Under the pieces are notes generated by a model that was not told the origin of the DNA, did no database searches, and saw nothing but the letters and a program-made list of their open reading frames with translations. Of a DNA stretch of 51,850 bases, positions 1 to 51,850 are shown piece after piece (the first letter of the stretch is position 1; each line of letters starts with the position of its first letter). The translations under genes were made by a program, and so were the position numbers. Where the stretch lies: the NCBI GenBank assembly GCA_026417655.1, contig JAOACS010000017.1:1-51850 (forward strand). The letters run 5' to 3'. The DNA comes from Syntrophobacterales bacterium. Its GTDB lineage: Bacteria > Desulfobacterota > Syntrophobacteria > Syntrophobacterales > Thermodesulforhabdaceae.

Positions 1-18
1 GATGTGTATAAGAGACAG
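1..18. other. Residual Nextera (Tn5 mosaic-end) sequencing adapter
   Basis: The first 18 bases equal the last 18 of the 19-base Tn5 mosaic end AGATGTGTATAAGAGACAG used in Nextera libraries. They sit at the very edge of the window. I read this as untrimmed adapter at a contig end, not genomic DNA. Genomic sequence therefore begins at about position 19, and the gene on the minus strand here is cut by the assembly. Confidence 0.95.
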
Positions 19-1247
19 GTCGAGCTGGAGAGAGAAGAGTTGACCAGAAAACGTGAAGCAACAATGTTGGCAATGAATATAACCTTAGCCATAGGACCAA
101 GTTTTAAGAAATTATCAATATCTTCATGCATCGATATTATATCGGCTATCTCCTTGGGAAGGTGCCAATGTTCAGCAAGAATCCTTCCGGCCTCCGTATG
201 ATCCATACCGAAATATTCCCTTTCAAGCTGAACAAGATCAATCCCCTCTATAAGGGCCCTTCTATAAAAAAATGGCGCAAAGTCGAAGACATACTGATCA
301 AGAACTATCTTACCAATATCATGGAGAAGTCCCCCCGTATATGCTTCACCCTCCGACAAGTTAAGAATACCCGCTATAGTTTCTGCAATATGGGCGGTAA
401 CCAAAGCATGCCGAAATAGTCCCCCTCGGCACATCGAATACCCACCAACTTTGTTGGAGAAAACACTTTGACAATAGGTAGAGAGTAACATCTGAAGGAG
501 TCGCCTCTCGCCCAAGAAAGCGATCGCTCGCTCTATTGAGGTAATAGGAACTGGGCTTGCTATATAAGGAGAATTACAAAAACCAAGAAGTTTTGCTGTA
601 ATCACTTGATCCTTTTCAACCTTTTCGGAAATGAGAGCTACATTGTAATTACCTGAACGAAGCATACCGAGAATCTCAAGTGCTATCTGGGGTATGGGAC
701 TAAGACGAGATATTACTTCAGAAATGCTCTCTGGAGTAAGTTTTATAGGCTCAGGAGGTGTAACCCTAGTAGATTTAATCCCGATAGGTTCGACTCTGGT
801 TTCCATAGTACTTAGGTTAAGGGTCATCTTACAGGAGAAAAATCCGCCTGTTTCCCCATACACTATGGGTATGTCACGTTCACGGAGGAAATTTTCCACA
901 ACCGTAAGAGTTCGCCCCCCGATATTCATGTAAAAATCTTCCTCCATGGCAGGAGCTATCAGGGCTCCCCCTGCTAACACCGCTTCAAGTCTTGAAGCAT
1001 CTGCTCCTTTCTTTATAAGTTCCCTCAAAAATATTGGAAGTCCACTCGCTGCATAGGCCTCCCTCTGATAGCTCGTTTCCGGAAGTGGTGGTTCTGGAAG
1101 AAGTATGTGATAGAGTCCTCCAACACCGCTCTTTCTATCTACAAGCGTTACCCCAACACAACTTCCCAAGTAGGCTTCTAAAAGCTTAGGTTTGGATTTT
1201 TCCACCACAAAGGATCCAGAGGGAACTATGGAGGTATCGTATGGCAT
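19..1247 (-). CDS. CheD-like domain fused to HDOD domain, 3' end missing
   Basis: The minus strand is open from an ATG at 1247 to the contig edge, about 409 residues with no stop. AAGGAG lies 7 bases before the ATG. Residues 1 to about 160 resemble CheD, the receptor glutamine deamidase: LGSC with Cys30, then GGLYHILLP with His47. The 17-residue Cys-His spacing equals Cys27-His44 of Thermotoga CheD. The position of its catalytic Thr21 is Glu24 here, so activity is uncertain. From about residue 180 an HDOD domain follows, with IPQIALEIL, LLGFCNS, RHALVTAH and GLLHDIGKIVLD. HDOD domains are signalling modules often joined to output domains; any third domain lies past the contig end. The ribosome site abuts the pyrD stop at 1262, so it is probably the last known gene of the pgeF-pyrK-pyrD run. 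Function is inferred as sensing or chemotaxis-linked signalling. Confidence 0.85.
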
Positions 1248-1261
1248 AAGAAGGCTCCTTC

Positions 1262-2191
1262 CTAGAGTGTTTTCAAGGTTCCTATAAAGTCCTCTATCTT
1301 TGATATATTTTGTAATCTCATAAAATTTTCAATCCCCTCTATAACATCGATAACCACCCTTGGATTAGCAAAATTCATAGTCCCTATCTGCACAGCCCTA
1401 GCTCCTACTAGAAGAAATTCAAGGGCATCCTCCGCATTGGCTATTCCCCCAATACCGATTACGGGTATTCCTACCGACTTTACCACCTCATAAACACAAC
1501 GAAGAGCTATGGGCTTAATCGCAGGCCCTGAGAGACCACCGATGACATTTCCTAGAAGGGGTTTTCTTGAATAGATGTTAACAGCCATTGCTGGGACGGT
1601 GTTTATACACGAGATAATGTCCGTCCCGGCATCTTCTACGGCCTTTGCCATATCGGCAATAGAGGTAACCTGGGGGGAGAGTTTAGTTATGATTGGAAGA
1701 GAGGTAGCAGCCCGAACGGCCTTCACAAGAGAACTTGCCATCGAGGGATTGGTTCCAAAATGAACTCCCCCAGCCTTGACATTTGGGCAACTTATGTTGA
1801 TTTCAAGAGCCACTACTCCATCAACTCCATCGAGCCTTCGGGCTATTTCTCCATACTCCTCAACAGTCTCCCCAAAGATGTTCACTACTGTTGGGATCTT
1901 TCGCTTTCTTAAAAAAGGGAGTTTATCCGAAAGGAATGTTTCTATCCCAACGTTTTCTAATCCTATGGCGTTGATAAGACCTGCAGGAGTTTCCACCAAG
2001 CGGGGAGGGGGATTCCCAGGGCGAGGTTTAAGGGAAATACCCTTCACCACAACAGCCCCTAAGCACTCAAGAGGCACAATATCGGCGTATTCTCTTCCGT
2101 AACCAAAGGTTCCTGATGCTACCATAACTGGGTTTTTCAATTTAATGGGACCAAGATTTACCGAAAGATCTATAGGTAAGGTGGCACTCAT
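1262..2191 (-). CDS. pyrD: Dihydroorotate dehydrogenase, class 1B catalytic subunit
   Basis: This is the FMN subunit that oxidises dihydroorotate to orotate in pyrimidine synthesis. It pairs with PyrK, which passes electrons to NAD. Family motifs are visible: NPVMVASGTFGYG near the N-terminus, INISCPNVKAGG with the active-site cysteine of class 1B enzymes, and GIGGIANAEDALEFLLVGA in the FMN phosphate-binding end. I chose ATG 2191 rather than 2206 because it forms an ATGA overlap with the pyrK stop and has GGGAGAA just upstream. The product is 309 residues, normal for the family. Co-translation with pyrK fits the heterotetramer. Confidence 0.96.
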   Translation of the reverse strand: MSATLPIDLSVNLGPIKLKNPVMVASGTFGYGREYADIVPLECLGAVVVKGISLKPRPGNPPPRLVETPAGLINAIGLENVGIETFLSDKLPFLRKRKIPTVVNIFGETVEEYGEIARRLDGVDGVVALEINISCPNVKAGGVHFGTNPSMASSLVKAVRAATSLPIITKLSPQVTSIADMAKAVEDAGTDIISCINTVPAMAVNIYSRKPLLGNVIGGLSGPAIKPIALRCVYEVVKSVGIPVIGIGGIANAEDALEFLLVGARAVQIGTMNFANPRVVIDVIEGIENFMRLQNISKIEDFIGTLKTL

Positions 2192-3003
2192 AGAAGCTTC
2201 TCCCATTGAATGATATCAGGAGAAAAAATGGGACCTTCAAAACAAACATGGACATAAGATGGTTCTCCATCAGACTTTTTTGGGACAGCACAGCCAAGAC
2301 AGGCTCCTACTCCACACCCCATAAGAGACTCAAGCGAAAACTGGGACGGGATACTATGATCAATTACCCACTGGGCAACATGGCGAAGCATAACCGTAGG
2401 ACCGCAGGCATAAAGATAGGATGGGATTGTGCCTAGAGTTTCCCAATCGTGGATGACACAACCAAGCACATTTCCGCAAAATCCAAAACTTCCATCGTCG
2501 GTTGAACATCTTAGCCCGTCGCACATTTCCGAAAAATCATCTATGCTAAAAAGCTCTGAAGAAGATTTTACTCCATAATATAGCGTAAGATTTACCTCTG
2601 GCATAGCTCCTTTTATACTTTCTATAAGGGGCCTTAGAGCAGCAATGCCAATACCTCCTGCTAGAACCCATACATCACGAGTGCCAGGGGGAGGGAGTCT
2701 AAAACCGTTTCCAAGAGGTCCTAAGAGATCAACGTATTCTCCCTCGGGCTTCTTTGATAACATACCCGTACCCTTACCAACGATCTTATAAGCTATCTCC
2801 AAGATTCCCTCTTCTTTTCTGATCCGAAATAAGGAAAAGGGCCTCCTAAGAAGAGGAATAAAATCCTCCGTTACCCTGAGCATAACAAATTGGCCTGCTC
2901 GAGCTTCGTTGGCGATCTTAGGGGAATAGAGTTCAAGATGATAAATGGAAGAAGCCAAAGGAAGGTTTCTGATTATTTTGGCTCTTTCGAGATACTTTCT
3001 CAT
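2188..3003 (-). CDS. pyrK: Dihydroorotate dehydrogenase electron-transfer subunit
   Basis: PyrK carries FAD and a [2Fe-2S] cluster and moves electrons from PyrD to NAD. The protein has the ferredoxin-reductase layout: an FAD motif RRPFSLFRI near residue 60, the GGIGIAALRPL nucleotide-binding loop, ACGP near residue 200, and four C-terminal cysteines spaced C-x4-C-x2-C with a fourth 14 residues on (from MGCGVGACLGC to HVCF), which bind the iron-sulfur cluster. ATG 3003 has GGAGAGGG close upstream and is preferred to a TTG at 3018. It gives 271 residues. The gene lies 2 bases after pgeF and overlaps pyrD by 4 bases. Confidence 0.95.
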   Translation of the reverse strand: MRKYLERAKIIRNLPLASSIYHLELYSPKIANEARAGQFVMLRVTEDFIPLLRRPFSLFRIRKEEGILEIAYKIVGKGTGMLSKKPEGEYVDLLGPLGNGFRLPPPGTRDVWVLAGGIGIAALRPLIESIKGAMPEVNLTLYYGVKSSSELFSIDDFSEMCDGLRCSTDDGSFGFCGNVLGCVIHDWETLGTIPSYLYACGPTVMLRHVAQWVIDHSIPSQFSLESLMGCGVGACLGCAVPKKSDGEPSYVHVCFEGPIFSPDIIQWEKLL

Positions 3004-3005
3004 AA

Positions 3006-3809
3006 CTACCCTCTCCAACCAACAACGGTCGCCATGCGACCACTTCGCTTTTCCCTTCGATAGGAGAAGAAGTATTCAGGGTGACATCGAGTGCACCACC
3101 CACTAATGGAAATGTTTTTTGGACTTAGCCCTGCTTCGATAAGTTGTGATAGAGTAATCTCCCATAAGTTAAAATGATTTTCATTAATTCGGAAATGCCA
3201 AAAAGCTTCTGGAAAGATTTCTCTATAGTAAATAAACTCAGCACAACAGGGACCAATGGATGGGCTTATTGCGGCGATGATATTCTCAGGATTGGAGCTA
3301 AAGTCGGTTTTCATAGTCCTGACTACTTCTCCCACGATATTCTGGACATTACCCCGCCAACCGCAGTGAACATTAGCAATGACACGGCCAACCGGATCTA
3401 CAAGTATAACGGCTTGGCAGTCACCTGTTTTAATCATAAGTCCTATGCGAGGAAGGTTGGTTATAATCGCATCTCCATCACCAAGAAAAATGGGACCTTC
3501 TTTCCTTGGCCGTAAAGGAAAATCCTTATCTATAACAACTATTTTCTTTCCGTGGACCTGGTTACAACTTGCGATAAATTCAAAATCGAGTTCTTTTCGT
3601 ATCAACTCTATGTTGGTTATAATGTTTTTTTCGTCATCGCCTGTTGAAAAAGCAACGTTTAAGGAATCGTAGGGTTTTGGACTAACACCACCAGATCTTC
3701 CAAAAATACCGTAGGAAAGACCTTCTATATTGTCCAACGAGGTCAGTCTAAATAGAGTGAAGCCATTTTTGAATACAGGCTCTACTACAAATTTTCTTTG
3801 GCATGTCAC
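3006..3809 (-). CDS. pgeF: YfiH/PgeF family multicopper oxidase-fold protein
   Basis: The family (YlmD/YfiH, formerly 'laccase domain' or DUF152) is linked to purine nucleoside phosphorolysis and, in E. coli, to quality control of peptidoglycan precursors. The signature residues are present: ASCNQVHGK, TGDCQ, NVHCGWRG and SGWCTRCHPEYFFSYRR near the C-terminus, which supply the zinc-binding Cys and His ligands. The start is GTG at 3809 with GGAGGG 9 bases upstream, giving 267 residues, close to the usual length. It begins the pgeF-pyrK-pyrD run and is divergent from prmA across 191 bases. The exact biochemical role in this organism cannot be told from sequence. Confidence 0.92.
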   Translation of the reverse strand: MTCQRKFVVEPVFKNGFTLFRLTSLDNIEGLSYGIFGRSGGVSPKPYDSLNVAFSTGDDEKNIITNIELIRKELDFEFIASCNQVHGKKIVVIDKDFPLRPRKEGPIFLGDGDAIITNLPRIGLMIKTGDCQAVILVDPVGRVIANVHCGWRGNVQNIVGEVVRTMKTDFSSNPENIIAAISPSIGPCCAEFIYYREIFPEAFWHFRINENHFNLWEITLSQLIEAGLSPKNISISGWCTRCHPEYFFSYRREKRSGRMATVVGWRG

Positions 3810-4000
3810 GTAAAGTTACCCTCCGGCAGGTAATTTTATTTTTTTTGTGATTTGTTTTTACTTTTTTAAAGGACTTAGGTCAAGGAGTAGTTATTTCCGA
3901 TAATGTGTATTATGTAAACAAAATAAAACTCCCTTTCAGAATCTCCCGTTTTAGGCTATTCTAGAAATGAAACTACTTATCCCTAAAGGCTAGAAAAGTT

Positions 4001-4927
4001 ATGATCGATCGAAGATACAGATTAGAAATCCATCTAAAACAGTCAGATGATAGCGAACTCGCACCCCTTATTGCCATGGAATACCAAAGGCCAATAGTTC
4101 AAATTTCTCCTCATGTCGTTGAACTGGCTTTCTCCTTTGACGAATTAGACTCTATCATTCCATCCCTTTTAAGGTTTTTAAAGGCTACATTCCACTACCT
4201 ACCAAAAATCATTCTAGAACCCTATGAGGATACAAATTGGGAGGAAGAGTGGAAGAAACACATAGGACCAATAGAGGTGGGAAGTAAATTCCTAGTATGC
4301 CCATCCTGGAAGGAGCTCCATCTTCCCAACCGTATTCTCATAAGAATCGATCCTGGCATGGCCTTCGGGACTGGGCATCATGAGTCAACAAGACTGTGCC
4401 TTGAATGGATAGACCGCTTTGTTACTTCCAACAAAGAGAACTTGTCTAACATTTCTTTTTTAGACGTAGGGACAGGTTCAGGAATTCTTGCCATAGCGGC
4501 AGCCCTTTCTGGATTTTCTTTCGTTACCGCTATCGACAATGATTCTGAGGCTATTCTTGTTGCTAGAGAAAATGCGATGAAGAATCAGGCTCAGCGTATA
4601 AACTTTATCGTAGCGGAGCCGGAGGTTCTTAGAGGAAACTCCTTCGATGTAACCGTAGCAAATATTCAAGCCAATATTCTCGTGAGGATGGCACAGGTTT
4701 TAGCCCAAATAACTAGGAAAAGATTGGTGCTATCTGGAATTCTCAGGGAACAGGAGGATAGTGTTCGAGAAGCTTTCCAAAACATAGGTCTTCACTGGAG
4801 AGAAACTTTCACCATGGGTGAATGGGTTCTTTTAGATTTTGAGGTGGTCGGGACGACTGGATTTGAACCAGCGACTTCTGCGTCCCGAACGCAGCGCTCT
4901 CCCAAACTGAGCCACGTCCCGACCTAA
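4001..4927 (+). CDS. prmA: Ribosomal protein L11 methyltransferase
   Basis: PrmA trimethylates ribosomal protein L11 with S-adenosylmethionine. The N-terminal third is the substrate-recognition domain. The Rossmann domain starts with DPGMAFGTGHHEST near residue 118, then LDVGTGSGILAIAAA (motif I), AIDNDSEA, and ANIQANIL with the Asn-containing catalytic loop. The reading frame does not stop after the normal C-terminus WVLLDFEVV. It continues about 26 codons through an antisense tRNA-Pro gene, giving the tail GTTGFEPATSASRTQRS and onward, a sequence well known from readings across tRNA genes. The first stop is at 4925-4927, so the tail may be translated, but it is not a domain. The ribosome site before 4001 is weak. 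It heads the plus-strand run through argS. Confidence 0.93.
   Translation: MIDRRYRLEIHLKQSDDSELAPLIAMEYQRPIVQISPHVVELAFSFDELDSIIPSLLRFLKATFHYLPKIILEPYEDTNWEEEWKKHIGPIEVGSKFLVCPSWKELHLPNRILIRIDPGMAFGTGHHESTRLCLEWIDRFVTSNKENLSNISFLDVGTGSGILAIAAALSGFSFVTAIDNDSEAILVARENAMKNQAQRINFIVAEPEVLRGNSFDVTVANIQANILVRMAQVLAQITRKRLVLSGILREQEDSVREAFQNIGLHWRETFTMGEWVLLDFEVVGTTGFEPATSASRTQRSPKLSHVPT
4845..4921 (-). tRNA. tRNA-Pro (anticodon CGG), CCA encoded
   Basis: On the minus strand a full cloverleaf folds: acceptor CGGGACG pairs with CGTCCCG; D stem GCTC/GAGC; anticodon stem CTGCG/CGCAG with loop TTCGGGA, so the anticodon is CGG; T stem GCTGG/CCAGT with loop TTCAAAT. The discriminator is A and CCA is genome-encoded (4845-4847). 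The gene lies antisense inside the 3' end of the prmA reading frame. Confidence 0.96.
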
Positions 4928-4931
4928 AAAA

Positions 4932-4961
4932 TTTATAACATAGATTCTAACTTCTTGTCTA
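4932..4961 (-). promoter_or_regulatory. Sigma-70-type promoter for tRNA-Pro
   Basis: On the minus strand TAGACA (4961-4956) and TATAAA (4937-4932) are 18 bases apart, each one mismatch from consensus. They sit 10 bases before the tRNA-Pro 5' end. This suits a short-leader tRNA transcript running against prmA. It is a consensus match only. Confidence 0.6.
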
Positions 4962-4996
4962 GAAAAGTTTGGCCATAGCCAGAGGGAGACACGCCG

Positions 4997-6100
4997 TTGC
5001 ATAATTGGGTTGAAATAAATCTTGGCGCCCTAAAGAGAAACTACACTCGCATAAAACAATTTGTAGGACCCCATATTGCCGTCTCTCCAGTGATAAAGGC
5101 GGAAGCCTATGGGCACGGACTGCTTCAGGTCGCCACAGCTCTTCTACCCCTGAATCCCCCTTGGTTCGCCGTAAGTAAGTTTTCAGAGGCAGTGCTTCTT
5201 CGGGATGCTGGCATTTCAACACCTATTTTAGTCCTTTCGGGACTTCTTCCCAATGAGTATCCTGAGGCCCTTGAAATGTCGATAACACCAGTTGTCTATG
5301 CTATTGAGCACCTTGATTATTGCGAGGAGGCTGGAAGAAAAAGACAGACTCCCTACCCCATTCATGTCAAGGTTGATACGGGGATGGGACGCCTAGGGAT
5401 AAGGGAAGAAGGTTTCAATGAGTTTTTAGCTAAACTCAAACATTGTTCGTGGATTAAGTTAGAAGGACTTATGTCACATTTTGCTGATGCGGACGACAAA
5501 AATTCATCCTATCCCCTGATCCAGATAGAAAGGTTTCGGAATTTTTTGAGCCGTTTAAAATCAGAACTTAAGATAACCCCAACCTTTTTGCATATTTCAA
5601 ACAGTGCCGGTACCTTAAGATATCCCACAGCACATTTTAACATGGTTCGTCCCGGTATAGTCCTGTATGGGCCAATAGATTTCGCTAGGACCTTCGAACC
5701 TGTTATGACTCTTAAAGCCCGTATTCTACAAATAAAAGAAGTTCCCCCTAACACACCCATAGGCTACGGAAAAAGCTTCATAACCCCTACCTCCATGACT
5801 ATAGCAACCGTTTCTGTTGGCTATGGCGACGGTTATCCTCGAATGCTATCCAATAGAGGCGAAGTCCTTATAAGAGGTAGACGCTGCCCTATTGTTGGTA
5901 GAGTCTCCATGAATCTCATAACCGTTGACGTAACCAAGGTGGATTCATCCCTTTCTATAGGGGAAGAGGTTGTTTTACTTGGCAATCAGGGAGGCGAGTG
6001 TATAAGTGCAGACGAGCTTGGTAGAAAGGCGCAAACTATTAGTTACGAAATCTATTGCCGAATCGGTTCAAATCCAGTAAAGCGCTACGTTGAATCTTAG
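4997..6100 (+). CDS. alr: Alanine racemase
   Basis: Alr is a PLP enzyme that makes D-alanine for peptidoglycan. The PLP lysine is in PVIKAEAYGHG (Lys34), and the second catalytic base is Tyr276 in SVGYGDGYPR. The MGRLGIR and GLMSHFADAD motifs of the barrel domain and the C-terminal beta domain with RGRRCPIVGRVSMNL are all present. The start is taken as TTG 4997, preceded by AGAGGGAG about 9 bases upstream; no ATG lies close by. Length is 367 residues, normal for the family. It sits between the tRNA-Pro/prmA overlap and argS, and supplies the same pathway as murE and ftsI near 46-49 kb. Confidence 0.95.
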   Translation: MHNWVEINLGALKRNYTRIKQFVGPHIAVSPVIKAEAYGHGLLQVATALLPLNPPWFAVSKFSEAVLLRDAGISTPILVLSGLLPNEYPEALEMSITPVVYAIEHLDYCEEAGRKRQTPYPIHVKVDTGMGRLGIREEGFNEFLAKLKHCSWIKLEGLMSHFADADDKNSSYPLIQIERFRNFLSRLKSELKITPTFLHISNSAGTLRYPTAHFNMVRPGIVLYGPIDFARTFEPVMTLKARILQIKEVPPNTPIGYGKSFITPTSMTIATVSVGYGDGYPRMLSNRGEVLIRGRRCPIVGRVSMNLITVDVTKVDSSLSIGEEVVLLGNQGGECISADELGRKAQTISYEIYCRIGSNPVKRYVES

Positions 6101-6147
6101 ACACCTGCTGTGTGATACATTGCCATACAGAGTGGAGGCGTAAACAG

Positions 6148-7812
6148 ATGGCTTTGATAAGGGACGAACTTCGGTCAATTATTTCTAAGGCCTTGAAGAA
6201 TGGACTTAGCTTGAGTGATGACTTTGAACCCGAAATTGAAATACCCACCATCGCTCAGCACGGCGATTATGCGACTAATTCCGCAATGGTTTTAGCTAAA
6301 ACTCTCAAGAAAAATCCCCGTGAAATAGCATCAAAGATTCTAGAGTTTATTGAAGCCCAAAACCCAGATATACTGGAACGTGTAGAGATCGCCGGCCCAG
6401 GATTTATAAACTTCTTTATCCGAAGTGACGCCTTTAGCAGTGTCCTTCCAATTATTTATGAGCAGGGAAAGGCTTTCGGAAAGACAGACATAGGTAAAGG
6501 CCGGTATGTCCAGGTCGAATTCGTTAGTGCGAATCCCACAGGACCTCTTCATGTTGGACATGGTCGAGGGGCAGCCGTAGGGGATGCTCTGGCTCGTATA
6601 CTCGAGTCCTGTGGCTATCGAGTTCACCGTGAATATTATATAAACGACGTTGGAAAACAAATGACCATTCTAGGACGGAGTCTTTATCTCCGATATTTGG
6701 AAGTTCTTGGGAAAGCTATTGATTTTCCAGAGGATCACTATCGCGGCGATTATATGAAAGACCTAGCCCAGAAGTTTTTCAAAGAGATGGGAGAAAAATA
6801 CCTTAATACCCCCGAAGAAGAGGCTCTCCCTATTTGCACTAAATATGCCGCAGAGAATATTCTAGAGGGTATAAAGAAGGATCTTGAGGATTTTAGGGTC
6901 TCCTATGACGAATGGTTTAGCGAAGAATCGCTCCATCGAGGAGGAGCTGTAGAAAAGGCGATAGAGCAACTTCGGAATCGTGGATTTATATACGAGCAAG
7001 ATGGAGCGATCTGGTTCAGAAGCTCCCTATTCGGTGATGAGAAAGACAGGGTTATAGTGAGAAGTAACGGAGCTAAGACCTATTTTGCAGCCGATATCGC
7101 CTATCACTGGAATAAGATAGAGCGGGGTTTTGACACAATAATAAACATTTGGGGGGCAGACCACCACGGTTATGTCCCAAGAATCAAAGCGGTTGTTGAT
7201 GCTCTCGGATTAAACCCTGAAAGGCTTAAGGTAATCCTTGTCCAGCTTGTAAATCTTCTAAGAGGGGGTCAACCTGTTGCGATGTCCACAAGAGCTGGAG
7301 AATTTGTTACCCTAAGGGAGGTGATGGAAGAAGTAGGAGTCGATGCCGCCCGGTATATGTTTCTTACCCGTAGATCAGATAGTCCCCTAGACTTTGATCT
7401 CGAACTGGCTAAAGCCCAAAGTAGTGAAAATCCTGTCTACTACGTTCAGTATGCCCATGCCCGTATAAGCAGTCTCTTTGAAGTAGGAAGAGAGCGGGGA
7501 GTAACATTAGACCTTAAGAAGGCGATGAGCAATCTTAATCATCTAAAGGAGCCTCAGGAAATTCAGTTAATGAAACTTCTTGGTGAATTCCCCTTTGTTC
7601 TAAGGAAGAGTGCTGAGTATCTTGAACCTCACCGTATCCCCTACTATCTTCACGATCTCGCATCTACCTTTCATACCTATTACAACCACCATCGCATCTT
7701 AACAGAAGATGAAAACATCACCCAAGCAAGATTGGCACTTGCGGGAGCAATTCATACTGTGCTCAAAATAGGTCTTGAACTTATAGGACTCTCGGCGCCG
7801 GATAAAATGTAA
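6148..7812 (+). CDS. argS: Arginyl-tRNA synthetase
   Basis: A class I synthetase that charges tRNA-Arg. The N-terminal ~110 residues are the tRNA-binding Add-1 domain. The HIGH-type motif is in SANPTGPLHVGHGRGAA. The KMSK-equivalent is QPVAMSTRAGEFVTL, where the first lysine is replaced, as happens in many ArgRS. The C-terminal DALR helical domain contains VQYAHARISS. ATG 6148 follows GGAGG with 8 bases of spacing and is preferred to an in-frame GTG at 6112. Length is 554 residues. The stop overlaps the next ATG (TAATG), so the SPOR protein is translationally coupled. Confidence 0.97.
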   Translation: MALIRDELRSIISKALKNGLSLSDDFEPEIEIPTIAQHGDYATNSAMVLAKTLKKNPREIASKILEFIEAQNPDILERVEIAGPGFINFFIRSDAFSSVLPIIYEQGKAFGKTDIGKGRYVQVEFVSANPTGPLHVGHGRGAAVGDALARILESCGYRVHREYYINDVGKQMTILGRSLYLRYLEVLGKAIDFPEDHYRGDYMKDLAQKFFKEMGEKYLNTPEEEALPICTKYAAENILEGIKKDLEDFRVSYDEWFSEESLHRGGAVEKAIEQLRNRGFIYEQDGAIWFRSSLFGDEKDRVIVRSNGAKTYFAADIAYHWNKIERGFDTIINIWGADHHGYVPRIKAVVDALGLNPERLKVILVQLVNLLRGGQPVAMSTRAGEFVTLREVMEEVGVDAARYMFLTRRSDSPLDFDLELAKAQSSENPVYYVQYAHARISSLFEVGRERGVTLDLKKAMSNLNHLKEPQEIQLMKLLGEFPFVLRKSAEYLEPHRIPYYLHDLASTFHTYYNHHRILTEDENITQARLALAGAIHTVLKIGLELIGLSAPDKM

Positions 7813-8591
7813 TGGATTTACAAAATCACCGTCGAAATATGACCAAGTATTATCGAAGGGGAAGTAGAGAAGACCCCCCCTTCGAAAATAATAATCTAAG
7901 GAGGAAAAGAACTATTGTTTTTGAGCTCTCCTTACTCCAATCCCTCCTTCTAGCTATTCTTTTTATAATCAGCTTTGTGTGGATGTTTTACTTTGGACTT
8001 ACCCTTGGGAGACAATTCCCTAGGGATGAAAATAAGTCGTCTCTACTCCACAAGATCGCCATAGCTTTAGGTTATAGACATGGAAAGAAGGAGCTCGTCG
8101 CCGAGAAAAGTGACAAAGAAAAAGGATCTTCTCCTGGTGAGATGCAACTTAGTCTTACCTATCATCAAGAGCTTTCCAAGCCAGCTTCTTCCTTCCCTCC
8201 CCCACCTAAAACAAAACCAGACACTACTCAAAAAAAGCAACGTAAGGAAGAACTTCAGTCTCATCAGCCGTCAACATTAGCAACCACCCTCCCTACTCGG
8301 GAAGACCGAGAGATTATAAAGCCAGAGACTAGTCCGATTACAACCGTTGAAAGCACTGGTGAGAAATATACTGTCTTGGTAGCCTCATTCAAAAGTCCCG
8401 AAAATGCTGGGAGGTTGGAACAAATGTTAAAATCCAAAGGATACGTTGTGTATCGGCAAGAGATGGTTATTCGTAATGAAACGTGGTATCGTATAATGGT
8501 TGGAAGCTTTGACAACCGAGACTCCGCAGCCCGGTTCATGGCCATGTTTAATGAGAAAGAGGGACTTAAGGGAGTTGTTGTGAGAAAGTAA
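7812..8591 (+). CDS. Membrane-anchored SPOR-domain protein
   Basis: The protein has a charged N-terminus, one hydrophobic segment at about residues 38-65 (FELSLLQSLLLAILFIISF), a long Pro/Ser/Lys-rich linker, and a C-terminal SPOR domain at about 185-258 (KYTVLVASFKSPENAG, ending YRIMVGSFDNRDSAARF). SPOR domains bind denuded glycan strands of septal peptidoglycan, and the one-pass inner-membrane layout matches FtsN/DedD-like proteins. This suggests a role in cell-envelope maintenance or division. The pairing with argS by TAATG overlap recurs in related genomes, from general knowledge. 259 residues. Confidence 0.85.
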   Translation: MDLQNHRRNMTKYYRRGSREDPPFENNNLRRKRTIVFELSLLQSLLLAILFIISFVWMFYFGLTLGRQFPRDENKSSLLHKIAIALGYRHGKKELVAEKSDKEKGSSPGEMQLSLTYHQELSKPASSFPPPPKTKPDTTQKKQRKEELQSHQPSTLATTLPTREDREIIKPETSPITTVESTGEKYTVLVASFKSPENAGRLEQMLKSKGYVVYRQEMVIRNETWYRIMVGSFDNRDSAARFMAMFNEKEGLKGVVVRK

Positions 8592-8673
8592 AAAAAAGTC
8601 CTTGACAATCATCTTTTATCATGGCAGAGGGGGTATTGGATTTAGCAGCTAAATAAAAGAGGTAGTAAATAAT

Positions 8674-8760
8674 ATGAATTGTAATTCCTGGCAGTCCTTT
8701 TCTTTCCTCTATTATTATCCCTATTACCATAGGAGAGAAGGGGCTCCAGGTATGCGTTAG
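8674..8760 (+). CDS. Aromatic-amino-acid leader peptide (attenuator control peptide)
   Basis: A 28-codon frame starts at ATG 8674 with AAGAGGT about 10 bases upstream and ends at TAG 8758-8760. It holds one Trp (residue 6), two Phe (9, 11) and five Tyr: three in a row at 13-15, then 17-18 after a proline. Eight aromatic codons in thirteen is far above chance. It stands just before a strong intrinsic terminator and the DAHP synthase gene. This is the layout of amino-acid attenuators such as pheL and trpL. I infer that starvation for charged tRNA-Tyr, and perhaps Phe or Trp, stalls the ribosome and favours read-through. The Tyr run overlaps a small hairpin (CCTAT 8720-8724 with ATAGG 8729-8733). 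Confidence 0.8.
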   Translation: MNCNSWQSFSFLYYYPYYHRREGAPGMR

Positions 8761-8790
8761 TTAGCCGCACATACCAAAAGAGGCGAAAAA

Positions 8791-8828
8791 AGCCGTGGGC
8801 ATACCGAAGAGCCCACGGCTTTTTTTTT
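8791..8828 (+). terminator. Attenuator terminator before DAHP synthase
   Basis: AGCCGTGGGC (8791-8800) pairs perfectly with GCCCACGGCT (8811-8820) across a 10-base loop and is followed by an unbroken T run to 8828: a textbook intrinsic terminator. The upstream stretch 8764-8770 (GCC-G-CAC) can pair with 8795-8800 (GTGGGC) to block it. A competing hairpin can form between GGTATG 8749-8754 and CATACC 8770-8775. These pairings are read by eye and not computed. Confidence 0.88.
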
Positions 8829-8871
8829 GGTAAGTCCTTTTAAAATATCTTACCTAGGAGGGTTAACCAAG

Positions 8872-9885
8872 ATGATTATTGTGATGAAACCAGAACATAC
8901 CCAGGAAGAACTTCAAAAGGTTGTGAGGCGACTTGAGGATTTTGGACTAAGGGCCCATATATCCCAAGGGGAGCATAGAACTATTGTGGGAGCCATTGGG
9001 GATGAACAGATCCTTAGGGAAGTGCCCCTTGAGTCTATGCCTGGTGTTGAAAAAGTCATGCCAATCCTTAAGCCCTATAAACTCGTAAGCCGTGAATTTA
9101 AACCGGATGATACTATCATTAAGGTAAATGGTTATAGTATTGGGGGAAAAAGGATCCAGATTTTCGCAGGCCCCTGTGCCGTAGAGAGTCGAGAGATGTT
9201 GGAGGAGGTAGCTAAGGCCCTTAGGCCTCTTGGGGTCAACTTTCTAAGGGGTGGAGCCTTCAAACCTAGGACCTCACCTTACTCCTTTCAAGGATTGGGA
9301 AAACAGGCTCTTGAATATCTAGCAAGAGTTAGGGAAGAAACTGGTATGTTGATTGTAACAGAGCTCATGGACCCAAGAGATACTGTCCTAGTCTGTAAAT
9401 ACGCCGATATTGTCCAGATCGGCACTAGAAATATGCAAAATTTCAAACTCCTTACCGAAGTCGGAAACATTGAAAAACCAGTTCTTCTAAAAAGAGGCAT
9501 GAGTGCCACCATCAAAGAACTTCTCATGTCGGCTGAATACATTGTAAGTCAAGGTAACGAAAAGGTAATTCTCTGCGAACGAGGAATAAGAACCTTTGAA
9601 ACCGAAACAAGAAATACCCTTGATCTCAGCGCCATCCCTCTTCTTAAACAACTTACCCATCTTCCGGTCGTTGTAGATCCAAGCCACGGTGTAGGTAGAG
9701 CCGATCTTGTCCCTGCTATGGCCAAGGCGGCTATTGTGGCAGGAGCGGATGGACTCATGATAGAAGTTCACCCAAGACCAGAAGAGGCATTAAGCGATGG
9801 GCCCCAATCACTCAGACCAGAAGAATTTTCCAAACTCATGGACGAACTTCGTCGTATCGCCCACATTATAGACCGGGAGATTTAA
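8872..9885 (+). CDS. aroF: 3-deoxy-7-phosphoheptulonate (DAHP) synthase, type I-beta
   Basis: This enzyme condenses phosphoenolpyruvate and erythrose 4-phosphate, the first step of the shikimate pathway. The barrel begins near residue 95 with [12 protein letters not shown], followed by [32 protein letters not shown] and [11 protein letters not shown], which bind substrates and the metal. The first ~90 residues form a ferredoxin-like domain ([13 protein letters not shown] onward) like the allosteric domain of the Thermotoga enzyme that binds Tyr or Phe. ATG 8872 follows AGGAGGG by about 10 bases. The 337-residue length fits the subfamily. It lies directly after the aromatic leader and terminator, so both allosteric and attenuation control are likely. 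Confidence 0.95.
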
Positions 9886-9905
9886 GAGCTGGAGTGGAGG
9901 AACTA

Positions 9906-10808
9906 ATGAGATCGGGTACTAACGGAGATAGATGGCTTCCCCCCTATGGTAAAGTAGGTATCATTGGAGGAAAGGGGGAGATGGGAAGACTCTTTAGGAG
10001 ATTTTTTGAAGGTAGAGGCTACACGGTAGAAATTGCTGACCTTGACACACCAAAGACCTCCAAAGAAGTGATTGAAGCCTCCGATATTGTGGTATTTTCG
10101 GTTCCCCTTCATCTCACTGTGGAGATTATTGAAGAACATAGGGAATTTCTTAGGCAAGACCAGCTTGTAATGGATCTATCAAGTTTGAAAGTAGAGCCTA
10201 TACGAGCAATGCTTAAAGGGCAAGCCTCCGTTGTGGGACTTCACCCAATGTTTGGGGGAAGTATTCCATCTTTTGTTGGTCAAACGATTATTGCCTGCCC
10301 TGTTCGTGTCGATATGGCCAGATGGAAAAGGCTTAAAACTGAGTTTGAGAGCGAAGGGATGGTTGTAAAGGAATGCTCTCCCGAAAAACATGATGAATTG
10401 ATGGCCATTATCCAGGTCCTATTCCACCTGACCACAATGATTAAAGGACGAGTTATCAGAGAATTGGGGGTAGATATTGAGGAGACCCTTGAATATACAA
10501 GCCCAGTTTACAGGATGGAAATATGCCTTCTAGGAAGAATGTTTGCCCAGAGTGGATGGCTCTATGGAGCCATTTCCCAAATGAACCCCCATACCCCTAA
10601 AATAGTTACCCTAATTCAAAATATTCTCGATGAATACAACCGTTGGTTTAAAGACAAAAACCTTCCTCGCTTAGCGAAGGATTTTTTTGAGACTAGCTCC
10701 TATCTTGGCTCCTTCTGCAGGAAGGCCTATGAGGAAAGCTCTCAACTTATGGAACTCGGTTCGGCTCTTTTTAGATCGTCGAAAGAATTTAAATCTGCAG
10801 CTAAGTGA
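9906..10808 (+). CDS. tyrA: Prephenate dehydrogenase-like protein (TyrA type)
   Basis: The protein has an N-terminal Rossmann fold with VGIIGGKGEMGRLF, like the dehydrogenase half of E. coli TyrA, then DIVVFSVPL and LHPMFGGSIPS. A helical C-terminal dimerisation region with EKHDELMAIIQVLFH follows. It would oxidise prephenate to 4-hydroxyphenylpyruvate on the way to tyrosine. I see no chorismate mutase domain. ATG 9906 has GGAGG 5 bases upstream and is preferred to GTG 9894. Length is 300 residues. It follows DAHP synthase by 20 bases, so tyrosine synthesis would fall under the same attenuator, in agreement with the Tyr-rich leader. Confidence 0.88.
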   Translation: MRSGTNGDRWLPPYGKVGIIGGKGEMGRLFRRFFEGRGYTVEIADLDTPKTSKEVIEASDIVVFSVPLHLTVEIIEEHREFLRQDQLVMDLSSLKVEPIRAMLKGQASVVGLHPMFGGSIPSFVGQTIIACPVRVDMARWKRLKTEFESEGMVVKECSPEKHDELMAIIQVLFHLTTMIKGRVIRELGVDIEETLEYTSPVYRMEICLLGRMFAQSGWLYGAISQMNPHTPKIVTLIQNILDEYNRWFKDKNLPRLAKDFFETSSYLGSFCRKAYEESSQLMELGSALFRSSKEFKSAAK

Positions 10809-10819
10809 ATTGTGCCCAT

Positions 10820-10844
10820 AGGACAGGTTTATCTAACCTGTCCT
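10820..10844. terminator. Inverted repeat after tyrA, possible terminator
   Basis: AGGACAGGTT (10820-10829) pairs perfectly with AACCTGTCCT (10835-10844) around a 5-base loop, 11 bases past the tyrA stop. No T run follows (GGGTTG), so if it ends transcription it is not a standard intrinsic terminator. It may simply stabilise the 3' end. Confidence 0.5.
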
Positions 10845-10869
10845 GGGTTGTCCAATAAAGTAAACCACA

Positions 10870-10952
10870 GTCGTAAATAATACGGTCGTTAAAGTTTTGT
10901 TATATTAACATCTTACAACAAAACATCCTATCCTATGAGTCGTATTTAATAC
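10870..10952 (+). promoter_or_regulatory. Paired upstream sites, probable enhancer for the sigma-54 promoter
   Basis: The 320 bases 10809-11128 hold no gene. Two copies of GTCGTA-WW-TAATAC lie at 10870-10883 and 10939-10952. They match at 12 of 14 bases, are each partly palindromic (GTA...TAC), and start 69 bases apart. Between them is a perfect inverted repeat GTTTTGTT (10894-10901) and AACAAAAC (10917-10924). The copies lie about 175 and 105 bases before the predicted transcription start. That is where sigma-54 activators bind. Their role as activator sites is inference; no activator gene is in the window. Confidence 0.55.
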
Positions 10953-11019
10953 AGATTCTACCTTAAAACTACCCCCTCTAGCCACATAACTTTCTCATAA
11001 AGGCTTAACCTGTAAATAA

Positions 11020-11035
11020 TGGCAAGGAGATTGCC
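11020..11035 (+). promoter_or_regulatory. Sigma-54 (RpoN) -24/-12 promoter
   Basis: TGGCAAGGAGATTGCC matches the RpoN consensus TGGCAC-N5-TTGCW with one change. The invariant GG (11021-11022) and GC (11033-11034) are exactly 10 bases apart. It lies 94 bases before the ATG of the first CoA-transferase gene. Transcription would begin near 11046. Sigma-54 promoters need an ATP-driven activator, so the six-gene operon is probably induced by a specific signal. Confidence 0.75.
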
Positions 11036-11128
11036 TACTTATCAGGCGGAGTTTTACCCAGTAGGACTGGGGGAATTCATAGTAGAGGTTAGAGTGTTTC
11101 TTTTACGAAGTGAGAGGGAGGTTAAAGG

Positions 11129-12604
11129 ATGGCGAGAGAACCGCAAGAGATTGAAATCAAGAGCAGGGCCGATACGCTAAAGCGGAGACCATGGCCTGTA
11201 ACACCTCCTCCATCAAGGGAAGAGGTGGCCAAGGTATATGCGAAGCGTAAGGCTGAAGAATTTGGTGCCTGGTGTGAAGAAAATTTGTGGTTTCAGAATG
11301 TCTTCGAAAAGCCTGAGGCTCTTCAGGGAGTGAAGGTTTTAGAAGTTGGTCTATGGAGGATCGGTCATAAGTTCTGCGCATCACTTCTTTCGGAGCTCGG
11401 AGCGGAAGTGATTAAAATTGAGCCACCAGAGGGAGATCCTATGAGGCAGCTTACTCCCTTTGGGCGGGAAGAGTACATGCTAAAAGACAAATACAGTGGT
11501 GAACCCTGTGGACTCGAATTTATCCACGAGATGAGAAACAAATATTCCATTACCCTCAACCTCGACACCCCCGAAGGTCAGAAACTTTATAAGGGTTTAG
11601 CAGCTAGAGTAGATATTATTATTGAAGAGTATCCCCCTGGATACATGGATGAGCGTGGGATTGGTTACAGACAGCTTAGCAAGCTTAATCCTAAGCTTAT
11701 TTACTGCTGGATAGGCGAATTGGGCCAGTGGGGGCCTGAAAAGGATAGGGTTTCTAAGTTTGGACAGTGGATGCTTGATCCCTTTGGACAAGCGGCCTGT
11801 TCCTTCATTCATAATACGGGTTATCCTGAAGATTTTATGCCTAGAGGTTCAGGTGGTGATCCAACCCGTTCAGGTGTCTGGCTTGCCGACTACGTGGCTG
11901 GTGAACAGGCTGCAGTAAATATTCTTGCGGCACTCTATTATAGAGAAGAAAAGAGCCACCGAGGACAGTTTATTGAAGTAACAGGCGCTGAAGCTCTAAT
12001 GGATATACTTGACTTCGATATTTCCTGGTATGGCTTCAACGAAAGTATTAAAGCTCGAAGCGGTTCTTGGGATCCCAACCTCAATCAGTATGCTTGGAAC
12101 CCCTGCAAAGACGGTTACATGATGATTGGTGGCCAGACGGATCGTCTATGGTACCGTATTGGAATGTGCATAGAAAAGGATCTTCCAGTGTTTGGACGTC
12201 TTATTCACGAAGATCCCTTCTTAAAAGAAGTGGCAGCAAGAAATGCTTTACAGGCGCTAATTAAAACCTACACTTTGACCTCCATGTGGCTCCGAGATAT
12301 TAATCGGGTTGAAGCAGAAGAAAAACTGCTTGAGTATGAAATTGCCGCAGGACCTCTTCTTTACATTGATGAAGTCTGCGAATTTCCGCACTTCAAATAC
12401 CGTCCATGGGTTTATACCATTGAAGATGAACATTATGGGACTCTCCTCTACGCCACATCTACGAATTCATTCCAGATGAGGACTCCTGCCCGCGTTAAGT
12501 GGTTAGGCAGGCCACTTGGAAAGGACAACGGTGAAATTTATCAGAAATATCTGGGTATTGGTCCGCGTATGCAAGAAGTTTTGAAAGAAAAGGGGGTGTT
12601 ATAA
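11129..12604 (+). CDS. Family III (CaiB/BaiF) CoA-transferase-like protein, subunit 1
   Basis: Family III enzymes move CoA between acids through an aspartyl-CoA anhydride. This 491-residue protein has a family-like core from about residue 66: GVKVLEVG, then [35 protein letters not shown] and IIIEEYPPG. Asp217 in LDPFGQA aligns with the catalytic Asp of the family, and [21 protein letters not shown] is the usual following helix. A ~60-residue charged N-terminal extension and several aromatic-rich insertions make it longer than the usual 380-420 residues. GAGGGAGG precedes the ATG. TAATG couples it to the second subunit, as in two-subunit benzylsuccinate CoA-transferase (BbsE/BbsF). The substrate is unknown; a dicarboxylic or aromatic acid is only a guess. 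Confidence 0.82.
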
Positions 12605-14016
12605 TGGCGGATCCAAGAGAAGTCAGACTGGAAGATCTTCCCGGCCCCAAGAGCCGAGAAGAACTTGAGGATATGAAGGCTCCCTACGAGGAATATTGTA
12701 GAAAGTTATTCGATGTAGGGAATGAGTTCGTAAAACCGATGGCTTTAGAAGGGGTAAGGTGGCTTAGCTGTACGATGTACATCTTTACTCCCCATGCTGT
12801 GGCAAACCTAGGGGAGCTAGGTGCTGAAGTAATTAAGATTGAGTTCCCTCGAGTTGCCGACCCAATGAGGCATACATCTCCTTTCAATGAATGTTACTTT
12901 TATCCCCTTCACGATACTCGACCTAAGTCGGGAACGGGTATCGGGGTTCTTAATGCTAACGTAAATGAATACTACATCTCCCTAGACTACCATAGAAAGG
13001 AAGCTCAAGAGGTTCTCTACAAACTGGTTAAGATGAGCGATGGCCTCACCGAATGTTACAGGCCGGGAACATTTGATCGGTGGAAACAGAGCTATCGATA
13101 TCTTCAGGAAATAAACCCAAGGTTCATCTACGTCTGGGGTGGTGGTTTCGGCTATGGACCAAAGGCCTTTGGTGGTTCCTATGACATTCTTGGTCAGGCC
13201 CATGCAGGCCTTGCAAGTATTACAGGATTCCACGAAGATTTTGGAGGCCACCCAGTAAAACATAGTAACTGGTGTATAGACTGGTATTCCGGAACTCAAA
13301 TAACCATAGCGATCCTTGCTGCCCTATACTGGAGAAGGAAGACAGGGCTTGGAACCATGATAGAGTTTTCCCAAGTTCAAGCGGCAACTAGATGCTGTGG
13401 ATATACTGTGCCTCTTTACGGCCGTTTTGGTATAGTCCGTCAGCGCTGGGGTAACTGGGATACTCAGCTTTGCGTCCATGGCATCATTATTTGTGGCAAA
13501 TCCGATTATCCCGATGAAAAGAATCCACAGCTCAGAAACGAGGCCCGATATGTGATGGTAAGCGCCTTTAATGATCCAGATTTTAAGGAACTCTGCTCGG
13601 TAATAAAGAGAAATGATCTTTATGAAAAGTACAAAACCCATAAGGAACGAGTCAGAGCTGAAGCTCAGGTAGAAATCTACCGAGAACTAGAAAAATGGGC
13701 AGCCGACAAGTCCCGTTCTGAAGTGGTCCGGATTCTCACAGAGGCAGGGCTTCTTGCTGCGCCAGTTAAAAACGACAAAGAAGTTTATGAATCTGAACAC
13801 TTCCGTCAAAGAGGAACTGTCCGATGGATGGATGATCCAATGCTCGGTGACGTAATCGCTCAAAGCACCTACAGCACCGGCCTCTTTTCTGAGACCCCAA
13901 GGCGCAAGTTCTGGGATTTCCGACCCGTTGGTGCCGATAATATAAAGATCTATCATGAGCTTCTAGGCTATCCAATAAGCACCATCCAAGAATGGTACGA
14001 AAAGGGTATTATATAA
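12604..14016 (+). CDS. Family III (CaiB/BaiF) CoA-transferase-like protein, subunit 2
   Basis: A 470-residue relative of the preceding protein, sharing its start by a 1-base TAATG overlap. Core motifs are [19 protein letters not shown] at about 69-87, [28 protein letters not shown] and [13 protein letters not shown], where Asp194 is in the catalytic position (GYD/GHD motif of the family). The C-terminal [23 protein letters not shown] is the usual linker helix region. Both subunits therefore keep the aspartate. An extended N-terminus and a C-terminal tail ([20 protein letters not shown]) resemble the partner. I infer a heteromer. The pair could also be a racemase-like or CoA-thioester-binding enzyme, because CaiB-like proteins include acyl-CoA racemases. 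Confidence 0.82.
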
Positions 14017-14032
14017 CTTAGGGAGGTGTGCC

Positions 14033-14497
14033 GTGTGTGATATTATTTGGTGCAAAAAGTGCAATACGGTGAATTACCTAGATCCGTATTGCTTCTGGAA
14101 TTGGGAAGGAAAAGTGAACTGTGCCGAGTGTGGCGAGGTTTACTATATCCACATGATTCAGGGCCACATGTACAAAGGTCCTGAACCTCGCCCCGGTGAA
14201 AAACCCGACATTCATCCTCTTTATGCCGATAAGCCCTACGATGGGTATACGAATTACCCGCCAGGGGTAGAAGGTAAGACCCGTCCCTATAACTGCACCC
14301 CGCGCCATATTTATCTTGGAAGAGCCGATCAAAGAAAGTTCAGTATCAGAAACCGTCCTATGCGCGCATGGCCTCAGCCGCCTTCGGCCGGCATTGCGGG
14401 ATCGCAAGGTTTCTATTGGGACATCAAGAAGTTGAGCCCCGAGGTATGGGAAGAGTACATGGAAAAGATTAAAAAAGGCGAGGTAAGGGACTGGTAA
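14033..14497 (+). CDS. Zinc-ribbon-like protein of unknown function
   Basis: I do not recognise this 154-residue protein. The start is GTG 14033 with GGGAGG 6 bases upstream. Its N-terminus has Cys2, the pair C7-x2-C10, Cys20 and the pair C30-x2-C33, which fits a zinc ribbon or a small metal site. After it comes a Pro/Tyr/Gly-rich stretch (about 49-90) with little predicted structure, and a short helical end with SPEVWEEYMEKIKKGE. There is no signal peptide or membrane segment. It follows the CoA-transferase pair by 16 bases, and it may be an accessory or structural subunit. Zinc-ribbon subunits occur with anaerobic aromatic-degradation enzymes (BbsA, acetone-carboxylase gamma), but I cannot show homology. 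Confidence 0.7.
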   Translation: MCDIIWCKKCNTVNYLDPYCFWNWEGKVNCAECGEVYYIHMIQGHMYKGPEPRPGEKPDIHPLYADKPYDGYTNYPPGVEGKTRPYNCTPRHIYLGRADQRKFSIRNRPMRAWPQPPSAGIAGSQGFYWDIKKLSPEVWEEYMEKIKKGEVRDW

Positions 14498-14513
14498 GAA
14501 AGGGGGTGCTTCT

Positions 14514-14750
14514 ATGGAACATGCAAAGGATCTAAAACCGCATGAGTTTCTCGCCAAGATACTCGTGCCGGAGAAACAAACGAACCATATTTGTTGGAGC
14601 TGCAAGTATTTTAAACCGGTCTTGAAGGGTTCTAAGTTTCCTCCGGCTGATCTTATAGGATGGTGCAAAAAAATTCACTGGCCCTTTTATTGGTGTGTTT
14701 CGGAATATGATGTAGTAAAGAGTTGCTATGCCTATGAGAAACTGGAGTAA
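14514..14750 (+). CDS. Small five-cysteine protein, possible iron-sulfur subunit
   Basis: A 78-residue protein with five cysteines: C27-x2-C30, C51, C61 and C71, embedded in aromatic residues (ICWSCKYF, GWCKKIHWPFYWC). The C-x2-C-x20-C-x19-C spacing resembles the small beta and gamma subunits of fumarate-adding glycyl radical enzymes such as benzylsuccinate synthase, which bind a HiPIP-like [4Fe-4S] cluster. The resemblance is in spacing and size only. No glycyl radical large subunit or activase is in the window. GGGGGTG precedes the ATG, and the gene follows the zinc-ribbon gene by 16 bases. The exact family is unassigned. Confidence 0.7.
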   Translation: MEHAKDLKPHEFLAKILVPEKQTNHICWSCKYFKPVLKGSKFPPADLIGWCKKIHWPFYWCVSEYDVVKSCYAYEKLE

Positions 14751-15015
14751 TCCAGAACTTGCTAAGGTTGCCGAGATGGTGACGACCTGGAAGGAGGCCT
14801 ACTTCTCCCAGGTCGGTCCCGGCGAAGGCTGGGAAGTGCTCTGTGATGAGCTTCGTGAAGAGATTTTGGAGTTCATCTATCCCTACGTAAGAAAGCTGTA
14901 CCTTATGAAGGTTCTAGAAAAGGAAGAGTTTGAAGCGTTCCTTCACTTTTGTGATGATTCAGTGGAGGAACTTCGAAACATGATAAAGGAGAAAAACTAT
15001 GCCAGCGAAGTGTAG
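14728..15015 (+). CDS. Small acidic helical protein of unknown function
   Basis: A 95-residue acidic protein, apparently mostly helical (WEVLCDELREEILEFIYPY, VLEKEEFEAFLHFCDDSVEELRNMIKEK), with no motif I know. It overlaps the end of the five-cysteine gene by 23 bases and the start of the next gene by 17, so all three are probably co-translated. The start at 14728 has a weak AAAGAG site; ATG 14734, two codons later, is equally possible. The tight overlap argues that it is a real partner of its neighbours. Role unknown. Confidence 0.65.
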   Translation: MPMRNWSNPELAKVAEMVTTWKEAYFSQVGPGEGWEVLCDELREEILEFIYPYVRKLYLMKVLEKEEFEAFLHFCDDSVEELRNMIKEKNYASEV

Positions 15016-15490
15016 AGTAATAATTTGCGGGTTTGACCCAATGCTGGTTAGGGGATACCTGAAGACTGGAGCCAGAGCTTTATGGTGGTATCTCCCCGAT
15101 GAGATATACGAAGAATTTAAAGTAAAGCCAGGATACAAAATAAAAGGAAAACTTTTGGCTGTTTACAATCCAAAGGCCGAAATGAAGGTTGCTACACCTA
15201 CAGAAGCTCTGGAAGGGGCACCTGGGACAGTAGCTCCTCCCGATGTGCCTGGAGATCCCTTCGTATGGGATACGTCGCAAGAGACAGGTCTTGCCGTGCT
15301 TCTCCCACCCCAGACGATTATAAAGTATCAACTTACCGCCTTCCATTTTTTGGAAATCGTGATCGATTCCATAATCAAAGCAAACGGCGAGGAGATTGAG
15401 GTTTACCCAGGCGAAGAAAGGGTAACTACCAAGTGGTGGCCAGAAAACAGGATGAAGTTAGGTTACTATATTGACTTTGTGGCTCCTTAA
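14999..15490 (+). CDS. Unrecognised protein ending the CoA-transferase operon
   Basis: A 163-residue protein with AAGGAG 6 bases before its ATG. It looks like a beta-rich domain (YLPDEIYEEFKVKPGYKIKGKL, then LLAVYNPKAE), a Pro/Ala-rich linker at about 67-90, and a second segment with GLAVLLPPQTIIKYQLTAFHF and EIEVYPGE. It has one cysteine, no signal peptide and no membrane segment. I cannot place it in a family; the first segment might be a small barrel, which is a guess. It is the last gene before a strong hairpin at 15504, so it closes the six-gene unit. Confidence 0.68.
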   Translation: MPAKCRVIICGFDPMLVRGYLKTGARALWWYLPDEIYEEFKVKPGYKIKGKLLAVYNPKAEMKVATPTEALEGAPGTVAPPDVPGDPFVWDTSQETGLAVLLPPQTIIKYQLTAFHFLEIVIDSIIKANGEEIEVYPGEERVTTKWWPENRMKLGYYIDFVAP

Positions 15491-15503
15491 TCGAAAATTA
15501 AAA

Positions 15504-15537
15504 GTCACCTAGGGGAGTCTATACCCCCCTAGGTGAC
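15504..15537. terminator. Hairpin closing the CoA-transferase operon
   Basis: GTCACCTAGGGG (15504-15515) and CCCCTAGGTGAC (15526-15537) form a perfect 12-bp stem with a 10-base loop, 14 bases after the last stop of the operon. There is no T run afterwards (GATATTACAC), so it may act as a weak terminator or protect the 3' end. Confidence 0.7.
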
Positions 15538-15591
15538 GATATTACACACCCCAGTATTTCTTCAAAGAATCCCCTACAGAAAGGAAATTCC

Positions 15592-16770
15592 ATGGAGATG
15601 GAGGAACTTCAAGGTTACACAGGGTGGGCTCGTCTTTCAGAAAGGCTTTCGAACAATCATCCCTTTTTTGAAAATCTATTCCTTTGGGATGGCTTTGATA
15701 TTTCATGCAACATCTATCTCTTAACAACCAGAGAGGGAGCCCTAATTATAGACCCAGGAAATGATTACACTGCCTACTATGAGCTGTTTCGCCAAAGCTC
15801 TATTATACGTCTTTGGGACATAAAAAAAATTCTTCTAACCCATGGGCATAGTGAGCACTCCCTAGGACTTTTTGAATTACTAAGAAGCTATCCCTCAATA
15901 AGAACAGGAGAAAAGAGTGTAGAGGTATATCTCCACGAGAGTGCTCCCGAGACCTTAAAAAACTTAGCATCTCAATTAGGATGCCAATTAAATTTTGTGC
16001 AAAACGACGATGTGATAACGTTAGGCGAGTTCTCTCTGATGGTTCTTCACACGCCGGGTCATACTATGGACAGCCTTTGTTTCTGGCATGAAGGTACTAA
16101 GAGTCTATTCTCAGGCGACACCGTTATCCCCTTTGCTGTAGCCTCCCCCGATCCAGTCGCAGGGGGACGTATAGATTTCCATCTTTTTTCAATGAGAAAT
16201 TTGCGAAAAAGAGACATTAGACACCTCCTCCCCGGTCACGGCGATGTAATATCCGAGGGCGTTAATTTGGTACTTGAAGGAAACTACGCTGGTTTGATTA
16301 AGAAAGTTGTTGGGCTCCAGTGCCCCTGGATGGAAGCTTCACAGTTTCTTCTGCAAAAAGGCTACCTGGAAGAAGCCCTTTTCTGCTGCGAAAAGGTCTT
16401 GCAAGAGGATTCCAAAAATCCTACCGCTCTTTACTTCAAAGCCTGTTGCCTTAATGATATGGGCCTCTTTAAGGAAGCCCTTGATACCCTAAATACACTG
16501 GGATCGGCGGAAAACAGAATGAGCGAAAACCCCCTGTATCTTATAGCCTATGGATGTGCCCTAATGGGTAATGGACAATATGAAAAAGCTATAGCCAAGT
16601 TCGATAGGGCATGTAGTATAGCTCCATCCATAGACAATGCCATGGTCTATAAGGGACTAGCCCTTTATCTGAATGGTCAAATTGATGAGGCTATGGAAAT
16701 TGAAGCCTTCAGAAAAGCCTTCGTTGGGCAGCTCAAAGAGGAGCTACTTAAACAATACCAGCGGGAGTAA
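15592..16770 (+). CDS. Metallo-beta-lactamase-fold hydrolase with C-terminal TPR repeats
   Basis: Residues 1 to about 230 are a metallo-beta-lactamase fold: IIDPG near 53, the metal motif THGHSEH at 83-89, HTPGHTMDSL, FSGDTVIP and LLPGHGD. The usual Asp of HxHxDH is Glu88 here, which could alter the second metal site. Residues ~235-390 hold three or four tetratricopeptide-like repeats (YLEEALFCCEKVLQEDSKNPTALY, QYEKAIAKFDRA). A TPR tail suggests binding to a protein partner. 392 residues, with AGGAAATTCC before the ATG. The substrate is unknown. It follows the operon hairpin, so it may be a separate unit with the next gene. Confidence 0.83.
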   Translation: MEMEELQGYTGWARLSERLSNNHPFFENLFLWDGFDISCNIYLLTTREGALIIDPGNDYTAYYELFRQSSIIRLWDIKKILLTHGHSEHSLGLFELLRSYPSIRTGEKSVEVYLHESAPETLKNLASQLGCQLNFVQNDDVITLGEFSLMVLHTPGHTMDSLCFWHEGTKSLFSGDTVIPFAVASPDPVAGGRIDFHLFSMRNLRKRDIRHLLPGHGDVISEGVNLVLEGNYAGLIKKVVGLQCPWMEASQFLLQKGYLEEALFCCEKVLQEDSKNPTALYFKACCLNDMGLFKEALDTLNTLGSAENRMSENPLYLIAYGCALMGNGQYEKAIAKFDRACSIAPSIDNAMVYKGLALYLNGQIDEAMEIEAFRKAFVGQLKEELLKQYQRE

Positions 16771-16814
16771 AATCCTTGTCCAATCTCTTCTATAAATAGG
16801 GAGTTTATCCGTGC

Positions 16815-17207
16815 ATGACAAATCAGTTCCTTCCTACTAAAATCCCTATCTTTTTACTCTTTAGGACTCCAGAGGTTTTAGACTATTTTAGGGATCTACT
16901 GCGCAAAATCAATCAAAGTCCAATCAGCTATGAGAATGCGACCGAACTTATGGACAACATAAGTAGTCACTCTAAAGTCATAGCATTTATCGAGGACATT
17001 GTGTCCGAAGAGGAAGGAACAGGATTCTACGAGATGATTCTGGAAAAATGTCCCGGTGCCAAGATTATTCTCGTATGTAAAAAAAATCGTAGAAGACTTA
17101 TAAAGGATGCTATGGAAAAGGGAGGATATGGTTCCGTTGTGGAACCCTATGATCCATGGGAGATTACCACAATGGTTAAGCATCTTTTGGCCGACCTTTC
17201 TGAATAG
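16815..17207 (+). CDS. Degenerate response-regulator receiver-like protein
   Basis: A 130-residue single domain with the alternating pattern of a CheY-like receiver. Asp61 in IEDIVSEEEG stands in the phospho-acceptor position. The N-terminal acidic pocket is missing (FLLFRTPEV instead of VDD), and the conserved lysine before the last strand is Glu110 in VVEPYDPWE. It is therefore probably a pseudo-receiver that does not follow normal phosphorylation. GGGAG lies about 11 bases before the ATG. It ends 4 bases from the convergent gene. Identification rests on pattern rather than strong motifs. Confidence 0.55.
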   Translation: MTNQFLPTKIPIFLLFRTPEVLDYFRDLLRKINQSPISYENATELMDNISSHSKVIAFIEDIVSEEEGTGFYEMILEKCPGAKIILVCKKNRRRLIKDAMEKGGYGSVVEPYDPWEITTMVKHLLADLSE

Positions 17208-17211
17208 GCTA

Positions 17212-18372
17212 CTATAGGGCCAAATGACAACCAATTATATTCTCAAGAGCTCGATAACATTTTTTACTTTGGTGTCCGTAAAATTTAACATAGTGATAGA
17301 CTGAAATCTCTCCAAAGCCTCTAAGAGCCTTATGCTCACCCCCAAAACCCGGATCAACGTATTTAATACCACGCTCTACAGCATGCATCATAGGCCAATA
17401 GTAACAGGTTCCAAAGTGAAGGTATGGCGTTTCCTCAAAAGACCCCCAATAACGACCAAACATAGTGTCGCCCTTGTGGTAGAATAAGGCAAGTCCCACT
17501 ATCTTTCTGGATTTTTTCGCAATAGAAAAGAGACAGCGATGTTGGAAAAAGGGCTTTAATAGGGAGAAAAAAGCTGGCCTAAGATAGGGACGGGTTTCTG
17601 GAGGCATGTGCTTACGCCAAGTAGACTCATAGGCCTCTAAGATCATACTGTAAGTTGATGGATCCACATCGGTTCCAGGAAGTAGCTCAATTTCAACATT
17701 CATTTCCTTTAGTTTCCTTATCTCCCGTAGGATGTTTCTCCTCCTATGGGCACCCAGGGTTTTCAAGAACTCATCGTAACTTCCGTATCTATTAATCCAG
17801 AGAAAATGAGTGCTCACAAGTCCCATATAGCCAAATAGAGATAGGAGATCATGTAAATGGGATGATGTTGGGGAGAGAAAATAAAGCCTTGCTGAATACA
17901 AACCTCTCGTCTCGCAAATAAAATCGATATAGCGCAGGAACAACTCCCACACAAGCCTCTCCCTCGATTTATCCCTTACCAAGAACTGATAGACAGGAAC
18001 AGGCGTAAAGGGAACTGAACCCATGAGGCCACGTCCAACAGGGACACCCGTCATAAGGGATATGTCGTTCATAAGTCCTGTAAGCCCAAACTCATTAGAC
18101 CCATGAGGTCTTTCAAACATGGGGGCGATCCCTATAAGGGTTCCCCTGGAATCATAAAGCCCAATGTAGAGTGGAAAAAATCCTCTCGATGGACCTATAG
18201 TTTGAGATTCTTCAAGAATGTAAAAATACTCCCACTCCATCATTGGAGCTGCATCCTCTGCCAGGAGATTCCACTCAATGGGGTTGATCTCCTTTATGGA
18301 ACTGTAGGTTATAAATTTTGGCTGCGAAATTCCTAAGTTTTTTAAGACCCTTCCAATTTCGTTAAAGCCCAT
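17212..18372 (-). CDS. FemAB-like GNAT-fold acyltransferase (COG3146 type)
   Basis: The 386-residue protein resembles the 'peptidogalycan biosynthesis' GNAT-like family (DUF482/COG3146). Typical elements are GRYWGSFEETPYLHFGTCYYW, then VDPGFGGEHKALRGF and SVYHYVKFYGH near the C-terminus. The family is related to FemAB aminoacyl transferases, but its substrate is not established. ATG 18372 with AAGGATT upstream is chosen over TTG 18378. It follows the glycosyltransferase gene by 9 bases, so the two are co-transcribed and perhaps modify the same glycan or lipid. No membrane segment is evident. Confidence 0.78.
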   Translation of the reverse strand: MGFNEIGRVLKNLGISQPKFITYSSIKEINPIEWNLLAEDAAPMMEWEYFYILEESQTIGPSRGFFPLYIGLYDSRGTLIGIAPMFERPHGSNEFGLTGLMNDISLMTGVPVGRGLMGSVPFTPVPVYQFLVRDKSRERLVWELFLRYIDFICETRGLYSARLYFLSPTSSHLHDLLSLFGYMGLVSTHFLWINRYGSYDEFLKTLGAHRRRNILREIRKLKEMNVEIELLPGTDVDPSTYSMILEAYESTWRKHMPPETRPYLRPAFFSLLKPFFQHRCLFSIAKKSRKIVGLALFYHKGDTMFGRYWGSFEETPYLHFGTCYYWPMMHAVERGIKYVDPGFGGEHKALRGFGEISVYHYVKFYGHQSKKCYRALENIIGCHLAL

Positions 18373-18381
18373 GATCAATCC

Positions 18382-19527
18382 TTACGAAAGAACCTTTCTC
18401 TTTTCAAGAAGTCTCTGATAAAGGGCTATTACCCTTTTATACCTTATCTCCTGGGAACACATTTTTTGAACCATCTCGTAGCCATTAAGAGCTCTTCTTA
18501 CAGCTTCTTCTCTATTAAGGAGCGCCTCCGTCATAGCTTTAGCAAGGAGTAGAGGATTGGCTGGAGGAACAAGCCATCCGGTTTCTCCATCAACAATAAG
18601 CTCAGAATTCCCAGAAATAGCCGTTGCTACCACCGGTTTTCTCATGGCAAGGGATTCTCTAAGAGCCCCCGTAAGTCCCTCTCCTATTACGGATGAGGAG
18701 ACCGAAAGATCGGCTGCTGCGATAATTTCAGGCACATCCTCTCTATGACCTAAAAATATGAAGCAGTGGGAAACACCCAGTCTCTCTAGCTCCTTTGACA
18801 CAAAACGGTAATAGGTGTCATCCTCTATTCTACCTGCTACTACGCACTTAATAGATATCCCTCCATCATTAATCATCTTAACCGCTCGAGCCAGATACTC
18901 CAACCCTTTCCTCCTATCCACTGCCGAAATACAGGCTACAAGATACTCATCGGGTTTTACCATCAACTCCTTTCTAAAGACTTCTCCGTTAACTCCCTCG
19001 CGGAACCTATCCTCATCGTAGCTACCGTATATTACCGTTACTTTGTCAGAAGGGATACCTTCACGCTCCACAAGTGACCTCTTTACGGCTTCCGCTACCG
19101 CGATTATGTGGTCTAACTCCTCTGAGCGGAAAACATACCTTACAATCCAGTTCGGTAAATCATAAGTCGTGCCACGATTTATAACAATCACTGGATTTTT
19201 AGCTCTAGCAATCCAGCGAAGACTAAAAAAGGCAAAAAGCAATGCAAGATTTCTATGACAGTGGACTACATCTGGCGAAATATCTTGCATCAGTCTAGCA
19301 AAACGTAGATAAGAAAGGGGATTTTTCATATCAAAATGAAACACTGGGAAATGAAAACCTCTTTGTAAAGTTCTATCTAGTGGTGCTCCGGACGGTTTAT
19401 GGAAAAGGCAAAAAATAGAATGCCCCTCTTTGAACTGTTTCTTAGCAAGAACAAGCCCCTGAACAGCTCCTCCACGAGTTACCGAACTATGGGTAAACAC
19501 ATGGACTATTGTCAATTTTTGCCCCAT
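18382..19527 (-). CDS. GT4-family glycosyltransferase (GT-B fold)
   Basis: A 381-residue retaining glycosyltransferase. The N-terminal half has THSSVTRGGAVQGLVLAK and DVVHCHRNLAL, the usual acceptor-side features. The C-terminal half carries VACISAVDRRKGLEYLARAV, FLGHREDVPEIIAAADLSVSSS, and GLTGALRESLAMRKPVVATAISGNSELI, the E-x7-E region that binds the nucleotide sugar, then DGETGWLVPPANP. ATG 19527 (GGAG 10 bases upstream) is preferred to ATG 19536. The likely product is a cell-surface glycan or glycolipid; donor and acceptor are unknown. Its 5' end overlaps the divergent nucleosidase-like gene. Confidence 0.87.
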   Translation of the reverse strand: MGQKLTIVHVFTHSSVTRGGAVQGLVLAKKQFKEGHSIFCLFHKPSGAPLDRTLQRGFHFPVFHFDMKNPLSYLRFARLMQDISPDVVHCHRNLALLFAFFSLRWIARAKNPVIVINRGTTYDLPNWIVRYVFRSEELDHIIAVAEAVKRSLVEREGIPSDKVTVIYGSYDEDRFREGVNGEVFRKELMVKPDEYLVACISAVDRRKGLEYLARAVKMINDGGISIKCVVAGRIEDDTYYRFVSKELERLGVSHCFIFLGHREDVPEIIAAADLSVSSSVIGEGLTGALRESLAMRKPVVATAISGNSELIVDGETGWLVPPANPLLLAKAMTEALLNREEAVRRALNGYEMVQKMCSQEIRYKRVIALYQRLLEKRKVLS

Positions 19528-20349
19528 AATTGCCATTCTCCGTCAACTAAAAAAAATCTTCTGCTGTGTTCAGCCATACCTGAGGAATATTCTCCTTTTC
19601 TCAAGCGATTCGGCTTTTGGGAGAAAAAAACCATAAAAGCTCTTCCTTTCTTCAAATTGGAGCTACCAGATAGGGTTCTATTCCTTACACCCACAGGAAT
19701 GGGTGTTAGAGCCTTAGTTTCGCATTGGCAAGAACTTATCAAATATGTTAAGCCAAATGTCATTATCTCATTTGGCTTTTGCGGGGAACTTTCTTCCTCC
19801 CCACCTGGAAAGCTATTTTTAAGCTCTCAATTTGTGCCACTTTTGGAAAATAACTCTTTCAGGGCCGTAGAGCAACCCCTTACCCTAGAGATCCTTGAGT
19901 TTTCCTCCATGTATGGGATCACTCTGGCCATGTCTATCTCAACACCGGTCTTTATCTCAAAGCATCATGTCCTTAAACTCATAACCCCTTCCCCACCTTC
20001 ACAAAAAAAGAAAACCATCGATACCTCCAGTGTAATTATCGATATGGAAAGCGTGATTTTAGCAAATCTAGCCGTAAGAGACAAAATACCCATACTGTCT
20101 CTTAGAGCTTCAACGGATGCTTATGACGAGGATATCCCCTTCGACGTAGAAACCCTTCTAGATGAAGGGGGCTTTGTGTCGATAAGAAAGGCTCTTTACA
20201 TGCTCAAAGAAGATCCTTGGTTAATTAGCTCCTTTATGCACTTTTGGAAAGTTTCTAGCCGTGCTGCAAGGAACTTAGCGAATGTCTTAGAAAGACTTAT
20301 AAACCTTCCATTTCGGTTAGAAACACCTAGAATTATGACCTCCAAATAA
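19501..20349 (+). CDS. Nucleosidase/phosphorylase-superfamily protein (MTAN-like fold)
   Basis: From about residue 22 the protein reads as the PNP/UDP fold: LLLCSAIPEEYSPFLKRF, TPTGMGVRALVSHW, VIISFGFCGELSSSPPGKLFL, and IDMESVILANLAVRDKIPILSLRASTDAYDEDIP. The DMES motif binds the ribose, and the Asp of STDAYDED stands where the general acid is expected. Members include MTA/SAH nucleosidase, futalosine hydrolase and hopanoid-associated HpnG; I cannot choose between them. The start is uncertain: ATG 19501 lies inside the divergent glycosyltransferase gene and has no clear ribosome site. 282 residues from there. Its 3' end overlaps pgpA by 17 bases. Confidence 0.72.
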   Translation: MDYCQFLPHNCHSPSTKKNLLLCSAIPEEYSPFLKRFGFWEKKTIKALPFFKLELPDRVLFLTPTGMGVRALVSHWQELIKYVKPNVIISFGFCGELSSSPPGKLFLSSQFVPLLENNSFRAVEQPLTLEILEFSSMYGITLAMSISTPVFISKHHVLKLITPSPPSQKKKTIDTSSVIIDMESVILANLAVRDKIPILSLRASTDAYDEDIPFDVETLLDEGGFVSIRKALYMLKEDPWLISSFMHFWKVSSRAARNLANVLERLINLPFRLETPRIMTSK

Positions 20350-20833
20350 CCGCCGAAATCACCTTAAGACAAATCGCTGCGTAGATACCGCTTACTATAT
20401 CGTCACCCATCACTCCAAGGAAGTCGTCTCGGTTATTCAATTGACGAGCTCCAGGGGGTTTTACTACATCGAATAGTCTAAATAGAAGGAAACCCATTAT
20501 CGCCATCGACCAAAAGGGTAAAGTTCTTCCAAGAAATAGCGGCACCATAAGATAGCCGACCACCTCATCAATAACAAATTTCTTCGGATCCTTTTCTTTC
20601 CAAAACCTCTGACACTCAGGCAAAACAACTGCTCCAACCGTAGTAATTAAGAATACAGCCCCTATAATAAAGAGACGTTCTCCTAAGGTCGACCGAAACA
20701 ACATTACCCCCAGGCCGTGGATAAAAACCCCTCCCAGAGTGCCCCAGGTCCCTGGCATCAAAGGAAGTAGTCCGAGCCCACCTGCAGTAGAAACCAAAAC
20801 TACCCACGAAGAAACATTATCCCTCCTTCTCAT
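20333..20833 (-). CDS. pgpA: Phosphatidylglycerophosphatase A
   Basis: PgpA removes phosphate from phosphatidylglycerophosphate in phospholipid synthesis at the inner membrane. Family motifs are GGLGLLPLMPGTWGTLGG, VIDEVVGYLM and FRLFDVVKPPGARQLNNRDDFLGVMGDDIVSG, the last with the metal-binding acidic residues. Several hydrophobic segments fit a membrane protein. 166 residues, as usual. It starts 1 base after the MFS transporter stop, so they are co-transcribed. Confidence 0.93.
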   Translation of the reverse strand: MRRRDNVSSWVVLVSTAGGLGLLPLMPGTWGTLGGVFIHGLGVMLFRSTLGERLFIIGAVFLITTVGAVVLPECQRFWKEKDPKKFVIDEVVGYLMVPLFLGRTLPFWSMAIMGFLLFRLFDVVKPPGARQLNNRDDFLGVMGDDIVSGIYAAICLKVISAVIWRS

Positions 20834-20834
20834 A

Positions 20835-22034
20835 TCATGAACTACCTGTCTCAGAAGGATGAGGGATTCCCGATGCTTCTCGAGAGCTAAAAAGGGTGAT
20901 AATTTGGGGGGCCAAGATCAATCCTACAAGTAGAATGATCATACCGGATGAAACAAAGGCTTCCGATGTTCCAAAGTGTGTAGCAATGAAACCGGTTAGA
21001 ACATTTCCTGAAAATGTTCCTAGAGTCCTTACGGTATAAACGACTGCTGAATTTCCTCCCATTCGCTCTTCAGGAAAGAGGAGAGCTGTTAGTAAACCAA
21101 AGCAAAGGATTACAGAAGTATCTCCAAAGGTGTGAAGAAGTCTTATGATCACCATTTCAGGAAAGGTTGTAACATAAGCGGTTAATATGTGGAAAACTGA
21201 CGAAATAGCAATTCCCCCTAGGAGAAATGATGCTATCCTCTGACTTGCATCGAGCCAATGTCCAGCAAAAGGAGCAAGAATTCCCATCCAAACACCAATA
21301 GCCATGTAAACCAGACCTATCTGTTTAGGCGAAAAGGATAAATCATCCATCAATACAGAAAAACCGGATTGCTCCACTCCAAAGTGGAGTCCGTAGATAA
21401 AATAGAGCCCCAAAAAAATCAAAGATGGTCTTCTAACGACATCCTTACAATAATCCGACCACCGAAACACTGTTAAGTTGACGGAAGGAAGAACGGCAAA
21501 GCATAACATTAAAAAGAATATTCCCAAAGCCGACATTTTGAGGAGAAAATCGTATCCTCCCCTCTGCCACAGTAATCCACCTATAAGGGGACCAATACCG
21601 AACCCTATGAAAAGTCCTGCCTGATAAAGGGCGATATTAAACCCTTTATTATCCTCCGGTATAACCTTGAGAAACAGAGCATACAAAACAGTTTGAAAAA
21701 GAGCCCACCCTACTCCACCAATTAGTGTCACCATAAGTAAAGTGGCGAAGCCTGAACTCCACAAAAGACCGCCAACATGTAGTAGCACCAAAGTAGCACC
21801 ACCAAGAAGCATCTTCTTAGCACTAAGGCGATCAGAAAGAATTCCAAGAGGTATCATAAAGACAAGGGCTGCAATAGAATATGATCCCATCACCAGTCCG
21901 GCCTTTTCCGGCGCTATACCTATAGACCGTAAATGAATAGGGAGAAAGGCAACAATCATCCAGAGCACAAGAGTAAATGTCAGACTACAAATAGGGAAAA
22001 GCACTATACGATAGCCTTCAAGTTTATGTTCCAC
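20835..22034 (-). CDS. Major facilitator superfamily transporter
   Basis: A 399-residue membrane protein with about 12 hydrophobic segments. The MFS A-loop signature appears between segments 2 and 3 as GILSDRLSAKKMLLG, and LIGGLLWQRGGYDF follows segment 5. The partial second-half loop APFAGHWLDASQRIASFLLGG marks the duplicated half. The substrate cannot be read from the sequence. It lies between yqeY (65 bases) and pgpA (1 base). Confidence 0.88.
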   Translation of the reverse strand: MEHKLEGYRIVLFPICSLTFTLVLWMIVAFLPIHLRSIGIAPEKAGLVMGSYSIAALVFMIPLGILSDRLSAKKMLLGGATLVLLHVGGLLWSSGFATLLMVTLIGGVGWALFQTVLYALFLKVIPEDNKGFNIALYQAGLFIGFGIGPLIGGLLWQRGGYDFLLKMSALGIFFLMLCFAVLPSVNLTVFRWSDYCKDVVRRPSLIFLGLYFIYGLHFGVEQSGFSVLMDDLSFSPKQIGLVYMAIGVWMGILAPFAGHWLDASQRIASFLLGGIAISSVFHILTAYVTTFPEMVIIRLLHTFGDTSVILCFGLLTALLFPEERMGGNSAVVYTVRTLGTFSGNVLTGFIATHFGTSEAFVSSGMIILLVGLILAPQIITLFSSREASGIPHPSETGSS

Positions 22035-22099
22035 AATGAAAATATACTCCCTCCGAAAGACTTATATAAAGCTTTCCTTACCTATCCACACTAGAATCA

Positions 22100-22546
22100 C
22101 TAGGATAACTTTTGTCTTACAAGTTCATTGACGAGTTTCCCATCCGCTCTTCCCGCGATCTTGGGCATTACAGCTTTCATAACCTTACCCATATCTTTTA
22201 CCGTGTTCGCTCCAAGTTCCCTTATACATTCCTCTATGATCGCTTCAAGTTCTTCTCTGGAAAGAGCCTTTGGAAGAAATGCTTCTAAGACCGCTATTTC
22301 CTGAGCTTCCCTTTCCGCAAGATCCTCTCTTCCACCGCTTTTAAACTGCTCTATGGACTCTCTCCTCTGCTTGATTTGTGATGAGATAATCTGAAGCACC
22401 TCGGTATCATTAGGCTCCCGTTTTAGATCCTTCTCCCTATTTTTGATGGCCGTAAGAAGTCCCCTCAAGGCATTTTTCTTAACCTCATCGCGACTCCTAA
22501 TAGCCCCTTTCAATGCTTCGTCAATCTGATCTTTAATTGTCATCAT
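22100..22546 (-). CDS. yqeY: GatB/YqeY domain protein
   Basis: A 148-residue protein of the YqeY family, related to the tail domain of GatB, the amidotransferase subunit that binds tRNA. Visible motifs are ALRGLLTAIKNREKD, EREAQEIAVLEAFLPKALS and VKDMGKVMKAVMPKIAGRADGKLVNELVRQKL, the tRNA-binding-type helical end. The precise role of free YqeY proteins is not well established. The ATG overlaps the hisA stop by 4 bases. Confidence 0.93.
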   Translation of the reverse strand: MMTIKDQIDEALKGAIRSRDEVKKNALRGLLTAIKNREKDLKREPNDTEVLQIISSQIKQRRESIEQFKSGGREDLAEREAQEIAVLEAFLPKALSREELEAIIEECIRELGANTVKDMGKVMKAVMPKIAGRADGKLVNELVRQKLS

Positions 22547-23295
22547 CTCCCCCTATCTCCCCCTCCCTTGCTCCTTTCAACAAACTCTAATAGGCTTCCA
22601 AGCTCTAGCTTTCCATCGTAGAGGGCTCTGCCTACGATTACTCCATCTAGTCCATTTCTTGTAAGCGGCAAAAGTCTATGAATATCTTCTAAAGAAGAGA
22701 TCCCTCCTGAGGCTATTACAGGATGAGAGGTTACTTCGAGAAGTTTTGCTATGGCCTCAACATTTACTCCCCTGTGGGTCCCATCTCTTGAAATATCAGT
22801 ATAGATAATCGCTCCAATTGGGAAATCCTCTACCCACCTAGCCACATCGAGCATATTCATCGTGGTAGTTTTCCTCCATCCCCTCACAGCAACCAACCCA
22901 TCTCGAGCATCCAGCCCAAGGACAATCCGACCAGGATACTTCCTGCAAGTTTCAACAAACCATTTCTCATCTTCAAAAGCTCTGGTCCCTATAATAATCC
23001 TTTTTACTCCCGATGAGAGATACATATCTACATCGCTTTCAGTCCTTATACCTCCTCCAACTTGAACATTGACACTGACATTGTGAGCTATAGCAAGGAC
23101 TATCTTATAGTTTACAGGACTTCCAGAGAAGGCTCCATCTAAATCAACCACATGGAGCCATGATGCACCCTTTTCGTGCCATTTTTTGGCAACCTCAAGA
23201 GGATCACTACCATAGATCGTCTCTCTTTCTGGATCGCCTTGGAAGAGTCTAACACAATTCCCGTGGCGGATATCGATCGCTGGATAAACAATCAT
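22543..23295 (-). CDS. hisA: ProFAR isomerase of histidine biosynthesis
   Basis: HisA catalyses the Amadori rearrangement in histidine synthesis. The half-barrel motifs are present: YPAIDIRHGNCVRLFQGD with catalytic Asp8, QVGGGIRTESDVD, and in the second half IIYTDISRDGTHRGVN with the second catalytic Asp, then IASGGISSLEDI and GVIVGRALYDGKL. 250 residues, as expected. No other his gene is in the window, so hisA is split from the rest of its pathway. It overlaps the thioesterase gene by 4 bases upstream and yqeY downstream. Confidence 0.95.
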   Translation of the reverse strand: MIVYPAIDIRHGNCVRLFQGDPERETIYGSDPLEVAKKWHEKGASWLHVVDLDGAFSGSPVNYKIVLAIAHNVSVNVQVGGGIRTESDVDMYLSSGVKRIIIGTRAFEDEKWFVETCRKYPGRIVLGLDARDGLVAVRGWRKTTTMNMLDVARWVEDFPIGAIIYTDISRDGTHRGVNVEAIAKLLEVTSHPVIASGGISSLEDIHRLLPLTRNGLDGVIVGRALYDGKLELGSLLEFVERSKGGGDRGR

Positions 23296-23720
23296 AGGCT
23301 ATCACCTCTTTCGTTTTTATAAACCATGTCACGTAGAAACACCGGAGGCTTGGTTGGTCTCTTATTGGAATTTAGAAATACGTGAACTGTATACCCCTCG
23401 GCGATCTTATCGTCTTCAATCTCCCCAGAGTTTTCCCTATAGATCCGATAAGTAAATTTCAGTTTGGCTGGAGAGGGTAATGAGGCGGAGGTATCAATAC
23501 AGAGTAGGTCATCATAATAGGCTGGTTTAAAATAACGGCAGTAGACCTCTATGACTGGAAGGTAATATCCTTCTTCTTCAATCCTTCGGTAACTCATGCC
23601 CATTTGTCGAAACCATTCATTTCGACCCGTCTCAAACCACTTAAGATAGTTGCCATAATAGGCCTGCCCCATCTGGTCCGTATCCCCATATAAAACCCTA
23701 ATGCGTCCACAGACGCTCAT
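23292..23720 (-). CDS. 4HBT hotdog-fold acyl-CoA thioesterase (YbgC-like)
   Basis: A 142-residue hotdog protein. The signature VLYGDTDQMGQAYYGNYLKWFETGRNEW contains the catalytic Asp region of the 4-hydroxybenzoyl-CoA thioesterase family. YYLPVIEVYCRYFKPAYYDD follows. YbgC proteins hydrolyse acyl-CoA and are often linked to the Tol-Pal envelope system, but no tol gene is nearby here. It lies between apgM (11 bases) and hisA (4-base overlap). The true substrate is unknown. Confidence 0.9.
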   Translation of the reverse strand: MSVCGRIRVLYGDTDQMGQAYYGNYLKWFETGRNEWFRQMGMSYRRIEEEGYYLPVIEVYCRYFKPAYYDDLLCIDTSASLPSPAKLKFTYRIYRENSGEIEDDKIAEGYTVHVFLNSNKRPTKPPVFLRDMVYKNERGDSL

Positions 23721-23731
23721 TTCTTACCTCC

Positions 23732-24967
23732 TCAACTTCCACAGCCGGTAAATATTTCAAAAAGCTCCCACCCATAGGGTATCGAAGTATTACCTTGCTG
23801 GAGTTTTGCATTCCCTTCACAGAATTTCCCAAACCCCATGGGACGTTCTCCAAAGAGGTTTCGTAAATTAACCTTGAGATAAGGCACAGGATCAGCCACG
23901 TGGGTTCTTACCCTAATGGGAGTGAGATGATCGGTTACGATAAGTATATTGGTATCCCACTCTTTGTTTTCTAAGTATCCTAAAAGCGGAAGCACCACTC
24001 GAGCATCAAGCTGCTCTATCGCCATAATCTTCTTCCGAAGATCCCCCTCATGGCTCGTTTCATCTGGAGCCTCAATATGAATATAGACTAGATCAAACTG
24101 TTCAAGCCCTTCAATTGCTGCACTGACCTTGCCCTCGTAATTTGTGTCTAAGTAACCTGTAGCACCAGGTATTAACGGAACATCGAATCCCATTAAGGTT
24201 CCTATTCCTTTAAGTAAATCAACGGCACTGATCATCCTACCTGAAAGACCACACCGATCCTGAATAGTTCTAATTCTAGGGGCCTTTCCTTGACCCCAGG
24301 GCCATACGGAATTGGCGGGAGCTTTTCCTTCCAAAAGTCTCTTTTCGTTCACGGGATTATCCTTCAAAAGCATTTCTGCCCGTTCGATGAAACTTCTGAG
24401 TACTCCATGTTTTTCATAGACAGCTCTATAGGGTGTTATGACCTTACCGATTATATCATGAGGAGGTGTTGTATCGAGCCTATCCTCACCATTTTCCCAA
24501 ATAAGCACATGGCGGTAACTTACACCAGGATAGAGTCTCAGGGGAAGTCCCTCTGTTGCCTTTTGAAGGTCTTTTATGATTTCATGAGCTTCCCGTGTAG
24601 GAATGTGGCCTGCCGAATAGTCGGCCATAATCTGTTCGTCTTCAGAGCGTTTTTCAAGGGTGACAAGATTACAACGAAAGGCCACCTCACCTTCAGCCAA
24701 CCTAATCCCCATAGCAGCAGCTTCAAGGGGTCCCCTTCCTGTAAGAACTCCCCTTGGATCGCAACCTAAAAGGCTCATATTTGCAACATCACTTCCTGGG
24801 GGCATTCCTTCTGGGATGGTTACCACAAGCCCCATCTTTCCCCAAGAGGCTAACCGGTCTATAGCTGGGGTTTTAGCAACCTCAAGGGGTGTTCTCCCCC
24901 CAAGTTCCTCAAGGGGGTAGTCACCCATCCCATCGCCTACTATGATTAGATATTTCTTTGTTCCCAT
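23732..24967 (-). CDS. apgM: Cofactor-independent phosphoglycerate mutase, archaeal type
   Basis: It interconverts 3- and 2-phosphoglycerate through a phosphoserine. The alkaline-phosphatase-like fold shows YLIIVGDGMGDYPLEELGGRTPLEVA at the N-terminus, PPGSDVANMSLLGCDP with the phosphorylated Ser, SYRHVLIW, and IEAPDETSHEGDL plus VTDHLTPIRVRTHVADPVP for metals. This is the aPGAM form common in archaea and in Desulfobacterota. ATG 24967 with GAGG 9 bases upstream is chosen over TTG 24982. 411 residues. Its place right after hom recurs in relatives; some relatives act in serine or threonine metabolism (a ThrB-like role has been suggested), so that remains an alternative. Confidence 0.88.
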   Translation of the reverse strand: MGTKKYLIIVGDGMGDYPLEELGGRTPLEVAKTPAIDRLASWGKMGLVVTIPEGMPPGSDVANMSLLGCDPRGVLTGRGPLEAAAMGIRLAEGEVAFRCNLVTLEKRSEDEQIMADYSAGHIPTREAHEIIKDLQKATEGLPLRLYPGVSYRHVLIWENGEDRLDTTPPHDIIGKVITPYRAVYEKHGVLRSFIERAEMLLKDNPVNEKRLLEGKAPANSVWPWGQGKAPRIRTIQDRCGLSGRMISAVDLLKGIGTLMGFDVPLIPGATGYLDTNYEGKVSAAIEGLEQFDLVYIHIEAPDETSHEGDLRKKIMAIEQLDARVVLPLLGYLENKEWDTNILIVTDHLTPIRVRTHVADPVPYLKVNLRNLFGERPMGFGKFCEGNAKLQQGNTSIPYGWELFEIFTGCGS

Positions 24968-24968
24968 C

Positions 24969-26276
24969 TCACAAATCCTCAATGCGGATGAGTTGTGTTG
25001 GAGCCCTTACCACATCGAGCTGATTAATTTCCCTTACAGCCCTTTGAACAGCCCTTTCCTTCGCCTCATGGGTAAGCATAACAATGGGGACTGGATCGTC
25101 GGGACTTGCGGAGGAACGGCCCTTCTGGATAACCGCCGAGATACTTATATCGTGACTTCCTAGGATCCCCGAAATCTTGGAAAGCACACCAGGTCGATCT
25201 ACAGCACTAAAACGGAAATAGTAGCTCGAAACGATCTCTTCCATGGGAACTACTTTTACAGTAGTGCCCTCAAAGGATGGCATCGTATCAAGAGGTTTTG
25301 TTCCCCTAATAAGGCTTCTAGAGATATCGATAAGATCGGCAACAACGGCGCTTCCCGTGGGCATCATCCCCGCTCCAAGACCGTAAAACATGGTATCTCC
25401 TACCGCATCACCGTTGATAAATACCGCGTTATAAGCCCCTCTTACACTTGCTAAAACATGTCCCGAGGGAACAAAGGTAGGGTGAACCCTAAGTTCTACC
25501 TCCCCATTCTGCTTCTGTTTCGCTATTGCGAGAAGCTTAAGTTGGTAACCAAATTCCTCCCCGTATTGAATATCCAGAGGATCAACATTTCTTATACCCT
25601 CAATGAATATACTGTCGAAAGCGATCGGCATATTGAAGGCCAAAGAAGATGCTATAGCTAGTTTATGGGCAGTATCGATACCGTCAACATCAAGAGATGG
25701 ATCAGCTTCGGCGTATCCTAGCCTTTGGGCTTCTCTAAGGGCCTCTTCAAAAGGGAGATTAGCCTCCCTCATTCTAGTCAATATAAAATTACATGTGCCG
25801 TTAAGGATGCCAACAATGACATTGATACGGTTTGCTGCAAGTCCTTCCCTTAGGATTTTTATAAAGGGAATCCCACCGGCAACAGAAGCTTCGTAGGCTA
25901 TAACCTTTTCTCTTCTAGAAGCCAGGGAAAACAGTTCATTTCCATGGTGGGCAAGGAGCGCCTTATTGGCTGTGACAACATGCTTTCCCTCTTGAAGGGC
26001 CCTTTCAATAAAGTTTTTCGCCGCCTCAATCCCGCCAACCAGTTCAATAATTATATCTACTTCGGGATCGCTAAGAACGATATTGACATCCCTTGTTAAG
26101 ATTTCCTTGGGAACCGCTACTGAACGAGGCCTTTCTAGGTCCTTGTCGGCCACCCATTTTAGTTTTAATCCAGTACCAAGACGCTTTCGAATAACGTCTT
26201 GGCTACTCTGAATTATCGAGACAACGCCCGAACCAACCGTTCCCCATCCTATTAAGCCTACCACAATGTCTCTCAT
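24969..26276 (-). CDS. hom: Homoserine dehydrogenase
   Basis: It reduces aspartate semialdehyde to homoserine on the way to threonine and methionine. The NAD(P) fold begins with VGLIGWGTVGSGVVSII. EGKHVVTANKALLA and LNGTCNFILTRM are catalytic-domain motifs, with AEADPSLDVDGIDTAHKLAI. An ACT domain (YYFRFSAVDRPGVLSKISGIL, residues ~350-430) is the usual threonine-sensing element. 435 residues, normal. It lies 19 bases after the aminotransferase, in a six-gene minus-strand run. Confidence 0.97.
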   Translation of the reverse strand: MRDIVVGLIGWGTVGSGVVSIIQSSQDVIRKRLGTGLKLKWVADKDLERPRSVAVPKEILTRDVNIVLSDPEVDIIIELVGGIEAAKNFIERALQEGKHVVTANKALLAHHGNELFSLASRREKVIAYEASVAGGIPFIKILREGLAANRINVIVGILNGTCNFILTRMREANLPFEEALREAQRLGYAEADPSLDVDGIDTAHKLAIASSLAFNMPIAFDSIFIEGIRNVDPLDIQYGEEFGYQLKLLAIAKQKQNGEVELRVHPTFVPSGHVLASVRGAYNAVFINGDAVGDTMFYGLGAGMMPTGSAVVADLIDISRSLIRGTKPLDTMPSFEGTTVKVVPMEEIVSSYYFRFSAVDRPGVLSKISGILGSHDISISAVIQKGRSSASPDDPVPIVMLTHEAKERAVQRAVREINQLDVVRAPTQLIRIEDL

Positions 26277-26295
26277 GGGAAAAAATCCTTTCCTG

Positions 26296-27498
26296 CTAAC
26301 CTGTATTATTGAGGGCCTTCTTGATGCCCCGAACCGCCTGATTTATTCTGTGTTCGTTCTCTACAAGGGCAAACCTTACATACTCGTCGCCGTATTCACC
26401 AAAGCCTAAGCCTGGAGATACAGCAACTTTACCCTTTTCTATGAGAAACTTAGAAAACTCTACAGATCCCATTGGTCGGAAGGGTTCCGGTATACGAGCC
26501 CAAACAAACATGGTGCCCTTCGGGGATGGAACCTCCCAGCCTATCCGGTTAAGCCCTCTAATTAGGGTGTCTCGACGGGATCGATAGACATCAACGATCT
26601 CCTGGACACAGGATTGATCACCATTTAGGGCTACAATGGCAGCGATCTGGATAGGCTGAAATATACCATAGTCAAGATAGCTTTTGATTCTTGTTAATGC
26701 ATGGACAATATGACGATTCCCAACGCAGAACCCTACTCTCCATCCGGCCATACTGTAACTTTTAGACATGGAAAAAAATTCAACCCCCACATCCTTCGCA
26801 CCCTTAGCCTGAAGGAAACTAGGAGCCTCATATCCATCAAAGGTAAGGTCGGCATAGGCGAAGTCATGGATGATCAGAAGGCGGTTCTCCTTTGCAAAAT
26901 CAACGAGCTTTTGGAAAAATTCTCCATCTACAACAGCAGTTGTAGGATTATGTGGATAAGATATGATTAGGATCTTAGGTCTTGGCCACGTCTGACGAAA
27001 GGCGTGCTCTAGATCCTCTAGAAAGTTTCTTTCGGGACCTATAGGAACAGATCGAACATCTCCGCCAGCAAGAATTACAGAGTAGGGATGGATTGGATAG
27101 GTCGGATTAGGAACCATTACTACATCGCCGGGAGTAATAAGAGAAAGTATCAAATGGGATAATCCTTCCTTTGCTCCTATCGTCACCACCGCCTCGGTCT
27201 CTGGATCGATTTCTACACCGTATCGCCTAACATACCAGTTGGCTATAGCCTCCCTCAGCTTAGTAATACCACGAGATGCTGAGTAACGGTGATTATGGGG
27301 CTTCTGAGAGGCTTCAATAAGTTTGTCAACAATATGTTTTGGTGTAGGAAGATCTGGGTTACCCATACCTAAATCTACTATGTCTTCCCCTGCCCTTCTA
27401 AGCTTCATCTTTAACTCATTAACCTGAGCAAACACATAGGGGGGAAGACGCTTCATGCGGTTCTGTTGAGTAATTTCTTCAATGCTCCAGTCCGTCAT
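26296..27498 (-). CDS. PLP aminotransferase, class I (AlaC/alanine or LL-DAP type)
   Basis: A fold-type I aminotransferase of 400 residues. Motifs are [49 protein letters not shown], and [15 protein letters not shown] carrying the PLP lysine; the family Arg is in [12 protein letters not shown]. The group includes alanine, aspartate and LL-diaminopimelate aminotransferases, so the substrate is open. Its position just ahead of hom suits an aspartate-family role, which is inference. GGAG lies 7 bases before the ATG. Confidence 0.9.
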
Positions 27499-27622
27499 AA
27501 AATACTCCTTGTGTATTGAAGAGTCACCATTGTCGAGAGAAAATAAATTGAGCCTGATGGCAAAGGAAAGTCAAATAAAAAAAGTTTAGAAATAATCAAT
27601 GAGAACTGTGAGATTGCCAATC

Positions 27623-27716
27623 CCATATTTTCATGTTAATTCTAAGTGCGAGTCTTAGCAACCACAAGTAGAGACAATTTTCAATCTATCTACGTTGAAA
27701 GGGCATGAAAATATGG
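27623..27716 (+). promoter_or_regulatory. Perfect 13-bp inverted repeat around the EAL leader and start codon
   Basis: CCATATTTTCATG (27623-27635) and CATGAAAATATGG (27704-27716) are exact reverse complements 68 bases apart. The second arm contains the ATG at 27713-27715. Between the arms two more stems can form: CTAAG/CTTAG with a 7-base loop, and CAAC...GTAGA with TCTAC-GTTG. As RNA this gives a three-way junction that would hide the start codon. As DNA it could be paired operator sites. No known riboswitch consensus is recognised. See the finding. Confidence 0.6.
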
Positions 27717-28816
27717 ACGGAGGAAACAACCTGTGTAGCAAATGCCAGAAGATCCCATCCATTGAATCTGGTTCTAAAAAAGTCTTTCTTATCTTTCCTA
27801 TTCCACTGTTGAAGGAGAAATTTAACAGGGTAGCCCATAATCTAGGTTATCAATGCTCTCAAGATAGAGAGCTAACTATAATCAACGTCCCCAACTTTAA
27901 AAAGTTCATAAAGGATCTTTATGATAGTTCTGAGTTCTCATTACCAGAGTCTAACGATATACTTTGTTTAGCTTTAGAGGAAAGCGAAGATTTCCATTTT
28001 TTAAGTTACTTCAAAATAAAGCCTCTCTTAACTTGGTTTTCTATGCTGGAGGCCGAAGAGTATTTAGATATCATAAGGGAAAACAGGCTAACAATCCATT
28101 TCCATCCGGTAATTGACAGTAAAACCCTTAAAATTTACGGATATGAATGTCTAATAAGAGGCATCTCAAATAGTGGAGACCTCGTGCCCCCCTTAACCCT
28201 TTTCGATCTTGCTGAAAAAACGGACACTCTCTTTTATCTTGACAGAACCTGTAGGGAGATAGCCGTGAAAACAGCCTCGGAAAAGGGTCTCAGAGACTAC
28301 AAAGTCTTTATAAATTTTGTTCCCTCTTCAATATACGATCCTCAAGCATGCCTCCAAACCACTATTCAAGTTGCCAAAGAGCAGAGCATTGATCCCCATA
28401 ACCTGGTCTTCGAGGTTGTAGAAAGTCAAAAGATAAAAGATATAAAGCATCTATCGAAGATAGTAGATTATTACCGAAGCCATGGTTTTATGGTTGCCCT
28501 CGACGATATGGGAACAGGATATGCGAGTTTAGAAGTGCTTATAAATTTGAGGCCCGATCTAGTGAAGATTGATAAAGAAATTATAAGAAATATCTCCAAG
28601 GACAGTCTTAAACAGAGCATATTTAGGGGTATTATCAGGATCTGTGAAGAGACCAAGATATTAAAAGTTGCAGAAGGCATTGAAACGGAGGATGAATACA
28701 ACTATGTAAAGGATTACGTAGAGTTAGTTCAGGGCTTTTTATTTTCAAAACCTAACAGTGAACCTTCTAATGAAGAGGAAGTCGTCAAAAATTTGAGACC
28801 AAATCTATTCTTCTGA
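27713..28816 (+). CDS. EAL-domain cyclic-di-GMP phosphodiesterase
   Basis: Residues ~125-355 are an EAL domain. The lead motif is ECL in YGYECLIRG, followed by FINFVPSSIYD, FEVVES, ALDDMGTGYASL, DLVKIDKEI, EGIETEDE and LVQGFLFSKP. The metal- and substrate-binding Glu, Asn, Asp-Asp, Lys and Glu residues are kept, so it is probably an active phosphodiesterase. The first ~120 residues are unrecognised, with a CSKCQK motif near the N-terminus and no membrane segment. ATG 27713 has AAAGGG about 9 bases upstream; TTG 27695 is less likely. 367 residues. Its leader has strong secondary-structure potential, and its 3' end overlaps convergent mlaD by 12 bases. Confidence 0.9.
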   Translation: MDGGNNLCSKCQKIPSIESGSKKVFLIFPIPLLKEKFNRVAHNLGYQCSQDRELTIINVPNFKKFIKDLYDSSEFSLPESNDILCLALEESEDFHFLSYFKIKPLLTWFSMLEAEEYLDIIRENRLTIHFHPVIDSKTLKIYGYECLIRGISNSGDLVPPLTLFDLAEKTDTLFYLDRTCREIAVKTASEKGLRDYKVFINFVPSSIYDPQACLQTTIQVAKEQSIDPHNLVFEVVESQKIKDIKHLSKIVDYYRSHGFMVALDDMGTGYASLEVLINLRPDLVKIDKEIIRNISKDSLKQSIFRGIIRICEETKILKVAEGIETEDEYNYVKDYVELVQGFLFSKPNSEPSNEEEVVKNLRPNLFF

Positions 28817-29326
28817 GGAACGTTCTTCCTTAGGTTTCCCTTCTTCCTTTTGACGACTGTCCCTATCCTCAATCTTACCAAAGACAAATTTACTAAAGAG
28901 TTCCTCCACATCTATAGGTGGTAACGTTTCGGCAATTGTTCCCCCGGGTTGAATATACGAATCGAGTCCTCCCTGCGATATAGCTATATATTTATCGCCA
29001 ATAATACCCATAGTTTTTACAGAGGCTATACAATCTTCGGAAAGCTTAATATCCTTTTTTATTTTCAAAACTACCTTAGCTCTCCCGTTGGTATCGAGCA
29101 CTATATCTTCCACTCGGCCTATTTCCACACCCGACATAGTAACGGGAGCCTTCTTTTTTAGGCCAGAGACATTTGAAAAGGTAGCATACACAGTATACTC
29201 ATTACGATTTAGAAATTCTATTTTCCCAAGGCTTATGGATATATACCCCATCGCCAAGATACCAAGGGATATGAAGATCCCCACTATTACCTCCATAGCT
29301 CGATAACCACGTTCTTCAATCGCCAC
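28805..29326 (-). CDS. mlaD: MlaD-family lipid-binding protein of an Mla ABC system
   Basis: An MCE-domain protein that binds phospholipid in the periplasm, anchored by one N-terminal hydrophobic segment (EVIVGIFISLGILAMGYISIS). The MCE core reads VYATFSNVSGLKKKAPVTMSGVEIGRVEDI with VKTMGIIGDKYIAIS. The start is GTG 29326 with GAGGAGG 7 bases upstream. The C-terminus is highly charged (RQKEEGKPKEERSSEE). 173 residues. It is the last gene of the STAS-mlaF-mlaE-mlaD group. Confidence 0.92.
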   Translation of the reverse strand: MAIEERGYRAMEVIVGIFISLGILAMGYISISLGKIEFLNRNEYTVYATFSNVSGLKKKAPVTMSGVEIGRVEDIVLDTNGRAKVVLKIKKDIKLSEDCIASVKTMGIIGDKYIAISQGGLDSYIQPGGTIAETLPPIDVEELFSKFVFGKIEDRDSRQKEEGKPKEERSSEE

Positions 29327-29345
29327 TGTAAAGCCTCCTCACTTT

Positions 29346-30140
29346 CTAGAGCATTATTGAAGTAATTATATAATCGGCAACAAGCACCGTAACAGAGGAA
29401 GTTACTACAGCACTTGTTGTGGCTTCACTTACATCCTCAGCCCCTCTTGAACCCCTATCAACGCCTGCGTAGTAACCCTTGTAGGTGGAAATGGTGATAG
29501 TAAGCACTGCAAAGACCAAGGATTTCACTATTCCCATCCATATATCTTGCCATTCAAGACTTCGATATACCCCATCCCAATAGGCTCCTGGATTGACCCC
29601 CAACAGCTTCACACCAACCGCATAGCCACCCCAAACACCAACAACATCGAACACATGAGTAAGCAGAGGAAAGGCGATAAGAGCCGCCATAAGTCTTGGA
29701 AGAACAAGATACCCGTGAGGATCGATCGCCATACATCGGAGGGCATCTATTTGTTCGTCAATACGCATAATGCCTATCTCCGCGCACATGGCAGAGCACG
29801 CCCGTCCAACCACCATAAGGGCTGTAAAAACCGGTCCTAGCTCCCGCACAAGGCTCAATATAACTCCACTTCCAAGAAAACCCTCAGATCCAAACTTGGA
29901 TAAAGCATAATAGCCCTGAAGCCCAAGCACCATACCAGAAAAGGCCCCAGTAAAGATAATCACAAACATAGACTTATGGCCAATGAAGTATATTTGTTTT
30001 ATAACCAGGCCGGTTTTACTCGGTGGATAAGCTATTCCCCGTAGTGTGGAGAGAAAAAAGATACCTATTCGTCCCAAACCGACAAATATCCCGAGGATCC
30101 ACCTTCCAACAAAACCGAAAGTGTCAGTGAGCCTCTTCAT
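29346..30140 (-). CDS. mlaE: MlaE-family ABC permease
   Basis: A 264-residue inner-membrane permease of the Mla system that keeps lipid asymmetry of the outer membrane. Five or six hydrophobic segments are visible. Family motifs are FTGAFSGMVLGLQGYYALSKFG, LVRELGPVFTALMVVGRACSAMCAEIGIMRIDEQIDAL and YKGYYAGVDRGSRGAEDV at the C-terminus, the ATPase-coupling end. It overlaps mlaF by 4 bases and precedes mlaD by 19. Confidence 0.95.
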   Translation of the reverse strand: MKRLTDTFGFVGRWILGIFVGLGRIGIFFLSTLRGIAYPPSKTGLVIKQIYFIGHKSMFVIIFTGAFSGMVLGLQGYYALSKFGSEGFLGSGVILSLVRELGPVFTALMVVGRACSAMCAEIGIMRIDEQIDALRCMAIDPHGYLVLPRLMAALIAFPLLTHVFDVVGVWGGYAVGVKLLGVNPGAYWDGVYRSLEWQDIWMGIVKSLVFAVLTITISTYKGYYAGVDRGSRGAEDVSEATTSAVVTSSVTVLVADYIITSIML

Positions 30141-30943
30141 CTTCGTTTGACCTTACAGAGCCTTGAAATATAAGAGTCGTAATCCCGATGTTCCTCATCG
30201 GGGCGTCTACTCAAAAACTGTTGAACTCTAGGATCATTCATCTGTCGGATCTCTTCAGGTGTTCCATAGGCGATGATTCTTCCCTGATCCATAACTACCA
30301 TTTGATCCCCGATTCTAAAGGCACTTTCAAGTTCGTGCGTTACCACAACAAGGGTCATACCAAAAGTCTCTTTGAGGGATAAAAGCAGTTCATCCAGTCC
30401 TGCAGCCGTTATAGGATCTAGGCCAGAGGAAGGCTCATCTACAAAAAGTATTTCCGGATCCATCGATAGAGCCCTTGCAAGGCCAGCCCGTTTCCTCATA
30501 CCACCACTAAGCTGGGACGGCATAAGGGCACCAGTTCCGGAGAGTCCAACCATGTGAAGTTTCATCTCTACCATTATCTCTATTATCTCTTTGGGAAGAT
30601 TAGTGTGCACCATGAGAGGCAAGGCTATGTTTTGAGCTACTGTCATAGAGTTAAAAAGAGCCCCATTTTGGAAAAGAATCCCTATGCGAAGCCAGTAATT
30701 ATTCCATTGAGCATGGTTCCACCCTGAGATATCCTTTCCTTCTATGTAAATAGATCCAGGAGGACTAGGTTTTAGTCCCACAAGATGCTTAAGGAGCGTA
30801 CTTTTTCCACAGCCGCTCATACCCATAATTACAAAGATCCTATTAGCCTCGACAGAAAAGGATAGATCACGAAGTACCTGCTTTCGACCGTAAAAACTGT
30901 TTAAGCCCCTTACACGAATAAGTTCCCGATCAGGCTCTGTCAT
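30137..30943 (-). CDS. mlaF: MlaF-family ABC transporter ATPase
   Basis: A 268-residue ATPase. Walker A is GMSGCGKSTLLKHL, the Q-loop is FQNGALFNSMTV, the ABC signature is SQLSGGMRKRAGLARAL, Walker B is ILFVDEPSSGLDP, and the switch His is in VVVTHELESAF. It drives phospholipid movement through MlaE. It overlaps the STAS gene by 14 bases and mlaE by 4. Confidence 0.96.
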   Translation of the reverse strand: MTEPDRELIRVRGLNSFYGRKQVLRDLSFSVEANRIFVIMGMSGCGKSTLLKHLVGLKPSPPGSIYIEGKDISGWNHAQWNNYWLRIGILFQNGALFNSMTVAQNIALPLMVHTNLPKEIIEIMVEMKLHMVGLSGTGALMPSQLSGGMRKRAGLARALSMDPEILFVDEPSSGLDPITAAGLDELLLSLKETFGMTLVVVTHELESAFRIGDQMVVMDQGRIIAYGTPEEIRQMNDPRVQQFLSRRPDEEHRDYDSYISRLCKVKRR

Positions 30944-31268
30944 TTCCGTCCTCTATGGATAGAAAACCCTCAACTTGAGCAAGTTTGAAAACCTTAAGGA
31001 CCTTCTCGTTTGGTTTGACAAGGCGAAAGGTTCCACCCATCGCCCTGATCCGCTGACAAAATAAAACAAGAAGAGCAACCCCAGCGGTGTCGATCCACTC
31101 GAGAGACGAAATATTTACGGTCACATGTTTAAGATTGGAACTAGAGTGAATCTCTCTTAGCATCCTTTCCATAACCGCCTTTACTTCACCCCTTACTAGT
31201 TTGCCCCTTAGGGACATATCCAACCTGTCGCCGTCATCACCAGCTCTGTTTATTTCCACGCTACACAT
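30930..31268 (-). CDS. STAS-domain protein (MlaB-like)
   Basis: A 112-residue STAS domain. The typical loop is ISSLEWIDTAGVALLVLFCQRIRAMGGTFRLVKPN. In Mla systems a STAS protein (MlaB) binds the ATPase MlaF and is needed for its activity; the direct overlap with mlaF supports that role. An anti-sigma antagonist is less likely in this context. The gene begins 25 bases after the metallo-hydrolase stop. Confidence 0.85.
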   Translation of the reverse strand: MCSVEINRAGDDGDRLDMSLRGKLVRGEVKAVMERMLREIHSSSNLKHVTVNISSLEWIDTAGVALLVLFCQRIRAMGGTFRLVKPNEKVLKVFKLAQVEGFLSIEDGNDRA

Positions 31269-31293
31269 ACCCTAAAACATTCCTAAGGTAGAA

Positions 31294-31980
31294 TTAGATT
31301 CTCGTATTTTCTTGGGCAAACATCTGCTGAAAGAGGGCAAAGACAAGATAAAAATTCTCCTTTACAGACCCACGTCCCTTCACTAGGGGACCATGGCCCG
31401 GCGCAAGAATTTCTACATCCAGTTCCAGTAATTGTTCGATGCTTCTTATTAGCTGCAGTGGGTCACCTCCAGGAAGATCGAAACGACCAAAACTTCTAGC
31501 AAAGATTACATCCCCAGAAAAAAGCACCCTATCTCTTTCTAGGTAAATGCAGATCGAACCAGGTGCGTGTCCTGGTGTCTCAATAATTTTGAAACTGTGC
31601 TCGCCCACTTTGAGAGTTCCGGCCTTTAGGAAAAAATCTACAGGAAATATCGGTAGGGTCTTTCCAGTCGTTTCCTGCCATAACCTTGCAAACTCCTCTA
31701 GGAAAATTTTCCCATCCCGGTGCATGGCCACCATCGTTGATGTTCCCGCCCATCGGGAAATAGCCTCAAAATGATCCGGATGGGGATGAGTTACCAAAAC
31801 AAGATCGATATCGTTAATTGATAGCCCATCGGAACGCATCCCTCTTTCCAGGTGATCTAAGAGATGAAGATGTCCTGGATCTATCAATACTTTCCTTCTT
31901 CCCCAAACTACATAACTGTTACAATTATTCTCCGTAAGACTTTCCCAGGGATAATAAAAGAGATGTTCTGTAATTTTCAT
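31294..31980 (-). CDS. Metallo-beta-lactamase-fold hydrolase
   Basis: A 228-residue glyoxalase II-like hydrolase. Metal motifs are THPHPDHFE (HxHxDH), ETPGHAPGSIC, LFSGDVIFARSFGRFD and LAPGHGP. The size and motif order resemble hydroxyacylglutathione hydrolases and other small-molecule thioester or lactone hydrolases; the substrate is not known. It overlaps the upstream nuclease-like gene by 56 bases, an unusually long overlap that suggests translational coupling. Confidence 0.87.
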   Translation of the reverse strand: MKITEHLFYYPWESLTENNCNSYVVWGRRKVLIDPGHLHLLDHLERGMRSDGLSINDIDLVLVTHPHPDHFEAISRWAGTSTMVAMHRDGKIFLEEFARLWQETTGKTLPIFPVDFFLKAGTLKVGEHSFKIIETPGHAPGSICIYLERDRVLFSGDVIFARSFGRFDLPGGDPLQLIRSIEQLLELDVEILAPGHGPLVKGRGSVKENFYLVFALFQQMFAQENTRI

Positions 31981-32866
31981 CTAAGCCTCCACAGTTAGCA
32001 AAAAAATGTTGAAGACACCGGCGAATGTTGGAACCTATGCTCCTCTTTGTATTAATGATGTAGATGTAGCCATCTAGATAAAAAAGCTCTCTAATTATTC
32101 TCTGGGGTTTTCTTCCCGTAACCTCCTCGAAAAGAACAACAATCTTATCGCTCATTCTTAGCTCAGTATCTACAAGGAATATGGTTATATCGGGAGAAAG
32201 ATCTCCAAGCCTATGGACAAAAGCCTCCACCATAGGTCTTTCAACACCCCGAGGAGGGCTTGATTTTACTTCGATATAGATGAGATACCCCTGAAGTATT
32301 GAAAGCACATCGTAGTCACCTCCGTGAAGGGTTTCAGAAAGTTTTACTCCAAAAAGGGTTGGCGCTAGAAACTCTCTTCGCATTATCTCCGCCACATACC
32401 ATTCCAGAGTAGCACCAAAGCTCTTCACCAAAGGCCCGGTATAGCGATAAGACAAACCATCCTCACCAAACTTTACAATACCAGCTTGACTGAGAAACTT
32501 TATGAAGGTCTTCGCTGTTTTGTAAGAACAATAACGGCTTATGGAACGCCAATCACTCCCCTCTCCCTTATGGAGAAGGTCTTTTAGGAAAAGTCTAAAG
32601 GAATATCGTCCCAAGTATTTGTAATAAAGGAAGTGAATTTTCGGATCCTCACTGACGGGAAGCAATACATCAGACAGAGAGTTAGAGGAGAGGATATTAA
32701 ATCCTCTTTGTCTCATTAGAAGCTCTACAGGATGAATAAACCCTGCTGGAAAAGAAACCTCCGCCCATGCCTTTACCAATTCAGCCAACATGGAAACCTG
32801 TCGCTCTAACTCCTCGACACGGCGAAGGAGATCTTCACTAGGGTGTTTTATCTGTCCAGCACACAT
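31925..32866 (-). CDS. PD-(D/E)XK nuclease-fold protein of unknown role
   Basis: A 313-residue protein of no family known to me. Residues ~11-35 form a coiled-coil-like helix (LLRRVEELERQVSMLAELV). Residues ~75-150 look like a winged-helix region. Then come Glu155 (ATLEWYVAEIM), GGDYDVLSI (Asp184, Asp186) and LIYIEVKSSPPRG (Glu199, Lys201): the E...D...ExK pattern of PD-(D/E)XK nucleases. It overlaps the CoA-transferase/GNAT gene by 19 bases and the hydrolase gene by 56. A nuclease inside a lipid-transport run is odd; it may be a DNA-repair or restriction-like enzyme. Confidence 0.6.
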   Translation of the reverse strand: MCAGQIKHPSEDLLRRVEELERQVSMLAELVKAWAEVSFPAGFIHPVELLMRQRGFNILSSNSLSDVLLPVSEDPKIHFLYYKYLGRYSFRLFLKDLLHKGEGSDWRSISRYCSYKTAKTFIKFLSQAGIVKFGEDGLSYRYTGPLVKSFGATLEWYVAEIMRREFLAPTLFGVKLSETLHGGDYDVLSILQGYLIYIEVKSSPPRGVERPMVEAFVHRLGDLSPDITIFLVDTELRMSDKIVVLFEEVTGRKPQRIIRELFYLDGYIYIINTKRSIGSNIRRCLQHFFANCGGLDENYRTSLLLSLGKSYGE

Positions 32867-34758
32867 ATATCTGTTGGTTGATCCAGAAATAGCTTAATTT
32901 CGTAAACACCGTCTGTCGCAGCAATGTCAAGAAGGTAGCCAAGCACAGAAAATACTCCAAAAACCCCCTCTTGCCCCTTATTTACGTAAGCCACAAAGGT
33001 CTTTACACCCCTTTTCCGGGCAAGTTCAGCAAGCCTTTGCAGAAGGAAGCTTCCAATTCCCCGCCTTCCATAGTCAGGATGGACCGCAAAATCCACTTCC
33101 GCGATCATCGATTCCTCATCGAGGACATATCCACCCATGCCTACAACCTTTTCCTTACCCTTGGACCCTTCAGTAGCAATAATGACCATCTTTTGTCGGT
33201 AGTCTAAAGAAAGGATCTCCTGGACATTGTATTTCGGATAAACCTTCATAAGGGATAGAAACCGCACGTAGGGTTCTACTCGTGGAAGCGATGAGAGAAA
33301 ATTTCTGACTATAATTTCATCCGATGGTCGTATAATCCTGAAAGTAAGCTCCAGCCCATCTTCAAATTCCTGTTTAATTTCTATCTCATCGGGATATAGG
33401 GGCGCAGCAGTAGGAAAGATCTCCCGTCTTAAATAATTGAGCCGGTAGGCCTCCCTCATAAGGTTTTCCCTCACATCGGGATGAGCGATCCCGATCAGTT
33501 CGAGGGCCCTCTCCCTAAGGCTTTTCCCGGTAAGACAGGCGATACCAAATTCGGTAACAACATACTCAACGCCACCTCGAGTTATTACGACACCACTTCC
33601 CTCCTTAAGAGAAGCTACGATACGGGAACTGTTATCTTTATAATCAAAGGATGGTAATACTACAATATTCTTACCACCGCGAGCATGCCGAGTCCCCCTT
33701 AGAAAATCAACGGCTCCCCCTACCCCACTGTAGATCTCATAACCAACAGAGTCCACACAGACCTGACCGGAGAGGTCTATTCCAAGAGCCGAATAAATGC
33801 TAGTCATTTTAAAATTCTTAGCGATTACTTTGTAGTCATTCGTATACTCCACAGGGTGAAGCTCCACCAAAGGATTATTATGAACAAAGCGGAAAAGCTT
33901 TTCAGTCCCAATGCAAAAGCTAGCTATTATTTTTCCAGGATGAAGGGTCTTTTTCGCATTGGTAATTGCTCCCTCTTCGATTAGGAAAAGGTAAGCATCG
34001 GTCAACATATCGGTATGGACCCCAAGGTCTTTTTTATTATTTAAAGCATAAAGACTTGCATTTGAAAGACTTCCAACTCCTACACGAATAGTAGCTCCAT
34101 CTTCCACCAATTCGGCAACATAGTTCCCAATGGCTCTAGCTACCTCGTTGACCTCCGGAGGTTTCATTTCAAGGAGAGGCTCTTCCCATTCTATTATTGC
34201 ATCGATTTGACTTACATGGATAAAGGAATCACCAAGTGTTCGGGGCATACGAGGATTAACCTGGGCAATAACATATTTTGCATTTTCCGTTGCCGCCTTG
34301 ACAATATCGACAGAGACTCCGTAACTACAAAAGCCATGCTCATCGGGAGGAGAAACTTGAATGAGTGCTACATCTATAGGAAGAAACTTTTCTTTAAATA
34401 GGGTCGGAACATCAACCAAGTTTATGGGAGTATAATCCGCTCTACCTTCCGTCACAGCCTCTCTTGTAGAAGCAGCAACAAAAAAGGATTTAAGTCTGCA
34501 CTTTTCCTGAAAACAAACATCAGTATAGCGACTTTTTCCCAGACTAAGAATATGAAGAATCTCAACATCGGCAAGAAGTGGCATAGATTCTACAAGTTTA
34601 TCTACAAGGTATTGAGGCTCCCCACAGGCAGAGCCAATAAAAACCCTACTCCCTCTTTTTATAGCCTTAAGGGCCTTCTCTGGAGTCTTTAGTTTGGCTT
34701 GATAAAGGGATGGCCAATCGGAAAGTTGAAATGAAACGGAAGAACTTTTCTCCATCAT
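32848..34758 (-). CDS. Acetyl-CoA hydrolase/CoA-transferase fused to a GNAT acetyltransferase
   Basis: A 636-residue two-domain protein. Residues 1 to about 440 match the 4-hydroxybutyrate/acetyl-CoA CoA-transferase fold: RVFIGSACGEPQYL, VGVGSLSNA, LHPGKIIASF, VCVDSVG and SGVGGAVDFLRGTRHARGG. Residues ~455-636 are a GNAT domain with EVDFAVHPDYGRRGIGSFLLQRLAELARK for acetyl-CoA binding. The site where simple CoA-transferases carry HTEM with the catalytic Glu reads HTDM here (248-251, Asp250). ATG 34758 has AAAGGA 8 bases upstream and is preferred to TTG 34764. The substrate is unknown. It heads the run down to mlaD. Confidence 0.87.
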   Translation of the reverse strand: MMEKSSSVSFQLSDWPSLYQAKLKTPEKALKAIKRGSRVFIGSACGEPQYLVDKLVESMPLLADVEILHILSLGKSRYTDVCFQEKCRLKSFFVAASTREAVTEGRADYTPINLVDVPTLFKEKFLPIDVALIQVSPPDEHGFCSYGVSVDIVKAATENAKYVIAQVNPRMPRTLGDSFIHVSQIDAIIEWEEPLLEMKPPEVNEVARAIGNYVAELVEDGATIRVGVGSLSNASLYALNNKKDLGVHTDMLTDAYLFLIEEGAITNAKKTLHPGKIIASFCIGTEKLFRFVHNNPLVELHPVEYTNDYKVIAKNFKMTSIYSALGIDLSGQVCVDSVGYEIYSGVGGAVDFLRGTRHARGGKNIVVLPSFDYKDNSSRIVASLKEGSGVVITRGGVEYVVTEFGIACLTGKSLRERALELIGIAHPDVRENLMREAYRLNYLRREIFPTAAPLYPDEIEIKQEFEDGLELTFRIIRPSDEIIVRNFLSSLPRVEPYVRFLSLMKVYPKYNVQEILSLDYRQKMVIIATEGSKGKEKVVGMGGYVLDEESMIAEVDFAVHPDYGRRGIGSFLLQRLAELARKRGVKTFVAYVNKGQEGVFGVFSVLGYLLDIAATDGVYEIKLFLDQPTDICVLDR

Positions 34759-34774
34759 ACCCAAAATCCTTTCG

Positions 34775-35563
34775 TTAATTTTTATATCTTAAACAGTAAA
34801 TAAGAAAGCCACTCCCCAAGACTATCATAGCTCCACAAAGAACCTGACCCATTGTGAAAATACCCATGATGAATCCTATTTGTGGGTCTGGTTCCCGGAA
34901 AAACTCAAGGAAAAATCTTATTAAGCCATATCCAATTATGAAACAGGCCGTTATAATACCTGGTCTAAGATTTCTTTTCTGCAGACTCCAAAGTAACACA
35001 AAAAGCAACAACCCTTCTCCAAGGGCTTCATAGAGCTGAGAAGGGTGCCTTGGAACGGGACCGCCATTAGGGAAAACCATAGCCCATGGAACATCGGTTG
35101 GTCTGCCATAAAGCTCTCCATTTATGAAATTTCCTATCCTCCCAAGCCCTAAACCTATAGGTACAACCGGCATAACACAATCGGCTAGGTCAACAAAAGA
35201 AAGGTTTTTCTTTACTGAAAATCTGTATCCAGCGAGAACTGAACCTATAAATCCCCCGTGAAAAGACATCCCCCCATGCCATACCGCAATAATTTCCAAA
35301 GGATTAGTTAGATAAAAGTAGAGATTACCATACTGGTAGAAAAGTATGTAACCCAGTCTCCCACCTACTATTACTCCAAGGGCTAGCCAAAAGATCAAAT
35401 CCTGGAGCATTTCCCCTTTGAGACCTAGATTCTGGGCCTTTCTCTGGCGAGGAATAAGTAGATAGGCAGCCATGAACCCAAGTAGATACATCAGTCCATA
35501 CCATCGGACCGCAAAGGGACCTATTCTCACCAATTCGGGATTGATCTGAGGATAAGGAATCAT
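34775..35563 (-). CDS. lgt: Prolipoprotein diacylglyceryl transferase
   Basis: Lgt transfers diacylglycerol to the lipobox Cys of prolipoproteins. Seven hydrophobic segments and the family signature are present: WHGGMSFHGGFIGSVLAGY with the catalytic His region, GLGLGRIGNFINGELYGRPT with the essential Arg and Asn, RHPSQLYEALGEG, and RFFLEFFREPDPQIGF. 262 residues. AGGAAGGG precedes the ATG. It lies 142 bases past hsp20 and a terminator, and 17 before the CoA-transferase/GNAT gene. Confidence 0.96.
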   Translation of the reverse strand: MIPYPQINPELVRIGPFAVRWYGLMYLLGFMAAYLLIPRQRKAQNLGLKGEMLQDLIFWLALGVIVGGRLGYILFYQYGNLYFYLTNPLEIIAVWHGGMSFHGGFIGSVLAGYRFSVKKNLSFVDLADCVMPVVPIGLGLGRIGNFINGELYGRPTDVPWAMVFPNGGPVPRHPSQLYEALGEGLLLFVLLWSLQKRNLRPGIITACFIIGYGLIRFFLEFFREPDPQIGFIMGIFTMGQVLCGAMIVLGSGFLIYCLRYKN

Positions 35564-35651
35564 AACCCTTCCTGCCTAAAAGGATAGAGTCTTCAAAAAA
35601 GTCTCAATAAGAAGTTTACAACGTTACCCCCTTTAAAGGAAGCACAAAAAA

Positions 35652-35677
35652 AGGCAGGGATTAAACCCTGCCTTTTT
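35652..35677 (-). terminator. Intrinsic terminator after hsp20
   Basis: AGGCAGGG (35652-35659) and CCCTGCCT (35666-35673) form a perfect 8-bp stem with a 6-base loop. A runs on the plus-strand left side give the T tail for minus-strand transcripts, and a T run on the right would serve the other direction. It separates hsp20 from lgt. Confidence 0.85.
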
Positions 35678-35704
35678 ATACTATCCTAACTATAACCGCT
35701 TTCC

Positions 35705-36151
35705 TTAACCAGCTTTAATTTCAATCTTTTTTGGTTTAGACTTTTCAGCCTTCGGAATTGTAAGTTTCAAGACACCGTCTTTGTAGATAGCCTCAACAGC
35801 ATCGGGATTTACATCAGCTGGTAAGGATATGGAGCGACTGAAACTTCCGTACCTTCTTTCAATGCGATGGTAGGATTCGCTTTTTTCTTCCTTCTCCTGT
35901 TTCTTTTCACCCTTTACAGTAAGAACATTACCAACAATAGATATATCGATGTCCTTTACATCTACTCCAGGAAGATCCGCCTTTACAATGATATGTTCAT
36001 CAGTTTCGGAGACATCGAAGGCTGGAACAATAAACTTTTCACCTTCGAATTCCGGAAGTTTTAACTCCTCAAACCACCTATCGATAGCATCCCAAAGACC
36101 CACTCTCATCATATCAAACAACCTACTTGGTCTTGGTACAATCCCTGCCAT
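35705..36151 (-). CDS. Small heat-shock protein (Hsp20/alpha-crystallin)
   Basis: A 148-residue ATP-independent chaperone. The alpha-crystallin domain spans ~45-140 with FIVPAFDVSETDEHIIVKADLPGVDVKDIDISI, LTVKGEKK, RRYGSFSRSISLPADVNPDAVEAIYKDGVLKLTIPK and a C-terminal IEIKAG tail. ATG 36151 has GGGGAGG upstream and is chosen over TTG 36169. It is its own transcript, with a terminator at 35652. Confidence 0.95.
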   Translation of the reverse strand: MAGIVPRPSRLFDMMRVGLWDAIDRWFEELKLPEFEGEKFIVPAFDVSETDEHIIVKADLPGVDVKDIDISIVGNVLTVKGEKKQEKEEKSESYHRIERRYGSFSRSISLPADVNPDAVEAIYKDGVLKLTIPKAEKSKPKKIEIKAG

Positions 36152-36198
36152 AGTAATACCTCCCCTCAAGCTACCAATTTGTTTAAAACTTCCCGGTC

Positions 36199-36229
36199 AT
36201 TAAATTAAACATTACCTTCCCAATGTCAA
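36199..36229 (-). promoter_or_regulatory. Possible hsp20 promoter
   Basis: On the minus strand a perfect TTGACA (36229-36224) is followed 19 bases later by TTTAAT (36204-36199), about 48 bases before the hsp20 ATG. The spacing is long for sigma-70. I find no CIRCE element. Weak support. Confidence 0.35.
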
Positions 36230-36252
36230 CGACATGCCAAGAATATTCGAGA

Positions 36253-36329
36253 TGGTGGGCCGTGCTGGATTCGAACCAGCGACTCTCTGCTTAAAAGGCA
36301 GATACTCTACCTAGCTGAGTTAACGGCCC
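36253..36329 (-). tRNA. tRNA-Lys (anticodon TTT), CCA encoded
   Basis: The minus strand folds as a cloverleaf: acceptor GGGCCGT/ACGGCCC, D stem ACTC/GAGT, anticodon stem TCTGC/GCAGA with loop CTTTTAA giving anticodon TTT, and T stem GCTGG/CCAGC with loop TTCGAAT. The discriminator is A and CCA is encoded at 36253-36255. Confidence 0.97.
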
Positions 36330-36413
36330 ATCGGGAGGCTGTATCTCGCTAGCAAAAGCACAAGGAAAAGTCAAGAAAAACCAAAAGAGGGTGTCTAAAA
36401 ATTGTTCAGCAAA

Positions 36414-37433
36414 CTAATAGAAAATCGTTCTACAGAGATGATAGGGTTTCACCCGAAAGGGATCTTCCTGCCCAAGATGCCATAAAAACTGATCCACTCT
36501 TGCAGCGATAGTAGGTTTAGCTTTCTCTGTGAGAATATCGAGCTCTCGTCTTAGGAGCTCAACAGCCTGTACTGTTGCAGCCCTAATTTCCACCTCCTCC
36601 TCGGATCCAGCTCCAATCATTACTCGATTGTCAACGATCTCAGAAAGGTTTTTCGAATACTCTATGATTCCTAATGCCCGAAGGACCTGGGGCAGTTTGT
36701 AGTCAGCAAAGGCCGTAAGAACCTCAATGTCATCGAACTTACCCAATCCTTCGCCACGAAAAGCCAAATATAAGTCAAAGACGTAAATTTGAGAGCGCTT
36801 CCAAAAAAAGACTTTTCTTCCCTTATAGAGGGTCTCATCCCTAAAGGAAGGAAAGTATGTAACAATAGCTTCCACAAGTCTTTCCGCGCTCTGTTCAGCC
36901 GAGTTAATCAATTCAACTATATCACTGTTAGCGATAAGAATCCGACCAATTTCTCGAAGATGAGAAAGTCTAAATTCAAAGAGAGGTATCTCACCTTGAC
37001 CCCTGAAAATATGGTGTAGAATATCCTCTGAAAGCTTAGACAAAAACAGGGGATCTGTAACAGGAACGCCCTCTTCGTAAGCTCTCTTAAAACTCGCCAC
37101 AAGCCCCCAATAGCCAGACCACCTCTTTTCCCCGTATTCAACCGACCATAGAGGTTTGCCGGGATCAGGCCAAAAGGAATAGTTCACCGTATCAATTACA
37201 AACAACCACCTAGCGAGCTCCTCCTCCGACGCCTCAATACGATTGAGCATGATAGGAGAATCGCTAAATCCGTCAGAACCTTCACAGAAATCATTCCACC
37301 TACTGAGAAGTCTCTTTGCACATTCTCGGATCACATGGGGAGGTGCGATCTTAACATGTCTTGCCTCCCTCATGACCATTGTGGTTGTTGCGAAAACAGG
37401 AAAGAGTAACTTTCTTATATTCGTTTCTCCCAT
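36414..37433 (-). CDS. Queuosine salvage protein (DUF2419, QNG1-like)
   Basis: This family releases queuine from queuosine 5'-monophosphate so that the base can be reused in tRNA. Family motifs are DTVNYSFWPD (81-90), YPSFRDE-like TYFPSFRDE, KRSQIYVFDLYLAF (212-225), FADYKLPQVLRALGII (242-257) and GSEEEVEIRAATVQAVELL near 277-294. The protein is 339 residues from 37433; ATGs a few codons inward could also be used. It overlaps the MoeA fusion by 19 bases. The family is common in eukaryotes and occurs in a minority of bacteria. No queuosine gene lies next to it, so recycling rather than new synthesis is indicated. Confidence 0.85.
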   Translation of the reverse strand: MGETNIRKLLFPVFATTTMVMREARHVKIAPPHVIRECAKRLLSRWNDFCEGSDGFSDSPIMLNRIEASEEELARWLFVIDTVNYSFWPDPGKPLWSVEYGEKRWSGYWGLVASFKRAYEEGVPVTDPLFLSKLSEDILHHIFRGQGEIPLFEFRLSHLREIGRILIANSDIVELINSAEQSAERLVEAIVTYFPSFRDETLYKGRKVFFWKRSQIYVFDLYLAFRGEGLGKFDDIEVLTAFADYKLPQVLRALGIIEYSKNLSEIVDNRVMIGAGSEEEVEIRAATVQAVELLRRELDILTEKAKPTIAARVDQFLWHLGQEDPFRVKPYHLCRTIFY

Positions 37434-39367
37434 TTTTCACCATTCCAAATGCCAATAATAGCTCCCGAAAGGGAAGGATCATAACCTCCAAGCTCTTTAA
37501 CCATCTTCCGGAAACGATCACTACCTATAACTTCTACTAGAAGCCTCACCTTCCTTTCATTAAATACGTCCTCCCTAATCACGAGATCGTAGCGTTCGTC
37601 GGAAATAGGGATGAAATCCAACCCAAGCGCTTTGGCTGCCGCATAAATTCCCATTCCTACATCAACACGACCACTCAAGATCGCGACAGCAACGGCCATG
37701 TGGGTATATTCCTCCTGGTCGTAACCAGCGATCTGATCTGGCGATATACCCGCTTTTTTTAGCTCATAATCAAAAAGGATTCTGGTACCTGCTCCCGCCT
37801 GTCTGTTTATAAAACGAATATCCGGTCTAACCAAATCAGCAATAGATTTGATATTTTTGGGATTTCCAGGAGCAAGCATAAGACCCTGCTGCCGTTTTGT
37901 AAGCTCCACAATCCGCACCGAAACACCCCTTAAGTACTTCTCTACGAAGGAGAAGTTATAACTACCATCATCAACATCCAGCAGGTGAGAGCCAGCAATA
38001 TGGGCATGTCCCTTACGCAAAGCGATTAATCCCCCAAGGCTTCCTACATTACTAGAAGAAAGATGAAGCCGGCTATCTCTTGCTTTCAATTCGCTAGCAA
38101 TTATATCAATTGTATTGTCATGGCTTCCTATCATAATGAGGTTATGTTCAATAGCGTCTTCAGCTTTTAGAAGTTCTACCGAAATAGTTTTTCCAGCGTC
38201 AATCCCCTCTTCATCGTGAGGAATTCTAACAATGCCATCGGCCCTAGTAAGAGACGTGATTAGACCGGCTCCACGTTGTATAGGCACAGCCACAAGTTGT
38301 CCCCCTACTTTTCCAAGCACTACCCTCAGAAATTCCTCTAGTCCCAACTTTGATACAACCTTTCTAGCAAGAACTGCTGAAACCCTTGGGGATTCTGGAG
38401 GATGAAGTCCCTGGAGCTGCCAAAGAAGTGGCTTTACAAATTGCTCAAAGGCAATAATCGCGGAAACCGGATACCCTGGAACCCCTACTACTGGCTTTCC
38501 CATTATCTCACCAAGTATTACCGGCTTCCCTGGCATCATAGTTACGCCATGAACAAAAACGGTACCCAGTTCATTAATAATATGAACGGTATAATCTTCC
38601 GACCCTGCCGAAGAGCCCGCATTTATAAGCACTAAATCTACACCTAGGCGGCAAGCCTCCAAAAGGCTCTCCCTAATAGCATCAGCCCTATCTGGGACAA
38701 TGTTTCTAAGAATAGGTTCCCCCTGGCAGGTTTTTACAAGTGATGCAAGAATTGTTCCATTAAATTCCACAATCTGACCTGGCTTTATAGACTCAGCCTG
38801 ATCTGGAGAGACCAATTCGTCCCCTGTGGGTTGAATCCAGACCCGAGGACGACGATAAACCCTCACTGAATTAACGAAAGCGGCAAGGAGAGCTCCAAGA
38901 TCTGCCGGTCGAAGTATATGATTTACGGGTATTATAAGCTCTCCAGAGACAATATCCTCCCCAACCTTCCTAACATGCTGCCAGGGATAGGCGGCCGACC
39001 TAATCTCAACCACATCATCTCGATCTTCCAGGGGGAAAACATGTTCAATCATGATTACAGCATTCGTTCCTTCCGGTAGTGGATCGCCAGTATTTACATG
39101 AAAGGCATCGACACCAATTCTTAGCCTGGTTGGTGATGTTTCGGTGGCTCCAAAGGTTTTGGAGGCATCCACTGCAATCCCATCCATTGCAGCCCCATGA
39201 TAGTGAGGAACCGATCGTCTAGCGAAGACAGGCTCAGCTGTAACTCGTCCTAAGGCCTCTGTTGTCTTTATTTCTTCACTGCTAGCTCTGATATCTCTGA
39301 AGGCATTGGCCCATATATTCCTTGCCTCCTCGAGGGTTCGCATATTGAGGTAGATCTTTCGCTTCAT
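37415..39367 (-). CDS. moeA: MoeA-type molybdopterin protein fused to a periplasmic-binding-like domain
   Basis: Residues 1 to about 405 are MoeA, which inserts molybdate (or tungstate) into adenylated molybdopterin: GAAMDGIAVDA, NTGDPLPEGTNAVIMIEHV, PTGDELV, INAGSSAGSEDYT, and GVTMMPGKPVILGEIMGKPVVGVPGYPVSA. From ~410 to the end is a periplasmic-binding-protein-like domain (IMIGSHDNTIDIIASELK, SSSNVGSLGGLIALRKGHAHIAGSHLLD, INRQAGAGTRILFDYELKKAGI). It is related to the C-terminal domain of ModE-like and LysR regulators or molybdate-binding proteins. With no signal peptide the domain is cytoplasmic, perhaps binding the oxyanion or a cofactor precursor. AGGAG precedes ATG 39367. 650 residues. 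Confidence 0.93.
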   Translation of the reverse strand: MKRKIYLNMRTLEEARNIWANAFRDIRASSEEIKTTEALGRVTAEPVFARRSVPHYHGAAMDGIAVDASKTFGATETSPTRLRIGVDAFHVNTGDPLPEGTNAVIMIEHVFPLEDRDDVVEIRSAAYPWQHVRKVGEDIVSGELIIPVNHILRPADLGALLAAFVNSVRVYRRPRVWIQPTGDELVSPDQAESIKPGQIVEFNGTILASLVKTCQGEPILRNIVPDRADAIRESLLEACRLGVDLVLINAGSSAGSEDYTVHIINELGTVFVHGVTMMPGKPVILGEIMGKPVVGVPGYPVSAIIAFEQFVKPLLWQLQGLHPPESPRVSAVLARKVVSKLGLEEFLRVVLGKVGGQLVAVPIQRGAGLITSLTRADGIVRIPHDEEGIDAGKTISVELLKAEDAIEHNLIMIGSHDNTIDIIASELKARDSRLHLSSSNVGSLGGLIALRKGHAHIAGSHLLDVDDGSYNFSFVEKYLRGVSVRIVELTKRQQGLMLAPGNPKNIKSIADLVRPDIRFINRQAGAGTRILFDYELKKAGISPDQIAGYDQEEYTHMAVAVAILSGRVDVGMGIYAAAKALGLDFIPISDERYDLVIREDVFNERKVRLLVEVIGSDRFRKMVKELGGYDPSLSGAIIGIWNGEKWEKRI

Positions 39368-39378
39368 AAGGATGGCTC

Positions 39379-40194
39379 CTACTTAGGAAATCCAAAGCGT
39401 TCCTTGAAGGCTAGCCGATATTCTCTACAGGTCTTAAGATCGACCTCAACAATCTCGACACACTCAAAATCTTCTAACTCCCGTTGAACCCAGCTTTCGA
39501 TTGTGTCTAGGCCTCTCAGCCACCGCCGGAAATGTTCTTTATCAAAAAGTTTCGGTGGGCTAATAACAAAGCTATGACCTCCAAAATGATGAATCTTACG
39601 TCCCTTGAATATAGCATTGAAACTTGCAGTATTAACGCCCACAATGGGAACGAAATGTTCGAAGGCCCTAACTAGGGCACCATACTTCCAATGCCCTCTA
39701 AGGACAGGGAAAATACTTGGATTAAAAATCACATCAACATCTTGTCTAGCAAGTTGAATAGAAGCTTCAGGATGACCCCAAAAATCAATGCAGACGGGAA
39801 TGCCAATCTTTCCAAAATCGGTTGTAAAGGCTGGATAGATTCCGTCAGAGGGTGTTATTTCAAAGAGATTACGTTCAAGACTTCCCACACACCGCTTTCG
39901 TTGTCTTCCTAAGATCCGACCTGAACGATCGAAAAGAGTGGCTGTATTATAAAACTTCCCATCCTCTTCCTCAACAAGCCCAGCGATGATGTAGCTCTCA
40001 AGTCTTTTTGCAGCCTTTGAGAGTTCCTCCTCCCCGTAGAAAGGAAAGTATTCTGGAAAGCAGATAACATCAAGTTTTTTTCCCCGACATTGATCGAGGA
40101 GAAAAAGAGCATGGGCAATGTTATAAGGATCATCGTAGGCAGGATAGGGTTTTGGTTGGATTATGGCTATTCGAATCGTCGACTTCACCTTCAC
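39379..40194 (-). CDS. Carbon-nitrogen hydrolase (nitrilase superfamily)
   Basis: A 271-residue nitrilase-fold hydrolase. The Glu-Lys-Cys triad is visible: Glu48 in CFPEYFPF, Lys100 in GRQRKRCVG and Cys135 in GIPVCIDFWG. The start is GTG 40194, overlapping the upstream stop. Substrates range over amides, nitriles and carbamoyl compounds; none can be assigned. It lies just upstream of the MoeA fusion and just after the EEP gene, so the three may form an operon. Confidence 0.87.
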   Translation of the reverse strand: MKVKSTIRIAIIQPKPYPAYDDPYNIAHALFLLDQCRGKKLDVICFPEYFPFYGEEELSKAAKRLESYIIAGLVEEEDGKFYNTATLFDRSGRILGRQRKRCVGSLERNLFEITPSDGIYPAFTTDFGKIGIPVCIDFWGHPEASIQLARQDVDVIFNPSIFPVLRGHWKYGALVRAFEHFVPIVGVNTASFNAIFKGRKIHHFGGHSFVISPPKLFDKEHFRRWLRGLDTIESWVQRELEDFECVEIVEVDLKTCREYRLAFKERFGFPK

Positions 40195-40976
40195 ATCTCC
40201 ATTTTAAAAGTAATATCAACATAGTAGGGAAAGTGGTCTGATGGATATCGTCCGTCATGGGAATCTAGGACTATATTACCGTTCAATACCTGGAAATGTT
40301 TACTAACAAGAATCCAGTCGATGCGTCCAACATCGGGCTGACCTTCAAAATTGTGATGGGTGCTTGCCCCTTCATCATCTTCAAATCCAAGAAGATACCA
40401 TGTATCCTTAAGACCAGCCTCTTCAAAGAGGCGATGCACCTGACCGTTGGGCGTCTCGTTAAAATCGCCAAGAAGAATAAAAGGACACGTCCCATTGATA
40501 TTGTGATACCACCTTAAAAGAGCCTCCGCTTGACGAACTCTCGCTTTAGCAGAACGATGATCGAGATGTGTCACAGCAATAAGTATGAGGGGAACCTCCT
40601 CATCGATTTTGAAAAAGCCGTAGCTTACAAGCCGAGGATACATGCTTCCCCAGTCACAACTTCGGTGGACTGTCGGCGTAGAAGAGAGCCAGAAGTCTTC
40701 ACTTTTTTTGCAAACGATTTTATCCCTTCGATACATCAGAGTAGGATATTGGCAGGTATCATCCCAGACTCTACCTCTTAGGCAGAAATCGTACTCTCCG
40801 ATGGTCTCCCTTAGATGCATTATCTGGCGCCATGTCGCCTCCTGAATACCAAGGATATGGGGGCGATATTTACGAACAATATTAACGACGAGGTTTTTTC
40901 TAAGATCCCATCTTTTTTCACCATCTTTGGGATTATCAAACCGTATGTTGAATGTCATAACTCGAATTACATTCAT
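40191..40976 (-). CDS. Endonuclease/exonuclease/phosphatase-family protein
   Basis: A 261-residue EEP-fold phosphodiesterase. Motifs are MTFNIRFDNP, LGIQEATWRQ (metal Glu), THLDHRSAKARVRQAEALL, FILLGDFNETPNG (catalytic Asp-Asn), GRIDWILV and SDHFPYYV (catalytic Asp-His). No signal peptide is seen. Members cleave DNA, phospholipids or inositol phosphates; the substrate is unknown. AGGAG lies 9 bases before the ATG. It overlaps the nitrilase by 4 bases. Confidence 0.9.
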   Translation of the reverse strand: MNVIRVMTFNIRFDNPKDGEKRWDLRKNLVVNIVRKYRPHILGIQEATWRQIMHLRETIGEYDFCLRGRVWDDTCQYPTLMYRRDKIVCKKSEDFWLSSTPTVHRSCDWGSMYPRLVSYGFFKIDEEVPLILIAVTHLDHRSAKARVRQAEALLRWYHNINGTCPFILLGDFNETPNGQVHRLFEEAGLKDTWYLLGFEDDEGASTHHNFEGQPDVGRIDWILVSKHFQVLNGNIVLDSHDGRYPSDHFPYYVDITFKMEM

Positions 40977-40997
40977 GTAAGATGACTCCTATAGGAT

Positions 40998-42755
40998 TTA
41001 CATGTAGGGAAGCCCCTCAAGGGAGGGCTGAAGAGCCTTAACAATGGTGGCAATTTTCTCAACAAGCTCTGCCTCAGAGCACTCTACAATCTCAGAGGTT
41101 TTTCTTATTTTGATTTCAACAAGTCCCTTCTCTATCAATTTTTGACTCACTACCACTCGAATAGGAATTCCTAATAGATCAGCATCCTTGAACTTGACTC
41201 CAGGAGACTCATTACGATCATCCAAAAGCACCTCATAGTAAGAAGAAAGTGCCCGCTCACAACGTTCTGAAAGTTCCAAAACAGCAGGTTTTTGTCCTAC
41301 CGGCGATATGATCACCTGATAGGGTGCAACCGAAATAGGCCAAATAATTCCCGACTCATCATGCCACCTTTCAACTATCGCTGCCATAAGTCGTTCCACA
41401 CCAATCCCATAGCATCCCATAACCACTCGCTGGGTTTTGCCATTACGATCCAGATAGGTAACATTCATGGTATTTTCTTCCGTGTATTTAGTTCCAAGCT
41501 TGAAGGTATGCCCAAGCTCAATACCTCGCTCCATTGTAAGCAAACCTTTACCGCACTGAAGACAGCGGTCACCTTCTCGAACCTCTACAATATCGGCAAC
41601 CTCCCGAATTTCAAAATCCCTACCGGAGCGAACATTTTTGTAATGCACATCAGGTTTATTACCACCAGCTACATAGGACAACTTATCGGTCACAGAATCA
41701 TCTATAACTACCCTTATTCCAGGGTCAATATTAACGGGGGACAAAAAACCAGCATAAAGCCCAGTCCTCGAAAGTGTATCTTCTGAAGCCATAGAAAGTC
41801 TCACCGCCTTTAGATGATTCGCAAGCTTTGTCTCAGAGATATCAAAATCTCCTCTCGCTACAGCAAGGACAAGCTTTCCATCGGCCTCATAGGCGACGGT
41901 TTTGAGAAACCTATAGGGCTCTATTCCGAAAAAGGCCATAAGATCAGAGATCGTTTTTACATCTGGGGTATTAACTTCTTCCAGGGGAAGATCTATAGAA
42001 TCAACATTATCTAGACTCCGTTTCGATCGAATCTCCTTCGATCCCACTGCCTTCTCAGTATTGGCTCTATAACCACAGCTTTCGCACATAACGAACCTAT
42101 CCTCACCATAAGGGGATGGTAACATAAACTCATGGGATCCTGTTCCACCCATTATTCCTGTGTCTGCCTCAATGGGAATAGCGCTTAACTGGCATCGGGC
42201 AAAAATTTTAAGATAGGCATTATAAACCGAAGGGTAATAAGCATCGAGGTCTTCAAAGTCAGGATGAAAGCTATAGGCATCCTTCATTGTAAATTCTCTA
42301 ACTCGTAATAGCCCACCCCTTGGCCTTACCTCATCCCTTACTTTAGTCTGAATCTGATAAAGCATCACTGGTAGATCCCGATAAGATCTTATGAATTGCT
42401 TTGCTATGTCGGTTACCACTTCTTCGTGGGTCATGGCGAGAACCATTTCACGATTTTTTCTGTCGAAGAACCGAAAGAGTTCGGGGCCTATATCGTAGTA
42501 ACGACCCGTCTTTTTCCAAAGATCTGCCGGATTAAGCACAGGCATTGTTATTTCCTGACCATCTATAGCGTCCATCTCCTCCCGAATTATACGTTTGATA
42601 TTTTCTGCAACTCGATGGCCAAGAGGAAGGAGAGAGTAGATGCCAGCGGAGACGGGGTATATATATGAGGCACGAAGTAGTAATATATGAGACGGCGTTT
42701 CGGCCTCTTTTGGAACTTCGTAATAGGTATGAATAAAGGCCCTACTGTAACGCAT
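40998..42755 (-). CDS. proS: Prolyl-tRNA synthetase
   Basis: A bacterial-type class II synthetase, 585 residues, with an insertion domain (~220-400) for editing mischarged alanyl-tRNA. Motif 2 is [28 protein letters not shown], and motif 3 is [14 protein letters not shown]. The editing region contains [14 protein letters not shown] and [15 protein letters not shown]. The C-terminal anticodon domain has [34 protein letters not shown] precedes the ATG. It begins 16 bases after the small upstream gene. It charges the tRNA-Pro at 4845, among others. Confidence 0.97.
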
Positions 42756-42771
42756 TGTAATCCTTCCTCCA

Positions 42772-42984
42772 TTAGTCCTTTGAACGGGAGGATTTTTCCT
42801 GTAAAGCCATATCGGTTATCTCCTCCAGTTCATGCGATCTAGCACTGATAACCGTCCTCTTTACAGCCCAAAATACATCATTAAAGTGCTGTTCAAAATT
42901 TGAAGGTGAAACACGCCCAAGCTCAATAAACTTTACAACAACTTCTTTAGCTATTTTAAGTATCTTCTCATCATCGGGATGCAT
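42772..42984 (-). CDS. Small hypothetical protein before proS
   Basis: A 70-residue charged protein from ATG 42984, which has AAGAGGG 6 bases upstream; an in-frame ATG 43008 would add 8 residues. The sequence [21 protein letters not shown], then [23 protein letters not shown], is likely helical and looks conserved rather than random. Function is unknown. Its stop is 16 bases from proS, so it is probably co-transcribed. Confidence 0.65.
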
Positions 42985-43203
42985 AGAACAACCCTCTTTT
43001 TGAAACATTGAAGGAGACTACCCATAGAGAACTCGGAGAGGAACCAAGCATCCCTTAAGAAGGAAGGCCGGTATTTCTCTTAACTAGCTCGGTTCCATCT
43101 CCGGTGCGTGGAATACTCTCTTCAAGCATCCCAGCAATTATAGTATTATCACAATTCTAAGGCGAAGTGATAGAAAAAGAATCAAACTTGGAGATACCCT
43201 TTT

Positions 43204-44448
43204 ATGGAAGGCAACACTATAGTGACTTTTTTAATGTTTTGTCTGCTCTTTGGTCTCTCTGCTTTTTTTTCCGCTTCAGAAACAGCCTTTATGGCGGTTA
43301 ACCAACTAAGACTTAATATAAAAGCAGAAAAAGATCTGCGAGCTCAGATGGTAAAAAAAGTTCTAGAAAACACCGAAGGACTTTTAGGAACCCTCCTCAT
43401 ATGTAACAATTTCGTAAATGTTAGCCTATCCTCACTTGCTACTTCAATCGCCATCGGAATTGTAGGAGAGAGGGGAGTCATTTATGCTACCTTCACGGTA
43501 ACAGTATCTCTTCTTCTAATAGGGGAGATAATTCCAAAGACCTTCGCTAGCTACCATGCCGATTCTATGGCTTTAAGGGTAGTCCCCGCTGTCAGATTTC
43601 TTATGGTGGTCTTTACCCCTTTACTCCATTGCCTCCGTTGGATAATAAACGGCCTCGTAAAGCTCTTCGGTTGGGAAAAATGTCGACAGGATCCTATTAT
43701 TACTGAGGAAGAACTTGAGCATCTTATAGGCATAGACAGCGAGGCTGCAACCATCCCCAAACAAAAGCAGGATATGCTTCTTGGCGTTCTTCTCTTAGAT
43801 AAAACCATACTAAGGGACATTATGATTCCTTGGCGAGACGTAGTAGGTCTTCCCATCAACGCTTCCCGAGAGGAGGTTCTCAACATTATAGCTAAGACGA
43901 ATTTTTCCCGGTATCCCGTCTATGAAGAAGACCCTTCCAATGTTATAGGTTTCATCCATGTAAGGGACGTTCTACTTGCAACCTGCTCCGATATCGAAAC
44001 ATTTTCTCTAAAATCCATTCTAAGACCACCGCCTTTTGCCCCTGACCTTAGAACTATCCGCATGCAACTTGAAGTTTTCAAGAAGGAAAGAACCCATGTG
44101 GCCTTCGTAATAGATGAGTATGGGAATGTAGTTGGACTTGTTACTCTAGAAGATATACTGGAAGAGATAGTGGGAGATATTGAAGATGAATACGATGTTA
44201 GACAGGATCGCATAGTCTATCTTAAAGATGGATCGTGGATTATTGATGGCAAGGTCTTGATTCGTGACGTAAATAGAGTAACAGGACTTGATCTACCCGA
44301 GGAAGATGTTCGAACAATAGGAGGATTGATTATCCGACAACTTCAGCGTATCCCAGAACTAGGAGAAACCGTAAGTATAGGAAAAATTCGTCTTCAGGTG
44401 GTAAGCCTTAGAGGAAGAAAGATCGAAAGAGTAAGAGTTTCCCTATGA
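43204..44448 (+). CDS. CNNM/CorC-type membrane protein with CBS domains
   Basis: A 414-residue protein of the HlyC/CorC family, related to magnesium or cobalt efflux. The CNNM transmembrane domain (about 1-150) starts with LLFGLSAFFSASETAFMAV and contains LLGTLLICNNFVNV and LIGEIIPKTFASYHAD. Then come two CBS domains (~200-320: MIPWRDVVGLP, FSRYPVYEED, HVAFVIDEYGNVVGLVTLEDILEEIVGDIEDE) and a C-terminal CorC/HlyC FAD-linked-type domain. GGAG lies about 10 bases before the ATG. It overlaps rsmH by 4 bases; here it holds the place where mraZ often sits. Confidence 0.9.
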   Translation: MEGNTIVTFLMFCLLFGLSAFFSASETAFMAVNQLRLNIKAEKDLRAQMVKKVLENTEGLLGTLLICNNFVNVSLSSLATSIAIGIVGERGVIYATFTVTVSLLLIGEIIPKTFASYHADSMALRVVPAVRFLMVVFTPLLHCLRWIINGLVKLFGWEKCRQDPIITEEELEHLIGIDSEAATIPKQKQDMLLGVLLLDKTILRDIMIPWRDVVGLPINASREEVLNIIAKTNFSRYPVYEEDPSNVIGFIHVRDVLLATCSDIETFSLKSILRPPPFAPDLRTIRMQLEVFKKERTHVAFVIDEYGNVVGLVTLEDILEEIVGDIEDEYDVRQDRIVYLKDGSWIIDGKVLIRDVNRVTGLDLPEEDVRTIGGLIIRQLQRIPELGETVSIGKIRLQVVSLRGRKIERVRVSL

Positions 44449-45419
44449 AGGATCAGATTTACGAAGGTCAGAGAGTTTATCATAGACCGGTGCTACTTAA
44501 GGAAACAATCGATATTCTTCTGTCTCGGGAAGGGACCGTGTTCCTTGATGGAACTGTAGGATCAGGGGGGTACACCCAAGCCATTTTAGAAAGACTTTCC
44601 CCTAAAGGAGTTGTAATAGGCCTTGACAAAGATGATGCTGCCATCGAAAGGACCCAATCTCGCCTTAAACACTTTGTGGCCTCTGGGCAACTCAAGCTTT
44701 ACCAGGAAAGCTTTGATCGGTTTCCCGCTGTGCTACATAGGGAGGGGATAGATCAGATTGATGGAGCGGTGTTGGATCTTGGAGTCTCAATCGAACAGCT
44801 TATGGAAGCGGGACGAGGCTTTAGTTTTCTCTTGAACGGACCTCTTGACATGAGAATGGACAGAAGAATGAAAAAAACTGCTTCAGATCTTGTCATGGAA
44901 CTTTCAGAGAGGGAGCTTGCAGAGATTTTCCTTCGTTACGGAGAAGAACGTTACGCTAGACGTATTGCCAGTGCCATAGTGAAAGCAAGAAAATCTCGCC
45001 CCATAAAGACCACCGGAGATCTTGTAAATATTATTCTTTCTGTGCTTCCAGAAAAGGAGAAGAGATCAAGAATTCACCCTGCAACCAGAGTTTTCCAATC
45101 CCTAAGGATAACCCTCAATAAAGAACTTGAAGCTCTTTCCAACTTTTTAGATGTAGCCCTTGACTATATTCGTCCTGGAGGTGTGCTCTGTATTGTATCT
45201 TTTCATTCTCTTGAGGATAGGATAGTTAAGGAGAGATTTAAAGGCTGGGCTAGGAGCTGCTCATGCCCCCCTGGAACACTATTTTGTCAGTGCGAAGGAA
45301 AGCCAAAGGTGGTGATGTTAACCCGCAAGGCGATTAAGCCATCGGAGGATGAGATTAAGAGAAATCCAAGGGCAAGGAGCGCAAAGCTAAGGGCAGTAGC
45401 GAGATGGGTGTTAGGGTAA
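44445..45419 (+). CDS. rsmH: 16S rRNA m4C1402 methyltransferase
   Basis: RsmH (MraW) methylates N4 of C1402 in 16S rRNA. Motifs are YHRPVLLKETIDIL, FLDGTVGSGGYTQAIL (SAM site), GLDKDDAAI, LDLGVSIEQLMEAGRGFSFL, GPLDMRMD, and FHSLEDRIVKERF with the C-terminal LTRKAIKPSEDEIKRNPRARSAKLRA. 324 residues. It has ATGA overlap with the CorC-type gene and opens the division/cell-wall cluster. Confidence 0.97.
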   Translation: MKDQIYEGQRVYHRPVLLKETIDILLSREGTVFLDGTVGSGGYTQAILERLSPKGVVIGLDKDDAAIERTQSRLKHFVASGQLKLYQESFDRFPAVLHREGIDQIDGAVLDLGVSIEQLMEAGRGFSFLLNGPLDMRMDRRMKKTASDLVMELSERELAEIFLRYGEERYARRIASAIVKARKSRPIKTTGDLVNIILSVLPEKEKRSRIHPATRVFQSLRITLNKELEALSNFLDVALDYIRPGGVLCIVSFHSLEDRIVKERFKGWARSCSCPPGTLFCQCEGKPKVVMLTRKAIKPSEDEIKRNPRARSAKLRAVARWVLG

Positions 45420-45438
45420 AGGGTTTTAGGAGTAATAA

Positions 45439-45774
45439 GTGGTAAGAATACTCTATTTTATAGTAGCGCTCATCATAGTTATTATGGCCTTTTTTTACAT
45501 GTGGCTTAGAACTGAACAGGTCCGCTACGGCTATCTTATCTCCCAACGTTACGAACACCTGCTGGAACTTAGGAGAACCAATGAAAAACTAAAGTTAGAA
45601 TGGAGCCTACTCACAAGCCCTACTAACCTTCAGGAGATAGCCCAGAAAGAGTTTTCCATGAGACCCCCAAAACTCCAGGAGATAATTTTTGTCCCTATTC
45701 CATCGGATCTTTTTAGAAATTCGGAATCAACCGAAACAGAGAGTTATTACAACCTGGAGCCAACATGTTCCTGA
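45439..45774 (+). CDS. ftsL: Cell division protein FtsL-like
   Basis: A small bitopic protein of 111 residues: a short N-terminus, one membrane segment (FIVALIIVIMAFFYMWL), then a coiled-coil-like periplasmic part (LLELRRTNEKLKLEWSLLTSPTNLQEIA). FtsL sequences are poorly conserved, so the call rests on size, topology and place between rsmH and ftsI. It would join FtsB and FtsQ at the septum. The start is GTG 45439 with AGGAG 6 bases upstream. It overlaps ftsI by 10 bases. Confidence 0.85.
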   Translation: MVRILYFIVALIIVIMAFFYMWLRTEQVRYGYLISQRYEHLLELRRTNEKLKLEWSLLTSPTNLQEIAQKEFSMRPPKLQEIIFVPIPSDLFRNSESTETESYYNLEPTCS

Positions 45775-47534
45775 AACGACTTAAGTTCACTAAAGAGCGA
45801 TCGAGGTTCGATTTTGTTCTCTATCTCCTATCCTTTTTTGTCATCGGAATGTTTGGTGCTATATTAGGCAGAGCCTTCCAGTTTCAGATAATTGAACGGG
45901 AAAGTTGGCGATCACGATACGAGGCACAAATTTATGCTGACTTAACCACTCCTCTTTTCCGCCGTCCTATCCTTGACCGAAAGGGATTACCTCTCGCTAT
46001 GTCTGTGGAAGAGTCGTCACTTTTCGTAAATCCAAAACTCATATCTAATCCAGAAGCGGTGTCGAAAACCCTTGCTCCCATTATAGGATTATCACCGGCG
46101 GAAATATCACATCGTATAGGAAAATCGGGCAGGTTTGTCCTTATCAAAAGATTCATCTCAGATCAACAGGCGGAAAAAATACGACAATTAAACATAAACG
46201 GACTCTATCTTGTTCGGGAGGCCAAGCGGTTTTATCCGAAAAGATGGCTAGCAGGACAATTAATTGGTTTCGTAGGAATAGACGGAACTGGACTTGAAGG
46301 GATCGAGAAATATTATGACACCTGTTTAAGGGCTACTCCAGAAAAAAAGAGATTCATAAGGGATGGACTCGTTAGAACACTTTGGTTAAGTGACGACCCT
46401 CCTTCTGGAGAAGATCAGAGGGGAGCTCTGGTGTTGACTCTAGATTCCTACATTCAATATGTCACCGAGAAGGAACTGGCCAGTGCAGCTGAAAAATACC
46501 GAGCAGAATCTGCTCAGGCCATAGTTATGGATGCAAGAAGTTTTGAAATTCTGGCCATGGCGAATTGGCCTCCCTTTGATCCGAATTTTTACAACTTTTC
46601 CAGCCCTGAGATATGGAAAAACCGGGCTATTGTAGATACCTTTGAACCTGGTTCAAGCTTCAAGGCTATTCTTGCAGCAGCACTACTTGAAGAGGGGCTT
46701 GTTAAACCTACAGACCGTATATTCTGTGAAAACGGTTCCTTCAAAGTTCCTGGACACATAATAAGAGATGTTCACCCCCATGGGTGGATCGATTTTTCTC
46801 AGGTGATTCAGTTTTCAAGTAACATTGGCTCCGCAAAACTTGCTATGAATCTCGGGGCAAAACTTTATGCTTCATATATTGCAAAATTTGGTTTTGGACG
46901 ACAAACAGGTATTGATCTCCCTGGAGAGGCATCGGGGCTGGTGAGACCATGGGAGAAATGGCGACCTCTTGACCTAGCAACGGCTGCCTTTGGTCAGGGA
47001 ATAGGCGTAACGTTAATTCAACTTACAAGAGCCTTTGGAGCCATAACAAACGATGGAATTATGGGTGTTCCTAAGGTATTAAAGGAGGCAGCCATTTTAG
47101 AGTCTAAATGCCCAGAGGAACCAAAAGAGAGCATGCAAAGGATCGTCTCGGTCTCTACAGCAAAAACTCTTAAGAGAATCCTTAAAAAAGTAACAGAAGA
47201 AGGCGGAACGGGAGTATCAGCTCAGGTGCCTGGCTACGAGGTTGGAGGAAAAACTGGAACGGCTCAAAAGCTGGATCCTCAAACGGGAACATACTCTCGA
47301 AGAGATTACGCTTCCATCTTCGTGGGTTTTGCACCTCTTGAAGACTCACGAATTGTTATAGCCGTAGTTGTTCATAATCCAAGAGGAGCTACCTATGGAG
47401 GAGTTGTTGCAGGACCAGTTTTTAGAGAGATCGCAATGAAGGTTCTTCCCTATCTAGGGGTTCCTCACGATCAGGGAAAGATTCTTCAAGAAGCTGAAAA
47501 AATGGACATAAGAAGTGTAGCGAAAAGATATTGA
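45765..47534 (+). CDS. ftsI: Septal peptidoglycan transpeptidase (FtsI/PBP3)
   Basis: A class B penicillin-binding protein of 589 residues. One membrane segment at about 19-41 (YLLSFFVIGMFGAILGRAF) anchors it. The dimerisation domain has RRPILDRKGLPLAMSV. The transpeptidase carries all three motifs: the active serine in EPGSSFKAI (SxxK), FSSNIGSAKLA (SxN) and GGKTGTAQK (KTG). No PASTA domain is seen. It links glycan strands at the division septum. ATG 45765 has GGAG 6 bases upstream. Confidence 0.96.
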   Translation: MFLKRLKFTKERSRFDFVLYLLSFFVIGMFGAILGRAFQFQIIERESWRSRYEAQIYADLTTPLFRRPILDRKGLPLAMSVEESSLFVNPKLISNPEAVSKTLAPIIGLSPAEISHRIGKSGRFVLIKRFISDQQAEKIRQLNINGLYLVREAKRFYPKRWLAGQLIGFVGIDGTGLEGIEKYYDTCLRATPEKKRFIRDGLVRTLWLSDDPPSGEDQRGALVLTLDSYIQYVTEKELASAAEKYRAESAQAIVMDARSFEILAMANWPPFDPNFYNFSSPEIWKNRAIVDTFEPGSSFKAILAAALLEEGLVKPTDRIFCENGSFKVPGHIIRDVHPHGWIDFSQVIQFSSNIGSAKLAMNLGAKLYASYIAKFGFGRQTGIDLPGEASGLVRPWEKWRPLDLATAAFGQGIGVTLIQLTRAFGAITNDGIMGVPKVLKEAAILESKCPEEPKESMQRIVSVSTAKTLKRILKKVTEEGGTGVSAQVPGYEVGGKTGTAQKLDPQTGTYSRRDYASIFVGFAPLEDSRIVIAVVVHNPRGATYGGVVAGPVFREIAMKVLPYLGVPHDQGKILQEAEKMDIRSVAKRY

Positions 47535-47548
47535 CGGGGAGTATGTCT

Positions 47549-49147
47549 ATGGGAGAGAGTATTCGGAAACTCACTGTGTCCTATCTTATCGATTGTCTCA
47601 ATCGCTACGGTGTTAGGGCAGAACTCGCTGAAGGAAGTCCGGAAACGGTCATAACTGGAATTACAACGGACAGTAGAACAGTAGAACGTGGAGAAATTTT
47701 TGTTGCTATAAGGGGCACCCATAGGGATGGGCATCTTTTTATACCGGATGCCATAAAAAGAGGAGCCTCCGCCATAATAAGGCAGTATAATAATTATGAA
47801 TTGGATCTTAAAGGGAACCAAAATGTTGCAATCTTAAATGTTTCCGACTCTCAGAAGGCAGTAGCCCTTGCGGCTGCAGCCCTCTATGAGTTCCCAACGG
47901 AAAGGCTACATCTTATTGGAGTTACCGGGACAAATGGGAAAACGACCACAACGGTCCTCATTGAAGCCATATATAGGCAGGCAGGTTTTGAGATAGGACG
48001 AGTTGGCACAATTGGATACCATTGGAAAGGTAAGGCTATATCGGCACCCCTTACAACCCCAGACCCTATCATGCTTCAACAACTCTTTGCTGAGATGGCA
48101 AACGATGGAGTGACCCACGTTGTTATGGAGGTCTCATCTCATGCCCTCTACCAAAAGCGAGTCTTTGGCTGCTCCTATGATATAGCCGTCTTTACCAATC
48201 TATCCCACGACCACTTGGATTTTCACGAAACTATGGAAGACTACTTTCAAGCAAAAAGCTTACTGTTTTTAGAACACCTGGCAAAATCAAGAGGGTGTGC
48301 AGTAATAAACATAGATGATCCTTACGGTATTAAACTTACGAGTATCCTCAGGGGAGAACCTATTGAAATAATTACCTACGGCATTCAAAATAATTCCTCC
48401 CTAATTCGTCCTCTTTCTTATTGTTGTGATCCTAACAAAACGTTGGTAGCTGTAAAGACACCTATGGGGGAGATGTCCATTAAGACAAAACTCCTTGGCC
48501 GCCTAAATGTCTATAATATTCTTGCTGCTATAGGAGTAGGTGTTAGTGCTGGGATCACCCTTAGGGATATCTCTGAAGGGATAGCTTCTGTTGAAGGAGT
48601 TGACGGAAGGCTACAAAAAGTCTCTATAGATGCACCCTTTTATGTGATAGTGGACTATGCTCACACGCCGGATGCTATGGAGAAGGCTCTCTCCTGCATA
48701 AGGGAATGGGCATCTAATAGAATTATCGCCCTTTTTGGCTGTGGTGGAGATAGGGATAGGACAAAGAGGCCTCTTATGGCTCATGTCGCAACAAAATATG
48801 CCGATATAATAATAATAACGAGCGACAACCCTAGGACAGAGGACCCCTTAAAAATCATCGAAGATATCCTTAAAGGGATCCCCGATGACTGGATCTTAAT
48901 TGAGGTTCCAGAAGGAAATTCAAAACAGGTAATTAGTCCCTCTCAACACTTTTACGTTATTCCTGACAGACGCGAAGCAATAAAAACTTCTCTTAAAATC
49001 GCCAAGCCAGGGGATGTGATATTTATTGGTGGCAAAGGACACGAAACCTATCAAATAATAGGTCAGGAAAAGCTTCCCTTCGATGACCGATGCGTTGTAA
49101 GGGAATGTTATGATGAGATATGTAGAATGTCACCCTCAAACCCTTAG
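47549..49147 (+). CDS. murE: UDP-MurNAc-tripeptide synthetase
   Basis: MurE adds the third residue of the peptidoglycan stem peptide. The ATP site is VTGTNGKTTTTVLIEA. YAHTPDAMEKAL, FGCGGDRDRTKRPLM and ITSDNPRTEDP follow; DNPR is the meso-diaminopimelate-binding motif. ATG 47549 with GGGGAG about 7 bases upstream is the best start; TTG 47531 and ATG 47543 are less likely. It gives 532 residues. The cluster stops here: convergent rel overlaps its end by 4 bases, so murF, mraY and the rest lie elsewhere. Confidence 0.95.
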   Translation: MGESIRKLTVSYLIDCLNRYGVRAELAEGSPETVITGITTDSRTVERGEIFVAIRGTHRDGHLFIPDAIKRGASAIIRQYNNYELDLKGNQNVAILNVSDSQKAVALAAAALYEFPTERLHLIGVTGTNGKTTTTVLIEAIYRQAGFEIGRVGTIGYHWKGKAISAPLTTPDPIMLQQLFAEMANDGVTHVVMEVSSHALYQKRVFGCSYDIAVFTNLSHDHLDFHETMEDYFQAKSLLFLEHLAKSRGCAVINIDDPYGIKLTSILRGEPIEIITYGIQNNSSLIRPLSYCCDPNKTLVAVKTPMGEMSIKTKLLGRLNVYNILAAIGVGVSAGITLRDISEGIASVEGVDGRLQKVSIDAPFYVIVDYAHTPDAMEKALSCIREWASNRIIALFGCGGDRDRTKRPLMAHVATKYADIIIITSDNPRTEDPLKIIEDILKGIPDDWILIEVPEGNSKQVISPSQHFYVIPDRREAIKTSLKIAKPGDVIFIGGKGHETYQIIGQEKLPFDDRCVVRECYDEICRMSPSNP

Positions 49148-51471
49148 GACAACCTCTCTACTTCATAAATTGTCTCTTCGCTCTTAAGAGCCATGATGAC
49201 TTTCTTTAGGTGTTCAACATCCTTGACACTAACCTTAATATGACCCTCATGGGTGCCGTCCGGTAAGGATTTTAGGCGTATATCAACTATTTCAGCATCC
49301 ATCGTATCAAGAGATGAGTTAATTGCAGCAATGGCCCCCTTCTTGTTGGAAAAAACAATCCTAATAGGGACGACATACTGACCATTCCCAAGCCCTTCTT
49401 TTCCCATCCCGGTCTGTTTCTGCCATAGGATAGGATCCCACTCAACATCTATAAGTCTCTCCCTTTCCGCTTGCTTTACGTTGTAACAATCTCTACGGTG
49501 AATAGTCACTCCACGGCCACGGGTTATATATCCAACTATAGGTTCTCCGGGTAGAGGATTACAACAATGGGCAAAGCGAGTAAGAACATCGCCACTTCCT
49601 AGAATTTTTACAAAGGACCTTGGTAGTTTTCCTTCGGAAGAAGGTGGTTCCTTCTTCACTGTTACGGTTTCTTCTATCGGTAATTCACCTTCCTCCTTTT
49701 TACCTGATATCCCTATGGTTGCTTTAATCTCTGGCACTAATCTTCCTAATATCTGAAGAGGCGTAATCTTTCTGAAACCAACATTTGCCATTAGATCATC
49801 GACAGAATAGAGAGAAAAGCTTTTAGCCACTTCAATAAGCTTAGGAGAATTGAGATACTCGTTAAAGTTTATTCCTTTCTTTCTAAAATCTCTCTCGCAT
49901 ATCTCTTTTCCTTCAGCTATAGCTCTTTGGTATTCTTCCACTTTGAGCCATTGTCTGATACGATTTCTAGCTTTAGAGGTCTTAACAAAGTTTAACCAAT
50001 CCCTACTAGGTCTCTGCCTTTTAGAGGTTATAATCTCAATAACATCACCATTTTGTAGTTCATACCTAAGAGGCACAATCTTACCGTTTGATCTGGCTCC
50101 TATACACCTGTGTCCAAGCTCTGTGTGGATATTGTAGGCAAAATCTACAGGTGTGGATCCCTTTGGAAGAACTTTAATATCGCCTGCAGGAGTAAATACA
50201 TAGACCTCGTTTGGAAAGAGTTCCTTTTCCATGAGCTGTCGGAAGGCCTTCTTTAAGTGCTCCGGGGTATTTTTAGCTTCCAAGATGTTACGAAGTGTTA
50301 AATAACACTGCTGTTCAGAAAGGTTAGCGCCCTCAGTCTGTCCCTCCTTGTATAGCCAATGGGCGGCTATACCATTGTTGGCTACCTGATCCATTTCCCT
50401 TGTTCGTATCTGAATCTCCATTGGCTCTCCATGATCACCCTTAACCGTTATGTGGATGGACTGATAACCATTCGGTTTAGGACATTGTATAAAATTCTTG
50501 TACCTTCCAGGGATCGGTTCCCAGTGGCTTTGAACAATACTAAGAACCTTGTAGCAATCGTCTATCGTATCGACAATAATCCTGAAGGCGATGAGATCAT
50601 AAATCCTGTTAATATCAATACTTTGGGCAAGCATTTTCTTGTAAATGCTGTAAATATGTTTAGATCGACCAAGAACATGAGCTTGAATGCCTTCCTTGGA
50701 AAGGATCGAATACAAAAGTCGCCTGACCTCTTCTATATAACGATTCCGCTCCTCTTCAGTCTTTGCGAGCTTTCGAACTATATTATGGTAAGCTTCCGGT
50801 TCAAGTATACAAAAGGCAAGATTTTCCAAATCCTTTTTGATCCACTCAATGCCAAGTCTTGCTGCAAGAGGTGCATAAACATCTAGAGTTTCCCTGGCAA
50901 GATTTATCATAGCAGGGGTTCGTAAATCCTTTTCAGGATCACTCTTTAGAATATCTAGGGTCCTTCTTATCTCGTCAAGGCGATCTGCAAGTTTTACAAA
51001 TATGACCCGGATGTCCCTAGAGATAGCTAAAAGCATTTTGCGAAAATACTCGGCCCGATCTTCCTGATCTTCTTTCTCCTTAGGATTGACTTTTTGAGTA
51101 TAGCTTAGCCGGTTTAGTCTAGTAACTCCGTCAACAATCCTGGCGATATCGGGGGAGAATTTAAGGCTTAAGAAATCAACGGGATCAACCGATTTGATGT
51201 AAAACCTTTCCAATACATCGTGTAAAATGCCCGATGCTATAGTTTCTTCATCCAGCTTCATATCAGATAGGATTGAGCCTACAGAAAGATTGTGAACAAG
51301 AAAGCTTGCTCTATTGCCGTTTGAAATCCCAACGGAAGAGGTTTTACTACGCAAGGGTTTGAGGACTCGAGCCGCAAAAACATAGGCTCTTTCAAGTAGA
51401 CGTATATTGGCTTCGGGGTAGTAATCGAGAATTTTATCAAGAATTTGGAAAAAAAAGACATCACCCTTCAC
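49144..51471 (-). CDS. rel: RelA/SpoT (p)ppGpp synthetase with altered hydrolase motif
   Basis: A 775-residue long RSH protein: hydrolase domain ~20-190, synthetase ~235-370, TGS ~430-490 (VYVFTPAGDIKVLPKGSTPVDFAYNIHTELGHRC), a helical/zinc-type region with RFAHCCNPLPGEPIVGYITRGRGVTIHRRDC, and a C-terminal ACT domain. The synthetase looks intact: DLIAFRIIVDTIDDCY, GRYKNFIQCPKPNGYQSIH and EIQIRTREM. The hydrolase keeps metal ligands His60, His84-Asp85 and Asp163 and Glu88, but HDVLERF has Arg89 where the family has Asp, and DRLDEIRRTL has Glu167 where it has Asn. It may be a synthetase with weak or no hydrolysis. It abuts ispG with a 4-base overlap. Confidence 0.93.
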   Translation of the reverse strand: MKGDVFFFQILDKILDYYPEANIRLLERAYVFAARVLKPLRSKTSSVGISNGNRASFLVHNLSVGSILSDMKLDEETIASGILHDVLERFYIKSVDPVDFLSLKFSPDIARIVDGVTRLNRLSYTQKVNPKEKEDQEDRAEYFRKMLLAISRDIRVIFVKLADRLDEIRRTLDILKSDPEKDLRTPAMINLARETLDVYAPLAARLGIEWIKKDLENLAFCILEPEAYHNIVRKLAKTEEERNRYIEEVRRLLYSILSKEGIQAHVLGRSKHIYSIYKKMLAQSIDINRIYDLIAFRIIVDTIDDCYKVLSIVQSHWEPIPGRYKNFIQCPKPNGYQSIHITVKGDHGEPMEIQIRTREMDQVANNGIAAHWLYKEGQTEGANLSEQQCYLTLRNILEAKNTPEHLKKAFRQLMEKELFPNEVYVFTPAGDIKVLPKGSTPVDFAYNIHTELGHRCIGARSNGKIVPLRYELQNGDVIEIITSKRQRPSRDWLNFVKTSKARNRIRQWLKVEEYQRAIAEGKEICERDFRKKGINFNEYLNSPKLIEVAKSFSLYSVDDLMANVGFRKITPLQILGRLVPEIKATIGISGKKEEGELPIEETVTVKKEPPSSEGKLPRSFVKILGSGDVLTRFAHCCNPLPGEPIVGYITRGRGVTIHRRDCYNVKQAERERLIDVEWDPILWQKQTGMGKEGLGNGQYVVPIRIVFSNKKGAIAAINSSLDTMDAEIVDIRLKSLPDGTHEGHIKVSVKDVEHLKKVIMALKSEETIYEVERLS

Positions 51472-51850
51472 AAAATCTTTTCTCCTGTCATCTCTTCAAT
51501 TTCTTTAAGAAGCTCTCTAACAAGAGCTTCTTCTGGCAAGCTTTTTACAAGTCTGCCGTTTTTAAAAAGCACACCCTTCCCTCTTCCACCTGCAATCCCA
51601 ATATCTGCCTCACGAGCTTCTCCAGGTCCATTTACGACACACCCCATAATAGCGACCTTGATAGGTGTTCTCACAGTAGAGAGTTTATCCTCTACTATTT
51701 TTACCATTTGTATTAAGTCGATTTCAGTTCTTCCGCAAGTGGGGCAACTTATTACCTCAACCCCTCTTCGTCTAATCTCCAATGCCTTTAAAATACCATA
51801 GGCTATAGGTAACTCTTCCTCGGGAGGACCCGTTATGGACACCCTTATAG
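51468..51850 (-). CDS. ispG: HMBPP synthase IspG (GcpE), 3' part only
   Basis: The last ~127 residues of the [4Fe-4S] enzyme that makes hydroxymethylbutenyl diphosphate in the MEP isoprenoid pathway. The Fe-S cysteines are in VISCPTCGRTEIDL and AIMGCVVNGPGEAREADIG; GGRGKGVLFKNG is typical near the end. The frame is open to the window edge, so the 5' part is missing here. It overlaps the rel start by 4 bases, implying co-transcription. Confidence 0.95.
   Translation of the reverse strand, partial: IRVSITGPPEEELPIAYGILKALEIRRRGVEVISCPTCGRTEIDLIQMVKIVEDKLSTVRTPIKVAIMGCVVNGPGEAREADIGIAGGRGKGVLFKNGRLVKSLPEEALVRELLKEIEEMTGEKIL

Follow-up and report, generated by a model that had tools for sequence, protein, structure and literature searches.

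The window, that is, the whole 51,850-nucleotide stretch of DNA that was analysed, belongs to a Syntrophobacterales bacterium of the Thermodesulforhabdaceae, whose genome (2.3 Mb in 31 contigs) contains dsrA. An operon headed by two CoA-transferase genes is preceded in this window by a 320-bp intergenic region, and the features of both are the following.

10870..10883, plus strand: distal activator site GTCGTAAATAATAC, predicted from the repeat match and conservation
10894..10924, no strand: inverted repeat GTTTTGTT/AACAAAAC, arms 10894-10901 and 10917-10924, not conserved
10903..10915, plus strand: putative IHF-like site TATTAACATCTTA with 1 mismatch, roughly halfway between the activator sites
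10939..10952, plus strand: proximal activator site GTCGTATTTAATAC, predicted from the repeat match and conservation
10987..10999, minus strand: putative IHF-like site TATGAGAAAGTTA (1 mismatch), between the proximal site and the promoter
11020..11035, plus strand: sigma-54 (-24/-12) promoter element TGGCAAGGAGATTGCC, read directly from the sequence and conserved in the family
11129..12604, plus strand: family III CoA-transferase, first subunit (coaA)
12604..14016, plus strand: family III CoA-transferase, second subunit (coaB), overlapping coaA by one base
14033..14497, plus strand: conserved 154-residue protein with CxxC pairs, no known family
14728..15015, plus strand: conserved 95-residue protein, no known family
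14999..15490, plus strand: conserved 163-residue protein, no known family
15592..16770, plus strand: metallo-beta-lactamase fold/TPR protein, possibly in the same operon, with a strong stem-loop just upstream
16815..17207, plus strand: receiver-like protein, possibly in the same operon

The seven genes between 11129 and 17207 form a module that recurs in nearly all sufficiently long loci among the 80 orthologous loci collected for comparison, the receiver-like gene being present often, though not always. Most of the module genes are also found together in Archaeoglobales, and the 154-residue protein is 46-48% identical between bacteria and archaea. None of the three small proteins was matched by Pfam or NCBIfam, sequence comparison with the PDB returned nothing significant, and fold comparison returned weak matches only. 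At 14514-14740, between the genes of the 154- and 95-residue proteins, there is an extra short open frame that encodes several cysteines (CWSCK...), and a perfect 15-bp stem at 15504-15537, with a T run on the minus strand only, stands between those of the 163-residue and metallo-beta-lactamase fold proteins. Many sulfate-reducing bacteria share the operon, which nevertheless marks them only loosely: dsrA occurs in some genomes that lack the operon and is missing from some that carry it. No description of the operon or of its regulator was found in the literature searched, whose coverage was partial.

An earlier note on this DNA had described a sigma-54 promoter, two upstream sites and an inverted repeat in front of the operon, and direct inspection of the sequence found all of these elements in place. 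The promoter element contains the invariant GG (11021-11022) and GC (11033-11034) separated by 10 bases, with near-consensus flanks, and its position predicts a transcription start at about 11046, the ATG of the first CoA-transferase gene being at 11129. Its sigma-54 score was not equalled once when the intergenic region was dinucleotide-shuffled 2000 times, so that the element is significant on its own. The rpoN gene, whose absence the earlier note had named as fatal to its reading, was found in the genome.

The two upstream sites are 69 bp apart and match at 12 of 14 bases. They are placed 81 bp (proximal) and 150 bp (distal) above the -24 element, at enhancer distance, and are conserved. 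It could be argued that the repeats, the inverted repeat and the promoter match are chance features of AT-rich intergenic DNA, since a 12/14 repeat arises in 12 of 100 shuffles of the region and is therefore not rare by itself, and an 8-bp inverted repeat arises in 11.8%. The repeat is convincing because it is conserved in comparisons and not by its own rarity. Chance is an extremely improbable source of the promoter and the paired sites, which are conserved across genera and families, but it does account for the inverted repeat. The perfect 8-bp arms that the earlier note had reported between the sites are present; among 20 site pairs tested, an inverted repeat is unusual only in G000, G001 and L107, with unrelated sequences. 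The inverted repeat is thus probably incidental.

The comparison within the family covers four other genomes, in which the first CoA-transferase orthologues are 86-94% identical. A strong sigma-54 element is placed at the operon in all four (TGGCAAGGAAATTGCC, TGGCAGGTTTGTTGCT, TGGCACCGACTTTGCA and TGGCAAGCAAATTGCT, loci oriented), and each has two or three GTC-N9-AC sites upstream of that element. G001 and G002 contain two GTCGTA-type sites each, 70 and 71 bp apart, G004 contains three, of which the last two are 72 bp apart, and G003 combines one GTCGTA-type site with two related GTCCAAT-type sites, its main pair being 70 bp apart. Both the DNA separating the sites and that flanking them have diverged, and the neighbour on the upstream side varies, from a prephenate dehydrogenase gene in the present genome to a tRNA-like sequence in G001. 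This pattern suggests that the sites are under selection and are not shared through recent common ancestry alone.

Beyond the family, orthologous operons across Thermodesulfobacteriota are again preceded by paired sites, with spacings of 57-79 bp, mostly 66-72. Of 32 upstream regions, 20 contain a strict GTC-N9-AC pair with a spacing of 64-82 bp; shuffling gave a mean of 0.1 and a maximum of 2. The 14-base motif of the earlier note is present twice here; as an exact 14-mer it is a local feature, and what the orthologues conserve is rGTCnnATTTnnnACA. The sites had also been described as about 6.5 helical turns apart. Given the range of spacings, a helical phase is not established: the concentration of 0.73 obtained at a period of 10.5 bp is about equalled at other periods. 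In L120, L124, L107, L155 and L220 the spacing is 57-58 or 79 bp, roughly one helical turn off the common range. Most loci of the family or with a linked regulator gene have a sigma-54-like element 79-149 bp downstream of the proximal site, and in many orthologues outside the family the -12 sequence is TTGTA or TTGAA instead of TTGCA, TTGTA being a frequent ending. The earlier expectation that sites and promoter would be kept upstream of orthologous operons is thus borne out both in the family and beyond it.

The distribution of the sites follows that of a regulator gene. About 30 of the 80 loci have, upstream and on the same strand, a gene for one particular kind of PAS-type sigma-54 activator, nearly always directly before the operon, and the recurring site pairs are almost confined to loci with this PAS-AAA+-Fis activator gene directly upstream. 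When the loci were ranked by a leave-one-out matrix, the top 35 were all family members or had the regulator gene directly upstream, and the best of the remaining loci scored below them. The same matrix found no site pair in orthologues that lack a linked regulator, those of archaea included. The second site is weak or absent in some regulator-linked loci (L119, L129, L140 and L164). That the paired sites bind a regulator of a different type, whether repressor or activator, and that the sigma-54-like element is coincidental, is improbable: the activator site is only partly symmetric and the region contains two weak sigma-70-like matches, but these are near chance level, the -24/-12 element is kept at the operon throughout the family while never arising in shuffles, and the sites track the gene of a sigma-54 activator.

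The genome encodes 14 full sigma-54 activators, one of which, here designated L034, is the best match in this genome of every operon-adjacent regulator of the PAS-AAA+-Fis kind.

contig C28:38785-41013: L034 activator gene, 743 residues, PAS-AAA+-Fis, best match to the operon-adjacent regulators

In a phylogenetic tree, L034, its four family orthologues and the operon-adjacent regulators form a clade with a support of 0.999, and the 13 other activators of the genome all fall outside it. This grouping identifies L034 as the likely regulator of the CoA-transferase operon, as judged from sequence comparison. The HTH is strongly conserved in the clade, and the recognition helix of L034 is nearly identical to that of the operon-adjacent regulators. 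The protein contains PAS, Sigma54_activat and HTH_8 domains (Pfam; the latter two being AAA+ and Fis-type HTH), with an intact GAFTGA motif and Walker A present as GENGTGKE. The earlier suggestion of an NtrC-family activator applies in the broad sense, L034 being an NtrC-type bacterial enhancer-binding protein by its AAA+ sigma-54 activation domain with GAFTGA and its Fis-type HTH; it lies outside the NtrC subgroup proper, that of two-component response regulators, as its input domain is PAS and not a receiver. Searched against Pfam, L034 and five orthologues showed PAS matches only and nothing of the receiver type, so that L034 is probably a one-component regulator.

In this genome the L034 gene is unlinked to the operon, although in relatives orthologues sit beside it: the L034 orthologue adjoins the operon in G004 and is on another contig or far away in G000, G001, G002 and G003. 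The L034 gene (8791-11016 in locus L205, contig C28) adjoins a convergent gene cluster of flagellar type, assigned by sequence recognition. This neighbourhood, together with the 13 further activators, would suit an arrangement in which another activator, such as L033 or L025, drives the sigma-54 promoter and L034 serves in another role such as flagellar control. Such an arrangement is unlikely, somewhat less so than a regulator of a different type, given that L034 is orthologous to the regulator found beside the operon, shares its recognition helix almost completely and has its G004 counterpart still next to the operon.

The target range of the activator was addressed by pattern-based scans of the genome. 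The earlier note had suggested a genome scan for its 14-base motif near other -24/-12 promoters and near an NtrC-family gene; exact matches to GTCGTAWWTAATAC are limited to the two sites, and the next-best matches, with 2 mismatches, are no more frequent than those of a reversed control. Searches for a second site pair or a single-site target elsewhere in the genome gave chance-like matches only. The activator-promoter pair seems to have a single target, and a single-target regulon is proposed.

Proteins resembling IHF alpha and beta are encoded in the genome, with scores below the curated cut-offs. The IHF-like site TATTAACATCTTA sits inside the inverted repeat, 2 bp off the midpoint between the two activator sites. 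Of 10 loci in the family and its sister family, 7 have a same-strand IHF-like core no more than 5 bp from the midpoint (shuffle mean 0.1, 0 of 500 shuffles as high); when either strand is counted, 9 of all 31 loci have a midpoint core (shuffle mean 0.7); and 6 of 15 long-gap orthologues have a minus-strand site about halfway along the gap to the promoter (against 0.4). Since the windows and thresholds were picked after the pattern was seen, and the loci are related, the placement of IHF is rated a lead. The mid-gap minus-strand sites between the proximal site and the promoter belong to L143, L108, L103, L134, L107 and L141. It is conceivable, though rather doubtful, that IHF or an IHF-like bender near the midpoint folds the two activator sites together, in which case the enhancer would be a pre-bent hairpin instead of tandem sites.

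Taken as a whole, the region is very probably the control region of the CoA-transferase operon, in which an activator of the L034 type would act from the paired sites on the sigma-54 promoter. The PAS-AAA+-Fis protein would bind both GTC-N9-AC sites, and a signal sensed by its N-terminal region would trigger activation. Subsequently, the activated L034, probably assisted by IHF as a bender of the DNA, would touch the sigma-54 RNA polymerase poised at 11020-11035 and open the promoter using ATP, with transcription beginning near 11046. Induction of the operon by its substrate is a reasonable expectation. Compared with the earlier reading, this account is more informative in that it puts a name to the activator and proposes a single-target regulon; given what seems to be a single target, the inducer would lead directly to the operon's substrate. 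The operon, which is conserved across Thermodesulfobacteriota and exists without this control in Archaeoglobales and others, is thereby assigned a regulator, a promoter and a binding motif.

Several elements of the locus resemble known systems. The two adjacent family III subunit genes, with a match to the chains of benzylsuccinate CoA-transferase, recall the heteromeric enzymes of that family, although the similarity is distant and the genes are accompanied here by unassigned small proteins. In orp of Desulfovibrio vulgaris, IHF sites are located between the activator site and the promoter, the usual place (PMC3897727). Several of the present orthologues have IHF-like sites in the same position, whereas the additional IHF-like site near the midpoint of the two activator sites is possibly an unusual feature. 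Close parallels are also the PAS-type one-component activators: PAS-type sigma-54 activators of D. vulgaris were reconstructed with linked operons, a Fis-type HTH being stated (PMC4641369), and GabR of Bacillus thuringiensis is a one-component PAS-type sigma-54 activator with a linked operon (PMC4279683). These systems share with the present one the PAS input, the AAA+ domain, the Fis-type HTH (stated for D. vulgaris), the sites above a -24/-12 promoter and a regulator gene often next to its target. On the other hand, the target operon and the site are different here, the regulator is unlinked and the pairs are mostly 66-72 bp apart. The switch is ordinary in kind and well supported.
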